The notes under the pieces: generated by a model | The model's input: only the letters and a program-made list of their open reading frames with translations | Database searches by the model: none | What the model was told of the DNA's origin: nothing | Shown: piece by piece, positions 1 through 64,000 of the stretch | Layout of the letters: each line of letters opens with the position of its first letter | Numbering within the stretch: position 1 is the stretch's first letter | Source: an uncultured Eubacteriaceae bacterium | Lineage (GTDB): Bacteria; Bacillota; Clostridia; Lachnospirales; CAG-274 | Assembly (NCBI GenBank): GCA_947086655.1 | Contig: CAMTZM010000001.1 | Span: forward strand, 124,001-188,000 | Direction of reading: 5' to 3' | Length of the DNA stretch: 64,000 nt | Translations under genes and position numbers: made by a program

Positions 1-2
1 AT

Positions 3-248
3 GACAGAAAATCATTTGCCGCTGAAATACGAGTTAGAGGAAACAATAGAACAGGAATTTTTGCTGATATTTCTCAAGTTGTTTCAAAAGAAGAACTTCC
101 AATTAGAAGTATAAACGGAAGGACGGTTAAAAATGAGGCAATTATTGATATTATAGTAAGTATAAATGATAAAAATGAACTTGAAACGCTTTTTAAAAAA
201 TTGTATAATATTTCAGGCGTAAACGATATAGAAAGGGTTACGACTTAA
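3..248 (+). CDS. C-terminal end of Rel/SpoT (p)ppGpp synthetase/hydrolase (5' partial)
   Basis: The frame is open from base 3 to a TAA at 246-248 and gives about 81 residues. They read like the C-terminal ACT domain of RelA/SpoT proteins: an AxIRVxGxNRTGIxADIS start, then VVSKEELPI and a final GVNDIERV strand. In the family this ACT domain senses amino-acid or tRNA status and regulates (p)ppGpp synthesis and hydrolysis. The catalytic part lies outside the window. It sits two bases ahead of dtd, the usual relA-dtd order in Firmicutes. Only the regulatory tail is visible. Confidence 0.85.
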   Translation, partial: DRKSFAAEIRVRGNNRTGIFADISQVVSKEELPIRSINGRTVKNEAIIDIIVSINDKNELETLFKKLYNISGVNDIERVTT

Positions 249-250
249 TT

Positions 251-700
251 ATGAGAGCAGTGCTGCAAAGAGTTGAGAGCGGATATGTTTCTATAAATAA
301 TATTAAAACAGGCTGTATAGAAAAAGGTATTGTCGTTTTAGTTGGTTTTAATGCTGATGACGATGAAACAGCTTTTAATTATATTATTGACAAGATTACC
401 AATTTAAGAATTTTTGGGGACGAAAATGGAAAAATGAATTTGTCTGTAAAAGATATAAACGCAGGTTTGCTTATTATTCCTAATTTTACACTGTATTCAG
501 ATGCAAGAAAAGGCAGACGGCCAAATTTTTCTTTAGGCGCATCTCCAGAAAAAGCTGAAAAAATGTTTGATAAATTTATTGATATGCTTAGAAAAAACTT
601 TGAAAATGTTCAAACAGGTGTTTTTAAAGCCGATATGAAAGTTTTTCTTATTAATGACGGACCTGTCACTATTCTTTTGGATAGTGACAGGAATTTTTAA
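251..700 (+). CDS. dtd: D-aminoacyl-tRNA deacylase (DTD)
   Basis: This 149-residue protein matches the normal DTD length. It starts MRAVLQRV and carries the cross-subunit Gly-cisPro motif NDGPVT at residues 135-140. The other DTD motif is FTLYSD followed by KGRRP at residues 79-91; the usual Ser-Gln before FTL is replaced by Pro-Asn, a mild variation. DTD hydrolyses D-amino acids (and glycine on tRNA-Ala) from mischarged tRNAs in the cytoplasm. It is cotranscribed with the rel gene just upstream and probably with the MBL hydrolase 15 bases downstream. Confidence 0.95.
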   Translation: MRAVLQRVESGYVSINNIKTGCIEKGIVVLVGFNADDDETAFNYIIDKITNLRIFGDENGKMNLSVKDINAGLLIIPNFTLYSDARKGRRPNFSLGASPEKAEKMFDKFIDMLRKNFENVQTGVFKADMKVFLINDGPVTILLDSDRNF

Positions 701-715
701 AAAGGGTGAATTATT

Positions 716-1339
716 TTGAGAATAAAAACATTTATTGTTTCTGATATGGATACAAACGGTTATATTGTATTTGATGAAATTACAAAGGATACTGTTATAA
801 TAGACCCTGGCGCAGAGGGAAATAAATTTATTGATTTTATTGAAAATGAGGGTTTAAAGCCGCATGCCGTTATTTTAACACATGCGCATTTTGACCATAT
901 TGGAGCTGTTAGCGAAATTAAAAAACATTTTAATATTCCTTTAATGGTTTGTTTAGGTGAAGAACAAGTACTTGAAAATAAAAACATAAATATGTCATCT
1001 GTTTATTCAGAACCTATTGAACTTAAAGCCGATAGGATTTTTAATGATGGTGAGAATATTTCTTTAGGTTCTCTTTTGTTTAAAGTTATTATAACTCCGG
1101 GACATACTCCGGGGGGAGGCTGTTTTTATTTTGAGAAAGAAAAAGTTTTATTTTCGGGAGATACTTTGTTTTATATGTCTGTTGGAAGAAGTGACTTTTT
1201 GCTTGGAAGTGAGTCGGATTTAATAAATTCAATTAAAAATAAACTTATGATTCTTCCGGACGATGTGGAGGTTTTCAGCGGACATGGACCTAAAACATCA
1301 ATAGGCTATGAAAGAAAAAATAATTTTTTTATTAGATAG
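716..1339 (+). CDS. MBL-fold metallo-hydrolase (glyoxalase-II-like, YcbL type)
   Basis: The 207-residue protein begins at a TTG behind AAAAGGGTGA. It shows the metallo-beta-lactamase metal ligands: THAHFDHIG at about 55-63, PGHTPGG at about 128-134, SGDTLF at about 147-152 and SGHGP near 188. Length and motif spacing fit the short YcbL/GloB-like hydrolases that bind two zinc or iron ions. The natural substrate is often unknown; thioester hydrolysis (hydroxyacylglutathione-like) is possible. It lies between dtd and hemZ in a same-strand run, an order seen in other Clostridia. Confidence 0.85.
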   Translation: MRIKTFIVSDMDTNGYIVFDEITKDTVIIDPGAEGNKFIDFIENEGLKPHAVILTHAHFDHIGAVSEIKKHFNIPLMVCLGEEQVLENKNINMSSVYSEPIELKADRIFNDGENISLGSLLFKVIITPGHTPGGGCFYFEKEKVLFSGDTLFYMSVGRSDFLLGSESDLINSIKNKLMILPDDVEVFSGHGPKTSIGYERKNNFFIR

Positions 1340-1373
1340 ATTTATTTAAAATAAGATGAAAAGGTTGAAGAAT

Positions 1374-2840
1374 ATGTATTATGTTTTGAAAGGGCATATG
1401 TTTGAAGATGAAGTACAATCAATGATTCAGCTTTTTTTTATTAATAAAAGTTTTAGTGTTTCAGAATGTATTGTAAATGATGGAATGTGTGTTGTAAGTA
1501 CTTATAAAGATAACTGCTGTATAGCTGATATATATGATAATGGAGTTTTTTGTTTTAGTGAAAGAGAGAAAACTCATAATGATGATATAAAGGAAATAAA
1601 AAGATGTATTAAGATTAGTTTATATAAGGTTTTTAAAAATATTACAGGTTTTGAAATGCCATGGGGTATATTAACAGGAGTAAGGCCATGCAAGAGAGTG
1701 CATGATATGCAGAAAGAAGGGCATAAAAGCGATTTTATAAAAAAGACGCTTAAAGAAGGGTATTTTGTTTCAGATAAAAAAATAAGCCTTGTAATGGAAG
1801 TTGCTGAAAATGAGAAAAAAGTATTATCTGAAAATAATAAAAATAAAGTCAGTGTTTATATTGGTATTCCATTTTGTGTTTCAAAATGTCTTTATTGTTC
1901 TTTTACATCTTATACAGTCGGGCAATATAAAAATAAAATTGATGATTATTTAAAAGCTTTATATAAAGAGATGGAATTTGTTTCCAAATATATAAAAAAC
2001 AAAGAAATTGAAAGTATTTATGTAGGCGGAGGAACTCCTACATCATTAAGTGAAATTCAGCTTGAAAATCTTATGAAAAATATAAATTTATTTTTTAATA
2101 AGCCAAAAGAATTTACAGTAGAAGCCGGAAGACCTGATACTATTACAAAAGACAAGCTTAAAATATTAAAAGAATATGGAGTTTTGCGTATTTCAATTAA
2201 TCCTCAAACGATGAATGATAAAACGCTTGAGTTAATAGGGCGTAATCATACAGTAAAACAATTTATTGACATATTTGAAATGGCAAGAAGTATAGGACAT
2301 AAACATATAAATACTGATGTTATATTAGGACTTCCATATGAGGGAGAAAATGAGACTGTTAATACATTTAAACAGCTTGAAAAATTGTCTCCTGAAAGCA
2401 TAACGGTTCATACGCTTGCTGTTAAAAGAGGGTCAAGACTTAAAGAGGTTTTTAACAATTATAAAATGACAGATTATTCTACAATGGAAAAAATGATTGA
2501 TATTTCATCAAGATATGCCGAAAAATTAAAAATGAAACCATATTATATGTATAAACAGAAAAATATGGTTGGTAATTTTGAAAATGTTGGATATTGCAAA
2601 GATAATTGTCAATGCGCTTATAATATACAGATAATGGAGGAAAGACACAGCGTTTTTGCTGTTGGTGCTGGAGCTTCAACAAAGCTTTGTATACCAGAGG
2701 AAAATAGGGTTGAAAGAATTTTTAATGTAAAAAGTGTAGAAGATTATATAAACAGAATAGACGAAATGATAAGCAGAAAGGCAGATGGTTTTAGTGAATT
2801 TGAAAGCTCCGAGGGGAACAAAGGATATTTTTGGAGATGA
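1374..2840 (+). CDS. hemZ: Coproporphyrinogen dehydrogenase HemZ (oxygen-independent radical SAM)
   Basis: This is a radical SAM enzyme with the CxxxCxxC cluster in IPFCVSKCLYCSF at about residues 166-178, followed by the GGGTPTSL motif. It has the HemN-like fold with the extra N-terminal region of about 150 residues typical of HemZ. Family members are annotated as oxidising coproporphyrinogen III under anaerobic conditions. I prefer the ATG at 1374 because AAAAGG lies about 10 bases before it; the in-frame ATG at 1356 has no visible ribosome site. The 3' end overlaps hisS by 56 bases, so translation may be coupled. No other haem gene is in the window. Confidence 0.87.
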   Translation: MYYVLKGHMFEDEVQSMIQLFFINKSFSVSECIVNDGMCVVSTYKDNCCIADIYDNGVFCFSEREKTHNDDIKEIKRCIKISLYKVFKNITGFEMPWGILTGVRPCKRVHDMQKEGHKSDFIKKTLKEGYFVSDKKISLVMEVAENEKKVLSENNKNKVSVYIGIPFCVSKCLYCSFTSYTVGQYKNKIDDYLKALYKEMEFVSKYIKNKEIESIYVGGGTPTSLSEIQLENLMKNINLFFNKPKEFTVEAGRPDTITKDKLKILKEYGVLRISINPQTMNDKTLELIGRNHTVKQFIDIFEMARSIGHKHINTDVILGLPYEGENETVNTFKQLEKLSPESITVHTLAVKRGSRLKEVFNNYKMTDYSTMEKMIDISSRYAEKLKMKPYYMYKQKNMVGNFENVGYCKDNCQCAYNIQIMEERHSVFAVGAGASTKLCIPEENRVERIFNVKSVEDYINRIDEMISRKADGFSEFESSEGNKGYFWR

Positions 2841-4065
2841 AATATATTTATGGCAATATGTTGAGGAAACTTTAAGGGAAATTTGCCGTTATTTTGGGGT
2901 AAATGAAATAAGAACGCCTATTTTTGAAAAGACAGAACTTTTTCAAAGAAGTGTTGGAGAAACAACAGATATTGTTACAAAAGAAATGTATACAATGAAT
3001 ACAAAAGGAAGCGAAAGCGTTACATTAAAACCGGAGGGCACAGCCGGAGCAGCAAGGGCTTTTATTGAAAATGGGATGTATTCTTTAGCTCAGCCTACAA
3101 AGCTTTATTATATTACTCCGGCATTTAGATATGAGCGTCCTCAGGCAGGAAGACAAAGACAATTTCATCAGTTTGGAGTTGAAATATTTGGTTCTTATGA
3201 TGCGTCATGCGATGCTGAAGTTATTTCTTTAGTGCAGGAAGTTTTAAATAGGTTTGGCATAAACGATGTTGAACTTAAAATAAATAGCCTTGGAGGAAAC
3301 GAGTGCAGAAAAAAATATAATGAGACTTTGAAAAAGTATATAGGAGATAATATTGAATATCTTTGCGAAGACTGCCGTGAACGGTTTGTTAAAAATCCTT
3401 TAAGAGTTTTGGACTGTAAAAATGAAAAATGCGCTGATGTAATAAAAGATGCTCCGTCAGTTATAGAAACACTTGGACATGAATGCAGAAACCATTTTGA
3501 ACAGCTTAAAGAAAATTTAAATAATATGAATATTAAATATACAGTTGATTCAAAAATAGTAAGAGGGCTTGACTATTATACACGTACAGTATTTGAATTT
3601 GTTTCAAATAATATAGGGTCACAGTCAACTATATGCGGCGGAGGAAGATATGACAATCTTGTATATGAATGCAAAGGGCCTAAAACGGGAGCAGTCGGTT
3701 TTGCTATGGGTCTTGAAAGACTTATAATGCTTTTAAAAGAAAAAAATTTAGTAAAGGAAAAGGTTAGAAATATTGATATTTATTTAGGTTCAATAGGGCA
3801 AAAAGGTTTTTTAAAGGCTCAAAAACTTGGATATGAACTTAGAAAAGCCGGAATATGTGCAGAGTATGATACTGTAAAAAGAAGCGTTAAGGCACAGCTT
3901 AAATATGCAGATAAAATAAAAGCAAAATATTGTGTTGTAATAGGCGATAGTGAAATAGACGAAGATAAAATTCAAATTAAATTTATGGAAAAAAGCGAAC
4001 AGCTTAATGTTAAGCTTTCTAATATTAAAGATGAAATTTTAAAATTGTTAAAGGAGAAAGTATAA
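2785..4065 (+). CDS. hisS: Histidyl-tRNA synthetase
   Basis: A 426-residue class II synthetase. It opens with KAPRGTKDIF, has motif 2 FRYERPQAGRQRQFHQF at about 114-130, the histidine-specific LDYYTRTVFEF near residue 263, and motif 3 GFAMGLERL. The C-terminal anticodon domain carries SVKAQLKYAD. It charges tRNA-His in the cytosol. The chosen ATG lies inside hemZ; a TTG at 2800, just before KAPRG, is an alternative. Its TAA overlaps the aspS ATG by one base (TAATG), so hemZ, hisS and aspS look like one translationally linked unit. Confidence 0.97.
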   Translation: MVLVNLKAPRGTKDIFGDEIYLWQYVEETLREICRYFGVNEIRTPIFEKTELFQRSVGETTDIVTKEMYTMNTKGSESVTLKPEGTAGAARAFIENGMYSLAQPTKLYYITPAFRYERPQAGRQRQFHQFGVEIFGSYDASCDAEVISLVQEVLNRFGINDVELKINSLGGNECRKKYNETLKKYIGDNIEYLCEDCRERFVKNPLRVLDCKNEKCADVIKDAPSVIETLGHECRNHFEQLKENLNNMNIKYTVDSKIVRGLDYYTRTVFEFVSNNIGSQSTICGGGRYDNLVYECKGPKTGAVGFAMGLERLIMLLKEKNLVKEKVRNIDIYLGSIGQKGFLKAQKLGYELRKAGICAEYDTVKRSVKAQLKYADKIKAKYCVVIGDSEIDEDKIQIKFMEKSEQLNVKLSNIKDEILKLLKEKV

Positions 4066-5846
4066 TGGGTGAATTAATGAAAGGCTTAAAAAGAAGCCTT
4101 ATGTGTGGTGAAGTAAATGAAAGTATGGTAGGAAAAGAAGTTACATTAATGGGATGGGTTAAAAGGCGTCGTGTTTTAAGCCAGCTTACCTTTATACTTT
4201 TACGAGACAGAACCGGCGTTGTTCAGGCTGTAATTGATGAAACTACGGCAGATTCAGAAATTGTAAAAAAAGAAAAATCAATAAGAAGTGAATATGTTGT
4301 AGCTATAAGAGGACATGTACAGCTTAGAGATGAAATAAATATAAATGAAGATATGAAAACAGGAAAGGTTGAAATATCAGTTGATGAACTTAGAATACTT
4401 TCCGAGTCTGAAACAACTCCATTTCCTATTGAAGATACAGTTAATGTAAATACTGAATTGAGACTTAAATATAGATATCTTGATTTAAGAAGAAATGTTG
4501 TAGCTAAAAATATTATTGCAAGACATGAAATATGCCGTATTGTAAGGAATTTTTTATCTGATGAGGGTTTTATTGAGATAGAGACTCCTCAATTAACCAA
4601 AAGCACTCCTGAAGGTGCAAGAGACTATCTTGTGCCAAGCAGAGTTCATCAAGGGAATTTTTACGCACTTCCTCAGTCTCCTCAGCTTTTTAAACAGTTA
4701 TTAATGGTATCGGGTTTTGATAAATATTTTCAGATTACAAAATGTTTTAGAGATGAAGATTTAAGAGCAGACAGACAGCCGGAGTTTACACAAATAGATA
4801 TGGAATTATCTTTTGTTGATACTGAAGATGTAATTGAAGTCAACGAAAGGCTTATAAAAAAAGTATTTAAAGAAATAAAAGGTATTGACATTAAAATACC
4901 TTTTGAGAGAATGCCTTATTGTGAAGCAATGGAAAGGTTTGGCTCAGATAAGCCAGATGTAAGGTTTGGACTTGAACTTAAAAATATTACAGATATAGTA
5001 AACGGAAGTGATTTTCAAGTATTTCAAAACGCTATTGACGCTGGAGGAAGTGTAAGAGGAATTAATGCTGAAGGGTTAGGCTCACTTCCAAGAAAACAAA
5101 TAGATTTATTGGTTGAGACAGCTAAAACTTACGGAGCAAAAGGATTAGCATGGATAAGTGTTATTGATGACGGATATAAAACAACTCTTTCTAAGTTTTT
5201 TGATAATGACAAGCTTAAAGAAATAGCGGATATGTTTAATGCAAAAACAGGTGATTTAATTTTAATTTGTGCCGATAAAAATCAAATTGTTTTTGATGCT
5301 TTGGGAGCGTTAAGAATTGAGGCTGCTAAAAGGCTTGATTTAATTAAATCAGATGATTATAAATTTTTATGGGTTACTGAATTTCCGCTTCTTGAATGGT
5401 CGGAGGAGGAAAACCGTTTTACAGCTAAACATCATCCTTTTACTTCTCCTATGGATGAAGATTTGGATATACTTGAAACAAATCCCGAAAAGGTTAGAGC
5501 AAAGGCTTATGATATGGTCTTAAACGGCTGCGAGCTTGGCGGCGGAAGTATACGTATTTATGATAGGGATATTCAAGAAAGAATGTTTAAAGCGCTTGGC
5601 TTTACTAAAGAAGATGCTCAGGAAAGATTTGGTTTTCTTCTTAATGCATTTAAATATGGTGCTCCTCCTCATGGGGGACTTGCTTTTGGACTTGACAGAA
5701 TAGTTATGCTTATAACAGGTTCTGAAAGTATAAGAGATGTAATAGCGTTTCCTAAGGTAAAAGATGCATCTTGTCTTTTAACTTTAGCGCCTAATGTTGT
5801 AGATAAAAAACAACTTGATGAACTTGGTATTTTTATTAAAAATTAG
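4065..5846 (+). CDS. aspS: Aspartyl-tRNA synthetase
   Basis: The 593-residue bacterial-type AspRS has an N-terminal OB-fold anticodon domain (GWVKRRRV, LRDRTG), class II motif 2 (TKCFRDEDLRADRQPEFTQID), the bacterial GAD insertion and motif 3 (GGLAFGLDRIVM). It charges tRNA-Asp, and in organisms lacking AsnRS possibly tRNA-Asn. The ATG at 4065 overlaps the hisS stop and has AAAGGAGA seven bases before it. A good intrinsic terminator follows the stop codon. Confidence 0.97.
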   Translation: MGELMKGLKRSLMCGEVNESMVGKEVTLMGWVKRRRVLSQLTFILLRDRTGVVQAVIDETTADSEIVKKEKSIRSEYVVAIRGHVQLRDEININEDMKTGKVEISVDELRILSESETTPFPIEDTVNVNTELRLKYRYLDLRRNVVAKNIIARHEICRIVRNFLSDEGFIEIETPQLTKSTPEGARDYLVPSRVHQGNFYALPQSPQLFKQLLMVSGFDKYFQITKCFRDEDLRADRQPEFTQIDMELSFVDTEDVIEVNERLIKKVFKEIKGIDIKIPFERMPYCEAMERFGSDKPDVRFGLELKNITDIVNGSDFQVFQNAIDAGGSVRGINAEGLGSLPRKQIDLLVETAKTYGAKGLAWISVIDDGYKTTLSKFFDNDKLKEIADMFNAKTGDLILICADKNQIVFDALGALRIEAAKRLDLIKSDDYKFLWVTEFPLLEWSEEENRFTAKHHPFTSPMDEDLDILETNPEKVRAKAYDMVLNGCELGGGSIRIYDRDIQERMFKALGFTKEDAQERFGFLLNAFKYGAPPHGGLAFGLDRIVMLITGSESIRDVIAFPKVKDASCLLTLAPNVVDKKQLDELGIFIKN

Positions 5847-5895
5847 CATTTATTTTAAAATAAATTTAAAATATGTAAAAAAAAATAGCGTATAT

Positions 5896-5940
5896 AAAAT
5901 ACCCAAAAAACAATAATGCTGTTTTTGGGTATTTTAGTTT
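5896..5940 (+). terminator. Intrinsic terminator after aspS
   Basis: A stem of about 14 bp pairs AAAATACCCAAAA (5896-5909) with TTTTTGGGTATTTT (5922-5935) around a short loop and is followed by a T-rich tail. It ends the hemZ-hisS-aspS transcript before folC. Confidence 0.85.
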
Positions 5941-5979
5941 TAAAATGTTTATAAATATTTATTGAATGGCGGAATTTAT

Positions 5980-7284
5980 ATGGAATATTCAAAAGCTCTG
6001 AATTATTTGACAAATAGCTGTAAATTTGGCTCAAAAAGAGGACTTGATAATTTTAAAAAGCTTTTAAAGCTTATGGATAATCCTCATGAAAATTTAAAAG
6101 TTATACATGTTGCCGGCACAAATGGGAAAGGCTCATGCTGTGTTATGCTTGCTTCTATTTTAAAAGAACAAGGATATAATGTAGGCTTGTTTATATCTCC
6201 TCATTTAATTAGGTATAATGAAAGGATAAGTATAAACGGACAATACATATCAGATGAAGATTTTGCCGATATAATCGGAGTTGTAAAAGATAAAGCAGAG
6301 ATGCTTTTTAATAACACAAATGATTTTTTTTCTTTTTTTGAAATAATTACAGCGGCTGCTTTTTTATATTTTAAAAAAAAATCAGTAGATTTTGTTATAT
6401 TGGAAACAGGTATGGGAGGAAGACTTGATTCAACAAATGCTGTTGATAATCCTATTGTAAGTGTTATTACTTCAATTAGTTTTGACCATACCGAATATTT
6501 AGGAAATACAATTGAAGAAATAGCTTTTGAAAAAGGAGGCATTATTAAGAAAAATTTGCCTACGGTATTGTATTGTCAAGATAAAAAAGTGTATAATAAG
6601 ATAAAAGATATTTGTGACGCCAAAAATTCTTCTTTGTTTTATGTTGATGAATATAATGAAAAAATTATTTCAATGAATGTTGAGGAAACAGTATTTTCAG
6701 TTAAAAATAAATATGCAGATTATAATTGCATAAAACTTAAAATGTCAGGTAAATATCAAGTTAAAAACGCATGTAATGTTTTAAGTGTTGTTTATGTACT
6801 TAAAAAAAGAGGTATTTTAATTGATGATTATGCTGTTTTAAAAGGACTTGAAAAAGCGTCTTTTGCCGGACGGATGGAAATTATAAAAAGAAATCCTCTT
6901 TTTATATTGGATGGCGCTCATAATTATGATGGAATAAATCAAATGGCGGATTTTTTGGGATTTATAAGAAATTTAGGTTATAATAATATTATAGCTTTAT
7001 TTGGAGTATTAAAGGATAAGGATTATTTGAAAATGTTTGAAATGCTTATGGAGGTGTGTGATAAAGTTATTTTGACAAAACCGGTTAATTTAAGGGCTGT
7101 TTCTCCTATTGAAATTATGAAAGGATTAAGTTATAATAAAAATAATGTATTTATTGAAGATAATTACAAAAATGCGGTTAAATGCGCTTTAGATATGGCT
7201 GAATTAAAAGGTTGTGTCATTTGTGTCGGTTCGCTTTATTTGGTCGGTGATGTAAAAAGATATGTTAAGGAGGTTTTAATGTGA
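5980..7284 (+). CDS. folC: Folylpolyglutamate synthase / dihydrofolate synthase
   Basis: A Mur-ligase-family enzyme with the P-loop VAGTNGKGSCC at about residues 45-55, the FolC signature TGMGGRLDSTNAV at about 142-154, and a C-terminal domain containing FILDGAHNYDG. It adds glutamate to folates (and may also make dihydrofolate) using ATP in the cytosol. I prefer the ATG at 5980 because MEYSKALNYL is the usual FolC start and GGCGGA lies just upstream; an in-frame TTG at 5962 would add six residues. It is the first gene after the aspS terminator. Confidence 0.94.
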   Translation: MEYSKALNYLTNSCKFGSKRGLDNFKKLLKLMDNPHENLKVIHVAGTNGKGSCCVMLASILKEQGYNVGLFISPHLIRYNERISINGQYISDEDFADIIGVVKDKAEMLFNNTNDFFSFFEIITAAAFLYFKKKSVDFVILETGMGGRLDSTNAVDNPIVSVITSISFDHTEYLGNTIEEIAFEKGGIIKKNLPTVLYCQDKKVYNKIKDICDAKNSSLFYVDEYNEKIISMNVEETVFSVKNKYADYNCIKLKMSGKYQVKNACNVLSVVYVLKKRGILIDDYAVLKGLEKASFAGRMEIIKRNPLFILDGAHNYDGINQMADFLGFIRNLGYNNIIALFGVLKDKDYLKMFEMLMEVCDKVILTKPVNLRAVSPIEIMKGLSYNKNNVFIEDNYKNAVKCALDMAELKGCVICVGSLYLVGDVKRYVKEVLM

Positions 7285-7421
7285 TTGATTTTAAAGCTGA
7301 GATGGAAAGATTTAAACCAATTATGGAAATTGATGAACTTGAAGATTCAATAAAAACATACGATATGGAAGATATGATTGATATATTAAAATATTTATCA
7401 GAAGAAAATGCTAAAAATTAA
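7281..7421 (+). CDS. Small acidic protein coupled to folC (46 aa, unknown)
   Basis: A short ORF starts at GTG 7281, overlapping the folC stop as GTGA, and ends at TAA 7419-7421. AAGGAGG lies seven bases before the GTG, an excellent ribosome site. The product begins MIDFKAEMERFKPIMEIDEL and continues with acidic helix-like sequence ending in NAKN. Composition is helical and acidic with no membrane segment. I do not recognise a family. The strong Shine-Dalgarno and stop-start overlap argue that it is translated, probably coupled to folC. Confidence 0.6.
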   Translation: MIDFKAEMERFKPIMEIDELEDSIKTYDMEDMIDILKYLSEENAKN

Positions 7422-7478
7422 TTTGGATAATATTTTGTCAATTTTTTAATTTGAAAAAATAAAGGTAGGGATAGTATT

Positions 7479-8855
7479 GTGATAAAATGTCCTAATTGCG
7501 GTGAGATATTAGATAATAGCAAGATTTGTATTAAGTGCGGAGCAGATGCCATATTGCTGGGAAAAGCGGTTGAATTATCAAATAAATTATATAACGATGG
7601 GCTTAGAATGGCTAAATGTAAAGATATGTCTGGAGCTATGAGCTGTTTAAGCAAAAGTATATTAATTAATAAAAGAAATATTAATGCAAGAAATCTTTTG
7701 GGGCTTTTGTATTTTGAGACAGGAAGAATAGGAGATGCATTAAAACAATGGGTTATAAGCACAAATATAAAAGAGACCTCTAATGCAGCCGGAGAATACA
7801 TTGAAGATTATAGAAAGAATGAAAAGGAATATAAAAAATTAAACGAAGCTCTTAAAATGTATAATCAAGCAGTTAAATTTATGCAGCAAAAAAGTGATGA
7901 TATGGCTGTTATACAGCTTAGAAAAGCTATTGATATAAATCCAAAATTTGTAGATGCACTTAATATGCTTGCTCTTTGTTATATTTTACAAAATAAAGAC
8001 AGTAAGGCAGATGAAGTTATTAAAAGCGTTTTAAATATTGATGTGAAAAATACTGCTGCACTAAGGTATTACAGGCATTTGCACCCAGATAAGGGAACAC
8101 ATTTTGAGGAAGCACCAATTAAAAAAATAAGCGACAGAGAACCGACTTTGAAATATAACAGCAATGTTGTTAAAGGAGGAGCTAAAAGCAAAGTTATTGA
8201 GCTTGCTATGTTTATAATTGGCTGTGTTTGTACAGCGGTTATAATGTATATTTTAGTTATACCAGGTATATCTGAAGCTAAAGAAGAAGAAATGAAAACA
8301 GTCCAAAATGAGTTTGAAGAAATGAAAAAGGACTATGATGAGCAGTCAAATGTTAATGCTGATAAAATCAAAAAACTTGAGGAAGAAAATGCCAGTCTTA
8401 AAGTTCAAAATGAGCAGTACACAAAGCAAGCTAATGAACAGGCTATGAGTGATAAAATATCAAATGCGAATAGTTTGTTTTCTGAAGGCAATGTTGAGGA
8501 GGCTATTTCTATAATTGGCGGTATAGATGCGGCATTGTTATCAGAAGAAAATAAAAATGCTTATAATGAAATAAAAGATAAAGCATATTCAAGCAGAGCA
8601 AAGACAATGTATAATGAAGGTAAAAAGCTTTATGACAGAAAAAAATACGATGAGGCAAAAACTGCTCTTAATGAGGGCATTGTTTATGGAGATGGCAATT
8701 TGCAAGCAAAATATTCCTCTATGTATTATTTAGGAAAAATTTATATGGAAGAAGGAGATAACGAAAGGGCAAAGGAGTGTTTTAGTCAGGTAAAAGATAA
8801 TCATCCTGACAAAAGTATGCGTGGGTATGCATCGGGCTGGCTGAATGGATTGTAA
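7479..8855 (+). CDS. Zinc-ribbon and TPR membrane protein
   Basis: The 458-residue protein starts at GTG behind AGGTAGGGA. Residues 1-22 form a zinc ribbon with two CxxC pairs (CPNCGE, CIKCGA). TPR-like helical repeats follow at about 25-195. One membrane span (MFIIGCVCTAVIMYILVIPGI) sits near 243-265, then a coiled coil at about 270-325 and a second TPR block with TALNEGIVYGDG to the end. The layout suggests a scaffold with domains on both sides of the membrane. No enzymatic motif is visible and the function is unknown. It is probably cotranscribed with the gene 22 bases downstream. Confidence 0.7.
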   Translation: MIKCPNCGEILDNSKICIKCGADAILLGKAVELSNKLYNDGLRMAKCKDMSGAMSCLSKSILINKRNINARNLLGLLYFETGRIGDALKQWVISTNIKETSNAAGEYIEDYRKNEKEYKKLNEALKMYNQAVKFMQQKSDDMAVIQLRKAIDINPKFVDALNMLALCYILQNKDSKADEVIKSVLNIDVKNTAALRYYRHLHPDKGTHFEEAPIKKISDREPTLKYNSNVVKGGAKSKVIELAMFIIGCVCTAVIMYILVIPGISEAKEEEMKTVQNEFEEMKKDYDEQSNVNADKIKKLEEENASLKVQNEQYTKQANEQAMSDKISNANSLFSEGNVEEAISIIGGIDAALLSEENKNAYNEIKDKAYSSRAKTMYNEGKKLYDRKKYDEAKTALNEGIVYGDGNLQAKYSSMYYLGKIYMEEGDNERAKECFSQVKDNHPDKSMRGYASGWLNGL

Positions 8856-8877
8856 TATCTGTTAGGGGGAATGTTTT

Positions 8878-9294
8878 ATGAACGGTGAGTTTTTTGACAG
8901 TATTAAGGTTTCGGCTTATTTTTTATGGGAATACACTGAAAGTCAAAATGCGCTTGGACTTTGGTGCTGTGCGGAGGATATTGCAAATTTTTTCGCTATG
9001 AATAAAATTATTAGTTTTAGTCAGGCAGAGGATGTTATAAACCTTAATAAAAATGACTCAATGTATATAGAGTTTGTTAGAAATATTTCTTACAGAATTT
9101 TTTTGTATACTAACAACAAAGATTTTAAAAGAAATTGGTATATTGCTGAAAGACTTATTTATAACGGGGAATGGCTTTATAATATTGTAAAGGCAGCATC
9201 TATACTTTGTAAAAAGAAAAGCGATGATAATGACTTTTTTAAGTTAATAAGGTCTGACGCCGTTAAGGAATATTATAAAATAAAAAAGATATAA
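8878..9294 (+). CDS. Hypothetical protein (138 aa)
   Basis: ATG start with TAGGGGGA seven bases upstream. The protein is soluble-looking, rich in aromatic residues and lysine (YFLWEY, LGLWCCAEDIANFFAMNK, RNWYIAERLIYNGEWLY), and probably all-helical. No signal peptide or known motif is visible. Its place directly after the TPR protein suggests a shared transcript, but no function can be assigned. Confidence 0.6.
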   Translation: MNGEFFDSIKVSAYFLWEYTESQNALGLWCCAEDIANFFAMNKIISFSQAEDVINLNKNDSMYIEFVRNISYRIFLYTNNKDFKRNWYIAERLIYNGEWLYNIVKAASILCKKKSDDNDFFKLIRSDAVKEYYKIKKI

Positions 9295-9417
9295 ATTAAA
9301 AAAATAGCTGAATTGTAATATTTTCAGAAAATATAAGCTTGTCATACTTTAAATTTCCTTTTACGTATATATTGTAAATTAATTTAAAAATATGTTTTAT
9401 TTTAAGGAGGTATAAGT

Positions 9418-9747
9418 ATGGAAAAAACTAAGCTTGGACTTACTGAAAATATTGAGGCTGCTCTTTCCTATGTATTAGGTCCTATTACGGGGATTGTGTT
9501 TTTAGTTATTGAAAGAGATAATAAATTTGTTGGATTTCATGCTTTGCAGTCTATTGTTTATTTTGGAATTTTATGGGTTGCTATTACTGTGTTTAGTTTT
9601 ATACCTTTTGTAGGAACAATAGTTGCTTCAATTTTAGATTTATTGTATTTTATAAGCTGGATATATCTTATTTTTTCAGCTTATAAAGGCAGAACTTTTA
9701 AAGTTCCTGTTATAGGAGATGCTGCATGGGCACAGATAAATAAGTAA
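9418..9747 (+). CDS. DUF4870-type small membrane protein
   Basis: A 109-residue protein with AAGGAGGT eight bases before its ATG. It contains the family pattern ALSYVLGPITGIVFLVIE, then NKFVGFHALQSIVYFG, then two more hydrophobic stretches, giving three or four membrane spans. This matches DUF4870/Tic20-like proteins of bacteria, whose role is unknown. It looks monocistronic: a terminator follows directly, and 120 bases of AT-rich DNA lie upstream. Confidence 0.8.
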   Translation: MEKTKLGLTENIEAALSYVLGPITGIVFLVIERDNKFVGFHALQSIVYFGILWVAITVFSFIPFVGTIVASILDLLYFISWIYLIFSAYKGRTFKVPVIGDAAWAQINK

Positions 9748-9770
9748 TGCATTTATTGCGAAATATTAAT

Positions 9771-9825
9771 AAAAAAAGCGCTGTTTTTATAAGATTTTAA
9801 AAGTTTATGAAACGGCGCTTTTTTT
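9771..9825 (+). terminator. Intrinsic terminator after the DUF4870 gene
   Basis: AAAAAAAGCGCTGTTT at 9771-9786 pairs with AAACGGCGCTTTTTTT at 9810-9825 with little mismatch. The A-tract and T-tract flank the stem on both sides, so it could terminate in either direction. Confidence 0.85.
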
Positions 9826-9857
9826 GCCGAAAATTTAATATATTTCAATTAAGTCTG

Positions 9858-9893
9858 ACACATTGGTATTTGTCCAGTGTGTTTTGTTTTTTT
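9858..9893 (+). terminator. Terminator-shaped hairpin directly before the M16 peptidase gene
   Basis: ACACATTGG (9858-9866) pairs with CCAGTGTGT (9874-9882) around a 7-base loop, with one G-U pair. A run of Ts (TTTTGTTTTTTT) follows at once. The U-tract abuts the AGGAG ribosome site at 9894. No room for a promoter is visible between it and the gene, so it may act as an attenuator or a second terminator. Confidence 0.55.
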
Positions 9894-9905
9894 AGGAGAA
9901 TTTAT

Positions 9906-12560
9906 ATGAATAATAATTATAAGCTAATAAAAGATGAATATATTTATGATATTAAATCTTATGTGAATATATATGAACATAAAGCAGGCGCTAAAATTAT
10001 TTGTGTAAAAAATAATGATGTTAACAGAGTTTTTTCAGTGACATTCAAAACACCGCCCGAAAACGATAAAGGAATTGCACACGCTTTGGAGCATTGTGTT
10101 TTATGCGGTTCAAAAAACTATAAACTTAACGATACGTTTAATGAACTTGAAAAAGGTACTGTTAATACATATTTAAATGCTATTACATATGATGATATGA
10201 CAATATTTCCAGCAGCAAGTACGGTTGAGAAACATTTTAGGCTTTTGTTAGATGTTTATATGGATTCAGTTTTTTTTCCTTTAATATATGATTATGATTA
10301 TAGTTTTATAAAAGAGGGAAAAGGGGTTGTTTATAATGAGATGAAAGGTTTTTTTTCTTCTCCTATTAATATAATAAATTATAATATTATGAAAAAGCTG
10401 TATGAAGATACATTTTATAAGTATTGTTCTGCTGGAATACCAGAAGAAATAAAAAAACTTTCATATAATGAGTTTTTAAAATTTCATAAAAAATATTATC
10501 ATCCATCAAATTGTATAATATATTTATACGGTGATTTAGATTTTGATGAATATTTAAGTATGATTGATTATAAATATTTATCGAAATTTAAAAAAATTGA
10601 TTTTAAATTAAATTTTATTTCTCAAAAAAATAAAAAATTTAAAAACGGTATTTTTTATTCAAAATATGCTAATGACTGTTATATACAGTTTTCTTCTATA
10701 TGTGAAAATGTAATTGATGATTTTTCTAATTTTAATATGAAAATACTTTTTAAAATTCTATTAGAAGATGATAATTCCATATTAAAAAGAATTTTATATA
10801 ATGAGAATATTTGCGGAAATGTTTTAGGAAAATACAATGAAAATTTATTTCAGCCAATGTTTTCTATTATATTGGAAAAAAGTAAATGTAAATTAAAATA
10901 TTTTGAAAATTTATTATATAAATCATTAAATATTTTTATGAAAAAAGGGGTAGAAAAAAAATATATAAATTATATCATTAATTCAATGAAGTTTTTTTTA
11001 AGAGAAGGAGATTTTGGATATAAGCCAAGGGGACTATATTATAATTTATTATTGGTTAGAAGTTTTGTTTACGGAAATGGAAGCATTGATTGTTTGAAAT
11101 TTGAAAGTTTGTTTAAAAACGCTTATGATACGGATTATTCTGAGTTGGCAAAATCAGTTTTTTTCAAAGATAATTATATGTATGGTATTTTAAAGCCGGA
11201 AAAATATGTTTATAAAGCGGAATTTGAAGATAATATAAAACACAAGAAAAAAATTACTTCATTAGGTCTTAGCGGAGTGAAAAAAAATACTGAAATGCTT
11301 AAAAGTGAAATATATGATTATAATGGAGTAATTGGAATTTATTCTTCTGATAAGTATAAATGTAATGAAATTAATTATATAGATATATTGTTTAATACTG
11401 AAAATGCCGAATATAAATATATAAGCTATATTGGTTTTTTTTGCTATGCAGTTAAAAAAGCGGATAAGTTTAAAGATTATATGAAATATTACTTAGGTGG
11501 TTTTGATGTTATATATAAAAGCTATAAAAAAGATAATGATTATTGCACTTTTGTAAATTTTAAATTAAAATTTTTAACAGAAAATAAAAGTAAAATTTTT
11601 GAAATTTTTAAAAATATAATTTTTACGGTTAGATTTAATGACAAAAAAGAAATATGGAGACTTTTATGTGAATATAAATTGCTAAAGGAAAACAGTATAA
11701 AAGAGAATGGACATTTATTTGCCTTAACAAAGGGGTTATCATATATTTCAGAAAAATATATTTATGATGATTTGGCTTTTGGAATAGAAGAATACTTATT
11801 TTTAAATAGTTTGAATATAAATGATTCAGAAAAAATATTAAATTGTATTAATAATTTATATGAATGTATTGTTAAAAAAGGGCATATAACTATATGTGTA
11901 ACAGGTGAAGAATTTATATACAAAGATTTTATAAATTTATTTAAAACAACAGATAGAAATAAAAAAGAAAAACAAAAATTAATTACAGATAATAAAAACT
12001 TTAATGAAGCATTTTATATTGATACAGCGATATGTTTTAATGCTGCTTTATATAAAATTAAAAATTTAGGAGGAGATGGAAAAGTTATTAATAAAATTAT
12101 TTCTTCTGATTATTTATGGAAAAAAATTAGAGTTGAAAACGGAGCATATGAAACAGGTTCATGTTTTTCGTCAGAAGGATACTTTTATGCTTATTCATGC
12201 AGAGATTTAAAAATAAAAAATACATATTATGTTTTTTCAAAAATATTTGACTATTTATATAAATTAAAATTAGACAATGAACAACTTAGACAATATATAA
12301 TAGGAACTTTAAGTCAAATTGATAAGCCTATTAAAGATTCATGTGTAAATGACATTTTGCTTGAAAATTATTTTAAAAAAATTACATATGAATATTTACA
12401 AAAAGAAAGAGACGATATAATGTGTTTTGATAAAAATAAATTTGAAAAAATTACTGATTATTTATATGAATTAGAAAAGACTATGTATATTTGCACTTTA
12501 GGAAATTATGAAATTATAAATAAAAATAAAAGTTTGTTTAAAATAACTATAAAACTGTAA
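9906..12560 (+). CDS. M16C-family (insulinase-like) metallopeptidase
   Basis: This 884-residue protein has the inverted zinc motif HALEH in KGIAHALEHCVLCGS at about residues 60-74, with the distal glutamate in GVVYNEMKGFF. YHPSNCIIYLYGDLDF is also typical of the M16C (presequence peptidase-like) group. These enzymes form a clamshell of two halves and degrade short peptides, usually in the cytosol; no signal peptide is seen. The ATG at 9906 has AGGAG upstream; the ORF extends further 5' only by reading through the preceding terminator, so I reject that longer form. The second half is divergent, Lys/Tyr/Ile-rich and very AT-rich compared with neighbours. Confidence 0.85.
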   Translation: MNNNYKLIKDEYIYDIKSYVNIYEHKAGAKIICVKNNDVNRVFSVTFKTPPENDKGIAHALEHCVLCGSKNYKLNDTFNELEKGTVNTYLNAITYDDMTIFPAASTVEKHFRLLLDVYMDSVFFPLIYDYDYSFIKEGKGVVYNEMKGFFSSPINIINYNIMKKLYEDTFYKYCSAGIPEEIKKLSYNEFLKFHKKYYHPSNCIIYLYGDLDFDEYLSMIDYKYLSKFKKIDFKLNFISQKNKKFKNGIFYSKYANDCYIQFSSICENVIDDFSNFNMKILFKILLEDDNSILKRILYNENICGNVLGKYNENLFQPMFSIILEKSKCKLKYFENLLYKSLNIFMKKGVEKKYINYIINSMKFFLREGDFGYKPRGLYYNLLLVRSFVYGNGSIDCLKFESLFKNAYDTDYSELAKSVFFKDNYMYGILKPEKYVYKAEFEDNIKHKKKITSLGLSGVKKNTEMLKSEIYDYNGVIGIYSSDKYKCNEINYIDILFNTENAEYKYISYIGFFCYAVKKADKFKDYMKYYLGGFDVIYKSYKKDNDYCTFVNFKLKFLTENKSKIFEIFKNIIFTVRFNDKKEIWRLLCEYKLLKENSIKENGHLFALTKGLSYISEKYIYDDLAFGIEEYLFLNSLNINDSEKILNCINNLYECIVKKGHITICVTGEEFIYKDFINLFKTTDRNKKEKQKLITDNKNFNEAFYIDTAICFNAALYKIKNLGGDGKVINKIISSDYLWKKIRVENGAYETGSCFSSEGYFYAYSCRDLKIKNTYYVFSKIFDYLYKLKLDNEQLRQYIIGTLSQIDKPIKDSCVNDILLENYFKKITYEYLQKERDDIMCFDKNKFEKITDYLYELEKTMYICTLGNYEIINKNKSLFKITIKL

Positions 12561-12638
12561 TTAAAAGTAATTGCAATAGAATAATTTTTAATTTAAAATA
12601 GAGAGGGACAACTTATATTTTTACAGCTTTAAGGGGAG

Positions 12639-12750
12639 TACTTACTCTTATATTCAATGGGATTTTAAGCTCTTACTGAATATAAAGGCAAATGTTTTAA
12701 AAAGGCGATTAATCGGATTTTTGTGTAACAAAAATTCGAGCAGTTCTGAC
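12639..12750 (+). repeat. Interspersed repeat, copy A (about 112 bp)
   Basis: Begins TACTTACT, contains an inverted pair TTATATTCA / TGAATATAA around GATTTTAAGCTCT, then a palindrome ATTTTTGTGTAACAAAAAT, and ends AGTTCTGAC. The same layout occurs in reverse orientation at 40879-40989 with nearly the same length and long matching blocks. Confidence 0.7.
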
Positions 12751-12806
12751 AAAAGTTATTTGATTTTTTAAAATTGTTTAAGCGATAAAAATATTTTTCT
12801 CATTTA

Positions 12807-12835
12807 TTGACGTTTTACTGGGAATATGATATAAA
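12807..12835 (+). promoter_or_regulatory. Sigma-A-type promoter for purMND
   Basis: TTGACG at 12807-12812 and TATAAA at 12830-12835 are separated by 17 bases, about 65 bases before the purM ATG. Confidence 0.65.
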
Positions 12836-12899
12836 TAGTATATGATTTTTTATGAATTAAACTATAATGTGAAAAAAATGCTAAGGAGGCTGTTAAAAA

Positions 12900-13925
12900 A
12901 TGGATTATAAGTCAGCTGGTGTTGATGTTGAGGCAGGTTATGAATCTGTTAAATTAATGAAAAAATATGTAAAAGGCACGTTTAGAAAAGAAGTTTTAGC
13001 TGACTTGGGTGGATTTGGGGGATTGTTTTCTATTGCCGCCGCAAAAAATATGGAAGAGCCTGTTCTTGTTTCAGGTACAGATGGAGTTGGAACAAAGCTT
13101 AAAATTGCTTTTTTAATGAATAAACATGACACGATTGGTATAGACGCAGTGGCTATGTGTGTTAATGACATTATGTGCAGCGGTGCAGAACCGTTGTTTT
13201 TTTTGGATTACATAGCTTGCGGAAAAAATTATCCTGAAAAGATAGCAGAAATAGTTAAAGGCGTATCAGAAGGCTGTAAAATGTCAGGGGCATCTCTTAT
13301 AGGAGGAGAAACTGCTGAAATGCCGGATTTTTATCCGATTGATGAATATGATTTAGCTGGATTTTGCGTAGGTATACTTGATAAGGCTAAAATTATTGAT
13401 GGAAGTAAAATAAAAAGCGGTGATATTTTAATTGGAATTGCATCAAGCGGTATACATTCAAATGGATATTCTCTTGTAAGAAAGGTATTTGATATTTCAG
13501 AAGAAAATATAAATGAGTACATAGATGAATTGGGCTGCAGTTTAGGAGAGGCATTAATTGAGCCTACAAAAATTTATGTAAACACAATAAACTCTCTTAA
13601 AGATAAAGTGAATATTAAAGGAATAAGCCACATTACAGGAGGAGGTTTTATTGAAAATATACCAAGAATGTTTCCTAAAGGTGTAAAAGCTTTGATTGAG
13701 GAAAAATCATGGCCTGTTTTACCTATATTTGACGTTATTGAAAAAAGAGGAAATGTAGAAAGAATGTCTATGTATAATACTTTTAATATGGGTATTGGAA
13801 TGGTTTTAGCTATTGATGCAAATGATGCTGATAAAGCTATTGAAATAATATCTTCTTTAGGTGAAAAAGCCTATAAAATAGGAACGGTTGCATCTGGGGA
13901 GGGAATTGAGATATGTTTAAAATAG
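12900..13925 (+). CDS. purM: Phosphoribosylformylglycinamidine cyclo-ligase (AIR synthetase)
   Basis: The 341-residue enzyme has the expected AIRS length. It shows [13 protein letters not shown] at about 59-71, [21 protein letters not shown] at about 137-147 and a C-terminal [10 protein letters not shown]. It closes the imidazole ring of AIR from FGAM with ATP, step 5 of de novo purine synthesis. AAGGAGG precedes the ATG. It is the first gene of a three-gene operon; its end overlaps purN by 13 bases. Confidence 0.97.
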
Positions 13926-14536
13926 GCGTACTTGCTTCCGGAGGAGGAACAAATCTTCAGGCTGTAATAGACGCTGTTAAAAGTGGTGTTATAAAAGGTG
14001 AGATTGTAAGCGTTTTAAGCAATAATAAAAGCGCTTATGCTTTGGAAAGGGCAAGAGTTAATGGCATAGAAGCAGTTAATATAGGCAGAAAACAATTTTC
14101 AGGAATAAGTGAATATAGTAAAGCACTTGCCTCTCATTTTTTAGAAAGAGAAACGGATTTAATTGTACTTGCCGGTTTTATGGTTATTTTAGGAGAAGAT
14201 TTTATAAAGCCTTTCAGAAATAAGATTATTAATATACATCCTTCTCTTATACCTTCATTTTGCGGTCAGGGTTTTTATGGTCTTAAAGTCCATGAGGCTG
14301 TATTAAAAAGCGGAGTTAAAGTAACAGGAGCAACTGTTCATTTTGTAGATGAAAACGCTGATACAGGACCTATTATTTTACAAAAAGCAGTTGATGTAAA
14401 AGATTATGATACGCCGGAAATATTACAAAAAAGGGTAATGGAAGAAGCTGAATGGAAGATACTTCCAGAGGCTATTAGGCTTATTTCTCAAAATGAGCTT
14501 GTTATAAAAGATAACATAGTAAGGAGAAAAAAATAA
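13913..14536 (+). CDS. purN: Phosphoribosylglycinamide formyltransferase
   Basis: The 207-residue enzyme starts [18 protein letters not shown] and carries the formyltransferase signature: Asn and His in [13 protein letters not shown] at about 105-117, and [14 protein letters not shown] with the catalytic Asp at about 142-155. It transfers a formyl group from 10-formyl-THF to GAR, step 3 of purine synthesis. The ATG lies inside purM with GGGGAGGG upstream; its stop overlaps the purD ATG (TAATG). The overlaps imply coupled translation. Confidence 0.96.
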
Positions 14537-15795
14537 TGAAAGTATTAATTGTAGGCGGCGGCGGAAGGGAACACGCTATTGCGTGGAAGTTAAGTATGTC
14601 ATCTAAGGTTGATAAAATATATTGTGCTCCGGGAAATGCTGGTATTGAGAAAATAGCGCAGTGTGTTAATATTAATGCTAACGATATAAAGGGACTTATT
14701 GATTTTGCTAAAGAAGAAAAAATAGATATGACTGTTGTAGGTATGGATGACCCTCTTGTTGCTGGAATTGTTGATGAATTTGAAAAAGAAAATTTAAGAA
14801 TATTTGGTCCAAGAAAAAACGCTGCTATAATTGAAGGCAGTAAGGCGTTTTCAAAGGAATTAATGAAAAAATATAACATACCAACTGCTAAATATAGCAC
14901 GTTTGATAATTATGACGATGCATATACATATGTAAAAAAAGGTGATTTTCCGGTTGTTGTAAAAGCAGACGGACTTGCATTAGGCAAAGGCGTTCTTATA
15001 TGTAATACATTAGAAGAGGCAGAGGCAGCACTTAAACAGATTATGATTGATAAAAAATTTGGGGAATCTGGAAATAAAGTTGTTATTGAAGAATTTTTAA
15101 CTGGTCCAGAAGTTTCAGTTCTGTCTTTTTGCGATGGAAAAACAATTGTGCCTATGGTTTCGGCTCAAGACCATAAAAGAGCCTTTGATAATGATAAAGG
15201 ACTTAATACAGGCGGTATGGGGGCGTTTTCTCCAAGTCGCTTTTATACAAAAGAAGTTGCTTGCGAATGTATGGAAAAAATATTTAAACCTACTGTTTCA
15301 GCATTGGCAAATGAGGGAAGGGAATTTAAAGGCATAATATTTTTTGGTCTTATGATTACAAAGGATGGACCAAAAGTAATAGAATATAATGCAAGATTTG
15401 GAGACCCTGAAACACAAGCAGTTTTGCCTATACTTGAAACAGATATTTTTGATATATTTAACGCTTGTATTGACCAAAAATTAGAAACTCTTGATATTAA
15501 ATGGTCTGATAATGCATCTTGTTGTGTTATAATGGCTTCGGGAGGATATCCTGAAAGTTATAAAAAAGGATACGAAATTACAGGGCTCGAAGTTTGTGAA
15601 AATAAAGAAGATTTATTTGTTTTCCATGCAGGAACTAAAATTGAAAATGGGAAAATTGTCACAAATGGCGGAAGGGTCATTGGAGTTACAGCTTTAGGGG
15701 AAAATCTTGAGGAAGCTGTTAAAAAAGCATATGATACAATAGATACAATAAATTTTAAAGATAGACATTTTAGGAAAGATATAGGAATTAAGTAA
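14536..15795 (+). CDS. purD: Phosphoribosylamine-glycine ligase
   Basis: A 419-residue ATP-grasp enzyme starting [19 protein letters not shown]. It contains the phosphate-binding VVVKADGLALGKGV at about 140-153, the signature NARFGDPETQAVLP at about 286-299 and a C-terminal adenine-binding region. It joins phosphoribosylamine and glycine, step 2 of purine synthesis. It is the last gene of purMND; the other pur genes (purF, purL, purH and so on) are not in the window. AAGGAG lies before the ATG. Confidence 0.97.
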   Translation: MKVLIVGGGGREHAIAWKLSMSSKVDKIYCAPGNAGIEKIAQCVNINANDIKGLIDFAKEEKIDMTVVGMDDPLVAGIVDEFEKENLRIFGPRKNAAIIEGSKAFSKELMKKYNIPTAKYSTFDNYDDAYTYVKKGDFPVVVKADGLALGKGVLICNTLEEAEAALKQIMIDKKFGESGNKVVIEEFLTGPEVSVLSFCDGKTIVPMVSAQDHKRAFDNDKGLNTGGMGAFSPSRFYTKEVACECMEKIFKPTVSALANEGREFKGIIFFGLMITKDGPKVIEYNARFGDPETQAVLPILETDIFDIFNACIDQKLETLDIKWSDNASCCVIMASGGYPESYKKGYEITGLEVCENKEDLFVFHAGTKIENGKIVTNGGRVIGVTALGENLEEAVKKAYDTIDTINFKDRHFRKDIGIK

Positions 15796-15908
15796 ATATG
15801 GTATTTTTTGATAAATGGCATTTGGTAAAAGGTATACAAAATTCATTTGTTTTAACACGAAAAAATAGTGAATATTTATAAATTTAATAAAAAAAACTTT
15901 AAACTGTG

Positions 15909-15937
15909 TTTACTTTTTTCGTTTTTTTTGATAAAAT
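15909..15937 (+). promoter_or_regulatory. Sigma-A-type promoter for the flagellar cluster
   Basis: TTTACT at 15909-15914 and TAAAAT at 15932-15937 have a 17-base T-rich spacer and lie 22 bases before the flgB ATG. No sigma-D-type box (TAAA plus GCCGATAT) is seen here, so the early flagellar genes appear to use the vegetative sigma factor. Confidence 0.6.
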
Positions 15938-15958
15938 TATACGAAGAGGTGATTATAA

Positions 15959-16339
15959 ATGATTTTGGATTCTATCACTACTCAAAGCACAATATTGGAA
16001 TCAGCTTTGCAAGCCGCAGAATATAAAAATCAAGTTATTTTAAATAATCTCGCAAATGCTGATACGCCTGGCTTTAAGGGAAAACATGTGGAATTTGAAT
16101 CTGTTTTAAATGATGCGCTGGAAACTTCAAGGCGTACAGGTAAACTTGATATGAGCGGCGTGATGCCTAAATTAATGTCAAAACATTCAGGGTACAGCGT
16201 GCGTATAGATGAAAATAATATAGACGCTGAAACTGAACTGACTGAGTTTTATAAAAATTCAGCTAAGTATGATGTAATTACAAACAGCATTTTAAATAAC
16301 ACATCAAGAATTAATTTTGTTATTGCAAATGCTAAATAA
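15959..16339 (+). CDS. flgB: Flagellar basal-body rod protein FlgB
   Basis: A 126-residue proximal rod subunit. It has the N-terminal rod motif LNNLANADTPGFKGKHVEFE at about 30-49 and a C-terminal helix (VITNSILNNTSRINFVIAN). FlgB polymerises in the rod just above the MS ring and is exported by the flagellar type III system. AGAGGTGA precedes the ATG. It is the first gene of the cluster, 163 bases after purD, with no codY between as in some relatives. Confidence 0.96.
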   Translation: MILDSITTQSTILESALQAAEYKNQVILNNLANADTPGFKGKHVEFESVLNDALETSRRTGKLDMSGVMPKLMSKHSGYSVRIDENNIDAETELTEFYKNSAKYDVITNSILNNTSRINFVIANAK

Positions 16340-16356
16340 TTTAAGAAGGTGATTTT

Positions 16357-16797
16357 GTGTCTTTTTTTACATCTTTGGATACAAGCGCATCGGCGCTTAC
16401 AGCACAGCGTTTGAGAATGGATATAATTAGTCAGAATATGGCTAATTCAGATACAACAAGAACAGAAGATGGAACGCCGTATAAAAGAAAAACTGTTATA
16501 TTTGAGGAAATAAGTAACAGACCTGTATTTGCCGATTATCTTGACAAGGCAATGTATTCAAAGGCAGGATACGGAGTTCGTGTCTCACGAATTGTTGATG
16601 ATAATACACCAGGTTCAATAACATATGACCCAACACATCCTGACGCAGACGAAAACGGTTACATAACTAATTCCAATGTAAATATTGTAGAGGAAATGGT
16701 AAACATGATTTCAGCAAGCCGTTCATATGAAGCAAATTTAACAGCTATTTCGACTACAAAAGCAATGATTAACAAAACTCTTGAAATTGGCAAATAG
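16357..16797 (+). CDS. flgC: Flagellar basal-body rod protein FlgC
   Basis: This 146-residue rod protein starts at GTG behind AAGAAGGTGA. It has the rod motif ISQNMANSDTTRTEDG near 27-42 (normally NxANxxT) and the FlgC C-terminus NIVEEMVNMISASRSYEANL at about 110-129. It follows flgB by 17 bases. Unusually, fliE does not follow directly; a 431-base structured gap intervenes. Confidence 0.96.
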   Translation: MSFFTSLDTSASALTAQRLRMDIISQNMANSDTTRTEDGTPYKRKTVIFEEISNRPVFADYLDKAMYSKAGYGVRVSRIVDDNTPGSITYDPTHPDADENGYITNSNVNIVEEMVNMISASRSYEANLTAISTTKAMINKTLEIGK

Positions 16798-17228
16798 AAG
16801 TTAAATATTTCTGTCTTAGCCGTTAAATTTTATAATGGTATTAATGGCGTGTCTGAAATTTATTTGATTTTTAGATATTTTTATGTTTTTTAGAAGAATT
16901 TTGTAATATGTTTAAAAATGTTTTTGGTTATACAAATTGAACAAATTTTAGTTTGTATAGCATAATGATTTTAGAAAACCTCTTTAGAGATTTTCTAAAA
17001 TCATTATGCAAATTCATTTAACTAACATAAAACCGTGGGGCACACGGAGTTAGCTCGTTTAAACACTAATTAATTGTTTGAACGAGAAACATTGCCTTTA
17101 TTAAATATAGGCGGCAGTAGTATGCCGTAAGTTGAATGTCTTTTAGTTGAATACATGAACGTATGTATTCTAAAAATATTTGAGTTAGCATATAAAGGAA
17201 ATACTGATTTAAACCGGAGGAAAAATAA
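16798..17228. other. Highly structured intergenic region between flgC and fliE
   Basis: The 431 bases have no supported ORF; the one short minus-strand frame lacks support. They contain several strong inverted repeats. 16929-16936 pairs with 16952-16959. A perfect 19-bp stem joins 16960-16978 with 16991-17009. CCGTG/CACGG is nested inside CTAAC/GTTAG at about 17022-17054. A 12-bp stem CTCGTTTAAACA/TGTTTGAACGAG lies at about 17055-17087, then CGGCA/TGCCG at about 17113-17128 enclosed by ACATT/AATGT, and GAATACAT/ATGTATTC near 17150-17170. I could not match it to a riboswitch class I know. Confidence 0.7.
16960..17009. repeat. Perfect 19-bp inverted repeat (long hairpin)
   Basis: GCATAATGATTTTAGAAAA at 16960-16978 is exactly complementary to 16991-17009, with a 12-base loop that can itself form CTCT/AGAG pairs. 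No T-run follows, so it is not a normal terminator. It may be a processing or stability stem or a remnant of a small mobile element. Confidence 0.75.
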
Positions 17229-17540
17229 ATGAACACTATTACAGATTCCATACAGGTTCAGCCGCTAAAGCTTGATAATGGAGATAAAGCGGCTTTTAAG
17301 AGTTATTCTACTAATTCGTTTGAGTCTTTTTTTAAAAAGGCTATGGAATTATATAATGAAACAAATATATATCAAAATGAAGCCGAACAAATGCAGCGTG
17401 ATTTTGTAACTGGTAAAAGCGATGATATTATTGCGCTTAATATGGCACAGGCAAAGGCAAGCTCCTCAATTCAGTTTACTACTAATATTACTTCAAAGGT
17501 TTTAGCCGCGTATCAGGAAATTATGCGTATGTCAATATAG
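17229..17540 (+). CDS. fliE: Flagellar hook-basal body complex protein FliE
   Basis: The 103-residue protein has the FliE pattern SFESFFKKAMELYNETNIYQNEAEQMQRDFVTGKSDDIIALNMAQAKASSSIQ and a C-terminal VLAAYQEIMRM. FliE links the MS ring to the rod. CCGGAGG precedes the ATG. It begins the long flagellar block after the structured gap. Confidence 0.95.
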   Translation: MNTITDSIQVQPLKLDNGDKAAFKSYSTNSFESFFKKAMELYNETNIYQNEAEQMQRDFVTGKSDDIIALNMAQAKASSSIQFTTNITSKVLAAYQEIMRMSI

Positions 17541-17576
17541 AGTTGTTTTTGAATATGCATAAGAGAGGTGAAATAA

Positions 17577-19193
17577 TTGCAAGAAACTATTAGTAAATAC
17601 AAAGAAAAAATTGTGGATAAATGGAACAGTGTAGACAAAGGTGTGCGTATAAAAGCTATATGTGTGTTGATTGCTCTTATTGCCGCACTTGCATTGACTA
17701 TTTATCTTGCCGTAAGGCCTAAATGGGTTGTTATAGAAGGAAACGCTGACATACAGACAATTGGTGTTATTCAAAATGCTTTTGATGACGCCGGAATTTC
17801 AAATAAAATAACAAGAAACGGAACTTCAATTTCTGTTGAGGAAAAAGATGTAAATCAGGCAAAGCTTTTAATTGCTGAAAAAAATATAACAAAGTCTGGT
17901 TTTACTTTTGAAGATGCTTTAGATGCGAATGGAAATGGTATAGGACTTTCAGAATCAGATAAAGACCAATTGTATTTAAGAGCTTATGAGACTGAAATTG
18001 CTGAGCAGATAAAAACTATTGATGGAGTTGATTCAGCAAAAGTCAGGCTTGTGCTTCCAGACGATACTGTATTTTTTGAAAAGGAAAACAATGAGGCAAG
18101 CGCCGGAATAACTATATTTGGAAGTAAGGAAATTACAAAAGAACAAGCGCTTACTATTGCAAGACTTGTTTCAATGAGTGTTAAAGGTCTTTCAATGAGC
18201 AATATTGAAATTGTAGACCAAAATGCAAATAGCTTGTATTCAGGTTCAAGTAATGATACTTCAAGCTATTCATCAAAGGAAGATATAGAAAATCAAAAGA
18301 AAAAAGAAATTGAATTAAAGATAAGAGCTGCTTTAGCTAATTTATATGATGATGTTAATATTATTTCAAATTTGAAAATTGACTGGAATCAGAGACAACA
18401 AAAAACAATTACTTATACTCCGCCTGTCAACGATATGACAGTAGGTGTTCCTAAAATTAGAACAAGAGAAGATGAGGAAGTTCTAAACGGCACAGAAGGA
18501 AACGCACCAGGTACAGATACAAACGATGTTGCTGCTCCTAATTACGCCACAGGTGATGAAACAGGTTCATCTTATAACGGAACGAAAGAAACAAATGAGT
18601 ATATTTATAATCAAGATGAAGTAGTTGTCGATTATAAGGGAGGAGAAGTCGTTCCAGACCAGTCATCTATTTCAATTGTAGTTTATAATAACAGGGAATA
18701 TGATGAAGCTTTGCTTAGAGAAACAGGGGCACTTGATAATGTTACATGGGATGAATTTAAAGAGCAAAACAGTGCCGTGCAAAATCTTGATATTGATCAG
18801 GCTTTACTTAATTCTATCATAGTAGGAACAGGAATTGAAAATGTTTCAATAGTTGGATATGAAAAACCTGTATTTATAGATGAGGTTGTAGAGCCGCTTA
18901 AAATTGAGCAGATTGTTATACTTGCTATACTTGCGTTATTGCTTGTTCTTCTTGCTTTTGGACTTATTAAGAAAACTCATCCAGATGAGGTTGAGGAAAT
19001 TGAACCAGAATTATCAGTTGAAGATTTACTTGTAAGTACAAAAATTGAAGATGAAAAAGAGGCAGAGCGTATTGCTGATATTGATACCAATGTTGAGTCT
19101 GAATATAAAAAGCAGATTGAGAAATTTATTTCTGAAAAGCCTGACGCAGTTGCGCAGTTGCTTAGGAATTGGCTTAGTGATGATTGGGAGTGA
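17577..19193 (+). CDS. fliF: Flagellar MS-ring protein FliF
   Basis: A 538-residue membrane protein starting at TTG with GAGAGGTG upstream. It has a first membrane span at about 27-47 (AICVLIALIAALALTIYLAV), the periplasmic-type ring-building motifs (VRLVLPDD, ASAGITIFG, VKGLSMSNIEIVDQNANSL), a second span at about 440-463, and a C-terminal tail (KFISEKPDAVAQLLRNWLSDDWE) that binds FliG. FliF forms the MS ring in the cytoplasmic membrane. Confidence 0.97.
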   Translation: MQETISKYKEKIVDKWNSVDKGVRIKAICVLIALIAALALTIYLAVRPKWVVIEGNADIQTIGVIQNAFDDAGISNKITRNGTSISVEEKDVNQAKLLIAEKNITKSGFTFEDALDANGNGIGLSESDKDQLYLRAYETEIAEQIKTIDGVDSAKVRLVLPDDTVFFEKENNEASAGITIFGSKEITKEQALTIARLVSMSVKGLSMSNIEIVDQNANSLYSGSSNDTSSYSSKEDIENQKKKEIELKIRAALANLYDDVNIISNLKIDWNQRQQKTITYTPPVNDMTVGVPKIRTREDEEVLNGTEGNAPGTDTNDVAAPNYATGDETGSSYNGTKETNEYIYNQDEVVVDYKGGEVVPDQSSISIVVYNNREYDEALLRETGALDNVTWDEFKEQNSAVQNLDIDQALLNSIIVGTGIENVSIVGYEKPVFIDEVVEPLKIEQIVILAILALLLVLLAFGLIKKTHPDEVEEIEPELSVEDLLVSTKIEDEKEAERIADIDTNVESEYKKQIEKFISEKPDAVAQLLRNWLSDDWE

Positions 19194-19200
19194 TTAAGTT

Positions 19201-20211
19201 ATGACGTTTGATGAATATACAGGGAAGGAAAAAGCTGCTATACTTCTTATAACATTAGGACCGGAAAAATCGGCGGAGGTTTTTAAATATTTAAAAGAAG
19301 ATGAAATTGAAAGCCTTACTCTTGAGATTGCTAATATAGCCACTGTACTTCCGGATATAAAAGATAAAGTGTTAGAAGAATTTTATCAGATTTGCGTAGC
19401 TCAGCAGTATATTACAGAAGGCGGAATTACTTATGCTAAGCAGATTCTTGAAAAAGCGCTTGGCGAATCAAAAGCTTATGAGATTATTAATAAGCTTACA
19501 GTATCACTTCAAGTTCGTCCGTTTGATTTTATACGTAAAGATGACGTAAGTCAGGTAATTAACTTTATACAAAATGAGCATCCTCAGACAATTGCTCTTA
19601 TACTTTCTTATTTAAAGCCACAGCAGTCGGCTCAGATTCTTTCTTCTTTAAGTCCGGATAAACAAGCCGATGTAGCAAGAAGAATTGCTTTAATGGATAG
19701 AACAAGTCCGGATGTAATTAAAGAGGTTGAGGCTGCTTTGGAGAAGAAACTTTCATCGCTTATGACAGCAGATTTTGCTGATGTAGGCGGAGTTGATGCA
19801 ATTGTTGAAATACTTAATTCTGTTGATAGAACAACTGAAAAGAATATTATGGAAAATCTTGAAACAGAGTATCTTGAATTGTCAGAAGAAATCAAAAAGA
19901 AAATGTTTGTTTTCGAAGATATTCTTTCAATGGATAACAGGTCGATACAGACTGTACTTAGACAGGATATAGACAATAAAGAACTTGCCATAGCACTTAA
20001 AGGCTCAAGTGAGGAAGTTCAGGAAGTTATATTCCAAAACCTTTCAAAGCGTCTTGCTGCTATGATAAAGGAAGATATGGAATTTATGGGACCTGTACGT
20101 CGTTCTGATGTTGAGGAAGCACAACAGAAGATTGTTAATATAATTCGTAGATTGCAGGATTCAGGTGAGATTATTATTGCGAGAGGTGGAGGCGACGAGA
20201 TAATTGTCTAA
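19201..20211 (+). CDS. fliG: Flagellar motor switch protein FliG
   Basis: The 336-residue protein carries the N-terminal GKEKAAILLITLGPEKSAEVFKYL, the middle domain with EHPQTIALILSYLKP at about 128-142, and the C-terminal torque helix with MFVFEDILSMDNRSIQTVLRQ and MAFMGPVRRSDVEEAQ-type sequence. FliG couples the MS ring to the C ring and contacts MotA. It starts 8 bases after fliF and overlaps fliH by 8 bases. Confidence 0.98.
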   Translation: MTFDEYTGKEKAAILLITLGPEKSAEVFKYLKEDEIESLTLEIANIATVLPDIKDKVLEEFYQICVAQQYITEGGITYAKQILEKALGESKAYEIINKLTVSLQVRPFDFIRKDDVSQVINFIQNEHPQTIALILSYLKPQQSAQILSSLSPDKQADVARRIALMDRTSPDVIKEVEAALEKKLSSLMTADFADVGGVDAIVEILNSVDRTTEKNIMENLETEYLELSEEIKKKMFVFEDILSMDNRSIQTVLRQDIDNKELAIALKGSSEEVQEVIFQNLSKRLAAMIKEDMEFMGPVRRSDVEEAQQKIVNIIRRLQDSGEIIIARGGGDEIIV

Positions 20212-20998
20212 GATTTTTAAAGCCAGCAGCGTTAAAATGGATATTAAAAATAAATTCAATGTAGACGTGCCGGAAATTAAAAGCTTTACAAGCAATAATG
20301 ATATTAATGATTACGAATATGCAGATGTTTCTGAAATTTCTGTTATAGAAAAGGATATTATCGAAGAAGACATAAATGAGGAAAATCCTGACGATATAAT
20401 AAACAGTGCAAGAGAACAGGCAGATATTATTATTGAAGAAGCTGAAGAACAAGCACGAAAATACCTTGAAGATGTAAGAAATAGTTTCGAGTCTGAAAAA
20501 GCAGAGGAATTTGAAAATTGCCGAAAAGAGGGTTATGAAGACGGATATAACGAGGCTATGGCAAAGACGGAAGATATGATGAATGAAGCTAAACAGACGC
20601 TGAATGAGGCTATAAGCGAAAAAGAAAAAATTTTAGAAAGTATTGAAGGGGATATAGTAAATTTAGTTGTTTCTATTTCCCAAAAACTTATATCGGATAG
20701 TTTAAGAATAAATCCGAAAGTTGTAATGTATCTTATAAAACAAGGGTTTGAACAAGCTACTGTAAAAGGGAAAATTGCTATTCATGTTTCAGTTGATGAT
20801 TATGATACTGTTTTGAAAAATAAAAGTGAAATTGTAGCTATGACTGACGGAAATACGGAAATTGAGATTATTAAGGATTTTTCACTTAATAAAGGTGATT
20901 GTATAATAGAAACACCGTTTGGAAACATAGACTGCAGTTTGCAGCAGCAATTTGAGGAACTAAAAGAAAATTTATATTATATTATGAAAAATGGGTGA
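20204..20998 (+). CDS. fliH: Flagellar assembly protein FliH
   Basis: This 264-residue protein starts at TTG inside the end of fliG. An acidic N-terminal region precedes a long coiled coil ([34 protein letters not shown]), and the C-terminal FliH/V-ATPase-E domain follows ([48 protein letters not shown]). FliH is the stator-like regulator of the FliI ATPase in flagellar export. Its stop overlaps the region of the fliI start. Confidence 0.93.
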
Positions 20999-21003
20999 TT
21001 CTT

Positions 21004-22317
21004 TTGAGAACAATAGATATTTCAAAATATAACGGAGTGCTTCATAAGGAGTATATAAAGAAACTTGGAAGAGTCTCTCAAGTTGTAGGACTTACAATAG
21101 AGTCTATCGGACCTGATATAAGTGTTGGAAGCAGCTGCTATATAAAGGCTCATAAATATGGGGAAGCTGTTTTAGCAGAGGTTGTAGGTTTTAAGGATAA
21201 TAAAATTCTTTTAATGCCTCTTGGAAGTATGGACGGAATAGGACCGGGAAGTATTGTTGAAGCTTTAGGCAAGCCTTTAAGCGTTAAAGTTGGAAATAAT
21301 CTTCTTGGCAGAGTTTTAGACGGACTGGGCGAGCCTATGGATAATTTAGGCGCTCTTAATTGTCAGGAGGAATATTCTGTTTCAAATGTTCCTCCTGACC
21401 CTTTGAAAAGAAAAAGAATAAAAGAGGCTATGCCTTTAGGAGTTAAAGCAATAGATGGTCTTCTTACAGTAGGAAAGGGACAGCGTATAGGTATATTTGC
21501 CGGAAGCGGCGTTGGTAAAAGTACGCTTATGGGTATGATTTCACGTAATGCAAAAGCGGATATAAATGTTATCGCACTTATAGGAGAGCGTGGAAGAGAA
21601 GTTAGAGAATTTATTGAAAAAGATTTAGGTGAGGAAGGCTTAAAGCGTTCGGTATTAGTAATTGCTACAAGTGATAAACCGGCTTTAATTCGTTTGAAGG
21701 CAGCTCAGGTTGCTACTTCTATTGCCGAATATTTCAGAGAGAAAGGCAATGATGTACTTTTACTTATGGATTCTTTGACAAGATATGCTATGGCTCAAAG
21801 AGAGATTGGGCTTGCTACCGGAGAACCGCCTGTATCAAGAGGGTATACGCCTTCTGTATTTTCAGTTATGCCAAAACTTCTTGAAAGGGCCGGAACATCT
21901 GATAAAGGTTCTATTACAGGGCTTTATACAGTTCTTGTAGATGGTGATGATTTTACAGAGCCTGTAACAGATACTGCAAGAGGTATACTTGATGGTCATA
22001 TAGTGTTGTCACGTAAACTTGCCAATAAAAATCATTATCCTTCAATAGATGTACTTGCAAGCGTATCTCGTGTTATGAGCGATATAGTAAGCAAAGAACA
22101 TAAAAAAGCGGCGTTTGAGGTTAAAAAAACTATGGCTGTATATTCAGATGCTGAAGATTTAATAAATATAGGGGCTTATGTAAAGGGAAGTAATAGTGAA
22201 ATAGATTATTCTATTGAAAAACATGGCGCTGTTATAGATTTTTTGACACAAAGCACTGATGAGAAATTTGAGTTTGAGACTGTTTTAAATCAAATGTACA
22301 ATATAATAAAGGAGTAA
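21004..22317 (+). CDS. fliI: Flagellum-specific ATPase FliI
   Basis: An F1-beta-like ATPase. The P-loop is in [16 protein letters not shown] at about 160-175, Walker B in [18 protein letters not shown], with the export-ATPase signature [23 protein letters not shown]. It energises and promotes substrate entry to the flagellar type III export gate. The TTG at 21004 has GGGTGA five bases upstream; an in-frame GTG at 20995 (overlapping the fliH stop) has no clear ribosome site, so I prefer 21004. Length is about 437 residues, normal for FliI. Confidence 0.96.
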
Positions 22318-22322
22318 TTTGA

Positions 22323-22766
22323 TTGGCTGGTTTTAAATTTAGGCTTCAAAGCTTTTTAGGGGTTAAAGAAAAAATTGAAGAACAAAAAAAGCTTGATTAT
22401 GGAAAAGCGCTTAAAAAGCTTGAAGAAGAAAAAGAAGAAAAAAGGCGTCTTATAAATATAAAAGATAACGCTATTGAATTATTTAAAGAAAGTATTAAAA
22501 TTAATATTGAGCCAGAGGAATTGAAAAGATATAATATTTATATTGATTTAATGAAGAAGAAAATTAAACAGCAGGATCTCTTGATTGAAATCGCTGAAAA
22601 AAACGCTGAAAAAAAACGTAATGAACTTGTAAACGCTATGAAAGAAAGAAAAATGCTTGATACTCTTAAAGAAAAAGATAGAGTAGAATATAACATAGAG
22701 CAGCTTAGAGTTGAACAGAAAATTATTGATGAAATTGTCAGTTATCAATATAATGACAAAGCGTGA
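22323..22766 (+). CDS. fliJ: Flagellar export chaperone FliJ
   Basis: A 147-residue, highly charged, almost entirely coiled-coil protein starting at TTG after AAGGAG. It opens with FKFRLQSFLGVKEKIEEQKK, a typical FliJ start. FliJ links FliI to FlhA and escorts export chaperones. Position directly after fliI confirms the call even though sequence conservation is low. Confidence 0.88.
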   Translation: MAGFKFRLQSFLGVKEKIEEQKKLDYGKALKKLEEEKEEKRRLINIKDNAIELFKESIKINIEPEELKRYNIYIDLMKKKIKQQDLLIEIAEKNAEKKRNELVNAMKERKMLDTLKEKDRVEYNIEQLRVEQKIIDEIVSYQYNDKA

Positions 22767-22780
22767 GGTGAGATTTTTAA

Positions 22781-23566
22781 ATGGCAGCAAGTGTTAAAGA
22801 AGAAAATAAAGCTGAAGATTCAGCAGCTTTAAATGTTGAGTCACAAGCTAAAAATAAATCCAAAAAAAAGAAAAAGGGAAAAGGAAAAGGCAAAAAAATA
22901 GCGTTTTTACTTATATTTATTTTAATAATAGCTGCTTTGGCAGCGGTGTTTATATTTAATTTATTCGACATAAGAGAAAAATATTTAAGACCTGTACTTC
23001 AAAATGTTCCGGTAGTTAAAAATATACTTCCCGAAACACAAGAACAGGATGAGTTTGGAGCAATGACAAAAGAGCAGCTTGTTGTTGAGGTTAAAAAAAT
23101 GAGGTCTGAAAATGAAAGACTTCAAGAAAGCAATAATGTGCTTAATGATAGAATAAAAACCTTACAGTCAGAAAACACAAGTTTAAAAGAATTGGAATCG
23201 CAGTATGAGGAATTTAAGACTGAAAGGGAACAGTTTGAGAATATGGTTGCTTCTGGAGACCCTCAAGCATATGCTAATTTTTATGAAGGTATAAATCCTG
23301 AGCATGCAGAGGAACTATATAAAGAAGCAGTTATCAGTACATCGGCGGATACAGAACTTAAAAATTATGTTCAGACTTTTGAAAATATGAAAAAAGATGC
23401 CGCTGCTAAAGCTTTAGAGGAATTAGTTGGTACTGACATGGATTTGGTTGTTCGTATACTTCAAAATATATCAACAGAACAAAGAGGAGCTATTTTAAGC
23501 GTTATGGATACGCAAAATACTGCTGCTATTATAAAGCAAATGGCTCCAGATGAACAACAGCAATAA
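22781..23566 (+). CDS. MotE-like flagellar protein with MgtE-N-type domain
   Basis: The 261-residue protein has a basic Lys-rich N-terminus (KNKSKKKKKGKGKGKK), one membrane span (IAFLLIFILIIAALAAVFIFNLF, about 40-62), a coiled coil (about 100-145) and a C-terminal MgtE-N-type repeat (VGTDMDLVVRILQNISTEQRGAILSVMDTQNTAAIIKQMAP). This layout matches MotE/YlxF-type proteins found between fliJ and fliK in Firmicutes, thought to help stator or hook-length functions. The exact role here is inferred. Confidence 0.8.
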   Translation: MAASVKEENKAEDSAALNVESQAKNKSKKKKKGKGKGKKIAFLLIFILIIAALAAVFIFNLFDIREKYLRPVLQNVPVVKNILPETQEQDEFGAMTKEQLVVEVKKMRSENERLQESNNVLNDRIKTLQSENTSLKELESQYEEFKTEREQFENMVASGDPQAYANFYEGINPEHAEELYKEAVISTSADTELKNYVQTFENMKKDAAAKALEELVGTDMDLVVRILQNISTEQRGAILSVMDTQNTAAIIKQMAPDEQQQ

Positions 23567-23590
23567 AAATAAATTATAAGGAGGTGTGTA

Positions 23591-25138
23591 ATGGTGGATG
23601 TAGTGAAAGCATTTTTTAACGGTTTGAATTTTTCTTCAGCTAATTCGTTAAACAATATGTCTGATTCTTTTTCAGCTAAAAGTGATAAAAATGGCTTTGA
23701 AAGTTATCTTAATAGTGCATCAAATAAAGTGAGCAGCGAAAATAAAGACGATATTAAAGGCTCTGATAAAACTATTAGTAAGTATAATACAAATAAAGCC
23801 AATAAAAATGAAAACATAAATAAAGCTGACAAAAATGAAAATGTAAATCAAGAAAATAATAATAATAATAATATTAAAGATGATTCAGATTATAAAAAAT
23901 CTGAAGATAATGTTGATAAAAACACAGATAACAACATTAAAGACAATGAAAAAAATGACAGTGTTAAAAATAATAAATCTGATAATATTGAAAATGAACT
24001 TGTTAGTCAAGAAATTGTTGATTCATTGAAACAAAAAGAGATTATTGAAAATCTTGCTAAGATTTTTGGTGTATCTGCTGAAGAAGTACAAAATGTTCTT
24101 AATGATTTAGGCATATCAGCTTTAGATTTATTTGACTCTCAAAATTTCTTTGATTTTGTTAAAAATTTGATGGGAGCAGAGAATTTAGTTGAACTTCTAA
24201 ATGTTGAAGGCATTAAGGATATGATTTCAGAAGCTAAGGACATGATTTCTGATGTTTTACAAAAAGATGCTAAAGACTTTGATTTAACTCAGACAGATAA
24301 AGTTTATGTAAAAGAAGACAATGATTTTGAAAAATCAAATGTTGTTACTGAAGTTACTGAAAAAGTTTTAGATGGAAATGATAAAAATACCGAAAATTCA
24401 ACTAACGAACAAACTGTTTTAAATTCCGACGAAGTACGCAATTTAAAAAATGAAACAGAAAAAGTAGAAAATAACAGACAATATAAAGAAGAAACAGAAA
24501 GCGAAAAAAATAACGCCGTTAATAATACTGAGGAAAAAAGCAATGCAAGCTTTATGAATTTTGAAAATAATCAAAATAACAGTAATTTTGAAAATTTAGA
24601 GGATTTTCATGGTTCAAATGTTACGTCACTTGATAATGTAACAAAAGCTTTTAGTGAAACGCTTGTTAAAACAGAGGCACATAGAAATGTAAACCAAACA
24701 GAGATAATTAATCAGATAGTTCAAAAAATGAAAGCCGGAATTATTAAAGAGAATATTTCAGAACTTAAAATAACTTTAAAACCTGATTATTTAGGCGAGG
24801 TTTCACTTAAAGTTATAAGTGAAAATGGAATTGTTTCAGCACAGTTTAATGCTGAAAATCAAAAAGTAAAGGAAATTATTGAATCTAATTTTAATCAGCT
24901 TAAAGATATGCTTAATGAAAAAGGTATTGAAGTTTCTGAAATTTCTGTTTCAGTAGATGATAAACAGCAGGAAAATATGCGTAATTTCTCAAAAGCACAA
25001 AACAAATCAAGTAAGAGAATAAACAACATTATTGAGTCTGCTGATTTTGAGGAAATAGAAAAAGAAGCAGAGGCTAACAAGGCTGAATATTTAGATGAGG
25101 GTGTAGTTTTGGAAACAAATATTAATTACACTGCATAA
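23591..25138 (+). CDS. fliK: Flagellar hook-length control protein FliK
   Basis: The 515-residue protein has a long low-complexity, Asn/Lys/Asp/Glu-rich region over about the first 380 residues and the conserved Flg_hook domain at about 395-465 (ISELKITLKPDYLGEVSLKVISENGIVSAQFNAENQKVKEIIESN). FliK measures hook length and switches export specificity through FlhB. The N-terminal region contains a run of six Asn and KNEN-like repeats, probably variable in length between strains. AAGGAGGTG precedes the ATG. Confidence 0.93.
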   Translation: MVDVVKAFFNGLNFSSANSLNNMSDSFSAKSDKNGFESYLNSASNKVSSENKDDIKGSDKTISKYNTNKANKNENINKADKNENVNQENNNNNNIKDDSDYKKSEDNVDKNTDNNIKDNEKNDSVKNNKSDNIENELVSQEIVDSLKQKEIIENLAKIFGVSAEEVQNVLNDLGISALDLFDSQNFFDFVKNLMGAENLVELLNVEGIKDMISEAKDMISDVLQKDAKDFDLTQTDKVYVKEDNDFEKSNVVTEVTEKVLDGNDKNTENSTNEQTVLNSDEVRNLKNETEKVENNRQYKEETESEKNNAVNNTEEKSNASFMNFENNQNNSNFENLEDFHGSNVTSLDNVTKAFSETLVKTEAHRNVNQTEIINQIVQKMKAGIIKENISELKITLKPDYLGEVSLKVISENGIVSAQFNAENQKVKEIIESNFNQLKDMLNEKGIEVSEISVSVDDKQQENMRNFSKAQNKSSKRINNIIESADFEEIEKEAEANKAEYLDEGVVLETNINYTA

Positions 25139-25153
25139 TAAGGAGTGATTATA

Positions 25154-26101
25154 ATGTCAGATTCTGGTTTATTTTATGATATTGCAGCAGAAACAACCAA
25201 AAAAGAGGCTGCTGCTAAATATACAACTTCAGAAACTTCTAAAAATAGTGATTTGGATAAAAATGCGTTTTTAAGATTGCTTATGACGCAGTTACAATAT
25301 CAAGATCCATTAAATCCTATGGATAATACGGAGTTTGTTTCACAGATGGCTCAGTTTACTTCACTTGAGCAAATGCAGAATCTTAATTCCACAATGACAA
25401 GCAGTCAAGCTTTTAGCGTAATTGGAAGAACTGTTTATGCTATGTCCCAAAATGAGTTGGGAGGCTATGATGAAACATATGGAATTGTTGAATCTGTTAC
25501 AATTAAATCTGACGGAACACCTTATTTGAAAATAGGTGATAAAGAAGTTAAGTTTTCGGAAGTTAAAAATGTTTATGATTCAAACACAAATACAAGTATT
25601 GACAGAAATCTTGTTGTTTCTCAGGCACTGGGACTTATAGGCAAAAATGTTCAGGCTATTACAATGGATGAAGATCTTAACGCTAAAGAATTTATTGAGG
25701 GCAAGGTTGATTATGTTAAGTTTGTTGACGATGTTCCTATGCTTAGTATAAATGGAAAAGATGTCAACACATATGAGGTTTTATCTGTTTCTGATAATTT
25801 ATTGCTTAAAGGACAGACAATAAGTGCTAACGTATATGACAAGAATGTTTTAAATTATGTTGATGTAACGGGAACTGTTACAGGTGTGAAAATAGATGGT
25901 GACAGAATAAATCTTATTATTGATGATGATAAATATGCTGAAGTAGAAAATATAGGTTCTGTAATGAATGCGCTTAATTACGTTGGAAAAGAAATAAAAA
26001 GCGGAGATATTTCAGGTACAGTTGATTCTGTTATAATAAGAGATAAAAAACCATACCTTGTTGTAGGAGATGAAGAGATTTTAGCTTCTAAGCTTGGATA
26101 A
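25154..26101 (+). CDS. flgD: Flagellar hook assembly protein FlgD (hook cap)
   Basis: The protein has the FlgD core LDKNAFLRLLMTQLQYQDPLNPMDNTEFVSQMAQFTSLEQMQNLN at about 30-75. It is unusually long (about 315 residues), with two or three similar beta-rich repeats after the core (GYDETYGIVESVTIKSDGTPYLKIGDKEV, FIEGKVDYVKFVDDVPMLSINGKDV, GTVDSVIIRDKKPYLVVGDEEI). The ATG at 25154 has AAGGAGTGA upstream; a GTG at 25145 lies in frame but is itself part of that site. Confidence 0.93.
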   Translation: MSDSGLFYDIAAETTKKEAAAKYTTSETSKNSDLDKNAFLRLLMTQLQYQDPLNPMDNTEFVSQMAQFTSLEQMQNLNSTMTSSQAFSVIGRTVYAMSQNELGGYDETYGIVESVTIKSDGTPYLKIGDKEVKFSEVKNVYDSNTNTSIDRNLVVSQALGLIGKNVQAITMDEDLNAKEFIEGKVDYVKFVDDVPMLSINGKDVNTYEVLSVSDNLLLKGQTISANVYDKNVLNYVDVTGTVTGVKIDGDRINLIIDDDKYAEVENIGSVMNALNYVGKEIKSGDISGTVDSVIIRDKKPYLVVGDEEILASKLG

Positions 26102-26129
26102 AAGTATAAATTATTTGGAGGTGCCGGTT

Positions 26130-26528
26130 TTGCAGATATTAAATAATAATAAGCTGATAATACCCGGAAATAAATTTATACATAATGATAATAAAGATAA
26201 AAAATATATTGACAGTGGAAGCAAAAGTTTTCAGGATATTTTAAGCAAAAAAATTGATGCAAAAAACGACGGTATCTCGGTACAATTTTCCAAGCATGCT
26301 TCTATGAGACTTAATGACAGAAATTTATCATTATCCGGTGAACAGCTCAAAAGAATTGAAAATGGGGTTGAACAGGCGGAAAGTAAAGGGATTAAAGATT
26401 CTCTTATAATTGTTGATGATATTGCGCTTGTTGTTAATGTAAAAAATAAGGTTGTGGTTACTGCTTTAAACAGCGGAAAAGACGGTAAAAATATTTTTAC
26501 GAATATTGACGGAGCCGTTATTGTATAA
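26130..26528 (+). CDS. Flagellar operon protein, TIGR02530 type
   Basis: About 132 residues from a TTG at 26130 with GGAGGTG just upstream; a longer frame to 26094 overlaps flgD and lacks a site. It contains the family core VQFSKHASMRLNDRNLSLSGEQLKRIENGVEQAESKGIKDSLIIVDDIALVVNVKNKVVVTALN. Such genes sit between flgD and flgE in many Firmicutes; function is poorly known and may concern hook assembly. Confidence 0.9.
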   Translation: MQILNNNKLIIPGNKFIHNDNKDKKYIDSGSKSFQDILSKKIDAKNDGISVQFSKHASMRLNDRNLSLSGEQLKRIENGVEQAESKGIKDSLIIVDDIALVVNVKNKVVVTALNSGKDGKNIFTNIDGAVIV

Positions 26529-26607
26529 AAGCCGGACCTTTTAAAGGAGGCTATTCATTTCCGATTGACAGAAGAAATGACAGCGGCTTAAATAAGGAGG
26601 TAATAAA

Positions 26608-27900
26608 ATGTTAAGGTCTTTATTTTCAGGCGTATCCGGTCTGAGAATTCATCAAACAAAGCTGGATGTAATTGCTAATAATATATCAAATGTTAATACG
26701 GTCGGTTTTAAAAGGTCTGTAACAACATTTAATGATGTAATTAATCAAAATTTAAGCGGAGCTACAAGAGCAAGTGAAGAAACAGGCAGAGGCGGTACAA
26801 ATCCTATGCAGATTGGTCTTGGCTCAAATGTTTCCTCAATAAATACCGTTATGACACCAGGTTCGGCAGAAAGAACAGATGGTGCTAACGATGTAATGAT
26901 TTCAGGAGACGGATTTTTTATAGTAAGTGATGTAACAGGTTTTTATTTTACAAGAGCCGGCGCATTTCAGCTTGACGAAGCCGGAAACCTTATAGACTCA
27001 AATGGTTTAAGGGTATGCGGTTGGTCGACAGATGAAAATGATCAAATACAAAAAGGAAGAGTTGATGGAATCAATTTATATGAAAATAATAAATCATATC
27101 TTCTTCCTCAAGTAACTGACTCAATTTCATTTTCAGGAAACTTAAATTCAACAACTGACCCTGAAAAGGTTAGCACTGTAACATTTTTCGACAGTTTAGG
27201 AAACAGATACACTGTAAATACAAAATTTACATATGACCAAGCATCGAAATCATGGAATTTTTCCATGGAAAATACAGCGATGGTAAATGGAAACAGCAAA
27301 CAGACAGTAGAGTTTACAGGGCTTGATGCTATAACTTTTAATCTCACATTTGATGATGACGGTACTCTTGTAAACAATACAGCCGGGCAGGATTTACAGC
27401 TCTCTCTTGCTATAACTCCGGATGCTAATTTTCCTTTTAACTCAACATTTGCTGATGAAATTACTATTGATTTTAGTAAATTAACACAGTTTAACTCAAC
27501 AACAAACGCATCGGCTAATAATGATAACGGTTATGAGGCAGGAAGTCTTAAAGGGTATTCCATAGGTTCTGACGGTATTATAACAGGGCAGTATACAAAC
27601 GGGCTTACAAAAACATTAGGACAGATTGCAATAGCTGATTTTGTAAATCCATCAGGTTTAGAGAAAGTTGGAAGCAATTTATATCAAACTACGGTAAACT
27701 CAGGTGAATTTGATGGAATTGGTGTAGAAGTAGGCGCAAGCGGCGGCGAATTTATAGGCGGTTCTCTTGAAATGTCAAATGTTGACCTTTCATACGAGTT
27801 TACACAGATGATTACAACACAAAGAGGATTTCAAGCAAATTCAAGAATTATATCAACATCAGATGAAATATTACAGGAATTAGTTAATTTGAAACGTTAA
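26608..27900 (+). CDS. flgE: Flagellar hook protein FlgE
   Basis: A 430-residue hook subunit. It starts MLRSLFSGVSGLRIHQTKLDVIANNISNVNTVGFKRSVTTF, the classic rod/hook N-terminus, has a FlgE D1/D2-type middle and ends VDLSYEFTQMITTQRGFQANSRIISTSDEILQELVNLKR. FlgE polymerises into the hook after export. AAGGAGGT precedes the ATG. A hairpin and a strong promoter follow the gene. Confidence 0.97.
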   Translation: MLRSLFSGVSGLRIHQTKLDVIANNISNVNTVGFKRSVTTFNDVINQNLSGATRASEETGRGGTNPMQIGLGSNVSSINTVMTPGSAERTDGANDVMISGDGFFIVSDVTGFYFTRAGAFQLDEAGNLIDSNGLRVCGWSTDENDQIQKGRVDGINLYENNKSYLLPQVTDSISFSGNLNSTTDPEKVSTVTFFDSLGNRYTVNTKFTYDQASKSWNFSMENTAMVNGNSKQTVEFTGLDAITFNLTFDDDGTLVNNTAGQDLQLSLAITPDANFPFNSTFADEITIDFSKLTQFNSTTNASANNDNGYEAGSLKGYSIGSDGIITGQYTNGLTKTLGQIAIADFVNPSGLEKVGSNLYQTTVNSGEFDGIGVEVGASGGEFIGGSLEMSNVDLSYEFTQMITTQRGFQANSRIISTSDEILQELVNLKR

Positions 27901-27920
27901 TTTTTTAGAATATTTTGTCT

Positions 27921-27954
27921 CCGTATGCCTTTGCCTATAAACAGGGGCATACGG
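27921..27954 (+). terminator. Hairpin after flgE (possible weak terminator)
   Basis: CCGTATGCC (27921-27929) pairs perfectly with GGCATACGG (27946-27954). A direct T-run is missing, but AAAAATTGTAATTTTTTTT follows within 10 to 27 bases. It may reduce read-through or stabilise the upstream message. Confidence 0.45.
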
Positions 27955-27978
27955 GGATATTAAAAATTGTAATTTTTT

Positions 27979-28008
27979 TTGACAAACATACTAAAAAAAA
28001 GTTATAAT
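27979..28008 (+). promoter_or_regulatory. Strong sigma-A-type promoter before flbD-motAB
   Basis: A perfect TTGACA at 27979-27984 and a perfect TATAAT at 28003-28008 are separated by 18 bases, about 56 bases before flbD. It is the best promoter match in the window and would drive the second half of the flagellar cluster independently. Confidence 0.8.
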
Positions 28009-28063
28009 GTAGTATGAGTTTTTATCATGGAAGTTATGTCAAATTTCAGGAGGAAAAAAATAA

Positions 28064-28246
28064 ATGATTGTTATTACCAAAATAAATGATAAGTCTTTGT
28101 ATATTAATTGTGATTTAATAGAATGTATTGAATCAACACCGGATACGACAATTACAATGACTACTGGGCGAAAAATTATAGCCAAGGAGTCCGTTGATGA
28201 TATTATAGATGCAATTATTGAATACAAAAGAAAGATATATCGCTAA
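28064..28246 (+). CDS. flbD: Flagellar FlbD family protein
   Basis: The 60-residue protein begins MIVITKINDKSLYINCDLIECIESTPDTTITMTTGRKIIAKES, matching the short FlbD family found before motA in Firmicutes and spirochaetes. CAGGAGGA lies before its ATG. Function is not well defined; a role in motility is inferred from conserved position. Confidence 0.92.
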   Translation: MIVITKINDKSLYINCDLIECIESTPDTTITMTTGRKIIAKESVDDIIDAIIEYKRKIYR

Positions 28247-28271
28247 TCTTTAGGGAAAGGGGTAAGCGGAT

Positions 28272-29087
28272 ATGGAACTTGGTTTTATTATTGGTGGAGT
28301 TTCAGGTTGGATATTCATATTTTTATCAATATTTTTTAATGCGGATATGCAAATAAGCGGAGTTTTGAATTTTATCGATTCGCCGTCTATTATGATTACA
28401 ATCGGCGGTACCATAGCTGCTACAATTGTAGCGCATCCACTGCCTAAACTTATAAATGCGCTTAAAGCTATTAAAAATGTTATTAAACCGCAAAAGGTTG
28501 ACCCTGTTTTGGCAATAGCTAATGTAGTTGATTTAGCAAATTTGGCAAGAAAAGAGGGTATTCTTGCACTTGAAGATGCATCGGCAGCAATGGAAGATGC
28601 TTTTCTTCAAAAAGGAATAATGCTTGTTGTAGATGGTACAGACCCTGAACTTGTAAGAAGTATACTTGAGACAGAACTTGCTTATGTAGAAGGTCGTCAT
28701 AAGGAAGTTCAAGGAGTTTGGGAGTTCATGGCGTCTATGGGTCCGGCGTGGGGTATGATTGGAACACTTATAGGACTTGTTATGATGCTTCAGCAAATGA
28801 ATGACCCTTCTACAATCGGAGCAAGTATGGCGGTTGCCATTATAACAACATTTTATGGTTCATTGCTTGCTAACTTTATGGCTACGCCTATTGCTAACAA
28901 AATGAAAATATACAGCGGCGCAGAAATATTAATGAAAGAAGTATTAATTGAAGGAATATTATCAATACAAGCCGGTGAGAATCCTCGTATTATTGAGGAA
29001 AAGCTTAAAGCCTTTTTAGCACCGGCGCTTAGAAATAATGTTGGTGATGAGAACAATAAAGATACTGCACAGGCTGGTGATGAGTAA
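28272..29087 (+). CDS. motA: Flagellar motor stator protein MotA
   Basis: The 271-residue protein has four membrane spans. It shows MITIGGTIAATIVAHPLPKL, the cytoplasmic loop with charged residues that touches FliG, and the signature FMASMGPAWGMIGTLIGLVMMLQQMNDPSTIGASMAVAIITTFYGS. With MotB it forms the proton (or sodium) channel that powers rotation. Its stop overlaps the motB ATG by one base. Confidence 0.97.
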   Translation: MELGFIIGGVSGWIFIFLSIFFNADMQISGVLNFIDSPSIMITIGGTIAATIVAHPLPKLINALKAIKNVIKPQKVDPVLAIANVVDLANLARKEGILALEDASAAMEDAFLQKGIMLVVDGTDPELVRSILETELAYVEGRHKEVQGVWEFMASMGPAWGMIGTLIGLVMMLQQMNDPSTIGASMAVAIITTFYGSLLANFMATPIANKMKIYSGAEILMKEVLIEGILSIQAGENPRIIEEKLKAFLAPALRNNVGDENNKDTAQAGDE

Positions 29088-29845
29088 TGGCTAAAAGAAA
29101 ACAAGATGAAGTAAAAAAAGGCTTAGACGAATGGATGGGTACATATGGTGATATGGTAACACTTCTTCTTTGTTTCTTTGTTCTTCTGTTTTCTATGTCG
29201 GAGGTAGACGCAAAGAAATTTGAAGCCATAGCTAATTCTTTTTCAAACGTGCCTAAGATTAATATTATACAAAGCAACGACGGCATGCTTGAGGCTTTGG
29301 GAAACGGTATTGTTCAAATGCCGGAAGTAAAAGGCGATTCTGAAGAAGATCACCAAAAATATGAGCAGGCAAGTCAAGAACTTTCAGTAATGGCATCTGA
29401 TTTTAAAACATATTTTGCTCAAAATAATTTACAAGATAAAATTGATGTTGAACATAACGACCAATATGTAACATTAAATTTTAAAGACGGAATATTGTTT
29501 GACAGTGGAAGCGCTGAAATTAGACCGGAAGCTGTTGGAGTCTTGGAAATGGTTTCGGGAGAACTTTTAAAACATCCCGAAAATAGCATCAAAATAGAAG
29601 GGCATGCCGACAATAGACCAATACATACGTCACAATATCCTAATAACTGGTATCTTTCAGCGGCGAGGGCAATTTCTGTCGCTATGTATTTTACTGAATC
29701 AAAAGGGTTTGAGCCTACAAGAGTTTCAGCAGAGGGATTTGGTGAATACAGACCTAAGGTTGCAAACGACACTCCTGAAAACCGTTCTATAAACAGGCGT
29801 GTTGAAATAAAAATAATGAGCAAGTATTATTCTTCTGACAATTAA
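29087..29845 (+). CDS. motB: Flagellar motor stator protein MotB
   Basis: The 252-residue protein has a single membrane span with the essential aspartate in WMGTYGDMVTLLLCFFVLLFSMS at about 16-38. An OmpA-like peptidoglycan-binding domain occupies about 125-250 (IKIEGHADNRPIHTSQYPNNWYLSAARA, NRSINRRVEI). MotB anchors the stator to the cell wall. Coupled to motA. Confidence 0.97.
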   Translation: MAKRKQDEVKKGLDEWMGTYGDMVTLLLCFFVLLFSMSEVDAKKFEAIANSFSNVPKINIIQSNDGMLEALGNGIVQMPEVKGDSEEDHQKYEQASQELSVMASDFKTYFAQNNLQDKIDVEHNDQYVTLNFKDGILFDSGSAEIRPEAVGVLEMVSGELLKHPENSIKIEGHADNRPIHTSQYPNNWYLSAARAISVAMYFTESKGFEPTRVSAEGFGEYRPKVANDTPENRSINRRVEIKIMSKYYSSDN

Positions 29846-29864
29846 TAGTAAGGGAGTGTTTATC

Positions 29865-30353
29865 TTGGATAAGAATAAAGTAATGATGATAGTTATTATT
29901 GTGTTGTTGGTTGTTCTTCTTGGAATTATAGGTACGCTTACATTTTTCTTTCTAAATTCGGGGATTTTTGGTGGCGGTACAGATGAACCAGATGAAGAAG
30001 AAGTTATATCTTTAAGTCAAGACGATATTAAACTTTATACACTTGAGGATTCTATTTATACAAATTTACTTAAAGGTGAAGACAATAAAGAGCATGTAGG
30101 CAGATTAAGCCTTAGCCTTGGAATTGACGCTACTGAAGAAAGCGACGCTACTGAATTTATAACAAAACTTTCAGATAATAAAGAAGTTATAAAGGACGTT
30201 GTAATTGGTATACTTAGAAATAAAACTTATGAGGAATTGAGAAACGCTGATGGACAGGAAATTTTAAGAAACGAAATAGTAGATAAATTACGCAAACAGT
30301 TTGATTCAAACTTGATATTTACTGTTTATATAAGCGATTTAATGGTACAATAA
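29865..30353 (+). CDS. fliL: Flagellar basal-body protein FliL
   Basis: About 162 residues from a TTG at 29865 that has AGGGAG eight bases upstream; a GTG at 29856 lies inside this site. It has one N-terminal membrane span (MIVIIVLLVVLLGIIGTLTFFFL) and a FliL-type extracytoplasmic domain with LKLSLGI-like RLSLSLGIDAT and a C-terminal QFDSNLIFTVYISDLMVQ. FliL associates with the stators. Confidence 0.9.
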   Translation: MDKNKVMMIVIIVLLVVLLGIIGTLTFFFLNSGIFGGGTDEPDEEEVISLSQDDIKLYTLEDSIYTNLLKGEDNKEHVGRLSLSLGIDATEESDATEFITKLSDNKEVIKDVVIGILRNKTYEELRNADGQEILRNEIVDKLRKQFDSNLIFTVYISDLMVQ

Positions 30354-30391
30354 ATAAGCTGTTGTGTATAAAGGCAGGTGAATAAGGCGGT

Positions 30392-31369
30392 ATGGGTGAT
30401 ATTTTATCTCAAAGCGAGATTGACGCGCTTTTAAACGCTCTTTCAAGCGGCGAGGATAATGTAATGATAAACAATGAAGAAGAAGAAAAAAAGGTAAGAA
30501 TTTATAATTTTGCCAGACCTTCTAAATTTGGTAAGGAGCAGCTTAGAACATTAGAGGTTATTTTTGAAAATTATTCAAGACTTGTAGCATCGTTTTTGAC
30601 GGGTTATTTAAGAACAGCTACGCAAATAGAGGTTGCCAATGCCGAGCAGTTAACATATAATGAGTTTAGTAATTCTCTTTTAAATCCGGTTATATTGGGT
30701 ATTGTTGATTTTAGTCCTATGAAAGGTTCAATAATAGTTGATTTATCTGCTAATGTAGGTTATGCTATTATAGACAGGGTTTTAGGTGGTTCAGGTGATA
30801 CTCTTAAAAAAACAAGAGAATTTACAGAGATAGAAAAAATTCTTTTATCAAGAATTTTAACCCAAAGTATTTCTTATCTTGTTGAACCGTGGGAAAATGT
30901 GTGTCATGTTTCTCCACGGCTTGATAAATTAGAAACAAACTCACAGTTTGCGCAGATAATGTCTCCAAACGAAATGATTGCGCTTGTTACTTTAAGCATA
31001 AAATTAGGTGAAGTAGAAGGATTGATTAATTTCTGTATACCTCATCTTGTTATTGAACCAATAATGGATAAGCTTAATACAAAGCATTGGTTTGCTGGAA
31101 ACGAGGCAGAAAGCAGCAACTTTAGAAATCAAGTTGAGGCTAAACTCGAAACGGCTAAAATACCAATTTCTGCCGTTGTTGGAAGAACGACTATTACTGT
31201 TGACGAATTCATTGGGTTACAAGTTGGAGATGTTATTACATTGGATTCATATGTAAATTCCGATTTTAAGATAAAGGTTGGAAATTTGATTAAGTTTTAT
31301 GGTAAGCCTGGTATCAGCCACGGTAAAAACGCTATTCAAATTACCTCATTAATCGGAAAGGAGGATTAA
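30392..31369 (+). CDS. fliM: Flagellar motor switch protein FliM
   Basis: The 325-residue protein has the N-terminal CheY-P binding peptide MGDILSQSEIDALLNAL, then RIYNFARPSKFGKEQLRTLEVIFENYSRL, the middle CheC-like domain and a C-terminal FliN-like domain (VGDVITLDSYVNSDFKIKVGN). It is part of the C ring that sets the direction of rotation. It precedes fliY by three bases. Confidence 0.97.
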   Translation: MGDILSQSEIDALLNALSSGEDNVMINNEEEEKKVRIYNFARPSKFGKEQLRTLEVIFENYSRLVASFLTGYLRTATQIEVANAEQLTYNEFSNSLLNPVILGIVDFSPMKGSIIVDLSANVGYAIIDRVLGGSGDTLKKTREFTEIEKILLSRILTQSISYLVEPWENVCHVSPRLDKLETNSQFAQIMSPNEMIALVTLSIKLGEVEGLINFCIPHLVIEPIMDKLNTKHWFAGNEAESSNFRNQVEAKLETAKIPISAVVGRTTITVDEFIGLQVGDVITLDSYVNSDFKIKVGNLIKFYGKPGISHGKNAIQITSLIGKED

Positions 31370-31372
31370 TTT

Positions 31373-32599
31373 ATGGGAGATATGCTTTCACAAGAGGAGA
31401 TAAATGCACTTTTGGGAGAAGCGAATACTGGAGGCGATACGCCGCCAGAGGAAGAACAAGGTGGACAGGTATCAAAGGGAAATTCTGATAATAATAATAA
31501 TATTTTGACAAGTGAAGAAAAAGACATACTTGGGGAAATAGGCAACATAAGTATGGGTACGGCAACAACTACTTTATTTGCGTTGCTGAATCAAAAGGTA
31601 AACATAACTACTCCTAAAGTATCAGTTATAAGCTGGAGTGAAATATCCGATAAGTATGACAGACCATGTGTTGGTATAAAGGTTGCATATAAAGAGGGTC
31701 TTATCGGAGCAAATATGCTTATATTAAAGCAAAGCGACGTTAAAATAATAGCCGATTTAATGATGGGCGGTACAGGTGAAATAGATACAAGTGCAGATTT
31801 GACGGAAATTGATTTAAGTGCCATAGCGGAAGCTATGAATCAGATGGTAGGTTCTTCGTCAACTTCTTTATCTTCTATGCTTGATATGAAAATAGACATT
31901 GATACGCCTAATGCTTTTATAATTGATTTTAATTATGAATCATTTTATGAACAAGTAGGTTTTATGGAAGAACCTGTTGTTTGTACATCGTTTAGGATGG
32001 AAATAGGAGACTTGATAGATAGTGAAATAATGCAAATTTTGCCTGTCGAATTTGCTATGAATATGGTTGCTACTATTAAAGGAGGAATAGGAGGCGGTTA
32101 TTCGCCAGAACCTGAAGAGGTTCAGCCAGAGCCAGCGCCAGCGCCAGCGCCTACACCGGCACCACAGGAAGTTTCACAGCCGCAGCCAATACCGCAGCAA
32201 CAGCCAATGCCTCAACAGCAATATCAAATGCCGCCGCAGTATGATTATTCTCAATATCAAATGCCGCCGCAGCCAATGTATCAACAGCCTAATGTAAATG
32301 TACAGCCGGCTCAATTTCAGAATTTTGATGTTGCTTCTGTAATGCAGCAGAAAGAAAACATAGGCATAATAATGGATGTGCCTTTGGAAATTACTGTTGA
32401 ACTTGGAAGAACAAGTAAAACCATTAAGGAAATACTTGAGTTTTCGCCTGGTACGGTTGTAGAACTTGATAAATTAGCCGGAGAGCCTATTGACATATTA
32501 GTAAATGGAAAAAATATAGCCAAAGGCGAAGTTGTTGTTATTGATGAGAATTTTGGTATACGTTTAACTGATATAGTAAGCGTAGAAAATAGAATTTAA
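31373..32599 (+). CDS. fliY: Flagellar motor switch phosphatase FliY (CheC-FliN fusion)
   Basis: The 408-residue protein has an N-terminal CheY-P binding peptide (MLSQEEINALL), two CheC-type phosphatase centres (EKDILGEIGNISMG near 50-63 and LSAIAEAMNQMVGSS near 150-164, both keeping Glu and Asn), a Pro/Gln-rich linker (about 240-305) and a C-terminal FliN/SpoA domain (DVPLEITVELGRTSKTIKEILEFSPGTVVELDKLAGEPIDILVNG). It is both a C-ring subunit and a CheY-P phosphatase. The linker is compositionally biased and probably variable in length. Confidence 0.96.
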   Translation: MGDMLSQEEINALLGEANTGGDTPPEEEQGGQVSKGNSDNNNNILTSEEKDILGEIGNISMGTATTTLFALLNQKVNITTPKVSVISWSEISDKYDRPCVGIKVAYKEGLIGANMLILKQSDVKIIADLMMGGTGEIDTSADLTEIDLSAIAEAMNQMVGSSSTSLSSMLDMKIDIDTPNAFIIDFNYESFYEQVGFMEEPVVCTSFRMEIGDLIDSEIMQILPVEFAMNMVATIKGGIGGGYSPEPEEVQPEPAPAPAPTPAPQEVSQPQPIPQQQPMPQQQYQMPPQYDYSQYQMPPQPMYQQPNVNVQPAQFQNFDVASVMQQKENIGIIMDVPLEITVELGRTSKTIKEILEFSPGTVVELDKLAGEPIDILVNGKNIAKGEVVVIDENFGIRLTDIVSVENRI

Positions 32600-32631
32600 A
32601 AAGTTTTAAAAAATTTAAGGAGTGATTATTA

Positions 32632-32997
32632 ATGGCAGACAAGAACATATTATTGGTGGATGACGCAGCATTTATGAGAATGATGCTTAGAGATATACTC
32701 GGAAAAAACGGGTATAACATTGTGGGAGAAGCTGAAAATGGAGCAAAAGCGCTTGAAAAGTATAAGGAACTTAAACCAAACCTTGTTATAATGGATATTA
32801 CAATGCCTGAGATGGATGGTATTCAGGCTGCGAAGGCTATAAAGTCAGCGGACAGCAATGCCCTTATAATAATGTGTTCTGCTATGGGACAGCAGGCAAT
32901 GGTAATTGAGTCAATACAAGCGGGAGCAAGAGATTTCATAGTTAAACCTTTCCAACCTGATAGAGTTTTGGAAGCTGTTAAAAAGGTTATTGGATAG
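32632..32997 (+). CDS. cheY: Chemotaxis response regulator CheY
   Basis: The 121-residue single receiver domain has the acidic pair in ILLVDDAAFMRMM, the phosphoacceptor Asp in VIMDITMPEMDG at about 54-65, a switch Ser in IIMCSAMG and the Lys in IVKPF at about 104-108. It binds FliM and FliY when phosphorylated. Its kinase CheA is not encoded in this window. AAGGAGTGA precedes the ATG. Confidence 0.97.
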   Translation: MADKNILLVDDAAFMRMMLRDILGKNGYNIVGEAENGAKALEKYKELKPNLVIMDITMPEMDGIQAAKAIKSADSNALIIMCSAMGQQAMVIESIQAGARDFIVKPFQPDRVLEAVKKVIG

Positions 32998-32999
32998 CT

Positions 33000-33398
33000 A
33001 TGTCAAAATATATAATTTGCTTGCAGAACGATTTAGATTTTAACAGCGGAAAAAACTGGCTTGATATGCTGGGCCAGTTTTTTTTGCTAATTGTTATTTT
33101 TGTTGTTATATTAGCTCTTGCTTATTATTCAACAAAGTGGGCTGCCAATTTAAGAATGCGTGGCTCCGGCTCACTGAATATGAAGGTTTTAGAGTCTGTT
33201 TCTGTGGGAAATCAAAATATGATTGAGCTTATAAAAGCTGGAAATAAATATTTCCTTGTAGGAGTAACTAAAGACAATATAACTTTTTTAACGGAAATTG
33301 ATGAAGACAATCTTGTTTTTGAAGAAAACGGAGAGTTTTCAAAAGCAATACCATTTGAAAAATATTTAAAGGATTATTTTAACAAAAAGAAAAAGTAG
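33000..33398 (+). CDS. fliO: Flagellar biosynthetic protein FliO
   Basis: About 132 residues from ATG 33000, two bases after cheY. One membrane span lies at about 25-46 (FFLLIVIFVVILALAYYST), followed by a FliO-type cytoplasmic domain (MKVLESVSVGNQNMIELIKAGNKYFLVGVTKDNITFLTEI). FliO helps assemble the FliP ring of the export gate. An ATG at 33067, right before the membrane span, is an alternative start; neither has a strong ribosome site. A terminator-shaped hairpin lies inside the first 85 bases. Confidence 0.85.
   Translation: MSKYIICLQNDLDFNSGKNWLDMLGQFFLLIVIFVVILALAYYSTKWAANLRMRGSGSLNMKVLESVSVGNQNMIELIKAGNKYFLVGVTKDNITFLTEIDEDNLVFEENGEFSKAIPFEKYLKDYFNKKKK
33050..33085 (+). terminator. 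Terminator-shaped hairpin inside the 5' end of fliO
   Basis: AAAAAACTGGC at 33050-33060 is exactly complementary to GCCAGTTTTTT at 33073-33083, with a 12-base loop and an eight-T run (33078-33085). It lies about 50 bases after the cheY stop, inside fliO. It has the full shape of an intrinsic terminator. Confidence 0.6.
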
Positions 33399-33409
33399 GT
33401 TGAGTTTAT

Positions 33410-34189
33410 ATGATTAAGAGTAATAAATTGACTAAGGCAGTTTTTTGTATTATTATGTTTCTTTTTGTGATGATTTTAATAAAGTTTAGCGTACAAGCTG
33501 CGCCTTCTGTATTTTCAATACCAAATATTGATATACATGTAGGCGATGCAGACTCAGCACAAGGTACGTCGTCTGTACTTCAGATTTTACTGTTAGTTGT
33601 TCTTATAACATTAGCGCCCTCAATTTTATTATTATTCACATGTTTTACAAGAATTACTATTTCATTGCATTTTCTTCGTGCAGCCATGGGAACTCAGCAA
33701 ATGCCTCCTAATCAAATAATGATTGGTCTTGCTGTATTTCTTACGCTTTTTGTTATGGGACCTACATTTAGCGAAATAAATGAAATAGCTGTCAAGCCAT
33801 ATTCAGCCGGTGAAATTTCCCAGGAGGAATTTATTGACCAAGCTATGATTCCGCTTAGAGATTTTATGTTTAGACAGGTTGAAAGTAAAGATTTAAAACT
33901 GTTTACAGATATAGCGAATATTGAATCATATAATTCAAAAGACGATATTCCTAATACTGTTTTAGTTCCGGCGTTTGCCTTAGGAGAAATAACAAAAGGG
34001 TTTAAAATAGGCTTTATGGTTTATATACCTTTTATAGCGATTGATATGATTGTTTCTTCAACGCTTATGGCAATGGGTATGATGATGCTTCCGCCGGCAT
34101 TGATATCAGCTCCTTTTAAGCTATTGCTGTTTATTTTGGTAGATGGCTGGAATTTAGTTATAGAAGGGCTTTTAAGAACATTTAGATAA
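33410..34189 (+). CDS. fliP: Flagellar biosynthetic protein FliP
   Basis: The 259-residue membrane protein has an N-terminal signal-like segment (FCIIMFLFVMILIKFSVQAAP), LLLFTCFTRITISLHFLRAAMGTQQMPPNQIMIGLAVFLTLFVMGP and VLVPAFALGEITKGFKIGFMVYIPFIAIDMIVSSTLMAMGMMMLPP, the family signature. FliP forms the pentameric export-gate core with FliQ and FliR. Confidence 0.97.
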   Translation: MIKSNKLTKAVFCIIMFLFVMILIKFSVQAAPSVFSIPNIDIHVGDADSAQGTSSVLQILLLVVLITLAPSILLLFTCFTRITISLHFLRAAMGTQQMPPNQIMIGLAVFLTLFVMGPTFSEINEIAVKPYSAGEISQEEFIDQAMIPLRDFMFRQVESKDLKLFTDIANIESYNSKDDIPNTVLVPAFALGEITKGFKIGFMVYIPFIAIDMIVSSTLMAMGMMMLPPALISAPFKLLLFILVDGWNLVIEGLLRTFR

Positions 34190-34208
34190 CAATTAAGGGG
34201 GAATTAAA

Positions 34209-34478
34209 ATGACACAAGATTCTGTAATAACTATTATGCAGACGGCTTTAAAGACTATAATATTTACAGCTGCACCTCCTTTGTTGTGCAGTTTGGTTGT
34301 AGGTATAGCAGTCAGCATTTTTCAGACGATTACGTCGATAAGTGAACAGACGCTTTCTTTTGTGCCTAAAGTTTTGTCTGTTTTTTTGTCAATTATTATT
34401 TTTGGCGCTTATATGATGACAAATTTAGAAGAATTGTTTGTGAGTCTTTGTTCTGATTTCTCTAAATACATTCAATAG
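34209..34478 (+). CDS. fliQ: Flagellar biosynthetic protein FliQ
   Basis: The 89-residue protein has two membrane spans and the FliQ pattern IFTAAPPLLCSLVVGIAVSIFQTITSISEQTLSFVPKVLSVFLSIIIFG. It is part of the type III export gate. AAGGGGGA lies before the ATG; gaps to fliP and fliR are short. Confidence 0.96.
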   Translation: MTQDSVITIMQTALKTIIFTAAPPLLCSLVVGIAVSIFQTITSISEQTLSFVPKVLSVFLSIIIFGAYMMTNLEELFVSLCSDFSKYIQ

Positions 34479-34490
34479 TGAGGGATAGTA

Positions 34491-35294
34491 ATGAACTCAG
34501 AAGGGGCTAATTCTTTAGCTTATGCCATAGGAAATGCAGATATATTTATTTTGATTTTAGTAAGGGTTATAGGACTTTTTAGTATAGTTCCTGTTATTGG
34601 AGGAAACAGTATTCCGGCAAGAATAAGGCTTGGGTTTTCTCTGCTTTTAGCTGGTATTATATACTCATCAGGAAATGCGGCAGAGATTTTTTATGATGAT
34701 AGTGTTATTGGTTTTGGAATATTGATAGCTAAAGAATTTTTTGTAGGCTGGATTATTGGTTATGTTGTTTATTTTATTTTTAATATTACTTATTTAAGCG
34801 GACATTTAATTGACCAGCAAATAGGATTGTCTATGGTTAGTGTTTTTGACCCGGTTTCACAGATTCAAGTTCCCGTTGTAGGAAATTTATACTATATGTC
34901 TTTATGTATTCTTTTTATTATAAGCAATGCTCACCACATGATAATTAAAACATTGTTTTACAGCTATGAAGTATTGCCCATGGGTCAGGCAGTTATTATA
35001 AACAACGGAGAACTGATGTCTATTTTTATTGGACTTATTGTAAAATTTTTATATTTAGGCGTTACAATCGCCGTACCGATTATTGGAATTATACTTGTTG
35101 TTGATTTGATTTTAGGTTTATTGGTAAGGACTGTTCCGAAAATGAATGTTTTTGTTGTCGGAATGCCTTTGAAAATATTTATCGGATTATTCGGCATTTG
35201 GTTAGTTGCGCCGTTATTCGGGAATGTTTATAGTTTTTTATATGATGAAATTTCAAAAGCATTGTTAAATATAATAAAGGTAATGATGCCATGA
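34491..35294 (+). CDS. fliR: Flagellar biosynthetic protein FliR
   Basis: The 267-residue protein has six hydrophobic segments and the FliR pattern RVIGLFSIVPVIGGNSIPARIRLGFSLLLAGI, LIDQQIGLSMVSVFDPVSQIQVPVVG and MNVFVVGMPLKIFIGLFGIWL. It completes the FliPQR gate. The stop overlaps the flhB ATG (ATGA). Confidence 0.97.
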   Translation: MNSEGANSLAYAIGNADIFILILVRVIGLFSIVPVIGGNSIPARIRLGFSLLLAGIIYSSGNAAEIFYDDSVIGFGILIAKEFFVGWIIGYVVYFIFNITYLSGHLIDQQIGLSMVSVFDPVSQIQVPVVGNLYYMSLCILFIISNAHHMIIKTLFYSYEVLPMGQAVIINNGELMSIFIGLIVKFLYLGVTIAVPIIGIILVVDLILGLLVRTVPKMNVFVVGMPLKIFIGLFGIWLVAPLFGNVYSFLYDEISKALLNIIKVMMP

Positions 35295-36406
35295 TTATTA
35301 AAAAAAATAATATTGAAAATAATTTTTATATTAATATAAGTTTGAGTTTTTTTGATGAAAAAACCGAAAAGCCTACGGGAAAAAGAAAGTCGAAGGCAAG
35401 GTCTGAAGGAAATGTTGCTAACAGTAAAGAAGTAACAATCTGTTTGCAGTTTATAATTGGTTTTTTAGCATTAAAAGCTCTTGGAAGTTATATATTTGAA
35501 GGGGCTTATGATATATTAAGTTTTGAGTTTCCTTTAATTGGAGATATTGACGTTATTTTTAATGAAACATATATATCCAGACTTTTGCTTTATATTTGCG
35601 GAAAGGTAATTTTGATTTGTTTGCCTATTGCTTTAGTAATAATGATAGTTGGGATTATTTCAAATGTTGTACAGGTAAAATGGAAAGTAACATTAAAGCC
35701 TTTAAAGCCAAAACTTAGTAAATTTAACCCTATAAAGGGAATGAAAAAACTTTTTTCAATGAATTCCATTGTTGAGTTTTTAAAATCATTAGCTAAAATG
35801 CTTGTTATTATTTATCCTATATATAGTGTAGTATCAGGGGAATTGCATATGATTCAAACGCTTTTGCTTATGGATTTAGCGCAGGCGTTTATTTATATAT
35901 GTAATTTATGTATTGATTTAGGCTTAAAGGTAGGATTGTATTTTATAATTGTTGCCGCTGCTGATTATGCTTATACAAAATATAAACATTATAAAGACCT
36001 TAAAATGTCAAAACAGGAGGTTAAGGATGAGCATAAGCAGGTAGAAGGTGACCCGCATGTAAAGGGAAAAATAAGAAATAAAATGATGCAGATTTCTATG
36101 AGACGTATGATGCAGGAAGTTCCTAATGCAGACGTTATTATAACAAACCCTACACATTATGCGGTTGCATTAAAATATGAAGCAGAGAAAGGAACAGCAC
36201 CTGTTGTTGTTGCAAAAGGTGTTGACCATCTTGCTAAAAAAATTAAAGATGCTGCGAGGGAAAATAATGTTGAGATTGTGGAAAACAGACCTCTCGCAAG
36301 GGCTCTTTATAATACTGTTGAAATTGGAAATGAAATTCCGCCTGAATTATATCAAGCGGTTGCAGAAGTGCTTGCATATATTTACAGGCTTAAAAACGTA
36401 GTTTAG
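35291..36406 (+). CDS. flhB: Flagellar export protein FlhB
   Basis: The 371-residue protein has DEKTEKPTGKRKSKARSEGNVANSKEV near the start, four membrane spans, and the autocleavage motif NPTHYAVALKY at about 279-289. FlhB sets export specificity with FliK. About 20 residues precede the usual EKTE start, from the ATG that overlaps fliR. A hairpin lies in the gap before flhA. Confidence 0.97.
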   Translation: MIIKKNNIENNFYINISLSFFDEKTEKPTGKRKSKARSEGNVANSKEVTICLQFIIGFLALKALGSYIFEGAYDILSFEFPLIGDIDVIFNETYISRLLLYICGKVILICLPIALVIMIVGIISNVVQVKWKVTLKPLKPKLSKFNPIKGMKKLFSMNSIVEFLKSLAKMLVIIYPIYSVVSGELHMIQTLLLMDLAQAFIYICNLCIDLGLKVGLYFIIVAAADYAYTKYKHYKDLKMSKQEVKDEHKQVEGDPHVKGKIRNKMMQISMRRMMQEVPNADVIITNPTHYAVALKYEAEKGTAPVVVAKGVDHLAKKIKDAARENNVEIVENRPLARALYNTVEIGNEIPPELYQAVAEVLAYIYRLKNVV

Positions 36407-36424
36407 GGTATGTTTGAAAATCGG

Positions 36425-36451
36425 GAAAACATTTTTTAAATGAATGTTTTC
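36425..36451 (+). other. Hairpin in the flhB-flhA gap
   Basis: GAAAACATT at 36425-36433 is exactly complementary to AATGTTTTC at 36443-36451 with a 9-base loop. No T-run follows. It sits in a 77-base gap in an otherwise tightly packed cluster and may influence message processing or flhA translation. Confidence 0.45.
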
Positions 36452-36483
36452 TTAGAGTCATAGTATAAAGGAGTTTTGAAATT

Positions 36484-38529
36484 ATGGGTAAATTACGTCA
36501 AATGATTTTAGGTGTATTTATTGTTGCAATTATTATGATTATTATGGTTCCACCTCCATCATATATTCTTGACTTTTTATTTATGATAAATATATTTATA
36601 TCTCTTCTTATACTTTTAGACGCTATATATTCAAAAAAGTCGCTTGAAATGTCATTGTTTCCTACTATGCTTTTGGTTACAACGCTTTTTAGACTTGCGC
36701 TTAACATATGTTCAACACGTTTGATTTTAGGCAAAGGATACGGCGGAGAAGTTGTAGCAACATTCGGTGAGTTTGTTGCCGGCGGTAATATGGTCGTAGG
36801 CTGTATAATATTTGCCATTATAGTTATTATAAATTTTATGGTTATTACAAAAGGTTCAGACCGTGTAGCTGAAGTAACAGCAAGATTTACATTGGACGCT
36901 ATGCCAGGTAAGCAAATGGCAATAGACGCAGATTTGAATACAGGTATAATTACAGAAGATGAAGCTAAAGCAAGACGTCAGGAAATACAAGATGAAGCAA
37001 GTTTTTACGGTTCTATGGATGGTGCTTCAAAGTTTGTTAAAGGAGATGCATCAGCCGGACTTGTTATAACATTTATAAACTTAGTAGGCGGTATCGCTTT
37101 AGGTATGACTGGACTTGCAACAGGAACACCTCTTCCTTTTGGAGAGGCTGTAAAGCTTTATACACTTATGACAATAGGTGACGGACTTGTAGGACAGGTT
37201 CCGGCGCTTATGATTTCAACGGCTACTGGTATACTTGTTACAAAGGCAACAAGTGATTCAGATATAAGCGGTGCGGTAGTTAAACAGCTTTTTAATATTC
37301 CTCTTACACTTTATATAGCCGGTGGAGTAATGATGTTTTTAGGGTTGACACCTCTCCCAACATATTTCTTTATGCCTTTTGGTTTGTTTTTGATTTATTG
37401 CGGCTATTCTCTTGAAAGAGCTCAGAAACTTGCTGAAATTAAAACAGAGATTACATCAGACGATTCAGAGGTTGAGGAAATTAGAAAACCGGAGAATGTT
37501 ATTTCTCTTTTAAATGTAGACCCTATACTTTTGATTTTTGGTTATGGTTTAATTCCTCTTGTTGATAGTAATCAAGGCGGAGACCTTCTTGACAGAGTTG
37601 TAATGATAAGAAGGCAGATTGCGCTTGAACTGGGAGCAGTTGTACCTGTAATAAGATTAAGAGATGATATTAAATTAAGTCCTAATCAATATAGAATATT
37701 AATTAAAGGCGTTGATGTTGCCGGCGGAGAGATTATGTTTGACCATTATATGGCAATGAATCCCGGATATGTAGAGGAAGAAATTGACGGTATTGAAACT
37801 GTTGAGCCGTATCTCGGACTTCCGGCGTTATGGATTTCAGAATCTCAGCGAGAGAGGGCTGAAGCTTTTGGTTATACTGTTGTTGACCCTCCGGCTATTA
37901 TTGCTACTCATTTAACTGAAGTTATAAGAAATAATTTACATGAGCTTTTAAGCCGTCAGGATGTACAAAATCTTATTGATAATGTTAAAGAGAATCACTC
38001 TGTTTTAATTGAAGAACTTGTTCCTAAACAGATGTCCATAGGAGATATACAAAAGGTACTTGCAAATCTTTTAAGAGAGGGTGTTTCTATAAGAGATTTA
38101 GTTACAGTTTTAGAGACGCTTGCTGATTATTCAAATATAACAAGAGATACTGATATGCTTACAGAGTATGCAAGACAAGCGTTAAGAAGGGCTATATCAC
38201 AGAAATATTTTATAGAGGAGTCAAACAAGGTTATAACCCTTGACCCTCAGCTTGAACAGGAAATAATGAACAGCGTACAGCAAACGGAACAGGGTTCTTA
38301 TATTTCTATGGACCCAGACAGAACGCAAAAAGTATTTTCCAGTTTGAATAAAGAAATATCTAAACTTACTTCAATGGGGCTTCAGCCCATTATATTAACT
38401 TCTCCTATTGTGAGAACTTATTTTAAAAGGCTTGTCGAACAGATTGCGCCGGATTTAGTTGTTTTATCATACAATGAACTTGAGCCTAATGCAGAAATAC
38501 AGTCTATCGGAATGGTGGGTATTGCATGA
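36484..38529 (+). CDS. flhA: Flagellar export protein FlhA
   Basis: The 681-residue protein has about eight N-terminal membrane spans. The FHIPEP signature is seen in TTLFRLALNICSTRLIL, GGNMVVGCIIFAIIVIINFMVITKGSDRVAEVTARFTLDAMPGKQMAIDADLNTG and KARRQEIQDEASFYGSMDGASKFVKGDA. A large cytoplasmic domain follows from about 330. It is the main export-gate component that receives chaperone-substrate complexes. AAAGGAG precedes the ATG; the stop overlaps flhF. Confidence 0.98.
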   Translation: MGKLRQMILGVFIVAIIMIIMVPPPSYILDFLFMINIFISLLILLDAIYSKKSLEMSLFPTMLLVTTLFRLALNICSTRLILGKGYGGEVVATFGEFVAGGNMVVGCIIFAIIVIINFMVITKGSDRVAEVTARFTLDAMPGKQMAIDADLNTGIITEDEAKARRQEIQDEASFYGSMDGASKFVKGDASAGLVITFINLVGGIALGMTGLATGTPLPFGEAVKLYTLMTIGDGLVGQVPALMISTATGILVTKATSDSDISGAVVKQLFNIPLTLYIAGGVMMFLGLTPLPTYFFMPFGLFLIYCGYSLERAQKLAEIKTEITSDDSEVEEIRKPENVISLLNVDPILLIFGYGLIPLVDSNQGGDLLDRVVMIRRQIALELGAVVPVIRLRDDIKLSPNQYRILIKGVDVAGGEIMFDHYMAMNPGYVEEEIDGIETVEPYLGLPALWISESQRERAEAFGYTVVDPPAIIATHLTEVIRNNLHELLSRQDVQNLIDNVKENHSVLIEELVPKQMSIGDIQKVLANLLREGVSIRDLVTVLETLADYSNITRDTDMLTEYARQALRRAISQKYFIEESNKVITLDPQLEQEIMNSVQQTEQGSYISMDPDRTQKVFSSLNKEISKLTSMGLQPIILTSPIVRTYFKRLVEQIAPDLVVLSYNELEPNAEIQSIGMVGIA

Positions 38530-39704
38530 AACTAAAAAAATATGAAGCTCCTACTGAAGAAGAAGCTATTGAAATGGTTAAGCAGGAGTTAGGAATGGAA
38601 GCCTTAATTTTAAATATAAAAAAGGTTAAGCCACGAGGAATGTTTTCTTTATTTAAAAATTCATATGTTGAGGTTACTGCTGCTTATGATGATAAACCCT
38701 CCGCTAAGACGGAGGTGAAAAAAGAAAGCGGCAGTAATAAAAAAAATAATAACAATGAATTTGAAAATAATAAAAAACTTATAAAACAGCAGCAGACTAT
38801 AAATGAACTGGAAAAGAAACTCAATAATACAGAAGAGTTGCTTGACGATGTTATGAAAAAGCTTTCTGTTGCATCTCATAATTCAAATGAGGAGCGGAAA
38901 TATGAAAATTCGATGCTCCAATTTTTTTATGATAAATTAACAGGGCAAGGTGTTTCAAGTAAAATTGCTGAAGTTTTGTTAAAAGATATAGATGATGTAG
39001 AAGATTTTAATAATTTAGATATTAACTTAATAATAAAAATAGTGTATAATAGAGTTATAAAGATTTTAGGTCAGCCTAAAGTTGTTAAATGGAAAAAAAA
39101 TTCAAAAGCTGCTAAAAATATAATTTTTATTGGGCCTACGGGAGTTGGAAAAACAACTACAATTGCTAAATTATCATCTTACTTTATATTAAATGAAAAT
39201 GCAAGCGTTGGATTTATTACGGCAGATACTTATAGAATTGCTGCGGTAGAACAATTAAAAACATACGCTGAAATTTTAAATGTAGATGTTGGAGTTGTTT
39301 ATAATGTAGATGATTTAATTGAACAAATTGGTGTTATGAAACCAATAAATGATTTACTTTTTATTGATACGGCAGGGAGGTCGCATAAAAACAAAGAAAA
39401 TCTTAGAGAGTTAAAGGAATTTCTTGACGCTGTTCCCGAACCGGAAATTTATCTCGTTTTAAGTGTAACAACAAAATATGAGGATTTACTTGATATAATT
39501 TCAGCATATGATGAGATAACCGATTTTAAAATTATTTTTACAAAACTTGATGAAACAAAGTGTATTGGTTCAATTTTAAACATTTGCTATACTACGGGCA
39601 AAGAAATTTCGTATGCTACCAATGGACAGAATGTTCCTGATGACATAGAAGTAATGAAACCGGAAAAAATTGTAAAGGCATTGCTGGGGAGTATGTATAA
39701 ATAA
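38526..39704 (+). CDS. flhF: Flagellar SRP-type GTPase FlhF
   Basis: The 392-residue protein has an N-terminal MKLKKYEAPTEEEAIEMVKQELGMEALIL, a charged low-complexity linker, and a C-terminal NG GTPase domain: P-loop IFIGPTGVGKTTTIAKL at about 199-215, DTAGRSHKN and TKLDETKCIG. FlhF controls placement and number of flagella. It overlaps flhA (ATGA) and flhG by one base. Confidence 0.95.
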   Translation: MKLKKYEAPTEEEAIEMVKQELGMEALILNIKKVKPRGMFSLFKNSYVEVTAAYDDKPSAKTEVKKESGSNKKNNNNEFENNKKLIKQQQTINELEKKLNNTEELLDDVMKKLSVASHNSNEERKYENSMLQFFYDKLTGQGVSSKIAEVLLKDIDDVEDFNNLDINLIIKIVYNRVIKILGQPKVVKWKKNSKAAKNIIFIGPTGVGKTTTIAKLSSYFILNENASVGFITADTYRIAAVEQLKTYAEILNVDVGVVYNVDDLIEQIGVMKPINDLLFIDTAGRSHKNKENLRELKEFLDAVPEPEIYLVLSVTTKYEDLLDIISAYDEITDFKIIFTKLDETKCIGSILNICYTTGKEISYATNGQNVPDDIEVMKPEKIVKALLGSMYK

Positions 39705-40585
39705 TGGATCAGGCGAATAATTTAAGGAATTTGATAAACCAAGTTGAAAAGGGCGAATCTGTTATTGATTTATCGTCAAGAGTTATTACGGTTACAAGTG
39801 GAAAGGGCGGAGTTGGAAAGACTAATTTTTCGCTTAATCTTGCTATTCAATTTAGTAAGCTTAATAAAAAGGTTATAATAATTGACGCTGATTTTGGACT
39901 TGCAAATATAGAGGTGCTTTTTGGAATTATACCACGTTATTCTCTTGCTGATGTTTTAAAAGGCAAAAGGGATATAGAAGAAGTTCTTACAGACGGGCCT
40001 ATGGGCATAAGGTTTATTTCAGGCGGCTCAGGTTTACGGGAATTATCTAATATTACAGAAAGACAAATGAATTATTTTATAAATAATTTTTCTTATCTTG
40101 ACGCAATTTCTGATATAATTATAATTGATACCGGCGCTGGTATTTCAAAATCTGTAATTAATTTTATAAAGGCGTCGGGAGAAACTATTATTGTTACAAC
40201 TCCAGAGCCTACGTCTGTTACAGACGCTTATGCTTTGATAAAAACTATTAAAGAAGAAAGTGTAAAAATGCCTGATTTTAAAATTGTTGTAAACAGAGTT
40301 GACGACGATGAGGAAGGACTTGAAATATTTAATAAAATAAACAGGGCAGCAACAAGGTTTTTAGGTGTTAGCCTTGAAAATTTAGGTTATATACCTTATG
40401 ATAAGTATTTAGTAAAGGCAGTGAAAAATCAGCAGCCGGCGTCTTTATGCTTTCCAAATTGTGAATTTACAAAATCTATTGAACTTGTATGCAAAAGGCT
40501 TATGAATATAAAAGTTTCTGATAAACAAAGAGAATCCGGAGTTAGAGGATTTGTAAAGCGTCTTGCTAATATGTTCAGTAATTGA
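39704..40585 (+). CDS. flhG: MinD-family ATPase FlhG (YlxH)
   Basis: The 293-residue protein has the deviant Walker A VTSGKGGVGKTNFSLNLA at about 30-47, then VIIIDADFGLANIEVLFG and IIIDTGAGIS. It binds the membrane, activates FlhF and restricts flagellar number. It is the last gene before a 500-base non-coding gap. Confidence 0.95.
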   Translation: MDQANNLRNLINQVEKGESVIDLSSRVITVTSGKGGVGKTNFSLNLAIQFSKLNKKVIIIDADFGLANIEVLFGIIPRYSLADVLKGKRDIEEVLTDGPMGIRFISGGSGLRELSNITERQMNYFINNFSYLDAISDIIIIDTGAGISKSVINFIKASGETIIVTTPEPTSVTDAYALIKTIKEESVKMPDFKIVVNRVDDDEEGLEIFNKINRAATRFLGVSLENLGYIPYDKYLVKAVKNQQPASLCFPNCEFTKSIELVCKRLMNIKVSDKQRESGVRGFVKRLANMFSN

Positions 40586-40671
40586 TATGTTTTTTGAAAT
40601 AATTTTTTTGTATATTATGAACAATTTATAAATTGTTGAATAATATATTTATAAAAAATAATAAAATTTTA

Positions 40672-40700
40672 TTAACTATTCCGTCAAAATATGGTATAAT
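40672..40700 (+). promoter_or_regulatory. Promoter-like pair in the flhG-cheD gap
   Basis: TTAACT at 40672-40677 and a perfect TATAAT at 40695-40700 are 17 bases apart. It could supply transcription to cheD and sigD 385 bases further on, or make a short RNA. Confidence 0.5.
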
Positions 40701-40878
40701 TATAAGGATTAATATTTTATTGCATAAAAGCTTTTTGAATTTACTAAATTATTCATATTTTTTCGGCTTAAATTTATTAACTAATTTTGTTCAATTAAAG
40801 GGTACATGCTCTTATTGATTGAAATTGCTTGTTTATTATAAAATAAATATTGATTAAAAAAATAAATTTTTATTTTTA

Positions 40879-40989
40879 GTCAAGACTACGATAATTTTTG
40901 TGTAACAAAAATTATCGTAACCGACGGGTGAAAATATTTCTTTTATATTCATTGAGAGCTTAAAATTCCGCTGAATATAAAAGTAAGTA
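40879..40989 (-). repeat. Interspersed repeat, copy B (about 111 bp, reverse orientation)
   Basis: Read on the minus strand it begins TACTTACT, has TTTATATTCA and TGAATATAAA arms around ATTTTAAGCTCT, then the palindromic AATTTTTGTTACACAAAAATT and ends AGTCTTGAC, matching copy A at 12639-12750 block by block. Confidence 0.7.
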
Positions 40990-41085
40990 TCTATGTTTAA
41001 ATAACGGTGGATTTCTTTCGCCGGTTAAATTAAAGTTTTTAAATAGTAAGTGGTAAATAGTATATAGTATTAGGGGTAGTGTTAA

Positions 41086-41574
41086 ATGATATCTAATATG
41101 ATTGTAGTCGGTATGGCTGATTTAAATTCTACAAAATGTCCCGGAATTTTAACAACATTGGGATTAGGTTCTTGTGTTGGCATTGGATTATATGACCCTA
41201 TAACAAAAATAACAGGACTTGCTCATATAATGCTTCCAGACAGCACGCAGATAAAGAATAATTCTAATACGGCAAAGTTTGCGGATACGGCTACCCAAAA
41301 ACTTATAAACGATATGTGTATGATGGGTGCTAGGAAAGAGCGTTTTATTGCTAAAATAGCGGGAGGAGCTCAAATGTTTGCTTTTAACGCTACTAATGAC
41401 AGCTTACGTATAGGAGACAGAAATGTAGAGGCGACAATTAGAATTCTTGGAATGTATGGCATACCTATTGTTGCAAAACACACCGGCGCAAATTACGGAA
41501 GAACTATTGAATTATATTCAGAAGATGGAAGACTTGTTGTTAAAACTATTGGGCACGGTACTTTTATTTTATAA
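41086..41574 (+). CDS. cheD: Chemoreceptor glutamine deamidase CheD
   Basis: The 162-residue protein has the catalytic Cys in TTLGLGSCVGIGLYDPITK at about 22-40 and the His in GLAHIMLPDS at about 45-54, then AKIAGGAQMF. CheD deamidates receptors and, with CheC, tunes CheY-P signalling. CheC is not adjacent here, but FliY supplies a CheC-like phosphatase. AGGGGTAG precedes the ATG. Confidence 0.95.
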   Translation: MISNMIVVGMADLNSTKCPGILTTLGLGSCVGIGLYDPITKITGLAHIMLPDSTQIKNNSNTAKFADTATQKLINDMCMMGARKERFIAKIAGGAQMFAFNATNDSLRIGDRNVEATIRILGMYGIPIVAKHTGANYGRTIELYSEDGRLVVKTIGHGTFIL

Positions 41575-41588
41575 GGAATGATGTTTTT

Positions 41589-41867
41589 ATGATTGAAAAG
41601 CTACATATATATATTACTATTGCGGCAGCGTTTGCTGTTGATGCTGCATGCTTGATTATTTCAAATTCATTAATTGAAACAGCCATTTGTCTTATTGTGA
41701 CTATTGTGGTATTCTATTTTATAGGTTTGTTTATAAGAAGTTTTTTTATGAAAGCATTAAATAATGAAGGTAATGAAAAACAAAAAAATGCAAATGATAA
41801 AGATATAGAAAGTAATATGGAAGATAGCAGCCAAACAAGTGATAATTTACAGGAGTCTAATATATAG
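41589..41867 (+). CDS. Small membrane protein between cheD and sigD
   Basis: The 92-residue protein has two membrane segments (IYITIAAAFAVDAACLII and AICLIVTIVVFYFIGLFI) and an acidic, polar C-terminal tail rich in Asn, Asp and Ser. GGAATGATG precedes the start. I do not recognise a family; small membrane proteins occur here in relatives. Function unknown. Confidence 0.65.
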   Translation: MIEKLHIYITIAAAFAVDAACLIISNSLIETAICLIVTIVVFYFIGLFIRSFFMKALNNEGNEKQKNANDKDIESNMEDSSQTSDNLQESNI

Positions 41868-41932
41868 GAAAATACTGGTTTTTATTATATTAAATCAGCA
41901 TTTTCTTAGCTTCTTGAAAGAGGTTATGACTG

Positions 41933-42697
41933 ATGATTGAAAATCTTGATGATGTATGGTATAATTATAAAAAGAATAATGATCCTGAATTAAAGGAAAA
42001 GCTTATACTTGAATATGCGTCTTTAGTAAAGGTTGTAGCTGGTCGGCTTAGCATGCAGGTTGGACAATATGTCGATTATGAAGATTTAATAAGTTATGGA
42101 ATTTTTGGGCTTATTGATGCTATCGATAAATTTGACAATAAAAAAGGAGTTAAGTTTGAGACATATGCGTCTTTAAGAATAAGAGGGGAAATAATTGACA
42201 ATATAAGGAGAATGGATTGGGTACCTCGTACTATAAGACAAAAAAGCAAACTTTTTGAACAGGTATTTTTTAGTCTTGAGTCTGAATTGGGCAGAGAACC
42301 TACGGATAAAGAAGTTGCGGATAAATTAGGTATTTCTGTTGAAGAGGCTCAAGGAATAATTAAAAAGACTGTTATATCTTCTCTTATTTCTTTGGATGAT
42401 TATTTAGACCAAAATCACGAAGGAACTGTATTTAATATTGTTAATTCAAATACAGATACCCCTGAACGAAGTTATGAGAAAAAAGAAGTTAAAAATATGC
42501 TTGTAGAAGCAATCAATCAGTTAAATGAGAAAGAACAAAGAGTTGTGGCTTTATACTATTTTGAAGAATTGACTTTAAAGGAAATAAGCAAAATAATGAA
42601 TGTTTCAGAATCTCGAATTTCTCAAATTCATTCTAAGGCAGTTTTAAAGTTGCAAAAAAAGCTTGGAAAGTATAAATCAATATTGTTTTTAAATTAA
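41933..42697 (+). CDS. sigD: Flagellar sigma factor SigD (FliA/WhiG family)
   Basis: The 254-residue protein has sigma region 2 (DYEDLISYGIFGLIDAIDKFDNKKGVKFETYASLRIRGEIIDNIRRMDWVPR at about 44-95), region 3 (GREPTDKEVADKLGISVEEAQ) and region 4 (LNEKEQRVVALYYFEELTLKEISKIMNVSESRISQIHSKAV). It directs transcription of late motility genes such as flagellin. AGAGGT lies before the ATG. Confidence 0.97.
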   Translation: MIENLDDVWYNYKKNNDPELKEKLILEYASLVKVVAGRLSMQVGQYVDYEDLISYGIFGLIDAIDKFDNKKGVKFETYASLRIRGEIIDNIRRMDWVPRTIRQKSKLFEQVFFSLESELGREPTDKEVADKLGISVEEAQGIIKKTVISSLISLDDYLDQNHEGTVFNIVNSNTDTPERSYEKKEVKNMLVEAINQLNEKEQRVVALYYFEELTLKEISKIMNVSESRISQIHSKAVLKLQKKLGKYKSILFLN

Positions 42698-42713
42698 TAG
42701 GGAGGTGGATTAT

Positions 42714-44297
42714 ATGCCGGAGAAAGTTTTAACGCATATTGAAGTTAGAAAAGATGGTATTTATGTAATTATCAATCAAGATAGCAGCAGTGTTAAAAGT
42801 GATATTTTAAATGTTATTGCGAAGTATCAAATCAAGGATGTTGATTATGGCAGCATTGAAAAGGCAATAAATGAAAATCTTAAGGAGCAAAAAATATCTT
42901 CAAATACAGATGTAGCATCTAAAAATGAAGATATGGATATAAAAATTGCCGCTGATAAAATGTCTGCTTCGGTAATATTTCATGAACCTATTAATAGCAC
43001 TAATCTTCTTGATAAGACAGATATTATAAATCTTCTTAATAATCAGGGAGTTAGATTTGGAATTAATGAGGATAGAATAGAAGAATTTTTAAAAAATAGG
43101 ATTTATGAGGAATGGTTTACTATTGCAGAAGGGCAGTTTCCTGTTAATGGTGTAGATGGTTTTACTGAATATTTTTTTCAAACTGACAAGAAAACATTAA
43201 AACCGAAACTTCTTGCAGATGGCTCGGTTGATTATCGTAATCTTAATTTGTTTGAAACTGCTGTTGAAGGGCAGGTTCTTGCTGTTTCTCATGAAGCTGT
43301 ACCCGGTAAAGACGGTATGAATGTTACTGGAAAATTAGTTGCTTGTGTAAGAGCGAAGAATGCACCGTTTCTGCCAAAAGGTAAAAATACAAAAATACTT
43401 GAAGATAATAAAACATTAGTTTCTGAAATAAGCGGACGTTTGCTGTATGCAGACGGAAAGGTAAGTATACTTCCTATACTTGAAATACCCGGAAATGTTG
43501 ATAACTCAACAGGTAATGTTGACTTTTTAGGAACTGTAATTGTGAAGGGAAGTGTAATATCAGGCTTTTCTGTAACGGCCGGAGCTGATGTTGAAATAGA
43601 AGGTTCGGTTGAAGGTGCTTTTATAAAAGCAAGAGGAAGCATTTTGCTTATGAAAGGCGTACAAGGAGGAAGTAAAGCTGTTATTGAGGCAGGCGGTGAC
43701 ATTAATGCTAATTTTATTGAAAATGCTGTAATATCAGCTGGTTTTAATATTAACGCAAATTCAATAATGCATAGTAATGTAAGTTGTGGAGGAAGTCTTA
43801 ATTTGATTGGAAAAAGAGGACTTCTTGTAGGCGGTAAAACGGTAGTAGGTGAGAAAATAGATGCTAAAGTAATTGGTTCAAGTATGTCTACATTAACAGA
43901 GATTGAAGTTGGTATCAATCCTAAAAAGCTTGAAGAATATAAAGAGACTACAAAAGAACTTGAAAAGTATTCCGAAGATTTTAAAAAGACTGAAAAAATA
44001 ATAGGTATTTTATCTAAAGTTGACGTTAATACTTTATCAAATGACAAGAAAAAAATGCTTATGGATTCTATACGTTCAAAAATACTTTTAAAGCAAAAAA
44101 TAAATGCCTGTCAGCTTAAAGCAGAATCATTAGCAGCACAGTTAAACGCAGGAAATGGAAGAATTTCTGTAAGTGATGTTGTATATGCTGGAGTTAAAGT
44201 GGTAATTAATAATGCTGTAATGTACATAAGAGAAGATTTGCAATATTGTTCTTTGTATAATAATAAAGGTAAAATCAGCATTGGGTCTTATAGTTAG
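42714..44297 (+). CDS. DUF342 (FapA-like) polymer-forming protein
   Basis: About 527 residues from an ATG at 42714 with GGAGGTGG just upstream. The core shows the DUF342/FapA beta-helix repeats (SGNVDNSTGNVDFLGTVIVKGSVISGFSVTAGADVEIEGSVEGAFIKARGSILLMKGVQGG) at about 255-330 and a coiled coil at about 400-470. Members commonly follow sigD in Firmicute flagellar clusters; a structural or regulatory role is supposed but unproven. Confidence 0.9.
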   Translation: MPEKVLTHIEVRKDGIYVIINQDSSSVKSDILNVIAKYQIKDVDYGSIEKAINENLKEQKISSNTDVASKNEDMDIKIAADKMSASVIFHEPINSTNLLDKTDIINLLNNQGVRFGINEDRIEEFLKNRIYEEWFTIAEGQFPVNGVDGFTEYFFQTDKKTLKPKLLADGSVDYRNLNLFETAVEGQVLAVSHEAVPGKDGMNVTGKLVACVRAKNAPFLPKGKNTKILEDNKTLVSEISGRLLYADGKVSILPILEIPGNVDNSTGNVDFLGTVIVKGSVISGFSVTAGADVEIEGSVEGAFIKARGSILLMKGVQGGSKAVIEAGGDINANFIENAVISAGFNINANSIMHSNVSCGGSLNLIGKRGLLVGGKTVVGEKIDAKVIGSSMSTLTEIEVGINPKKLEEYKETTKELEKYSEDFKKTEKIIGILSKVDVNTLSNDKKKMLMDSIRSKILLKQKINACQLKAESLAAQLNAGNGRISVSDVVYAGVKVVINNAVMYIREDLQYCSLYNNKGKISIGSYS

Positions 44298-44309
44298 AGG
44301 TGAATTTTA

Positions 44310-44615
44310 ATGTCTATTCAGCCTATTGATGTGCATATTATGATTAATAAAACGTCAGAAACCAGCCGTGTTGCACATGAACATGAAAGGTATGACGGTG
44401 AGCAGTTGGTTTTTGCAGACCAGCTAAAAAAAGAAACGGAACATGAACTTAAACATGTTGCTGATACAAATAAAAGTGAAGGGCAGAAAATAAGGGACGA
44501 AGAAAAAAAGCGAGAACGTGAAGGCAAGAAAAATAAGGGCGGCAAGAAGAATAATTCTGAAGAAAAAAAGCAGAAAAAATCTGCCCTTGGAAGTAGGTTT
44601 GATGTAAGTATTTAA
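44310..44615 (+). CDS. Charged hypothetical protein of the flagellar cluster (101 aa)
   Basis: AGAGGTGA precedes the ATG. The N-terminus MSIQPIDVHIMINKTSETSR is followed by a highly charged helical region rich in Lys and Glu, with a Lys/Gly-rich patch (EGKKNKGGKKN) and a short C-terminal SRFDVSI. No membrane segment. Similar short charged proteins follow the DUF342 gene in relatives; no function known. Confidence 0.65.
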   Translation: MSIQPIDVHIMINKTSETSRVAHEHERYDGEQLVFADQLKKETEHELKHVADTNKSEGQKIRDEEKKREREGKKNKGGKKNNSEEKKQKKSALGSRFDVSI

Positions 44616-44634
44616 TATTTTTTAAGGAGTCTTT

Positions 44635-45114
44635 ATGATTTTGGTAAATGTGGTTTTAATTATATTGCTTTGTGTTGGTTTTGTTTTTATTGTAATTGGG
44701 GTATTGAAAAAAGAAACCAAAGATAATGATGAGTTTTTTATTGAGGCAGGGCAGTCAATTAAATTAGTAAAAGATGCTGTTAAAGATGCTGACAATGCTG
44801 TTGAACAATTAAATTTATTAACAGAGGATATGTTAAATGAATTTGATGAAAAATATCAAGAATTAATTTTTTTGTATCAATTAATTGATGATATGAAGAA
44901 TTTAGAAAGCAAGGATTATAATTCAGATTTTTATGAAAATAATAATGATATGAAAAAAGACAATAAAAAGTATAATAACACAATTAACAATCCTAAATTA
45001 AAGGAAATTATTAAACTGCGTGAAGAAGGAAAGAATATATCTGAAATTTCAAAATCTCTTAATATAGGACAGGGAGAAGTAAAGCTTATTATGGAATTGA
45101 ATAAGGTAAGGTGA
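44635..45114 (+). CDS. DUF6115-like membrane protein with C-terminal HTH-like motif
   Basis: The 159-residue protein has an N-terminal membrane span (ILVNVVLIILLCVGFVFIVIGVL), a coiled coil (about 40-95), and a C-terminal helix-turn-helix-like stretch (IIKLREEGKNISEISKSLNIGQGEVKLIMEL at about 125-155). AAGGAG precedes the ATG. This is the arrangement of DUF6115-type proteins found downstream of sigD in Clostridia. Function unknown. Confidence 0.75.
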   Translation: MILVNVVLIILLCVGFVFIVIGVLKKETKDNDEFFIEAGQSIKLVKDAVKDADNAVEQLNLLTEDMLNEFDEKYQELIFLYQLIDDMKNLESKDYNSDFYENNNDMKKDNKKYNNTINNPKLKEIIKLREEGKNISEISKSLNIGQGEVKLIMELNKVR

Positions 45115-45119
45115 TTTTT

Positions 45120-45638
45120 ATGCAGTTTAAAAGCTTTTCTTTTGGATTAGGCTTAGGTATTGTTTTTTCGTCGTTATTATTTTTATTTGTAAGCAATATT
45201 AACACAAATAAAAATAAAGTTGAAACTAATGATAATAATCAGATTAATATATCAAATGAGGAAATAGAAGAACGTGCCAAAGAAATGGGTATGGTTTATC
45301 TTAATGAACTGCCGGAAAAGGAGACAGTAATTGAAATAACAAGCAATGATTACTTAGAAGAAAACAAAGAAAATGTTTTAGACGATGTTAAAGAAGCTGA
45401 TGCTAATGAAAATGATAGTATTAATGTAATTACAGTTACCATAGACAGAGGCAGCAATGCTACACAAGTTGCACGAAAGTTATATGAAGCTGGTATAGTT
45501 GAGGACAAAGATGCTTTTAATAGTTATTTGATTGAGAAAAAAAAGACAACGGCTTTAAGAAGTGGAACATATAATATTAAAAAGGGACTTGAGTTTTCTG
45601 AAATTGCTGATATTCTTACTAAAAATCCCGATAATTAA
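45120..45638 (+). CDS. MltG-like / LysM-like extracytoplasmic domain protein
   Basis: About 172 residues from the ATG at 45120, which has AAGGTGA upstream; a GTG at 45111 overlaps the previous stop. One N-terminal span (FGLGLGIVFSSLLFLFVSN) leads to an acidic linker and a domain like the start of MltG (VTIDRGSNATQVARKLYEAGIVEDKDAFNSYLIEKKKTTALRSGTYNIKKGLEFSEIADIL). The catalytic MltG part is absent, so it is unlikely to be a lytic enzyme. Coupled to the DUF6115-like gene. Confidence 0.7.
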   Translation: MQFKSFSFGLGLGIVFSSLLFLFVSNINTNKNKVETNDNNQINISNEEIEERAKEMGMVYLNELPEKETVIEITSNDYLEENKENVLDDVKEADANENDSINVITVTIDRGSNATQVARKLYEAGIVEDKDAFNSYLIEKKKTTALRSGTYNIKKGLEFSEIADILTKNPDN

Positions 45639-45673
45639 GTAAATTTTGATTATTTTATGAAAGGTAGGATTAT

Positions 45674-46858
45674 ATGATATCTCAAAAGATGATTGAATTT
45701 GTCAAAAATGGTTCGGCTATTAGAGCTATGTTTGAAGAAGGCAAAATAATGGCTGAAAAATACGGAAAAGAAAATATATACGATTTTTCTCTTGGAAATC
45801 CGTCAGTTGCGCCGCCTTCAAGCGTAAGAAAAGCTGTTAAGGATATAATTGAAAATGAACCGGAAATGTTGGTTCATGGCTATATGAATAATAGCGGGTT
45901 TGAAGATGTTAGAACTGTTATATCAAAATCAGTAAATGATAAAAACTCTACATCTTTTACAGAAAAAAATATTATTATGACTGTTGGAGCAGCCGGAGCT
46001 TTAAATATAGTTTTTAAGACACTTCTTAATGCTGGAGATGAGGTTATTCTTTTTGCTCCGTATTTTGGAGAGTATAATAATTATATTGCTAATTATGATG
46101 GAAAACATATTGTTGTAAAGCCGAATTTTGAAAGTTTTTCAATTGATTTTGACGATTTTGAATCTAAAATTACAAAAAAAACAAAGGCTGTAATTTTAAA
46201 TAATCCTAATAATCCTACGGGCGCAGTTTATTCTGAAGATGATATAAAAAGGCTTGCGTCTATATTAGAGTCAAAACAAAAGGAATATGGCATTTCAATT
46301 TACTTAATTTCCGATGAGCCGTATAGAGAGGTTGTATATGGAGATGTAAAAGTTCCGTATTTAACTAAATATTATAAAAATACATTTGTGGCTTATTCTT
46401 ATAGTAAAACGCTTTCTCTTCCGGGTGAAAGAATAGGATATCTTGTTGTAAATAATGATATGGATGATTTTGATGATATTATAAGCGCTTTAGGCGTTGC
46501 AAACCGCATATTGGGCTATGTAAATGCTCCGTCATTGTTTCAAAGGGTAGTTGCAAGATGTGTTTATGATACGTCTGATATAAGTATTTATGAGGAAAAC
46601 AAAAATATTTTATATAAAGCTTTATCTGATTATGGTTATGAGTGTGTTGAGCCTAAAGGTGCGTTTTATATGTTTCCGAAATGTTTTATAGATGATGATA
46701 AAGAATTTTGTAAACAGGCAAAAGAGTTTAGGTTAATTATTGTTCCAGGTTCTACGTTTGCTTGTTCAGGATATTTTAGAATATCTTATTGTGTTGACAA
46801 AAAAACGGTTTTAAATTCTCTTGAAAGTTTTAAAATGCTTGCTGATAAATATAAATAA
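45674..46858 (+). CDS. Pyridoxal-phosphate aminotransferase, class I/II
   Basis: The 394-residue enzyme has the fold-type I motifs NNPNNPTGAVYS, SDEPYREVVYG and the PLP lysine in YSYSKTLSLPGERIGYL at about 236-252; the substrate arginine is in FRISYC near the end. It resembles aspartate or related aminotransferases. AAAGGTAGG precedes the ATG. Exact substrate cannot be read from sequence. It is last in the plus-strand run and shares a terminator with the convergent regulator. Confidence 0.9.
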   Translation: MISQKMIEFVKNGSAIRAMFEEGKIMAEKYGKENIYDFSLGNPSVAPPSSVRKAVKDIIENEPEMLVHGYMNNSGFEDVRTVISKSVNDKNSTSFTEKNIIMTVGAAGALNIVFKTLLNAGDEVILFAPYFGEYNNYIANYDGKHIVVKPNFESFSIDFDDFESKITKKTKAVILNNPNNPTGAVYSEDDIKRLASILESKQKEYGISIYLISDEPYREVVYGDVKVPYLTKYYKNTFVAYSYSKTLSLPGERIGYLVVNNDMDDFDDIISALGVANRILGYVNAPSLFQRVVARCVYDTSDISIYEENKNILYKALSDYGYECVEPKGAFYMFPKCFIDDDKEFCKQAKEFRLIIVPGSTFACSGYFRISYCVDKKTVLNSLESFKMLADKYK

Positions 46859-46863
46859 AATAT

Positions 46864-46903
46864 TAAAAGGTAATACCGAAATTACGGTATTACCTTTTTT
46901 TAT
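46864..46903. terminator. Bidirectional terminator between aminotransferase and regulator
   Basis: AAAAGGTAATACCG and CGGTATTACCTTTTTT are exact complements around AAATTA, with A- and T-runs on the two sides. It serves both convergent genes and slightly overlaps the regulator stop. Confidence 0.9.
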
Positions 46904-47997
46904 ATTTTGTATAATGGTATGTCATTATTATCTTTTAAAGTTCTTACAGAGGAGCGTTCAACTATTTCAGCTTTTAATTTTATATCAGAGCGTTCTCCTG
47001 TTTTAATTTGTTTAATTAAACTTTCGGCTGCTAATTCTCCTAAATTATATTTAGCGTGGTTTACACTTGTTAAATCAAGAAATTTTGATAAAGTTGAATT
47101 ATCAAAGCCTATAATTGAAATATCTTCAAATGGTTTTATATTATTTCTTTCCATAAATCTAATCATATTAAGCGCCATTTGGTCATTATAGCAAATTATA
47201 GCTGTACATCCCTCAAACCGGCGTAAAAGTATAGAGTCAGCGTCCCCTTTAAACATGTATTCTAAATCTTCTGTTGTATACCAATGTATATTCTTTTCAT
47301 TAACAGGTATTGCTTGTCTGTGCATTGCATTCATAAAACCTTCATATCTTTTGTGTCCAGGCATATCGTCTGATTTAAAACATGCTCCTATTTTTTTGTG
47401 TCCATGGTCAATTAAATATTTTGTCGCTGTATACCCACCCTCAACGTCATTCATTGCGCATAAAGGTATATCTAAATCAGGATAGCATCCATTTATGAAT
47501 ACACAGGGGATTGTTTTTTTAAACTGTTCGTAAATTTCTTTGTTTGGATTAGGAATTGCTGATTTTGTTCCTTCTACAATAATACCATCGACTTTTTTAT
47601 TAACCATGGAATTTAGTATAGATGTTTCTTTTTCAACTTTGTTATATGTAATTCCTAATGTTATATTATAATTATTGTTTGATAAAACATTTTCAATTCC
47701 TTTTATTATTTCAGGAAATATATATTCATCAAGATAGGTAATTATAACGCCTATATTTCTTGTTTCTTTTATAAAATTATTATTTCGTATTTTTATATAA
47801 GTACCGCTTCCCTTTATTTTTTCAAGAAAACCTTCATTTTCAAGTTTGCTTATAGCAAGACGTATTGTTTGGCGGCTAAAATTAAATTTTTCCATTAATT
47901 CATTTTCTGAAAGCATTTTGTCGCCGTCTTTATATGTCCCTTTGTTTATTTCGCTTTTTATCCATTCTTGTACAATTACATATTTGGGTGTTTCCAT
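46900..47997 (-). CDS. AraR-type transcriptional repressor (GntR HTH + LacI-type sensor)
   Basis: The 365-residue protein has an N-terminal GntR winged helix (VIVQEWIKSEINKGTYKDGDKMLSENELMEKFNFSRQTIRLAISKLENEGFLEKIKGSGTYI, residues 8-68) joined to a LacI-type sugar-binding domain (NIGVIITYLDEYIFPEIIKGIE, DGIIVEGTKSA, GACFKSDDMPGHKRYEGFMNA, ISIIGFDNS). This fusion is the AraR arrangement, where L-arabinose releases DNA. The effector here is inferred. It is divergent from a pectate lyase, which may be its target. GGAAGGGG lies before the ATG. Confidence 0.88.
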   Translation of the reverse strand: METPKYVIVQEWIKSEINKGTYKDGDKMLSENELMEKFNFSRQTIRLAISKLENEGFLEKIKGSGTYIKIRNNNFIKETRNIGVIITYLDEYIFPEIIKGIENVLSNNNYNITLGITYNKVEKETSILNSMVNKKVDGIIVEGTKSAIPNPNKEIYEQFKKTIPCVFINGCYPDLDIPLCAMNDVEGGYTATKYLIDHGHKKIGACFKSDDMPGHKRYEGFMNAMHRQAIPVNEKNIHWYTTEDLEYMFKGDADSILLRRFEGCTAIICYNDQMALNMIRFMERNNIKPFEDISIIGFDNSTLSKFLDLTSVNHAKYNLGELAAESLIKQIKTGERSDIKLKAEIVERSSVRTLKDNNDIPLYKI

Positions 47998-48030
47998 AAA
48001 GTACCCCTTCCAACTTGAGATAATACATTA

Positions 48031-48059
48031 ATTATATTGAATTTTTGCTTTTTTGTCAA
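48031..48059 (-). promoter_or_regulatory. Sigma-A-type promoter of the AraR-like regulator
   Basis: On the minus strand TTGACA (48059-48054) and TATAAT (48036-48031) are both perfect and 17 bases apart, about 35 bases before the regulator ATG. Confidence 0.8.
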
Positions 48060-48106
48060 ACTTACTGATAAATTTTTACCTTTTTGTTGAAATTTATTTA
48101 AAATAT

Positions 48107-48184
48107 AAAATAAGCTTTAAAAAATAAAAAATTTAGTTTTATGCAGTTTTTATAATCAATATTTATTTTGAAAATAAGCTTTAG
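48107..48184. repeat. Direct repeat AAAATAAGCTTTA, possible operator
   Basis: The 13-base sequence occurs at 48107-48119 and 48171-48183, with a palindromic AAGCTT core, between the two divergent promoters. It is a candidate binding site for the adjacent regulator; it does not look like the Bacillus AraR operator. Confidence 0.4.
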
Positions 48185-48303
48185 TAAAATATATATAAAA
48201 TGCAGTAAGATTTTAAATAATATATTTAGACGGCGTATAACAATGCCGATATATTTACTAAGAAATATTACTTTTGCTGTAAGTTAATAAAGTAAAAAAT
48301 TTG

Positions 48304-48332
48304 TTGACTTGTTAATGTAAAAATAGTAAAAT
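48304..48332 (+). promoter_or_regulatory. Promoter of the pectate lyase gene
   Basis: TTGACT at 48304-48309 and TAAAAT at 48327-48332 are 17 bases apart, about 78 bases before the ATG. Confidence 0.65.
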
Positions 48333-48409
48333 CAGCTTATAAAAATGCGGAAATCAGCATTATAAAAGCTATGATAACATTAATTAGAATTGAAATGGAG
48401 GACTTATGT

Positions 48410-50746
48410 ATGAAAAAAAAGAAAATTTTATCTGTGCTTATTTCTGTTATTATGCTTTTAAGTTGTTTTAGTGTAACTCATTTGACAACTTTCGCATCAA
48501 GTGTAGTGGCAGGAGGATGGTATGAAACTATTTACGCTGTGTGGAGTGATTCAAATGCCGGGAATGCTTCAGTAGATTATAAAGTATCAGGAGCAGATGA
48601 CAGTACATATGTTCAGGCAGATAGTAATTTGATAAGACAGATTAATGATACAACAGCAAGAATTGATATACCAGGTATTAAAGCCGGAAATTATGATATT
48701 AGGGTAACAACCGGAAGAGGGAAAGTATATACAAGTGAGAATATAACTGTTAACGCTTATGACCGTTCGGGATATGCTCATCATAATTACAGTTCTGGGG
48801 TTGGAGCTTATAATAATGACGGAACTATAAAGGATAATGCAATTGTTATATATTTAACTGATGAAAATAAAGATACGATTACTGTTCCAAATTATGAAAG
48901 TTATGGAACAGGTATAGTAAATATACTTCAAAATAATGATTTTGCTAAAAAGATTGCCAAAGAAAAAAAGCCTTTTGTTATAAGGGTTATAGGAACTGTT
49001 TATCCTCCTTCGGAAGGTTTGTCAAAGCCAGAAGCAAGTGAGTGGGATAAAGATGGAAATCCGATAGATGGTGATAATGGTAATATGTGCAATATTTTAA
49101 ATATGAGGGACTTAACTGTTGAGGGAATTGGAACAGATGCTACTATAAATGGCTGGGGTTTATCATTTAATGCTCAAAGTTCAAGTACAAACAAAGAAAG
49201 TTATGAAGTAAGAAATATTATTTTTGAAAAATATCCAGAAGATGCTTTAGGTTTTCAAGGAGCAAGTGCTGATAAAAATGTTTATACATCAAAGCCAATA
49301 GAGAGAATATGGGTGCATAACAATACTTTTTATCAAGGATATTGTGAAAATCCTATGGCTGAAGATAAGCATGAGGGCGATGGCTCTTGTGATTATAAAA
49401 GAGGAAGTTATTTTACTTTATCTTATAATTATTTTTATAATTGTCATAAAACAAACTTATTTGGTTCAGGTACAGGCGTAGTACAATATAATGTAACAAT
49501 GCACCATAACTTTTATGATACTATAAGTTCAAGAACACCTATGACAAGACAAACAAATATTCACATATATAATAATTATTATAAAGGAAATACAAGTACA
49601 ACAATAGATGCAAGAGATAAGGCTTATATTTTCTCAGAGGCTAATTATTTTGAGAAGTGTAATAATCCTATACAAACTAACGGACAAAGCACAACAGGAG
49701 CTGCTGTTAAATCTTTTGGGGATATTTTTGATGAATGTAAAAAAACAAATGCCGCTGAAATAGTAGTTGATAGAAATGCAACTGTTGAGTCTGAAAATAC
49801 ATATAAAAATTTTGACACAAAAAGTGACTTTTATTTGTACAATCCTCAAAGTGCAGAGGAGGCTAAACAGGAATGTATAAATAACAGTGGTGTAATAAAA
49901 GATATAAATGAAAGTCCTGATCCGGAAGATACTGCTTTGGAATCGACAACAGAATCGACAACGGAATCGACCACAGAGTCAACGACAGAATCGACAACGG
50001 AATCGACCACAGAGTCAACGACAGAATCGACAACGGAATCGACCACAGAGTCAACGACAGAATCCACAACAGAATCGACCACAGAGTCAACAACAGAACC
50101 TATAACAGAACCTTCTACAAAACCTCCTGTTTCTGTTGATTATAAAACTATAAATATTGATAATGATTTAATTGAAGAAAATAAAGGCGGAAATATTACA
50201 ATTCCTATAAATTTATACGATAAAGATGATATAGATTTATTTGAGATTATTTTCAAATATGATAAAGATGTTTTTTCATCTGCTAAAGTTACAAGTGGCG
50301 ATGCTATTTCTCAAAATGTAGAATTGGATATTTCAAATGATAATGATTGTATTATTGTAAAAGGAAGTTTAAAAGATATTGATACTTTAACAGGAAAAGA
50401 ACTTTTAAAGATTGAATTGGGTATTAAGCAGGAATTTAATAATAAAGATGCTAAACTTTATATGGGAATTTCAAAACTTAAAGATACAAATGAAAATGAT
50501 ATTGATTTTATAATTAATGGAAATGAAATTACAGCCGGTATTGTTCTTGGAGATGTTAATAATGATAATAGTGTAGAGGTAAACGATGCCGCAATGGTTT
50601 TGCAATATGTTTTGGGAGAAATAAAGCTTAGTGAAAAACAATTAAGAGCTGCTGCTATTTATGGAAGTCCTGAAAATATAACAGCTTTAGATGCTGCTGC
50701 TATACTTAAAAAAGCTCTTGAACCTGATAATTTTATTCTGTCTTAA
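48410..50746 (+). CDS. Secreted pectate lyase (PL1-type) with cohesin-like module and dockerin
   Basis: About 778 residues from an ATG at 48410 with GGAGGAC upstream. A signal peptide (MKKKKILSVLISVIMLLSCFS, cut near 31) leads to an Amb_all/PL1 lyase domain (IWVHNNTF, SYNYFYNCHKTNLFGSG, HHNFYDTISSRTPMTRQTNIHIYNNYYKG with the likely catalytic Arg). A linker of about 14 Thr-Thr-Glu-Ser units follows, then a cohesin-like beta domain (about 575-705) and a type I dockerin with two Ca-loop motifs (VLGDVNNDNSVEVNDAAMVLQYVLG and TALDAAAILKKAL; the second loop is weak). It would cleave polygalacturonate outside the cell and may join a cellulosome-like complex. A strong terminator follows. Confidence 0.92.
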   Translation: MKKKKILSVLISVIMLLSCFSVTHLTTFASSVVAGGWYETIYAVWSDSNAGNASVDYKVSGADDSTYVQADSNLIRQINDTTARIDIPGIKAGNYDIRVTTGRGKVYTSENITVNAYDRSGYAHHNYSSGVGAYNNDGTIKDNAIVIYLTDENKDTITVPNYESYGTGIVNILQNNDFAKKIAKEKKPFVIRVIGTVYPPSEGLSKPEASEWDKDGNPIDGDNGNMCNILNMRDLTVEGIGTDATINGWGLSFNAQSSSTNKESYEVRNIIFEKYPEDALGFQGASADKNVYTSKPIERIWVHNNTFYQGYCENPMAEDKHEGDGSCDYKRGSYFTLSYNYFYNCHKTNLFGSGTGVVQYNVTMHHNFYDTISSRTPMTRQTNIHIYNNYYKGNTSTTIDARDKAYIFSEANYFEKCNNPIQTNGQSTTGAAVKSFGDIFDECKKTNAAEIVVDRNATVESENTYKNFDTKSDFYLYNPQSAEEAKQECINNSGVIKDINESPDPEDTALESTTESTTESTTESTTESTTESTTESTTESTTESTTESTTESTTESTTESTTEPITEPSTKPPVSVDYKTINIDNDLIEENKGGNITIPINLYDKDDIDLFEIIFKYDKDVFSSAKVTSGDAISQNVELDISNDNDCIIVKGSLKDIDTLTGKELLKIELGIKQEFNNKDAKLYMGISKLKDTNENDIDFIINGNEITAGIVLGDVNNDNSVEVNDAAMVLQYVLGEIKLSEKQLRAAAIYGSPENITALDAAAILKKALEPDNFILS
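49944..50096 (+). repeat. Thr-Thr-Glu-Ser coding tandem repeat (12-bp unit, 36-bp higher order)
   Basis: The linker DNA is built of 12-base units encoding S-T-T-E. Three successive units (TCGACAACGGAA, TCGACCACAGAG, TCAACGACAGAA) form a 36-base block repeated about three times almost exactly. Such repeats are prone to slippage, so linker length may vary. Confidence 0.85.
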
Positions 50747-50777
50747 TTTTAAATTTATATAGTGTTCTTTATAATTT

Positions 50778-50803
50778 AGAGCGGCTTATGCCGCTCTTTT
50801 TTT
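50778..50803 (+). terminator. Intrinsic terminator after the pectate lyase gene
   Basis: AGAGCGGC pairs exactly with GCCGCTCT around TTAT and is followed by seven Ts. Confidence 0.92.
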
Positions 50804-51074
50804 GAAAAGAACGTAGAAATTTTTTGGTTTTATTTGTTAAAAATGCACAGTTTATATTTTTGTTTTGTGAAATTTTATACTTTAAAAACAATTTTATATG
50901 AAATTTTTTGAAAAATTTGTTTAATTTATTTTTGATTTGTAAATAATAACAGTAGAGCCTGTTTTGATTTATTTTTTATTTTATGTTATAATTTGTAATA
51001 AAATCATATGATTTTTTTATGTAAAAAACCACTGATTTAGGAAAATAATGATTAATTTGAAAGAAAATTTATTA

Positions 51075-51122
51075 AATGTTAGTAATGCCTCAGCTTTTAA
51101 GATTTGAGTATTTACTAACATT
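51075..51122. other. Inverted repeat upstream of the CarD-like gene
   Basis: AATGTTAGTAA at 51075-51085 is the exact complement of TTACTAACATT at 51112-51122, with CTCA/TGAG pairs inside. It lies about 170 bases before the gene and may be a leader hairpin or protein-binding palindrome. Confidence 0.4.
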
Positions 51123-51292
51123 GTTAAATTTGATTATATAAATCAGATTTAATGACAAATTATTGTTAAATGTTGTATTATATAAGTAAATTTGTAAAAT
51201 AGGTTTTTTATGCCTTTGATTTTTTTTGCTGTTATTTTAGTGGTTGTGTTACTATAAGAGAAATTAAAAAATTATATAAGGAGGTTATTTGG

Positions 51293-51763
51293 TTGTTTAG
51301 TATAGGTGATAAAATAGTTTATCCTTTATATGGAGCCGGAGTTATTGAAGACCTACATGAAAAACAAGTGGATGGTGAAGTTACAATTTATTATGATTTA
51401 AGAATACCTGTCGGAAATCTAAAGATATTGATTTCATCGAAAAAAGCCGAAACGCTGGGTTTAAGAGAAATATCTCCTTCCAGCGAGGTATTAGGAATAA
51501 TTGAAAATGTATCTCCTATACAGATGGCAGATAATTGGAATCAAAGGTATAAGGATAATATGGAAAGAATTAAGTCAGGTAGTCTTGAAAAAGTTGTTCA
51601 AGTTTTTAAGACGCTTATTTTAAGAGAAAGAGAAAAAACTCTTTCAAGTGCGGAGAAAAAAATGCTCGGTACAACAAAGCAAATTATTTTGAGCGAAATA
51701 ATTCTTTCTCAAAATATTGAAAAAGACCAAGCGGAAAAAATATTAGAAAAATCTATTTCATGA
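51293..51763 (+). CDS. CarD-like transcriptional regulator
   Basis: The 156-residue protein starts at TTG with AAGGAGGT upstream. Its N-terminal domain (FSIGDKIVYPLYGAGVIEDLHEKQVDGEVTIYYDLRIPVGNLKILISSKKAETLGLREI) matches the CarD/TRCF RNA-polymerase interaction domain, followed by a helical C-terminal half. Family members bind the RNAP beta subunit and affect open-complex stability. Next to an HD-domain gene 33 bases on, probably one operon. Confidence 0.87.
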   Translation: MFSIGDKIVYPLYGAGVIEDLHEKQVDGEVTIYYDLRIPVGNLKILISSKKAETLGLREISPSSEVLGIIENVSPIQMADNWNQRYKDNMERIKSGSLEKVVQVFKTLILREREKTLSSAEKKMLGTTKQIILSEIILSQNIEKDQAEKILEKSIS

Positions 51764-51796
51764 CAGTTTTTATTTTAGAAGGGTGGGGGAGCATAT

Positions 51797-52864
51797 ATGC
51801 TTTTTATTGAAATGGACAAGCTTAAAGCAGGAGCAAGACTTGCAAAACCAATTTATAACCGTGATGGGGTGCTTTTATTTGATAGAAATACAGTTCTTTC
51901 AACAAGTAATGTTGCGAGTATTAAAAATTTCGGGCTTATTGGGGTTTATGTTTTGGAAGCGGCAGAGCCGCTTCCAGAAATGTCAAAAGAAGATATAGAA
52001 TTTGAAAGATTTCAAACTATAAGTGTATTTAGTTTAAAATCAAAGTTTGATTTGATTAAATCTAAAAAGAAAATAAGCGACCTTAATAGCATAGTTATTG
52101 AGATATTAGGTAATTATGGCAGCAAAGACCATAAGATTAATTTTATTCAGAATTTAAGAAGCCGTGACGATTTTATTTATAAACACAGTCTTAATGTAGC
52201 TATTATTTCAGCTCTTATTGCTAATAAAGCTGATTTAAGAAGTACAGCTAAGGTTAATGTTATATTAGCAGCGCTTGTACATGAGGTTGGAAAACTTTTA
52301 GATAGTTCAAAGTTTTTTGGGTTTGATGTTGATAATTTGTCTTCTGACGATTATAAAAGCATGGAATTAAGTTATATGAAAAAGGGTTATGATTATGTAG
52401 AGGTAAGCAATGACGTTAAGAAAATTTTGTATCAGTTTTCTTCGCAAAATAGGGCAAATTCTGAACTTATGGTTGAGGCAAGAATATTAAAGGTAGCTGA
52501 TATTTATGATACAATGACAAGTGTAAATATTAAAAAGGAAAGTCATTCTGAAGTTGAGACGATTACATATTTAATGGATAATGATGACATTTTTGACCAA
52601 GATATTGTAAGTGCACTTACAAACAGTATTAACATACTTGTTCCGGGAACAAGTGTTGAGATGACCAATGGAGAAAAAGGGATTGTTATTTCTGAAAATC
52701 TTGATGATGTTCTTCGTCCTATGGTTCTTATTTTTGGTACAAATACAATATATGATTTAAGTAATATTTCTGTGTATAAAGATATACAAATAAAAGATAT
52801 AATGAAAACAATGGATAACAGAGCCGTTATTGATAAAGAGGCTTTAAATAGTTATATAAAATGA
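51797..52864 (+). CDS. HD-GYP-like protein with degenerate catalytic motif
   Basis: The 355-residue protein has an N-terminal domain like that preceding many clostridial HD-GYP domains (IEMDKLKAGARLAKPIYNRDGVLLFDRNTVL, residues 4-34) and a middle HD region (FIYKHSLNVAIISALIA with His130, then AALVHEVGKLLDSS at about 158-171). The catalytic HD pair reads HE (162-163), and no clear GYP or downstream H-D metal site is seen. It may be an inactive c-di-GMP sensor rather than a phosphodiesterase. GGGTGGGGGAG precedes the ATG. Confidence 0.8.
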   Translation: MLFIEMDKLKAGARLAKPIYNRDGVLLFDRNTVLSTSNVASIKNFGLIGVYVLEAAEPLPEMSKEDIEFERFQTISVFSLKSKFDLIKSKKKISDLNSIVIEILGNYGSKDHKINFIQNLRSRDDFIYKHSLNVAIISALIANKADLRSTAKVNVILAALVHEVGKLLDSSKFFGFDVDNLSSDDYKSMELSYMKKGYDYVEVSNDVKKILYQFSSQNRANSELMVEARILKVADIYDTMTSVNIKKESHSEVETITYLMDNDDIFDQDIVSALTNSINILVPGTSVEMTNGEKGIVISENLDDVLRPMVLIFGTNTIYDLSNISVYKDIQIKDIMKTMDNRAVIDKEALNSYIK

Positions 52865-52878
52865 TTTGGAGGATTTAT

Positions 52879-54087
52879 ATGTTAAATAAAATAAGAAACA
52901 AAGTTTTATGTTATGCAGCTTTTGTAACAACAGCATTTTCTGCGGGAAGTTTAGGAGTTGAAACAATAGGCGAACAATTACCTAAGGTTTATATCGCAGG
53001 TGACTCAACGGCGTGTATTTATGAAACTGATGAGAATTATGCACTTCCGCGTGCCGGCTGGGGTATGTATTTAGAAAATTATCTTGAAGACGGAGTTGAA
53101 GTTGTTGATTTGGCTTTAGGAGGAAGAAGTTCAAAAAGTTTTATGACAGAGGAAAACTATAAATATATAGTTAATAATATAAAAGAAGGGGATTACCTTA
53201 TTATTCAGTTTGGACATAATGATGCTAAAAATTCAAAGCCTGAAGATATTGAACAAAGATATACTAATCCAGAAGGAGACAAAGAAACAGAAGGTTCTTT
53301 TAAATATTATCTAAATACAGGATATATAGAAATGGCAAAGGAAAAAGGGGCTATACCTATTTTATTTTCTCCTGTTGCAAGAAGGAAGTTTGATAAAGAC
53401 GGAAAAATAACTGATTCTCATGGGCTTTATGACGATGCTGTAAGAGAACTTTCTAAGGAAATAGATGTTAATTTTGTTGATATGACAAATATCACTTATG
53501 ATTATTATAATGAAATAGGGGTAGAGGGCAGCAAGCTTATGCATGCACTTTATTACGATAAGGAAAAAGGGATTGATAATTCTCATTTTAATCATTATGG
53601 AGCTGATATTGTAGCCGGTATGGCGGTACGTGAAATTTCAAATATGAAAACAGGGCTTGAAAAATATATTAAAGACATAAGTTTTGATAATAGTGGTGAT
53701 GAAGTTACAAGAGGTTATTTTGATTCACTTTTATCAAGGCTCAATAGTCTTGACGGTACATTTGAGCATAATAATACTTCTCTTTTAAGAGGGGAAATGT
53801 TTAAAATGGCAGGAGAAACTCTTGAAAAAATGGGGGTTGAACTTAATAAAGATTTAAGTACAACAGTATTTAAAGATTTAGATGAACTTGATGATTCATA
53901 TAAAGGATATGCCATAGGACTTGCTAAACTTGGCATAATTAAAGGAAATGGCACAGACAAGCTTATGCCTAATAAAGTTGTAGATAAAAAACAATGCGCA
54001 GCTGTAATTGCAAGAATGTATGATTGTTTGTGCAATAACGAAAATGAAAAAGAGCAGTCTATTGATGAACTTGAGAGGGTTGAATAA
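52879..54087 (+). CDS. Secreted SGNH hydrolase (rhamnogalacturonan-acetylesterase-like) with SLH-like tail
   Basis: About 402 residues from the ATG at 52879 with GGAGGA upstream; an ATG at 52861 only adds six residues across that site. A hydrophobic N-terminus (VLCYAAFVTTAFSAGSLG) suggests secretion. SGNH blocks: VYIAGDSTA, LALGGRSSKSF, IIQFGHNDA and DNSHFNHYGA. This is the rhamnogalacturonan acetylesterase pattern that deacetylates pectin. The C-terminal part (YAIGLAKLGIIKGNGTDKLMPNKVVDKKQCAAVIARMYDCL) resembles one SLH motif. Thematically it fits the pectate lyase upstream. Confidence 0.87.
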   Translation: MLNKIRNKVLCYAAFVTTAFSAGSLGVETIGEQLPKVYIAGDSTACIYETDENYALPRAGWGMYLENYLEDGVEVVDLALGGRSSKSFMTEENYKYIVNNIKEGDYLIIQFGHNDAKNSKPEDIEQRYTNPEGDKETEGSFKYYLNTGYIEMAKEKGAIPILFSPVARRKFDKDGKITDSHGLYDDAVRELSKEIDVNFVDMTNITYDYYNEIGVEGSKLMHALYYDKEKGIDNSHFNHYGADIVAGMAVREISNMKTGLEKYIKDISFDNSGDEVTRGYFDSLLSRLNSLDGTFEHNNTSLLRGEMFKMAGETLEKMGVELNKDLSTTVFKDLDELDDSYKGYAIGLAKLGIIKGNGTDKLMPNKVVDKKQCAAVIARMYDCLCNNENEKEQSIDELERVE

Positions 54088-54089
54088 TT

Positions 54090-55286
54090 ATGATTAACGG
54101 AAAAACCGTTGTCTTAGGTGTTTCGGGAAGCATTGCAGCGTATAAAGCACCTTCTTTAGCAAGCCAGCTTGTTAAAGAAGGCGCAAATGTGCATGTTATA
54201 TTGACAAAAAACGGAGCAAAATTTGTTACGCCTATTACTTTTGAGACAATTACAGGAAATAAATGTCTTATAGATACGTTTGACAGAAATTTTAAATTTG
54301 ACGTTGAGCATATTTCAATAGCAAAAAAAGCAGATGTTTTTATTATTGCTCCGGCAAGTGCAAATATAATAGCAAAAGCAGCAAATGGAATAGCTGATGA
54401 TATGCTTTCAACTACACTTTTGGCATCTACATGCGTTAAAATTATTGCTCCGGCTATGAATGTTAATATGTATAGAAACCCTATAACTCAATATAACTTA
54501 AAAAGATTAAAAGATTTTGGTTTTACTGTTATTCCGCCTGTTAAGGGTCTTTTAGCGTGTAAAGCTATTGGAGAAGGCAAACTTCCTGATACTGATATTC
54601 TTTATTCGTATATAGAAAAGGCAGCGCATATAAATAATGATTTATCAGGAAAAAAAGTGCTTGTAACAGCAGGAGCGACAATACAGAATATTGACCCGGT
54701 TAGGTTTATTACAAACCATTCTACCGGAAAAATGGGTTTTGCACTTGCTAAAGCATGTATGCTAAGAGGCGCTGATGTTACCGTTATAAAAGCTAATACA
54801 AGTGCTAATATACCTATGTTTGTTAATGTTATTGAGACTGAATCAGCAGAAGATATGTTTAATGCTGTAAAGAATAATTATTTGAATAATGATATTATTT
54901 TTATGGCGGCTGCTGTATCGGATTATACACCGGAAAAGTTCAGCAATGAAAAGATTAAAAAAAGCGATTCTAATATGTCAATTTCTCTTAAAAGAACAGA
55001 TGATATATTAAAATATTTAGGTGAAAATAAGAAAGATAATCAATTTATATGTGGTTTTTCTATGGAAACAGAAAATTTAATTGAAAATTCCAAAGAAAAG
55101 CTTATTAAGAAAAATGTTGATATGATTGTCGCAAATAGCTTATCTGAAGATGGTGCAGGTTTTTCATCAGATACAAATAAAGTAAGTATTATTACAAAAA
55201 ATGAAATTATACAATCTGAAAAAATGTCTAAATTTGATGTAGCTGATAAAATTATTAATGAGGTGCTTAAATGTCAAATGCTATAA
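54090..55286 (+). CDS. coaBC: Bifunctional phosphopantothenoylcysteine decarboxylase / phosphopantothenate-cysteine ligase
   Basis: The 398-residue protein has the CoaC flavin domain (VVLGVSGSIAAYKAPSL at 5-21, HISIAKKADVFIIAPASANIIAKAANGIADDMLSTT, APAMNVNMY) and the CoaB domain (VLVTAGATIQNIDPVRFITNHSTGKMGFALAKA at about 190-222). It performs two steps of coenzyme A synthesis from phosphopantothenate. It begins two bases after the SGNH gene and overlaps ispE by 16 bases. Confidence 0.96.
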   Translation: MINGKTVVLGVSGSIAAYKAPSLASQLVKEGANVHVILTKNGAKFVTPITFETITGNKCLIDTFDRNFKFDVEHISIAKKADVFIIAPASANIIAKAANGIADDMLSTTLLASTCVKIIAPAMNVNMYRNPITQYNLKRLKDFGFTVIPPVKGLLACKAIGEGKLPDTDILYSYIEKAAHINNDLSGKKVLVTAGATIQNIDPVRFITNHSTGKMGFALAKACMLRGADVTVIKANTSANIPMFVNVIETESAEDMFNAVKNNYLNNDIIFMAAAVSDYTPEKFSNEKIKKSDSNMSISLKRTDDILKYLGENKKDNQFICGFSMETENLIENSKEKLIKKNVDMIVANSLSEDGAGFSSDTNKVSIITKNEIIQSEKMSKFDVADKIINEVLKCQML

Positions 55287-56155
55287 CTGTTAATGCATAT
55301 GCTAAAATTAATTTTGCGCTTGATGTTTTAGGGTGTCGTGATGACGGTTATCATGATGTCTCTATGATTATGCAGACTGTTGAACTACATGATATTGTTA
55401 ATGTTAAAAAAATTGATTCAGAGAATATTTTAATAAAGTCAACTTCTGATAAAGTTCCAAACGATAATACTAATCTTGCTTATAAAGCAGCTGATATTAT
55501 AAGAAAAAATTATTGTATAAAAAGCGGTATAATGATTGAAATTGATAAGAATATTCCAATAGCTGCTGGTCTTGCAGGAGGAAGTTCTGATGCTGCGGCA
55601 GTTATTAAGGCTATGAATATACTTTTTGATTTGAATTTATCAATAGATGAGCTTTGTTTAAATGCTAAAAATATAGGCGCTGATGTGCCGTTTTGCATTA
55701 TAGGCAATACTGCTTTGGCAGAGGGTATAGGGGAAGTGCTTACACCATTTAAGTCAGGACTTGATTGTTTTGTTTTACTTGCTAAACCGAATTTGTCTGT
55801 TTCTACGGCTCAGATTTATAAAGCTTTTGATTTGAAAAAGGTTAAGAAAAAACCGAATATAAATAAAATGATAAATTTTATAGTTTCAGGAGATTTAGAT
55901 GGAGCATGCGGTTTACTTTCAAATGTTCTTGAGAGTGTTACTATTCCTTTATATCCTATTGTTGGAGATATAAAGAAAGAACTTTTGAGTTTAAATTCAA
56001 AGGGTGTTTTAATGAGTGGAAGCGGACCGACTGTTTTTGCGCTTTTTAATAATGAAGATGACTGTAAGTTTGCTGAATTAAAAATAAAAGAAAAATTCAA
56101 TTTAAAAGAAGTATATACAACAAAACTATTTAATAATGTAATATTAAATAGTTAG
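55271..56155 (+). CDS. ispE: 4-diphosphocytidyl-2-C-methyl-D-erythritol kinase
   Basis: The 294-residue GHMP kinase has AYAKINFALDVLGCRDDGYHDV at about 8-29, the ATP loop PIAAGLAGGSSDAAAVI at about 96-112 and VLMSGSGPTVFAL near 238-250. It phosphorylates CDP-ME in the non-mevalonate isoprenoid pathway. Overlap with coaBC suggests coupled translation. Its transcript runs into the multi-hairpin repeat downstream. Confidence 0.96.
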   Translation: MSNAITVNAYAKINFALDVLGCRDDGYHDVSMIMQTVELHDIVNVKKIDSENILIKSTSDKVPNDNTNLAYKAADIIRKNYCIKSGIMIEIDKNIPIAAGLAGGSSDAAAVIKAMNILFDLNLSIDELCLNAKNIGADVPFCIIGNTALAEGIGEVLTPFKSGLDCFVLLAKPNLSVSTAQIYKAFDLKKVKKKPNINKMINFIVSGDLDGACGLLSNVLESVTIPLYPIVGDIKKELLSLNSKGVLMSGSGPTVFALFNNEDDCKFAELKIKEKFNLKEVYTTKLFNNVILNS

Positions 56156-56220
56156 TATAAAACAATTATATATATTTAAAGTGCTTTTAAAAGAAAGAAA
56201 AAATATAAAGTATATAATTA

Positions 56221-56496
56221 AAACTCTCATGCTTAAAAACATGGGAGTTTCAGCGTGTCGACAAAGTCGACAACGCTGTCATCGAAAAAAAAGTTTTCGA
56301 TGATTTTAAGCAGAAGAATAAAGAGACGTTTCTTCGTACAAGGCTTGAAAGCCCTTGAAACGTCTCTTTTCCTCAAACGGGCAAAGCCCGTTTTGCGGAT
56401 TAAAGTCTGCGACGCTTTTTCCATAAATTAAAGTTTTAAAAAAATTTTGACTTTTTCGACAGTCTGAACTCTCATGCTTAAAAACATGGGAGTTTT
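56221..56496. repeat. Modular multi-hairpin intergenic repeat between convergent genes
   Basis: The element is bounded by two near-identical copies of an 11-bp hairpin, AACTCTCATG-loop-CATGGGAGTT (56221-56250 and 56467-56495). Between them lie successive hairpins: CAGCG/CGCTG enclosing GTCGAC-AAA-GTCGAC (56251-56278), TCATCGAAAA/TTTTCGATGA (56279-56303), AAGAGACGTTTC/GAAACGTCTCTT (56321-56368), AAACGGGC/GCCCGTTT (56375-56393), and GCGGA/TCTGC near 56395-56410. It separates ispE (+) from the glycosyltransferase (-) and could terminate both. Confidence 0.8.
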
Positions 56497-56502
56497 AATT
56501 TA

Positions 56503-57537
56503 TTATTGTTTATTATGTGTTCTTAAACTATAAACATAAAGCATTAACAATAATATTAGGAAAAATACAAAAACAACAATTGTAGCTCTAAAATCTTTTA
56601 CAGCAATAAGTATTGCGGTAATTCCGCTTATAAAGCTTAAACCATATAAAATCATAACTGCCTGTTTATGTGAATATCCGCTGTCAATTAATCTATGGTG
56701 CAAATGTCCTCTGTCAGCGCCCATTATAGGTTTATGATGAATAGCACGTCTAATCATTGCAAAAAGTGTATCTAAAATGGGAAGTGCAATTGCAAGTACG
56801 GATATAACGATTGATAATATGGCGTAACTTTTATATACACCTAAGCACGACGATACGGCAAGTACATACCCTAAAAAAGTTGAGCCTGTATCTCCCATAT
56901 ATATTTCTGCCGGGCTAAAGTTTCGCGGCAAAAAGCCAAGGCATGAGCCGGCTAATGTGGCAGTAAGTATAACTGCAAGCTCACTTCCTGAAAAGGCACA
57001 TAATACAGCAAGACATAATGAAGCTATTGAAGTGACTCCGGCGGCAAGACCGTCAACTCCGTCAATTAAGTTTACAGCGTTTATAAGTCCGATTATCCAT
57101 ATAACGGTTATAGGTGCGCTGAAAGGTTTGAGATACTGCCAAAAAGGCCACATAATTACGTCTATTCGTGTGCCTGTATAAACTACGATTAAAGCGACAA
57201 TTATTTGTACAAGTAACTTTAATTTTGCACTTAAATCGTATATATCGTCAAGTACGCCTAAGGCTACTATTATAATACCGCCTATTATAAATCCAAAAAA
57301 TTGTTTAGATATAAAATTTGTAATAAAAGGTGCCATTAACAATAATGTTGCAAAAAAACCGACTACAATTGCGAGACCTCCTATTAAAGGCATAGGCTCG
57401 TTATGAAGTCCTCTTGATTTAGGATAGTCAATCGCCTTTAATTTATAGGCAAGCTTTTTAGCATATGGCGTAGCTAAAAGAGAAACTGCAAAGGAGGTTG
57501 CGAAAGCAGCCATGTAAAATAACCAGTTTAAAGTCAA
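56503..57537 (-). CDS. WecA/TagO-type undecaprenyl-phosphate sugar-1-phosphate transferase
   Basis: The 344-residue membrane protein starts at TTG with AAAGGAG upstream. It has about 10 hydrophobic segments and the family motifs PMPLIGGLAI, VALGVLDDIYDLSAKLKL, LINAVNLIDGVDGLAAG, EIYMGDTGSTFLGYVL and GADRGHLHHRLIDSG. It would transfer GlcNAc-1-phosphate (or a related sugar) to undecaprenyl phosphate, starting wall teichoic acid or other glycan synthesis. MraY is less likely because of the HLHHRL motif. Last gene of the minus-strand operon. Confidence 0.93.
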   Translation of the reverse strand: MTLNWLFYMAAFATSFAVSLLATPYAKKLAYKLKAIDYPKSRGLHNEPMPLIGGLAIVVGFFATLLLMAPFITNFISKQFFGFIIGGIIIVALGVLDDIYDLSAKLKLLVQIIVALIVVYTGTRIDVIMWPFWQYLKPFSAPITVIWIIGLINAVNLIDGVDGLAAGVTSIASLCLAVLCAFSGSELAVILTATLAGSCLGFLPRNFSPAEIYMGDTGSTFLGYVLAVSSCLGVYKSYAILSIVISVLAIALPILDTLFAMIRRAIHHKPIMGADRGHLHHRLIDSGYSHKQAVMILYGLSFISGITAILIAVKDFRATIVVFVFFLILLLMLYVYSLRTHNKQ

Positions 57538-57567
57538 TTTTATTACTCCTTTCCTTTGCGTTTGTTT

Positions 57568-58194
57568 TTATTTTGTACCATAAAGCCTATCTCCGGCATC
57601 GCCAAGTCCTGGAATAATATAACCATGCTCATTAATACCATCATCTAAAGCGGCGGTATAAATATCTATGTCAGGATGGTCGGATTGTACTTTTTTAATT
57701 CCCTCAGGTGCAGAAAGCAAACATATAAATTTAATGTTTTTTATTCCGCGTTCTTTTAAAAACTGTATTGCCGCAGATGCTGTACCACCTGTGGCAAGCA
57801 TTGGGTCAAGTATGAATATTTCCATTTTGTCGGCGTCTATTGGAAGTTTGCAGTAGTATTCTATGGGCATAAGCGTTTCAGGGTCTCTATACAAACCAAT
57901 ATGTCCAACTTTTGCGTTTGGTATAAGGCTTAATATACCTTCAACCATTCCCATTCCAGCTCTTAATATAGGTATAAGTCCTATTTCAGTAGAAATAAGA
58001 GAACCTTTTGTTTTTGAGAGAGGGGTATTTACTTCAATTGTTTTTAAAGGAAGGTTTTTTGTAGCTTCATAACATATAAGAGTTGCTATTTCTTTTACTA
58101 ACTCTCTAAATTCTTTATTGCCAGTGCTTGTATCTCTTAAAAGAGACATTTTACTTTGTATTAGAGGATGTTCCAAAATATAAAGGTTACTCAT
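57568..58194 (-). CDS. upp: Uracil phosphoribosyltransferase
   Basis: The 208-residue enzyme has [17 protein letters not shown] at the start, [15 protein letters not shown] at about 73-87, the PRPP loop [15 protein letters not shown] at about 128-142, and a C-terminal [24 protein letters not shown] with uracil-binding residues. It salvages uracil to UMP. GGAGGGC precedes the ATG. Confidence 0.97.
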
Positions 58195-58206
58195 TTACAG
58201 CCCTCC

Positions 58207-58641
58207 CTAATCTTCAATCATATTTATTCTTTTTATATGACGTTCGTCATTTGAAAATTCAGTTTCTATAAATGCTTTTACAACTTCTACTGCACTTCCG
58301 AAACCTATTACACGACCTCCCATTGCAAGTATATTTGCATTGTTATGAAGTCTTGTAGCTTTTGCCGAAAATACATCATGACATAATGCTGCACGTATTC
58401 CTTTTATTCTGTTTGCGGCTATTGATATTCCAATACCTGTACCACATATAAGTATTCCCTTTTCGCAATTGCCATCAAGTATCTCTTTAGCAACTTTTTT
58501 AGCGTATATTGGATAGTCAGTTGACTCAGTAGAATAAGTTCCTAAGTCATTATATTCAATACCTTCACTTTCAAAATATTTTATTATCTCATTTTTAAGT
58601 TCAAAACCACCATGGTCGCATCCTAACGCTATCATTTTCAT
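58207..58641 (-). CDS. rpiB: Ribose-5-phosphate isomerase B
   Basis: The 144-residue enzyme has ALGCDHGGFELKNEII at about 5-20, the active-site Cys and Thr in GILICGTGIGISIAANRIKGIRAALCHDVFSA, and a C-terminal NDERHIKRINM. It interconverts ribose-5-P and ribulose-5-P. It overlaps the phosphatase gene by four bases; upstream of upp in the minus-strand operon. Confidence 0.97.
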   Translation of the reverse strand: MKMIALGCDHGGFELKNEIIKYFESEGIEYNDLGTYSTESTDYPIYAKKVAKEILDGNCEKGILICGTGIGISIAANRIKGIRAALCHDVFSAKATRLHNNANILAMGGRVIGFGSAVEVVKAFIETEFSNDERHIKRINMIED

Positions 58642-59078
58642 AATCCCCTTTCGTATATTTTATTTATAAGTACGCTTATTTCATCAATACATTTTATATA
58701 TTCATCTAAATCACATCCATAAGGGTCTTTAATGTCTTTATCTGAATTTTCGGCATATTCATACAAAGTATAAACTTTATCTTTATATTCAGGAAAAGCA
58801 TTTTTAATAATGGAAGTATGTTCTTTTGTCATTGTTAAAATTAAGTCTGTATCTTTTATATCTTGTTGAGTCAATTGATGAGATATATGTTTTGATAAAT
58901 CAAGATTATACTTTTTAGCGGCGCATATTGCGTTAAAGCTTGCTTTTAACGGAAATGCGCAGGAAAGACCTCTTGAAGATATATCTACATCAATATTTTT
59001 AAAAATTTTTTTGGCAACTGCTTCTGCCATAGGGCTGCGGCATGTATTGCCTGTACACACAAAAATTATTTTTTTCAT
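58638..59078 (-). CDS. Low-molecular-weight protein phosphatase (arginine/tyrosine type)
   Basis: About 146 residues from an ATG at 59078 with AAGGAATG upstream; a longer form to 59099 overlaps the next gene. The P-loop is VCTGNTCRSPMAEAVAKKI at about 6-24, matching CxxxxCR(S/T), with a C-terminal IKDPYG acid loop. The Thr after GN (CTGNTCR) is the residue associated with arginine-phosphatase activity in YwlE; substrate is inferred. The pairing with Sua5 and rpiB is common in Firmicutes. Confidence 0.92.
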   Translation of the reverse strand: MKKIIFVCTGNTCRSPMAEAVAKKIFKNIDVDISSRGLSCAFPLKASFNAICAAKKYNLDLSKHISHQLTQQDIKDTDLILTMTKEHTSIIKNAFPEYKDKVYTLYEYAENSDKDIKDPYGCDLDEYIKCIDEISVLINKIYERGL

Positions 59079-59091
59079 TTTAAAGCATTCC

Positions 59092-60141
59092 TTATACATA
59101 TATTATATTATTTCCAGCTGCTTTTTTAAGCCTATTCATTATCGCTGTTTCTATTCCGTCAGAGTCAAATGATTCTGAATATACCTCTTTTATGTTTAAA
59201 TAGTCGCATTTTCTTAATATTTTAAAAAGATTTTTAGCTATTGTCTCAGGTTTATTTCTATCTCCGGCAACAAGTATAGTTCCGTATTTATATTGATTTT
59301 CAGTTTGAGTTGTAGCTATAATTGCGGTATTTATGTTTTTTGATACGGACTTGAAAGCTAATGAATTTATTTTTTTTACCGTATTTTCAATATCTCCGCT
59401 TACAATAGTTACATTAGCAAGAGGAGAATAATGTTTATATTTCATTCCGGGAGCTTTAGGCATTGTATTTTCTTTTATAACCGCACTGTCTATTTCAACA
59501 TTGCCTATAACATCTTCAATCATTTTTTTTGTAATTGAACCCGGACGCAAAATACATGGAATTTCTGATGATACATCAATAATTGTTGATTCAAGTCCGA
59601 ATTTTGAGCCGCCTCCGTCTATTATCATATCAATTTTTCCATTTAAGTCAAACTCAACATGTGAAGCTCTTGTCGGACTTGGTTTTCCGGATGAGTTCGC
59701 ACTTGGGGCGGCAATAGGTACGGCGGCTTGTTTTATTAAAAGCTGTGCTGTTTTATTTGATGGAAATCTTATAGCCACAGTGTTTAAACCGCCTGATGTT
59801 TCATAAGGTATAATATCAGTTTTATTAAAAATAAGCGTTAATGGACCAGGCCAAAAAGCGTCTATTAATTTTAAAGCTTTATCTGAAATATAAGAAACAA
59901 TAGGATATAATTCAGATATATCTGATATATGAACAATAAGAGGATTATCTGACGGACGCCCTTTAGCAGCATATATTTTTTTAACAGCATTTGAATCAAG
60001 CGCATTTGCCCCAAGCCCGTATACAGTTTCTGTCGGAAATGCAACAAGACCGCCGCTGTTTATAATTTTAGCGGCGGTTTCAAATATAGTTAAAGAATTT
60101 TCAGGAAATTCGGCGTCAACTTTTTTTATAAGTGTTTTCAA
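59092..60141 (-). CDS. L-threonylcarbamoyladenylate synthase (Sua5/YrdC/YwlC)
   Basis: About 349 residues from a TTG at 60141 that overlaps the upstream stop (TTGA); a GTG at 60156 adds five residues but has no ribosome site. The YrdC domain shows [54 protein letters not shown] and [12 protein letters not shown], followed by the Sua5 C-terminal domain ([17 protein letters not shown]). It makes threonylcarbamoyl-AMP for the t6A tRNA modification. Confidence 0.95.
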
Positions 60142-60635
60142 TTTGCACCACAACACTTTTTATACTTTTTACCGCTGCCACATGGACATGGGTCGTTTCT
60201 GCCTATTTTTTCCTGTCTTACATATGTCTTTGATGATTTTTGTCCTTTATAAAATGATTTTAACTGCTCTTCCGTGAAAATATCATGCCATTGGGGAAGA
60301 TTATAAAGATGGTCGGCTTTATACTCAACCATTTTTTTATACAATATCTCAAAATCAATTTTTAAGGAGATAAATGTGTCTTCTGATAAATCCTCCAAAG
60401 TTACTTTTTCTGTTTGTGTATCGTTTATTCCATCAATAAATCCGGCGATATACTCAGGTGACATTCCAAATTTTTCAGCAAGTTCCTTTACTGTACCTTC
60501 AAGCTTTTCAAGTTTTTCAGATAAAATATATTCATATATCTTCTGTTCACGTGGAACAAAATCGTCCCAAAGCATTTTATTTGTTTTACCATCACGAGTA
60601 TAAGCTTTTTTAAACCATTCTTCATATAAACCCAT
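60138..60635 (-). CDS. SEC-C motif protein
   Basis: The 165-residue protein has a mainly helical body ([52 protein letters not shown]) and a C-terminal SEC-C zinc motif ([22 protein letters not shown]). This domain binds zinc and occurs on SecA and many unrelated proteins. Function unknown. AGGAGGA precedes the ATG; it is first in the minus-strand operon. Confidence 0.9.
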
Positions 60636-60670
60636 ATTAAGTTCCTCCTAATTACTAAAAAAATAATTAA

Positions 60671-60728
60671 TAATTAAGGAAAAAAAACTGATTATTTTTC
60701 AAATGTAAAATCTGTGTTTCCTTAATTA
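60671..60728. terminator. Inverted repeat after radA (possible terminator)
   Basis: TAATTAAGGAAA at 60671-60682 is the exact complement of TTTCCTTAATTA at 60717-60728, with a 34-base AT-rich loop. On the minus strand it follows radA and is trailed by T-rich sequence. The long loop makes it a weak candidate. Confidence 0.4.
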
Positions 60729-60766
60729 CTGTAATATTGTACACTAAAAGACGAAACATGTCTATC

Positions 60767-62125
60767 TTAAATTAAAGAAAAGTCCAAAAGTTCTTTAACG
60801 GTAGAAACAGGATATATATTTATTCCATTTATACCCTTTACTTCCTTAAAATTTTCTTTTGGTACAATTATCTTTTTAAAACCAAGCTTTTGAGCTTCCA
60901 TAACACGTTTTTCACTCATTGTTACAGCACGAATCTCTCCGGTAAGTCCTATTTCTCCAAATATAAGTGTATTTGAATCAATAGGTTTGTTTTTATAGCT
61001 TGATGCAATAGCAGAGGCAACAGAAGCGTCAATCGCCGGTTCTGTAATTTTTATTCCTCCGGCAAGATTAACATAACTGTCAAAATTGCCAAGCTTAAAA
61101 CCTATACGTTTTTCCAAAACAGCCATAAGTATTGTAACTCTGTTAAAATCCATTCCTGTCGCTAAACGGCGTGGTATTCCAAAGTTTGTATAACTTACAA
61201 GCGCCTGTACTTCAGCTAAAATAGGACGAGTACCTTCAATAGAACATGTTACGGCTGACCCCGGAACGCCTAAAGGACGTCCCGAAAGCATAAATTCAGA
61301 AGGATTTGATATTTCACGGAGTCCGTTTTGACTCATTTCAAATACACCTATTTCATTTGTAGAGCCAAAACGGTTTTTAACCGCTCTTAATATTCTGTAA
61401 CTTGCCATTCGTTCGCCTTCAAAATAAAGCACTGTATCTACCATATGCTCAAGTATACGAGGACCGGCAATTGAACCGTCTTTTGTTACATGTCCTACTA
61501 TAAGAGCCGATATATTCCCAAGTTTGCTTATGTGCATAATTTTTGATGTGCATTCTCTTACTTGAGAAACACTTCCGGGAGCGCTTGATATATTTGAGGC
61601 AAACATAGTCTGAATTGAATCTATAATAATTAAATTTGGCTTAGTTTCATTAATAGTATTTTCAATTATATCAATATTAGTCTCAGAAAGAAGCAAAAGA
61701 TTGTCTGTTGTTATATTAAGTCTGTCGGCACGAAGTTTTATTTGTCGTACTGATTCTTCACCAGAGATATAAAGTATTTTTAGTCCTTTTTCTCCTATTG
61801 ACTGACAAATTTGAATAAGAAGTGTAGACTTTCCTATTCCAGGATCTCCTCCAACAAGAGTAAGAGAGCCTGTAACAATTCCACCGCCTAAAACACGGTC
61901 TAACTCATTTATTCCTGTATTAACTCTTGTTTCATCAAGGTTTTTAATATTTTTAAGAGTCATAGGCTGCCTTAATTCAGTTTTAAGAGGTAAAAAGGAT
62001 TCGTTTTTCTCAATTATCTCCTCTACAAGTGTGCTGTAAAGTCCGCATTCAGGACAGCGACCAAGCCATTTTACAGTTTCATACCCACATTCTTGACATA
62101 TATATTTTGTTTTTATTTTAGCCAT
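60767..62125 (-). CDS. radA: DNA repair protein RadA (Sms)
   Basis: The 452-residue protein has the N-terminal zinc finger (ICQECGYETVKWLGRCPECG, 9-28), the RecA-like ATPase with Walker A LVGGDPGIGKSTLL at about 90-103, the RadA KNRFG motif at about 250-254, and the C-terminal Lon-like domain (NLAGGIKITEPAIDASVASAIASSYKNKPI). It processes recombination intermediates by branch migration. GGGAG precedes the ATG and lies inside the 20-bp inverted repeat. Confidence 0.97.
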   Translation of the reverse strand: MAKIKTKYICQECGYETVKWLGRCPECGLYSTLVEEIIEKNESFLPLKTELRQPMTLKNIKNLDETRVNTGINELDRVLGGGIVTGSLTLVGGDPGIGKSTLLIQICQSIGEKGLKILYISGEESVRQIKLRADRLNITTDNLLLLSETNIDIIENTINETKPNLIIIDSIQTMFASNISSAPGSVSQVRECTSKIMHISKLGNISALIVGHVTKDGSIAGPRILEHMVDTVLYFEGERMASYRILRAVKNRFGSTNEIGVFEMSQNGLREISNPSEFMLSGRPLGVPGSAVTCSIEGTRPILAEVQALVSYTNFGIPRRLATGMDFNRVTILMAVLEKRIGFKLGNFDSYVNLAGGIKITEPAIDASVASAIASSYKNKPIDSNTLIFGEIGLTGEIRAVTMSEKRVMEAQKLGFKKIIVPKENFKEVKGINGINIYPVSTVKELLDFSLI

Positions 62126-62129
62126 AATA

Positions 62130-62149
62130 AATTAACTCCCTTTTCGGAA
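62130..62149. repeat. Left arm of inverted repeat flanking the GNAT gene
   Basis: AATTAACTCCCTTTTCGGAA here matches the complement of 62826-62845 in 19 of 20 positions. This arm contains the ribosome site of radA. Confidence 0.75.
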
Positions 62150-62243
62150 AAGTGTTTCCATTACATAAAGATTGAAATATAATATATATTCTTACATGTA
62201 ATTGCTGCATATAAATCCTCTTAACAATTTTGCAAACCGGAAG

Positions 62244-62726
62244 TTATAAATCAAGTTTCATATAAATAGAAGTATCCATCGGACTATTGTTATAACTTTC
62301 TATCTCATAAAAACCAAATTTCTTATACATGCATATTGCACTTTGCAAAAATGGCAGTGTATCTAATAACATATAGGAATATCCAATTTCCCTTGCATCG
62401 GCTATAATCTTTTCAACTAAAATATTCCCTAACTTTTTCCCTCTAAATTCTGGTCTTACATAAAGCCGTTTCATTTCACAACTCTGATTATCAATCTTTC
62501 TTAACCCTATACATCCCGCTAATTTCCTGTCACAATAAATCAAATATAACCTTCCATCGGGCATACCATATTTTGATTCTAAGTGACTGATTTCTTCATC
62601 ATAGTGTTGAATATCAAGGTACTTTTTGAACGATTCATCATTTGCGGTTAACATATCTGTATATTCCGAAAATAATATGCTTATTTCTTCACGCTCTCCA
62701 TAGGCGGGTGTTATTTTTATATCCAT
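62244..62726 (-). CDS. GNAT-family N-acetyltransferase
   Basis: The 160-residue protein has the acetyl-CoA binding motif A (RLYVRPEFRGKKLGNILVEKIIADAREIGYSYMLLDTL at about 90-127) with the R/Q-x-x-G-x-G/K core, and a C-terminal MYKKFGFYEIESY strand. Substrate unknown. The gene sits alone between radA and the unknown small protein, within a ~680-bp segment bounded by the 20-bp inverted repeat; codon use shows more C-ending codons than its neighbours, which may indicate transfer. GGAGGAG precedes the ATG. Confidence 0.9.
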   Translation of the reverse strand: MDIKITPAYGEREEISILFSEYTDMLTANDESFKKYLDIQHYDEEISHLESKYGMPDGRLYLIYCDRKLAGCIGLRKIDNQSCEMKRLYVRPEFRGKKLGNILVEKIIADAREIGYSYMLLDTLPFLQSAICMYKKFGFYEIESYNNSPMDTSIYMKLDL

Positions 62727-62825
62727 TATAACTCCTCCACAAATTCAGATTTATATATTTCATTATAAAATATTTGTAGGACATTTACAATGTATATTTT
62801 AGACTGATTTCTAACGGGTACATAA

Positions 62826-62845
62826 TTCCGAAAAGGGAGTAAATT
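62826..62845. repeat. Right arm of inverted repeat flanking the GNAT gene
   Basis: TTCCGAAAAGGGAGTAAATT, the inverse of 62130-62149 with one mismatch. It touches the stop codon of the unknown protein at 62844. Confidence 0.75.
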
Positions 62846-63254
62846 AATTGTTTTTTTCAATTTTAATATTCTGAGGTGAATTTGTAAGTCCGATACTAAA
62901 ATTTATTTTTCCGGACATATTTGTTTTGACCATACCTATAACAACATCATCAACTAATATTTTATAATTTTCCCCCGATTCAAGTTCAAGAGTTATTTGA
63001 GTATCCTCAAAACCTTCAATTGAGAAGACAGTTTCTTTTTCGGTAACTTTTAAATTGTGTATAGCAGAGCCCGGAACGGTCTCAATTAAAAGTTTTCCGT
63101 TTTTTTCAAGCTTAGTGACTTCTTTATGTGTTTTCATATTGTATGTGTCACCGTTTAATTTAAAGTCTTTTATTTTTTGTTTTTCGTTTACAGTGTAATT
63201 ACCAAAACTCAAAGTGTCATTCTCTGCTAATATAGAATTGTCTATTACAGCCAT
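62844..63254 (-). CDS. Conserved small beta-rich protein (often labelled endosialidase-like)
   Basis: About 136 residues from the ATG at 63254 with AGGAGGGC upstream; the longer form to 63314 adds residues without a better site. Sequence: MAVIDNSILAENDTLSFGNY, VNEKQKIKDFKLNGDTYNMKTHKEVTKLEKNGKLLIETVPG, then beta-rich IEGFEDTQITLELESGENYKILVDDVVIG. Similar proteins in Lachnospiraceae carry an endosialidase label by name only; I see no catalytic residues. Function unknown. Confidence 0.6.
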   Translation of the reverse strand: MAVIDNSILAENDTLSFGNYTVNEKQKIKDFKLNGDTYNMKTHKEVTKLEKNGKLLIETVPGSAIHNLKVTEKETVFSIEGFEDTQITLELESGENYKILVDDVVIGMVKTNMSGKINFSIGLTNSPQNIKIEKNN

Positions 63255-63334
63255 TTTAATAGCCCTCCTAATAAAAATGATAATTAAATTAACTTTATTG
63301 TCACTACTCGACATAACAAGTTATATTGTATATA

Positions 63335-63363
63335 ATTATAACAAAGTAATTTATTTTTGTATA
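63335..63363 (-). promoter_or_regulatory. Promoter-like pair for the small beta-rich protein
   Basis: On the minus strand TATACA (63363-63358) and a perfect TATAAT (63340-63335) are 17 bases apart, about 80 bases before the ATG. Confidence 0.45.
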
Positions 63364-63455
63364 TAAAACTTTTTAAAAAAATTTTAATTATTTTTGGTAT
63401 TTAAGCCAATTAAAAAACATTTTAATAAATATACTTATAAAGGGCGGTGAATATA

Positions 63456-64000
63456 TTGAATATAATGAGACTTGATAAGTTTCTTTCAAATTGTAAAATA
63501 GGAAGCAGAAACGATATAAAAAAATTTGTAAAAGCTAAAAGAGTTAAAATAAACGGCAGTATAGCTGATAAAAGCGATATAAAAATTGATATTGATGCAG
63601 ATGAGATTATTTTTGACAATAAAAAGATAGTTTATGAAAAATATATATATTTAATGCTTAACAAGCCAAAAGGTGTTATTTGTTCAACATATGATAAAAA
63701 TGAAAAAACAGTTATAGATATTTTAGATGACAAATATAAAGACAGAGGATTATTTCCTGTGGGAAGACTTGACAAGGATACAGTTGGGCTTGTTATAATA
63801 ACTAATGATGGTATATTTGCGCATAATAGCTTGTCTCCCAAAAAGCATGTTTTAAAAAAATATTTTGTTTTTGTTACAGGAAAAATTACAGATTCAGACG
63901 TATATTTATTCAAAGATGGTATAATTTTAGACGGAGATTATAAGTGCAAGCCGGCGAAACTTAAAATAATAAATGCAGAAGATGATAAATCAAGTGCACT
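63456..64000 (+). CDS. RsuA-family 16S/23S rRNA pseudouridine synthase (3' partial)
   Basis: The open frame begins at TTG 63456 with GGCGGTGA just upstream (ATG at 63465 is an alternative) and runs past the window end. It has an N-terminal S4 domain (MRLDKFLSNCKIGSRNDIKKFVKAKRVKINGSIADKSDIKID) and the synthase core YLMLNKPKGVICS and FPVGRLDKDTVGLVIITNDG with the catalytic Asp. It isomerises a uridine in rRNA. About 181 residues are visible. Confidence 0.93.
   Translation, partial: MNIMRLDKFLSNCKIGSRNDIKKFVKAKRVKINGSIADKSDIKIDIDADEIIFDNKKIVYEKYIYLMLNKPKGVICSTYDKNEKTVIDILDDKYKDRGLFPVGRLDKDTVGLVIITNDGIFAHNSLSPKKHVLKKYFVFVTGKITDSDVYLFKDGIILDGDYKCKPAKLKIINAEDDKSSA

Follow-up and report, generated by a model that had tools for sequence, protein, structure and literature searches.

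Why the flagellar genes flgC and fliE should be separated by a long and strongly folded stretch of DNA is the question raised by this locus. In the 64-kb stretch analysed here (the window), a gap of 431 bp separates the end of flgC, at 16797, from the start of fliE, at 17229; the flanking genes are assigned by their Pfam matches (FliE, Flg_bb_rod and Flg_bbr_C). The preliminary description offered three options, a leader or riboswitch controlling fliE–flgE, a noncoding RNA, or a decayed mobile element. The comparisons below favor the third, support the second in a literal sense, and leave the first without support: the structured RNA of the gap is very probably a TnpB guide-RNA scaffold (omegaRNA or reRNA), the right end of an IS200/IS605-type element without its protein genes. 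The features referred to are as follows.

16798–17228 (+): whole flgC–fliE gap; relatives L033–L036 have gaps of 28–30 bp
16928–16959 (no strand): second AT-rich hairpin, abutting the palindrome; weak (z −1.7)
16960–17009 (no strand): 23-bp near-perfect palindrome with loop TTTA; candidate left-end hairpin, by analogy with the left end of the IS605 in L170
17029–17128 (+): TnpB omegaRNA/reRNA scaffold (IS200/IS605-type right end), very probable from the R1 model match and end-to-end alignment with TnpB-linked scaffolds
17033–17047 (+): stem P1, CCGTG GGGCA CACGG; identical in the aligned relatives, covarying to CCGAAG..CTTCGG in L244
17054–17086 (+): stem P2, 12 pairs (the 12-bp stem of the preliminary description); homologous to omegaRNA P2, with double-sided changes
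17092–17114 (+): stem P3, TTGCCT/AGGCGG; homologous to CCACCT/AGGTGG of the relatives, with compensatory changes
17125–17128 (+): right-end terminal tetranucleotide CCGT, from the alignment; TCAC or TCAA in the relatives
17129–17148 (+): putative guide position in flanking DNA, from the guide length of ~16 nt (PMC8612924)
17149–17170 (no strand): hairpin GAATACAT/ATGTATTC; outside the conserved scaffold and absent from the R1 model

Structure of the gap and its departure from related genomes

All of the stems previously named are found in the gap and can be given coordinates. CTAAC/GTTAG (17022–26/17049–53) encloses CCGTG/CACGG (17033–37/17043–47), the 12-bp stem lies at 17054–65/17075–86, ACATT/AATGT at 17089–93/17135–39, and GAATACAT/ATGTATTC at 17149–56/17163–70, with the GCC/GGC and CGGCA/TGCCG stems both present as well. 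The impression that pairing exceeds chance is borne out by the folding of the whole gap (z = −9.7 against dinucleotide-preserving shuffles), and the segment 17015–17228 alone, which leaves out the large palindromes, folds at z = −5.05. The strongest structure had been overlooked; it is the palindrome at 16960–17009, the longest hairpin in the 64 kb, with shuffled windows giving 1–2 hairpins of at least 14 bp. The listed stems do not all belong to one structure: the relatives described below share P1, the 12-bp pairing and GCC/GGC, whereas CTAAC/GTTAG and CGGCA/TGCCG are not conserved. A scan of the gap for promoters gave eight sites, all minimal matches, against 3.7 expected in shuffles, which is uninformative, and no intrinsic terminator was found on its + strand.

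In the closest relatives (L033–L036, with flgC 78–79% identical) flgC and fliE are spaced by 28–30 bp, e.g. AAATTGTTAAAACCGGAGGAGTGAAATT, and these clean gaps hold no conserved leader. A short spacer of this type is split in the window, with AAGTTAAA at the left, TTTAAACCGGAGGAAAAATAA, with the fliE ribosome-binding site, at the right, and about 400 bp in between. Probably only the ~8 bp at the left and ~20 bp at the right are native gap DNA, and the insert extends roughly from 16806 to 17207. Its outer parts (16806–16927 and 17129–17207) are AT-rich, and its ends, TTAAATATTTCTG and CTGATTTAA, are faintly inverted-repeat-like. A search of the genome revealed no second copy of the gap or of the palindrome–scaffold unit; because the element is single-copy, its boundaries are not definable from a second copy, and comparison with the Ruminococcus albus and phage copies of the scaffold gave none either.

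Homology with TnpB guide-RNA scaffolds

The first clue to the identity of the insert was a 30-nt segment, 17030–17059, that is 93% identical to a site in a genome of the same family (G036, locus L005), where the counterpart sits directly behind a TnpB C-terminus; the BLAST search with the gap against the 48 family genomes otherwise returned mostly AT-rich noise. Scaffolds with the same core were gathered from viral contigs, a phage record and the R. albus plasmid pRUMAL01 (L207), in which the scaffold follows a gene annotated 'RNA-guided endonuclease TnpB'. A search of viral contigs with the exact 15-mer CCGTGGGGCACACGG returned mostly chance coding matches along with some real scaffolds, and a pattern made from the window's own P2 gave no match in them. 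The window aligns with the collected scaffolds end to end, through P1, P2, P3 (GCCT..AGGC) and the closing AGTATG, and the sole departure at the closing end is in the final tetranucleotide, which is CCGT in place of TCAC. From the sequence this is probably an inactivated cleavage site, and because CCGT matches neither TCAC nor TCAA, the precise position of the right end is not certain.

A covariance model, R1, was constructed from 14 scaffolds with the window excluded. Nine of the 14 loci have a TnpB reading frame ending 12–24 nt upstream, two others (a second L128 copy and L154) lie beside a TnpB gene or a broken one, and L130, L164 and L214 lack a full TnpB frame in the stretch examined. In the 64 kb the model has a single match, at 17029–17126 on the + strand, which covers all 94 positions (47.7 bits, E 9.4e-11). 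Across the genome, its best-scoring match (58.4 bits) falls at the 3′ end of the one intact tnpB, a sequence that was not used for training. As a control of specificity, 43 of 48 family genomes have no match at E 0.001, and the matches in G017 and G036, and most of those in G038, are 40–50 nt behind a PF07282 match.

The stems have also changed in a manner expected of a structured RNA, with 14 of the 24 pairs in the training alignment changed on both sides. When the window is included the count is 17 of 24, although this alignment, having been fitted to the model, is biased in its favor; for each alignment none of 500 shuffles reaches the value and slid controls are far lower. The window keeps 21 of the 24 consensus pairs at 63–72% identity to its relatives (~35% divergence), with 5–6 double-sided changes relative to L005, L132 or L205. 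If as many paired positions were substituted at random, 12–13 pairs would survive (P about 1e-4), and against L154 the random expectation is 15 pairs (P 0.002). Retention of pairs despite this divergence indicates that selection acted on the structure as the sequence diverged. The scaffold evolved as a functional guide RNA, and either its nuclease was lost fairly recently or the scaffold is used in trans; selection on the window copy may be wholly past, predating the loss of tnpB.

Absence of the protein genes and probable origin of the insert

An intact TnpB scaffold is encoded at the 3′ terminus of tnpB or just downstream of it. No tnpB is present in the gap or nearby, so that what can be claimed is descent from a TnpB scaffold and not membership of an intact TnpB system. 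The gap contains no significant TnpB remnant (best tblastn E 0.056), no Y1 transposase gene between the ends, no long reading frame on the + strand, and none of the genome's TnpB or TnpA domain matches. The peptide FLKSLCKFI-stop encoded in the gap was considered as a TnpB C-terminus and rejected, its likeness being vague and its length too short. The lack of tnpB and tnpA, the terminal CCGT and the clean 28–30 bp gaps of the relatives together argue that the insert is a lineage-specific mobile-element remnant.

Elsewhere in the genome, a TnpB profile search detects a single intact gene, on C29, together with a deleted copy on C17 and a fragment on C74. The C29 protein is 390 amino acids long, has the Pfam domains OrfB_IS605 and Cas12f1-like_TNB, and by eye contains D, E and D residues, as an active nuclease would; it uses a scaffold that differs from that of the window in type and sequence. 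The genome also holds several Y1 transposase genes, and further orphan scaffolds at C40, C44 (twice) and C52, with another copy, at C65, cut by the contig end. Right ends that have outlived their tnpB are thus common here.

Several of these loci, and one in another genome, have features of their own. At L171 (G000:C17) tnpB has a large internal deletion and the scaffold at its 3′ end is intact, an intermediate towards the orphan scaffolds. A decayed scaffold at C44 (L232, 1501–1594, − strand; R1 39.4 bits) has a visibly broken P1 and is possibly an older relic. At C40 (L229) a group I intron (1685–2026, − strand; Rfam Intron_gpI, 57.6 bits, gathering threshold 50) lies ~90 bp upstream of a TnpB scaffold (1501–1591, − strand), with no tnpB in the stretch read; by sequence the pair is a putative IStron or IStron remnant, and similar sequence is present in L227 and L179. 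In G041, a genome without any PF07282 match, an orphan TnpB-type scaffold with the covarying P1 CCGAAG..CTTCGG (L244, 1501–1582, − strand) occupies the leader of a greA-like gene, ~30 bp before the start codon.

The most likely course of events is that a short element of the IS200/IS605 family, or part of one, entered the flgC–fliE gap in this lineage; tnpA and tnpB are both missing from it today, and the right end encoding the guide-RNA scaffold remains. In an intact element TnpB binds this RNA, uses the DNA just beyond the right end on its 3′ side as the guide, and cuts empty donor sites, keeping the element in the genome. In ISDra2 such RNAs arise from the 3′ end of tnpB, the right end and ~16 nt of flanking DNA that serve as the guide, and TnpB with its RNA cuts DNA matching the right-end flank, protecting the element from loss (PMC8612924). 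The scaffold in the window reads in the sense direction of the flagellar operon and is presumably part of its transcript. With its terminal tetranucleotide altered and no cognate TnpB, it should be incapable of moving or guiding, and is most likely an orphan with little or no activity.

A regulatory leader or riboswitch for fliE–flgE would fit the strong folding and the position upstream of fliE, but the insert is missing from the gaps of L033–L036 and the homologous RNAs lie behind tnpB genes, not upstream of flagellar genes; this leaves the leader or riboswitch unsupported, and we consider it extremely unlikely. The gap also has no Rfam match: the scan is empty at gathering level, and permissive thresholds bring up nothing beyond chance microRNA-type matches to the palindrome. 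The genuine scaffolds L005 and L207 likewise go unrecognised by Rfam, and as it has no model for TnpB scaffold RNAs its silence is explained and is no evidence against the scaffold identity; by the same token, the missing match is weak evidence against a riboswitch. The well-kept stems and the position within a flagellar operon could also reflect a domesticated guide RNA, on which a TnpB or a nuclease-dead TnpB-like repressor (TldR) would still draw in trans to control flagellar genes or others, and flagellin-regulating TldRs are known, including csrA-linked examples in gut Firmicutes (PMC13418256). These are nuclease-dead relatives of TnpB that repress flagellin with guide RNAs of their own; their guides are effective at 6 nt, and guide RNAs acting in trans are suspected (PMC13418256). 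However, the TnpB profile detects no TldR gene in the genome (C29 is intact, C17 and C74 are fragments), the C29 protein retains its D/E/D residues by eye and uses a different scaffold sequence, and the scaffold locus is not conserved between flgC and fliE of the relatives. The guide pattern (17128–17143) has no second match in the genome at 0–1 mismatches and just two at 2 mismatches, fewer than its backward control. Domestication is improbable, and possible only as trans use of the scaffold RNA by another TnpB. Its most specific form, in which the orphan is a working guide RNA derived from the flagellar transcript and loaded in trans into the remaining TnpB or into an unassembled TnpB or TldR, is more improbable still; if it were true, flagellar transcription would license RNA-guided DNA binding, and orphan scaffolds such as the greA-leader copy in G041 would form a class of stand-alone guide RNAs.

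A mobile-element relic leaves part of the insert to be accounted for, because the insert (~400 bp) is longer than the scaffold and palindrome together (~170 bp), with the outer 150 bp at the left and 80 bp at the right unaccounted for. Non-autonomous IS605 derivatives, MITE- or PATE-like, consist of a palindrome and a right end without protein genes. A refinement compatible with the relic explanation is that the insert contains such a miniature element, with a palindromic left end and an omegaRNA right end, which moved in this form with TnpA supplied in trans, as opposed to a full element stripped of its genes after insertion. The palindrome is 20 bp from the scaffold and resembles the left end of the genome's IS605 in L170 in size, loop and stability (folded as DNA, −17.6 versus −18.3 kcal/mol, with TTTA loops in both and similar arm lengths), which suggests a miniature element of ~170 bp of which 16960–17009 may be the left end; the Y1 transposase genes and the orphan scaffolds at C40, C44 (twice) and C52 are in keeping with this. 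Against it, the palindrome–scaffold unit has no second copy, the right end reads CCGT and not TCAC, and the left end is assigned by analogy, and we regard the refinement as tentative, with the balance tipping slightly against it. Two viral contigs, L204 and L206, were considered as a non-autonomous parallel and set aside, both being the same phage region and offering no proof of mobility.

Relation to known systems

The window scaffold is most likely a real but largely ordinary mobile-element relic, and it illustrates that an RNA between genes of a core operon, strongly folded and silent in Rfam, can turn out to be the stranded guide-RNA scaffold of a TnpB. Such orphans are easily found with a covariance model of the scaffold type, and they can be dropped from riboswitch searches or examined as possible guides in trans; if trans use by TnpB or TldR maintains the structure of orphans, they would amount to an overlooked reservoir of natural guides.

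Among known systems, the TldR–gRNA flagellin repressors (PMC13418256) share with the window a guide scaffold of TnpB type and a flagellar context, but the window's genome has no TldR gene, no guide target was found in it, and no flagellin gene adjoins the scaffold. The MITE- and PATE-like IS605 derivatives likewise have a palindrome and right end without protein genes; the window differs in being single-copy, with unproven boundaries and a right end that is probably inactive. Compared with TnpB omegaRNA/reRNA of the ISDra2 type (PMC8612924), the window has the right-end scaffold, the conserved stems, the orientation on the tnpB strand and the guide position directly 3′, although it lacks adjoining tnpB and tnpA genes, has CCGT in place of TCAC and has a longer P3 loop. 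Within the same genome, the orphan at C44 (L183/L230) ends in TCAA, has an extra P2 hairpin and lies behind an unrelated gene, and like the window it is a CCGTGGGACACACGGGGTTAG scaffold with no tnpB beside it.
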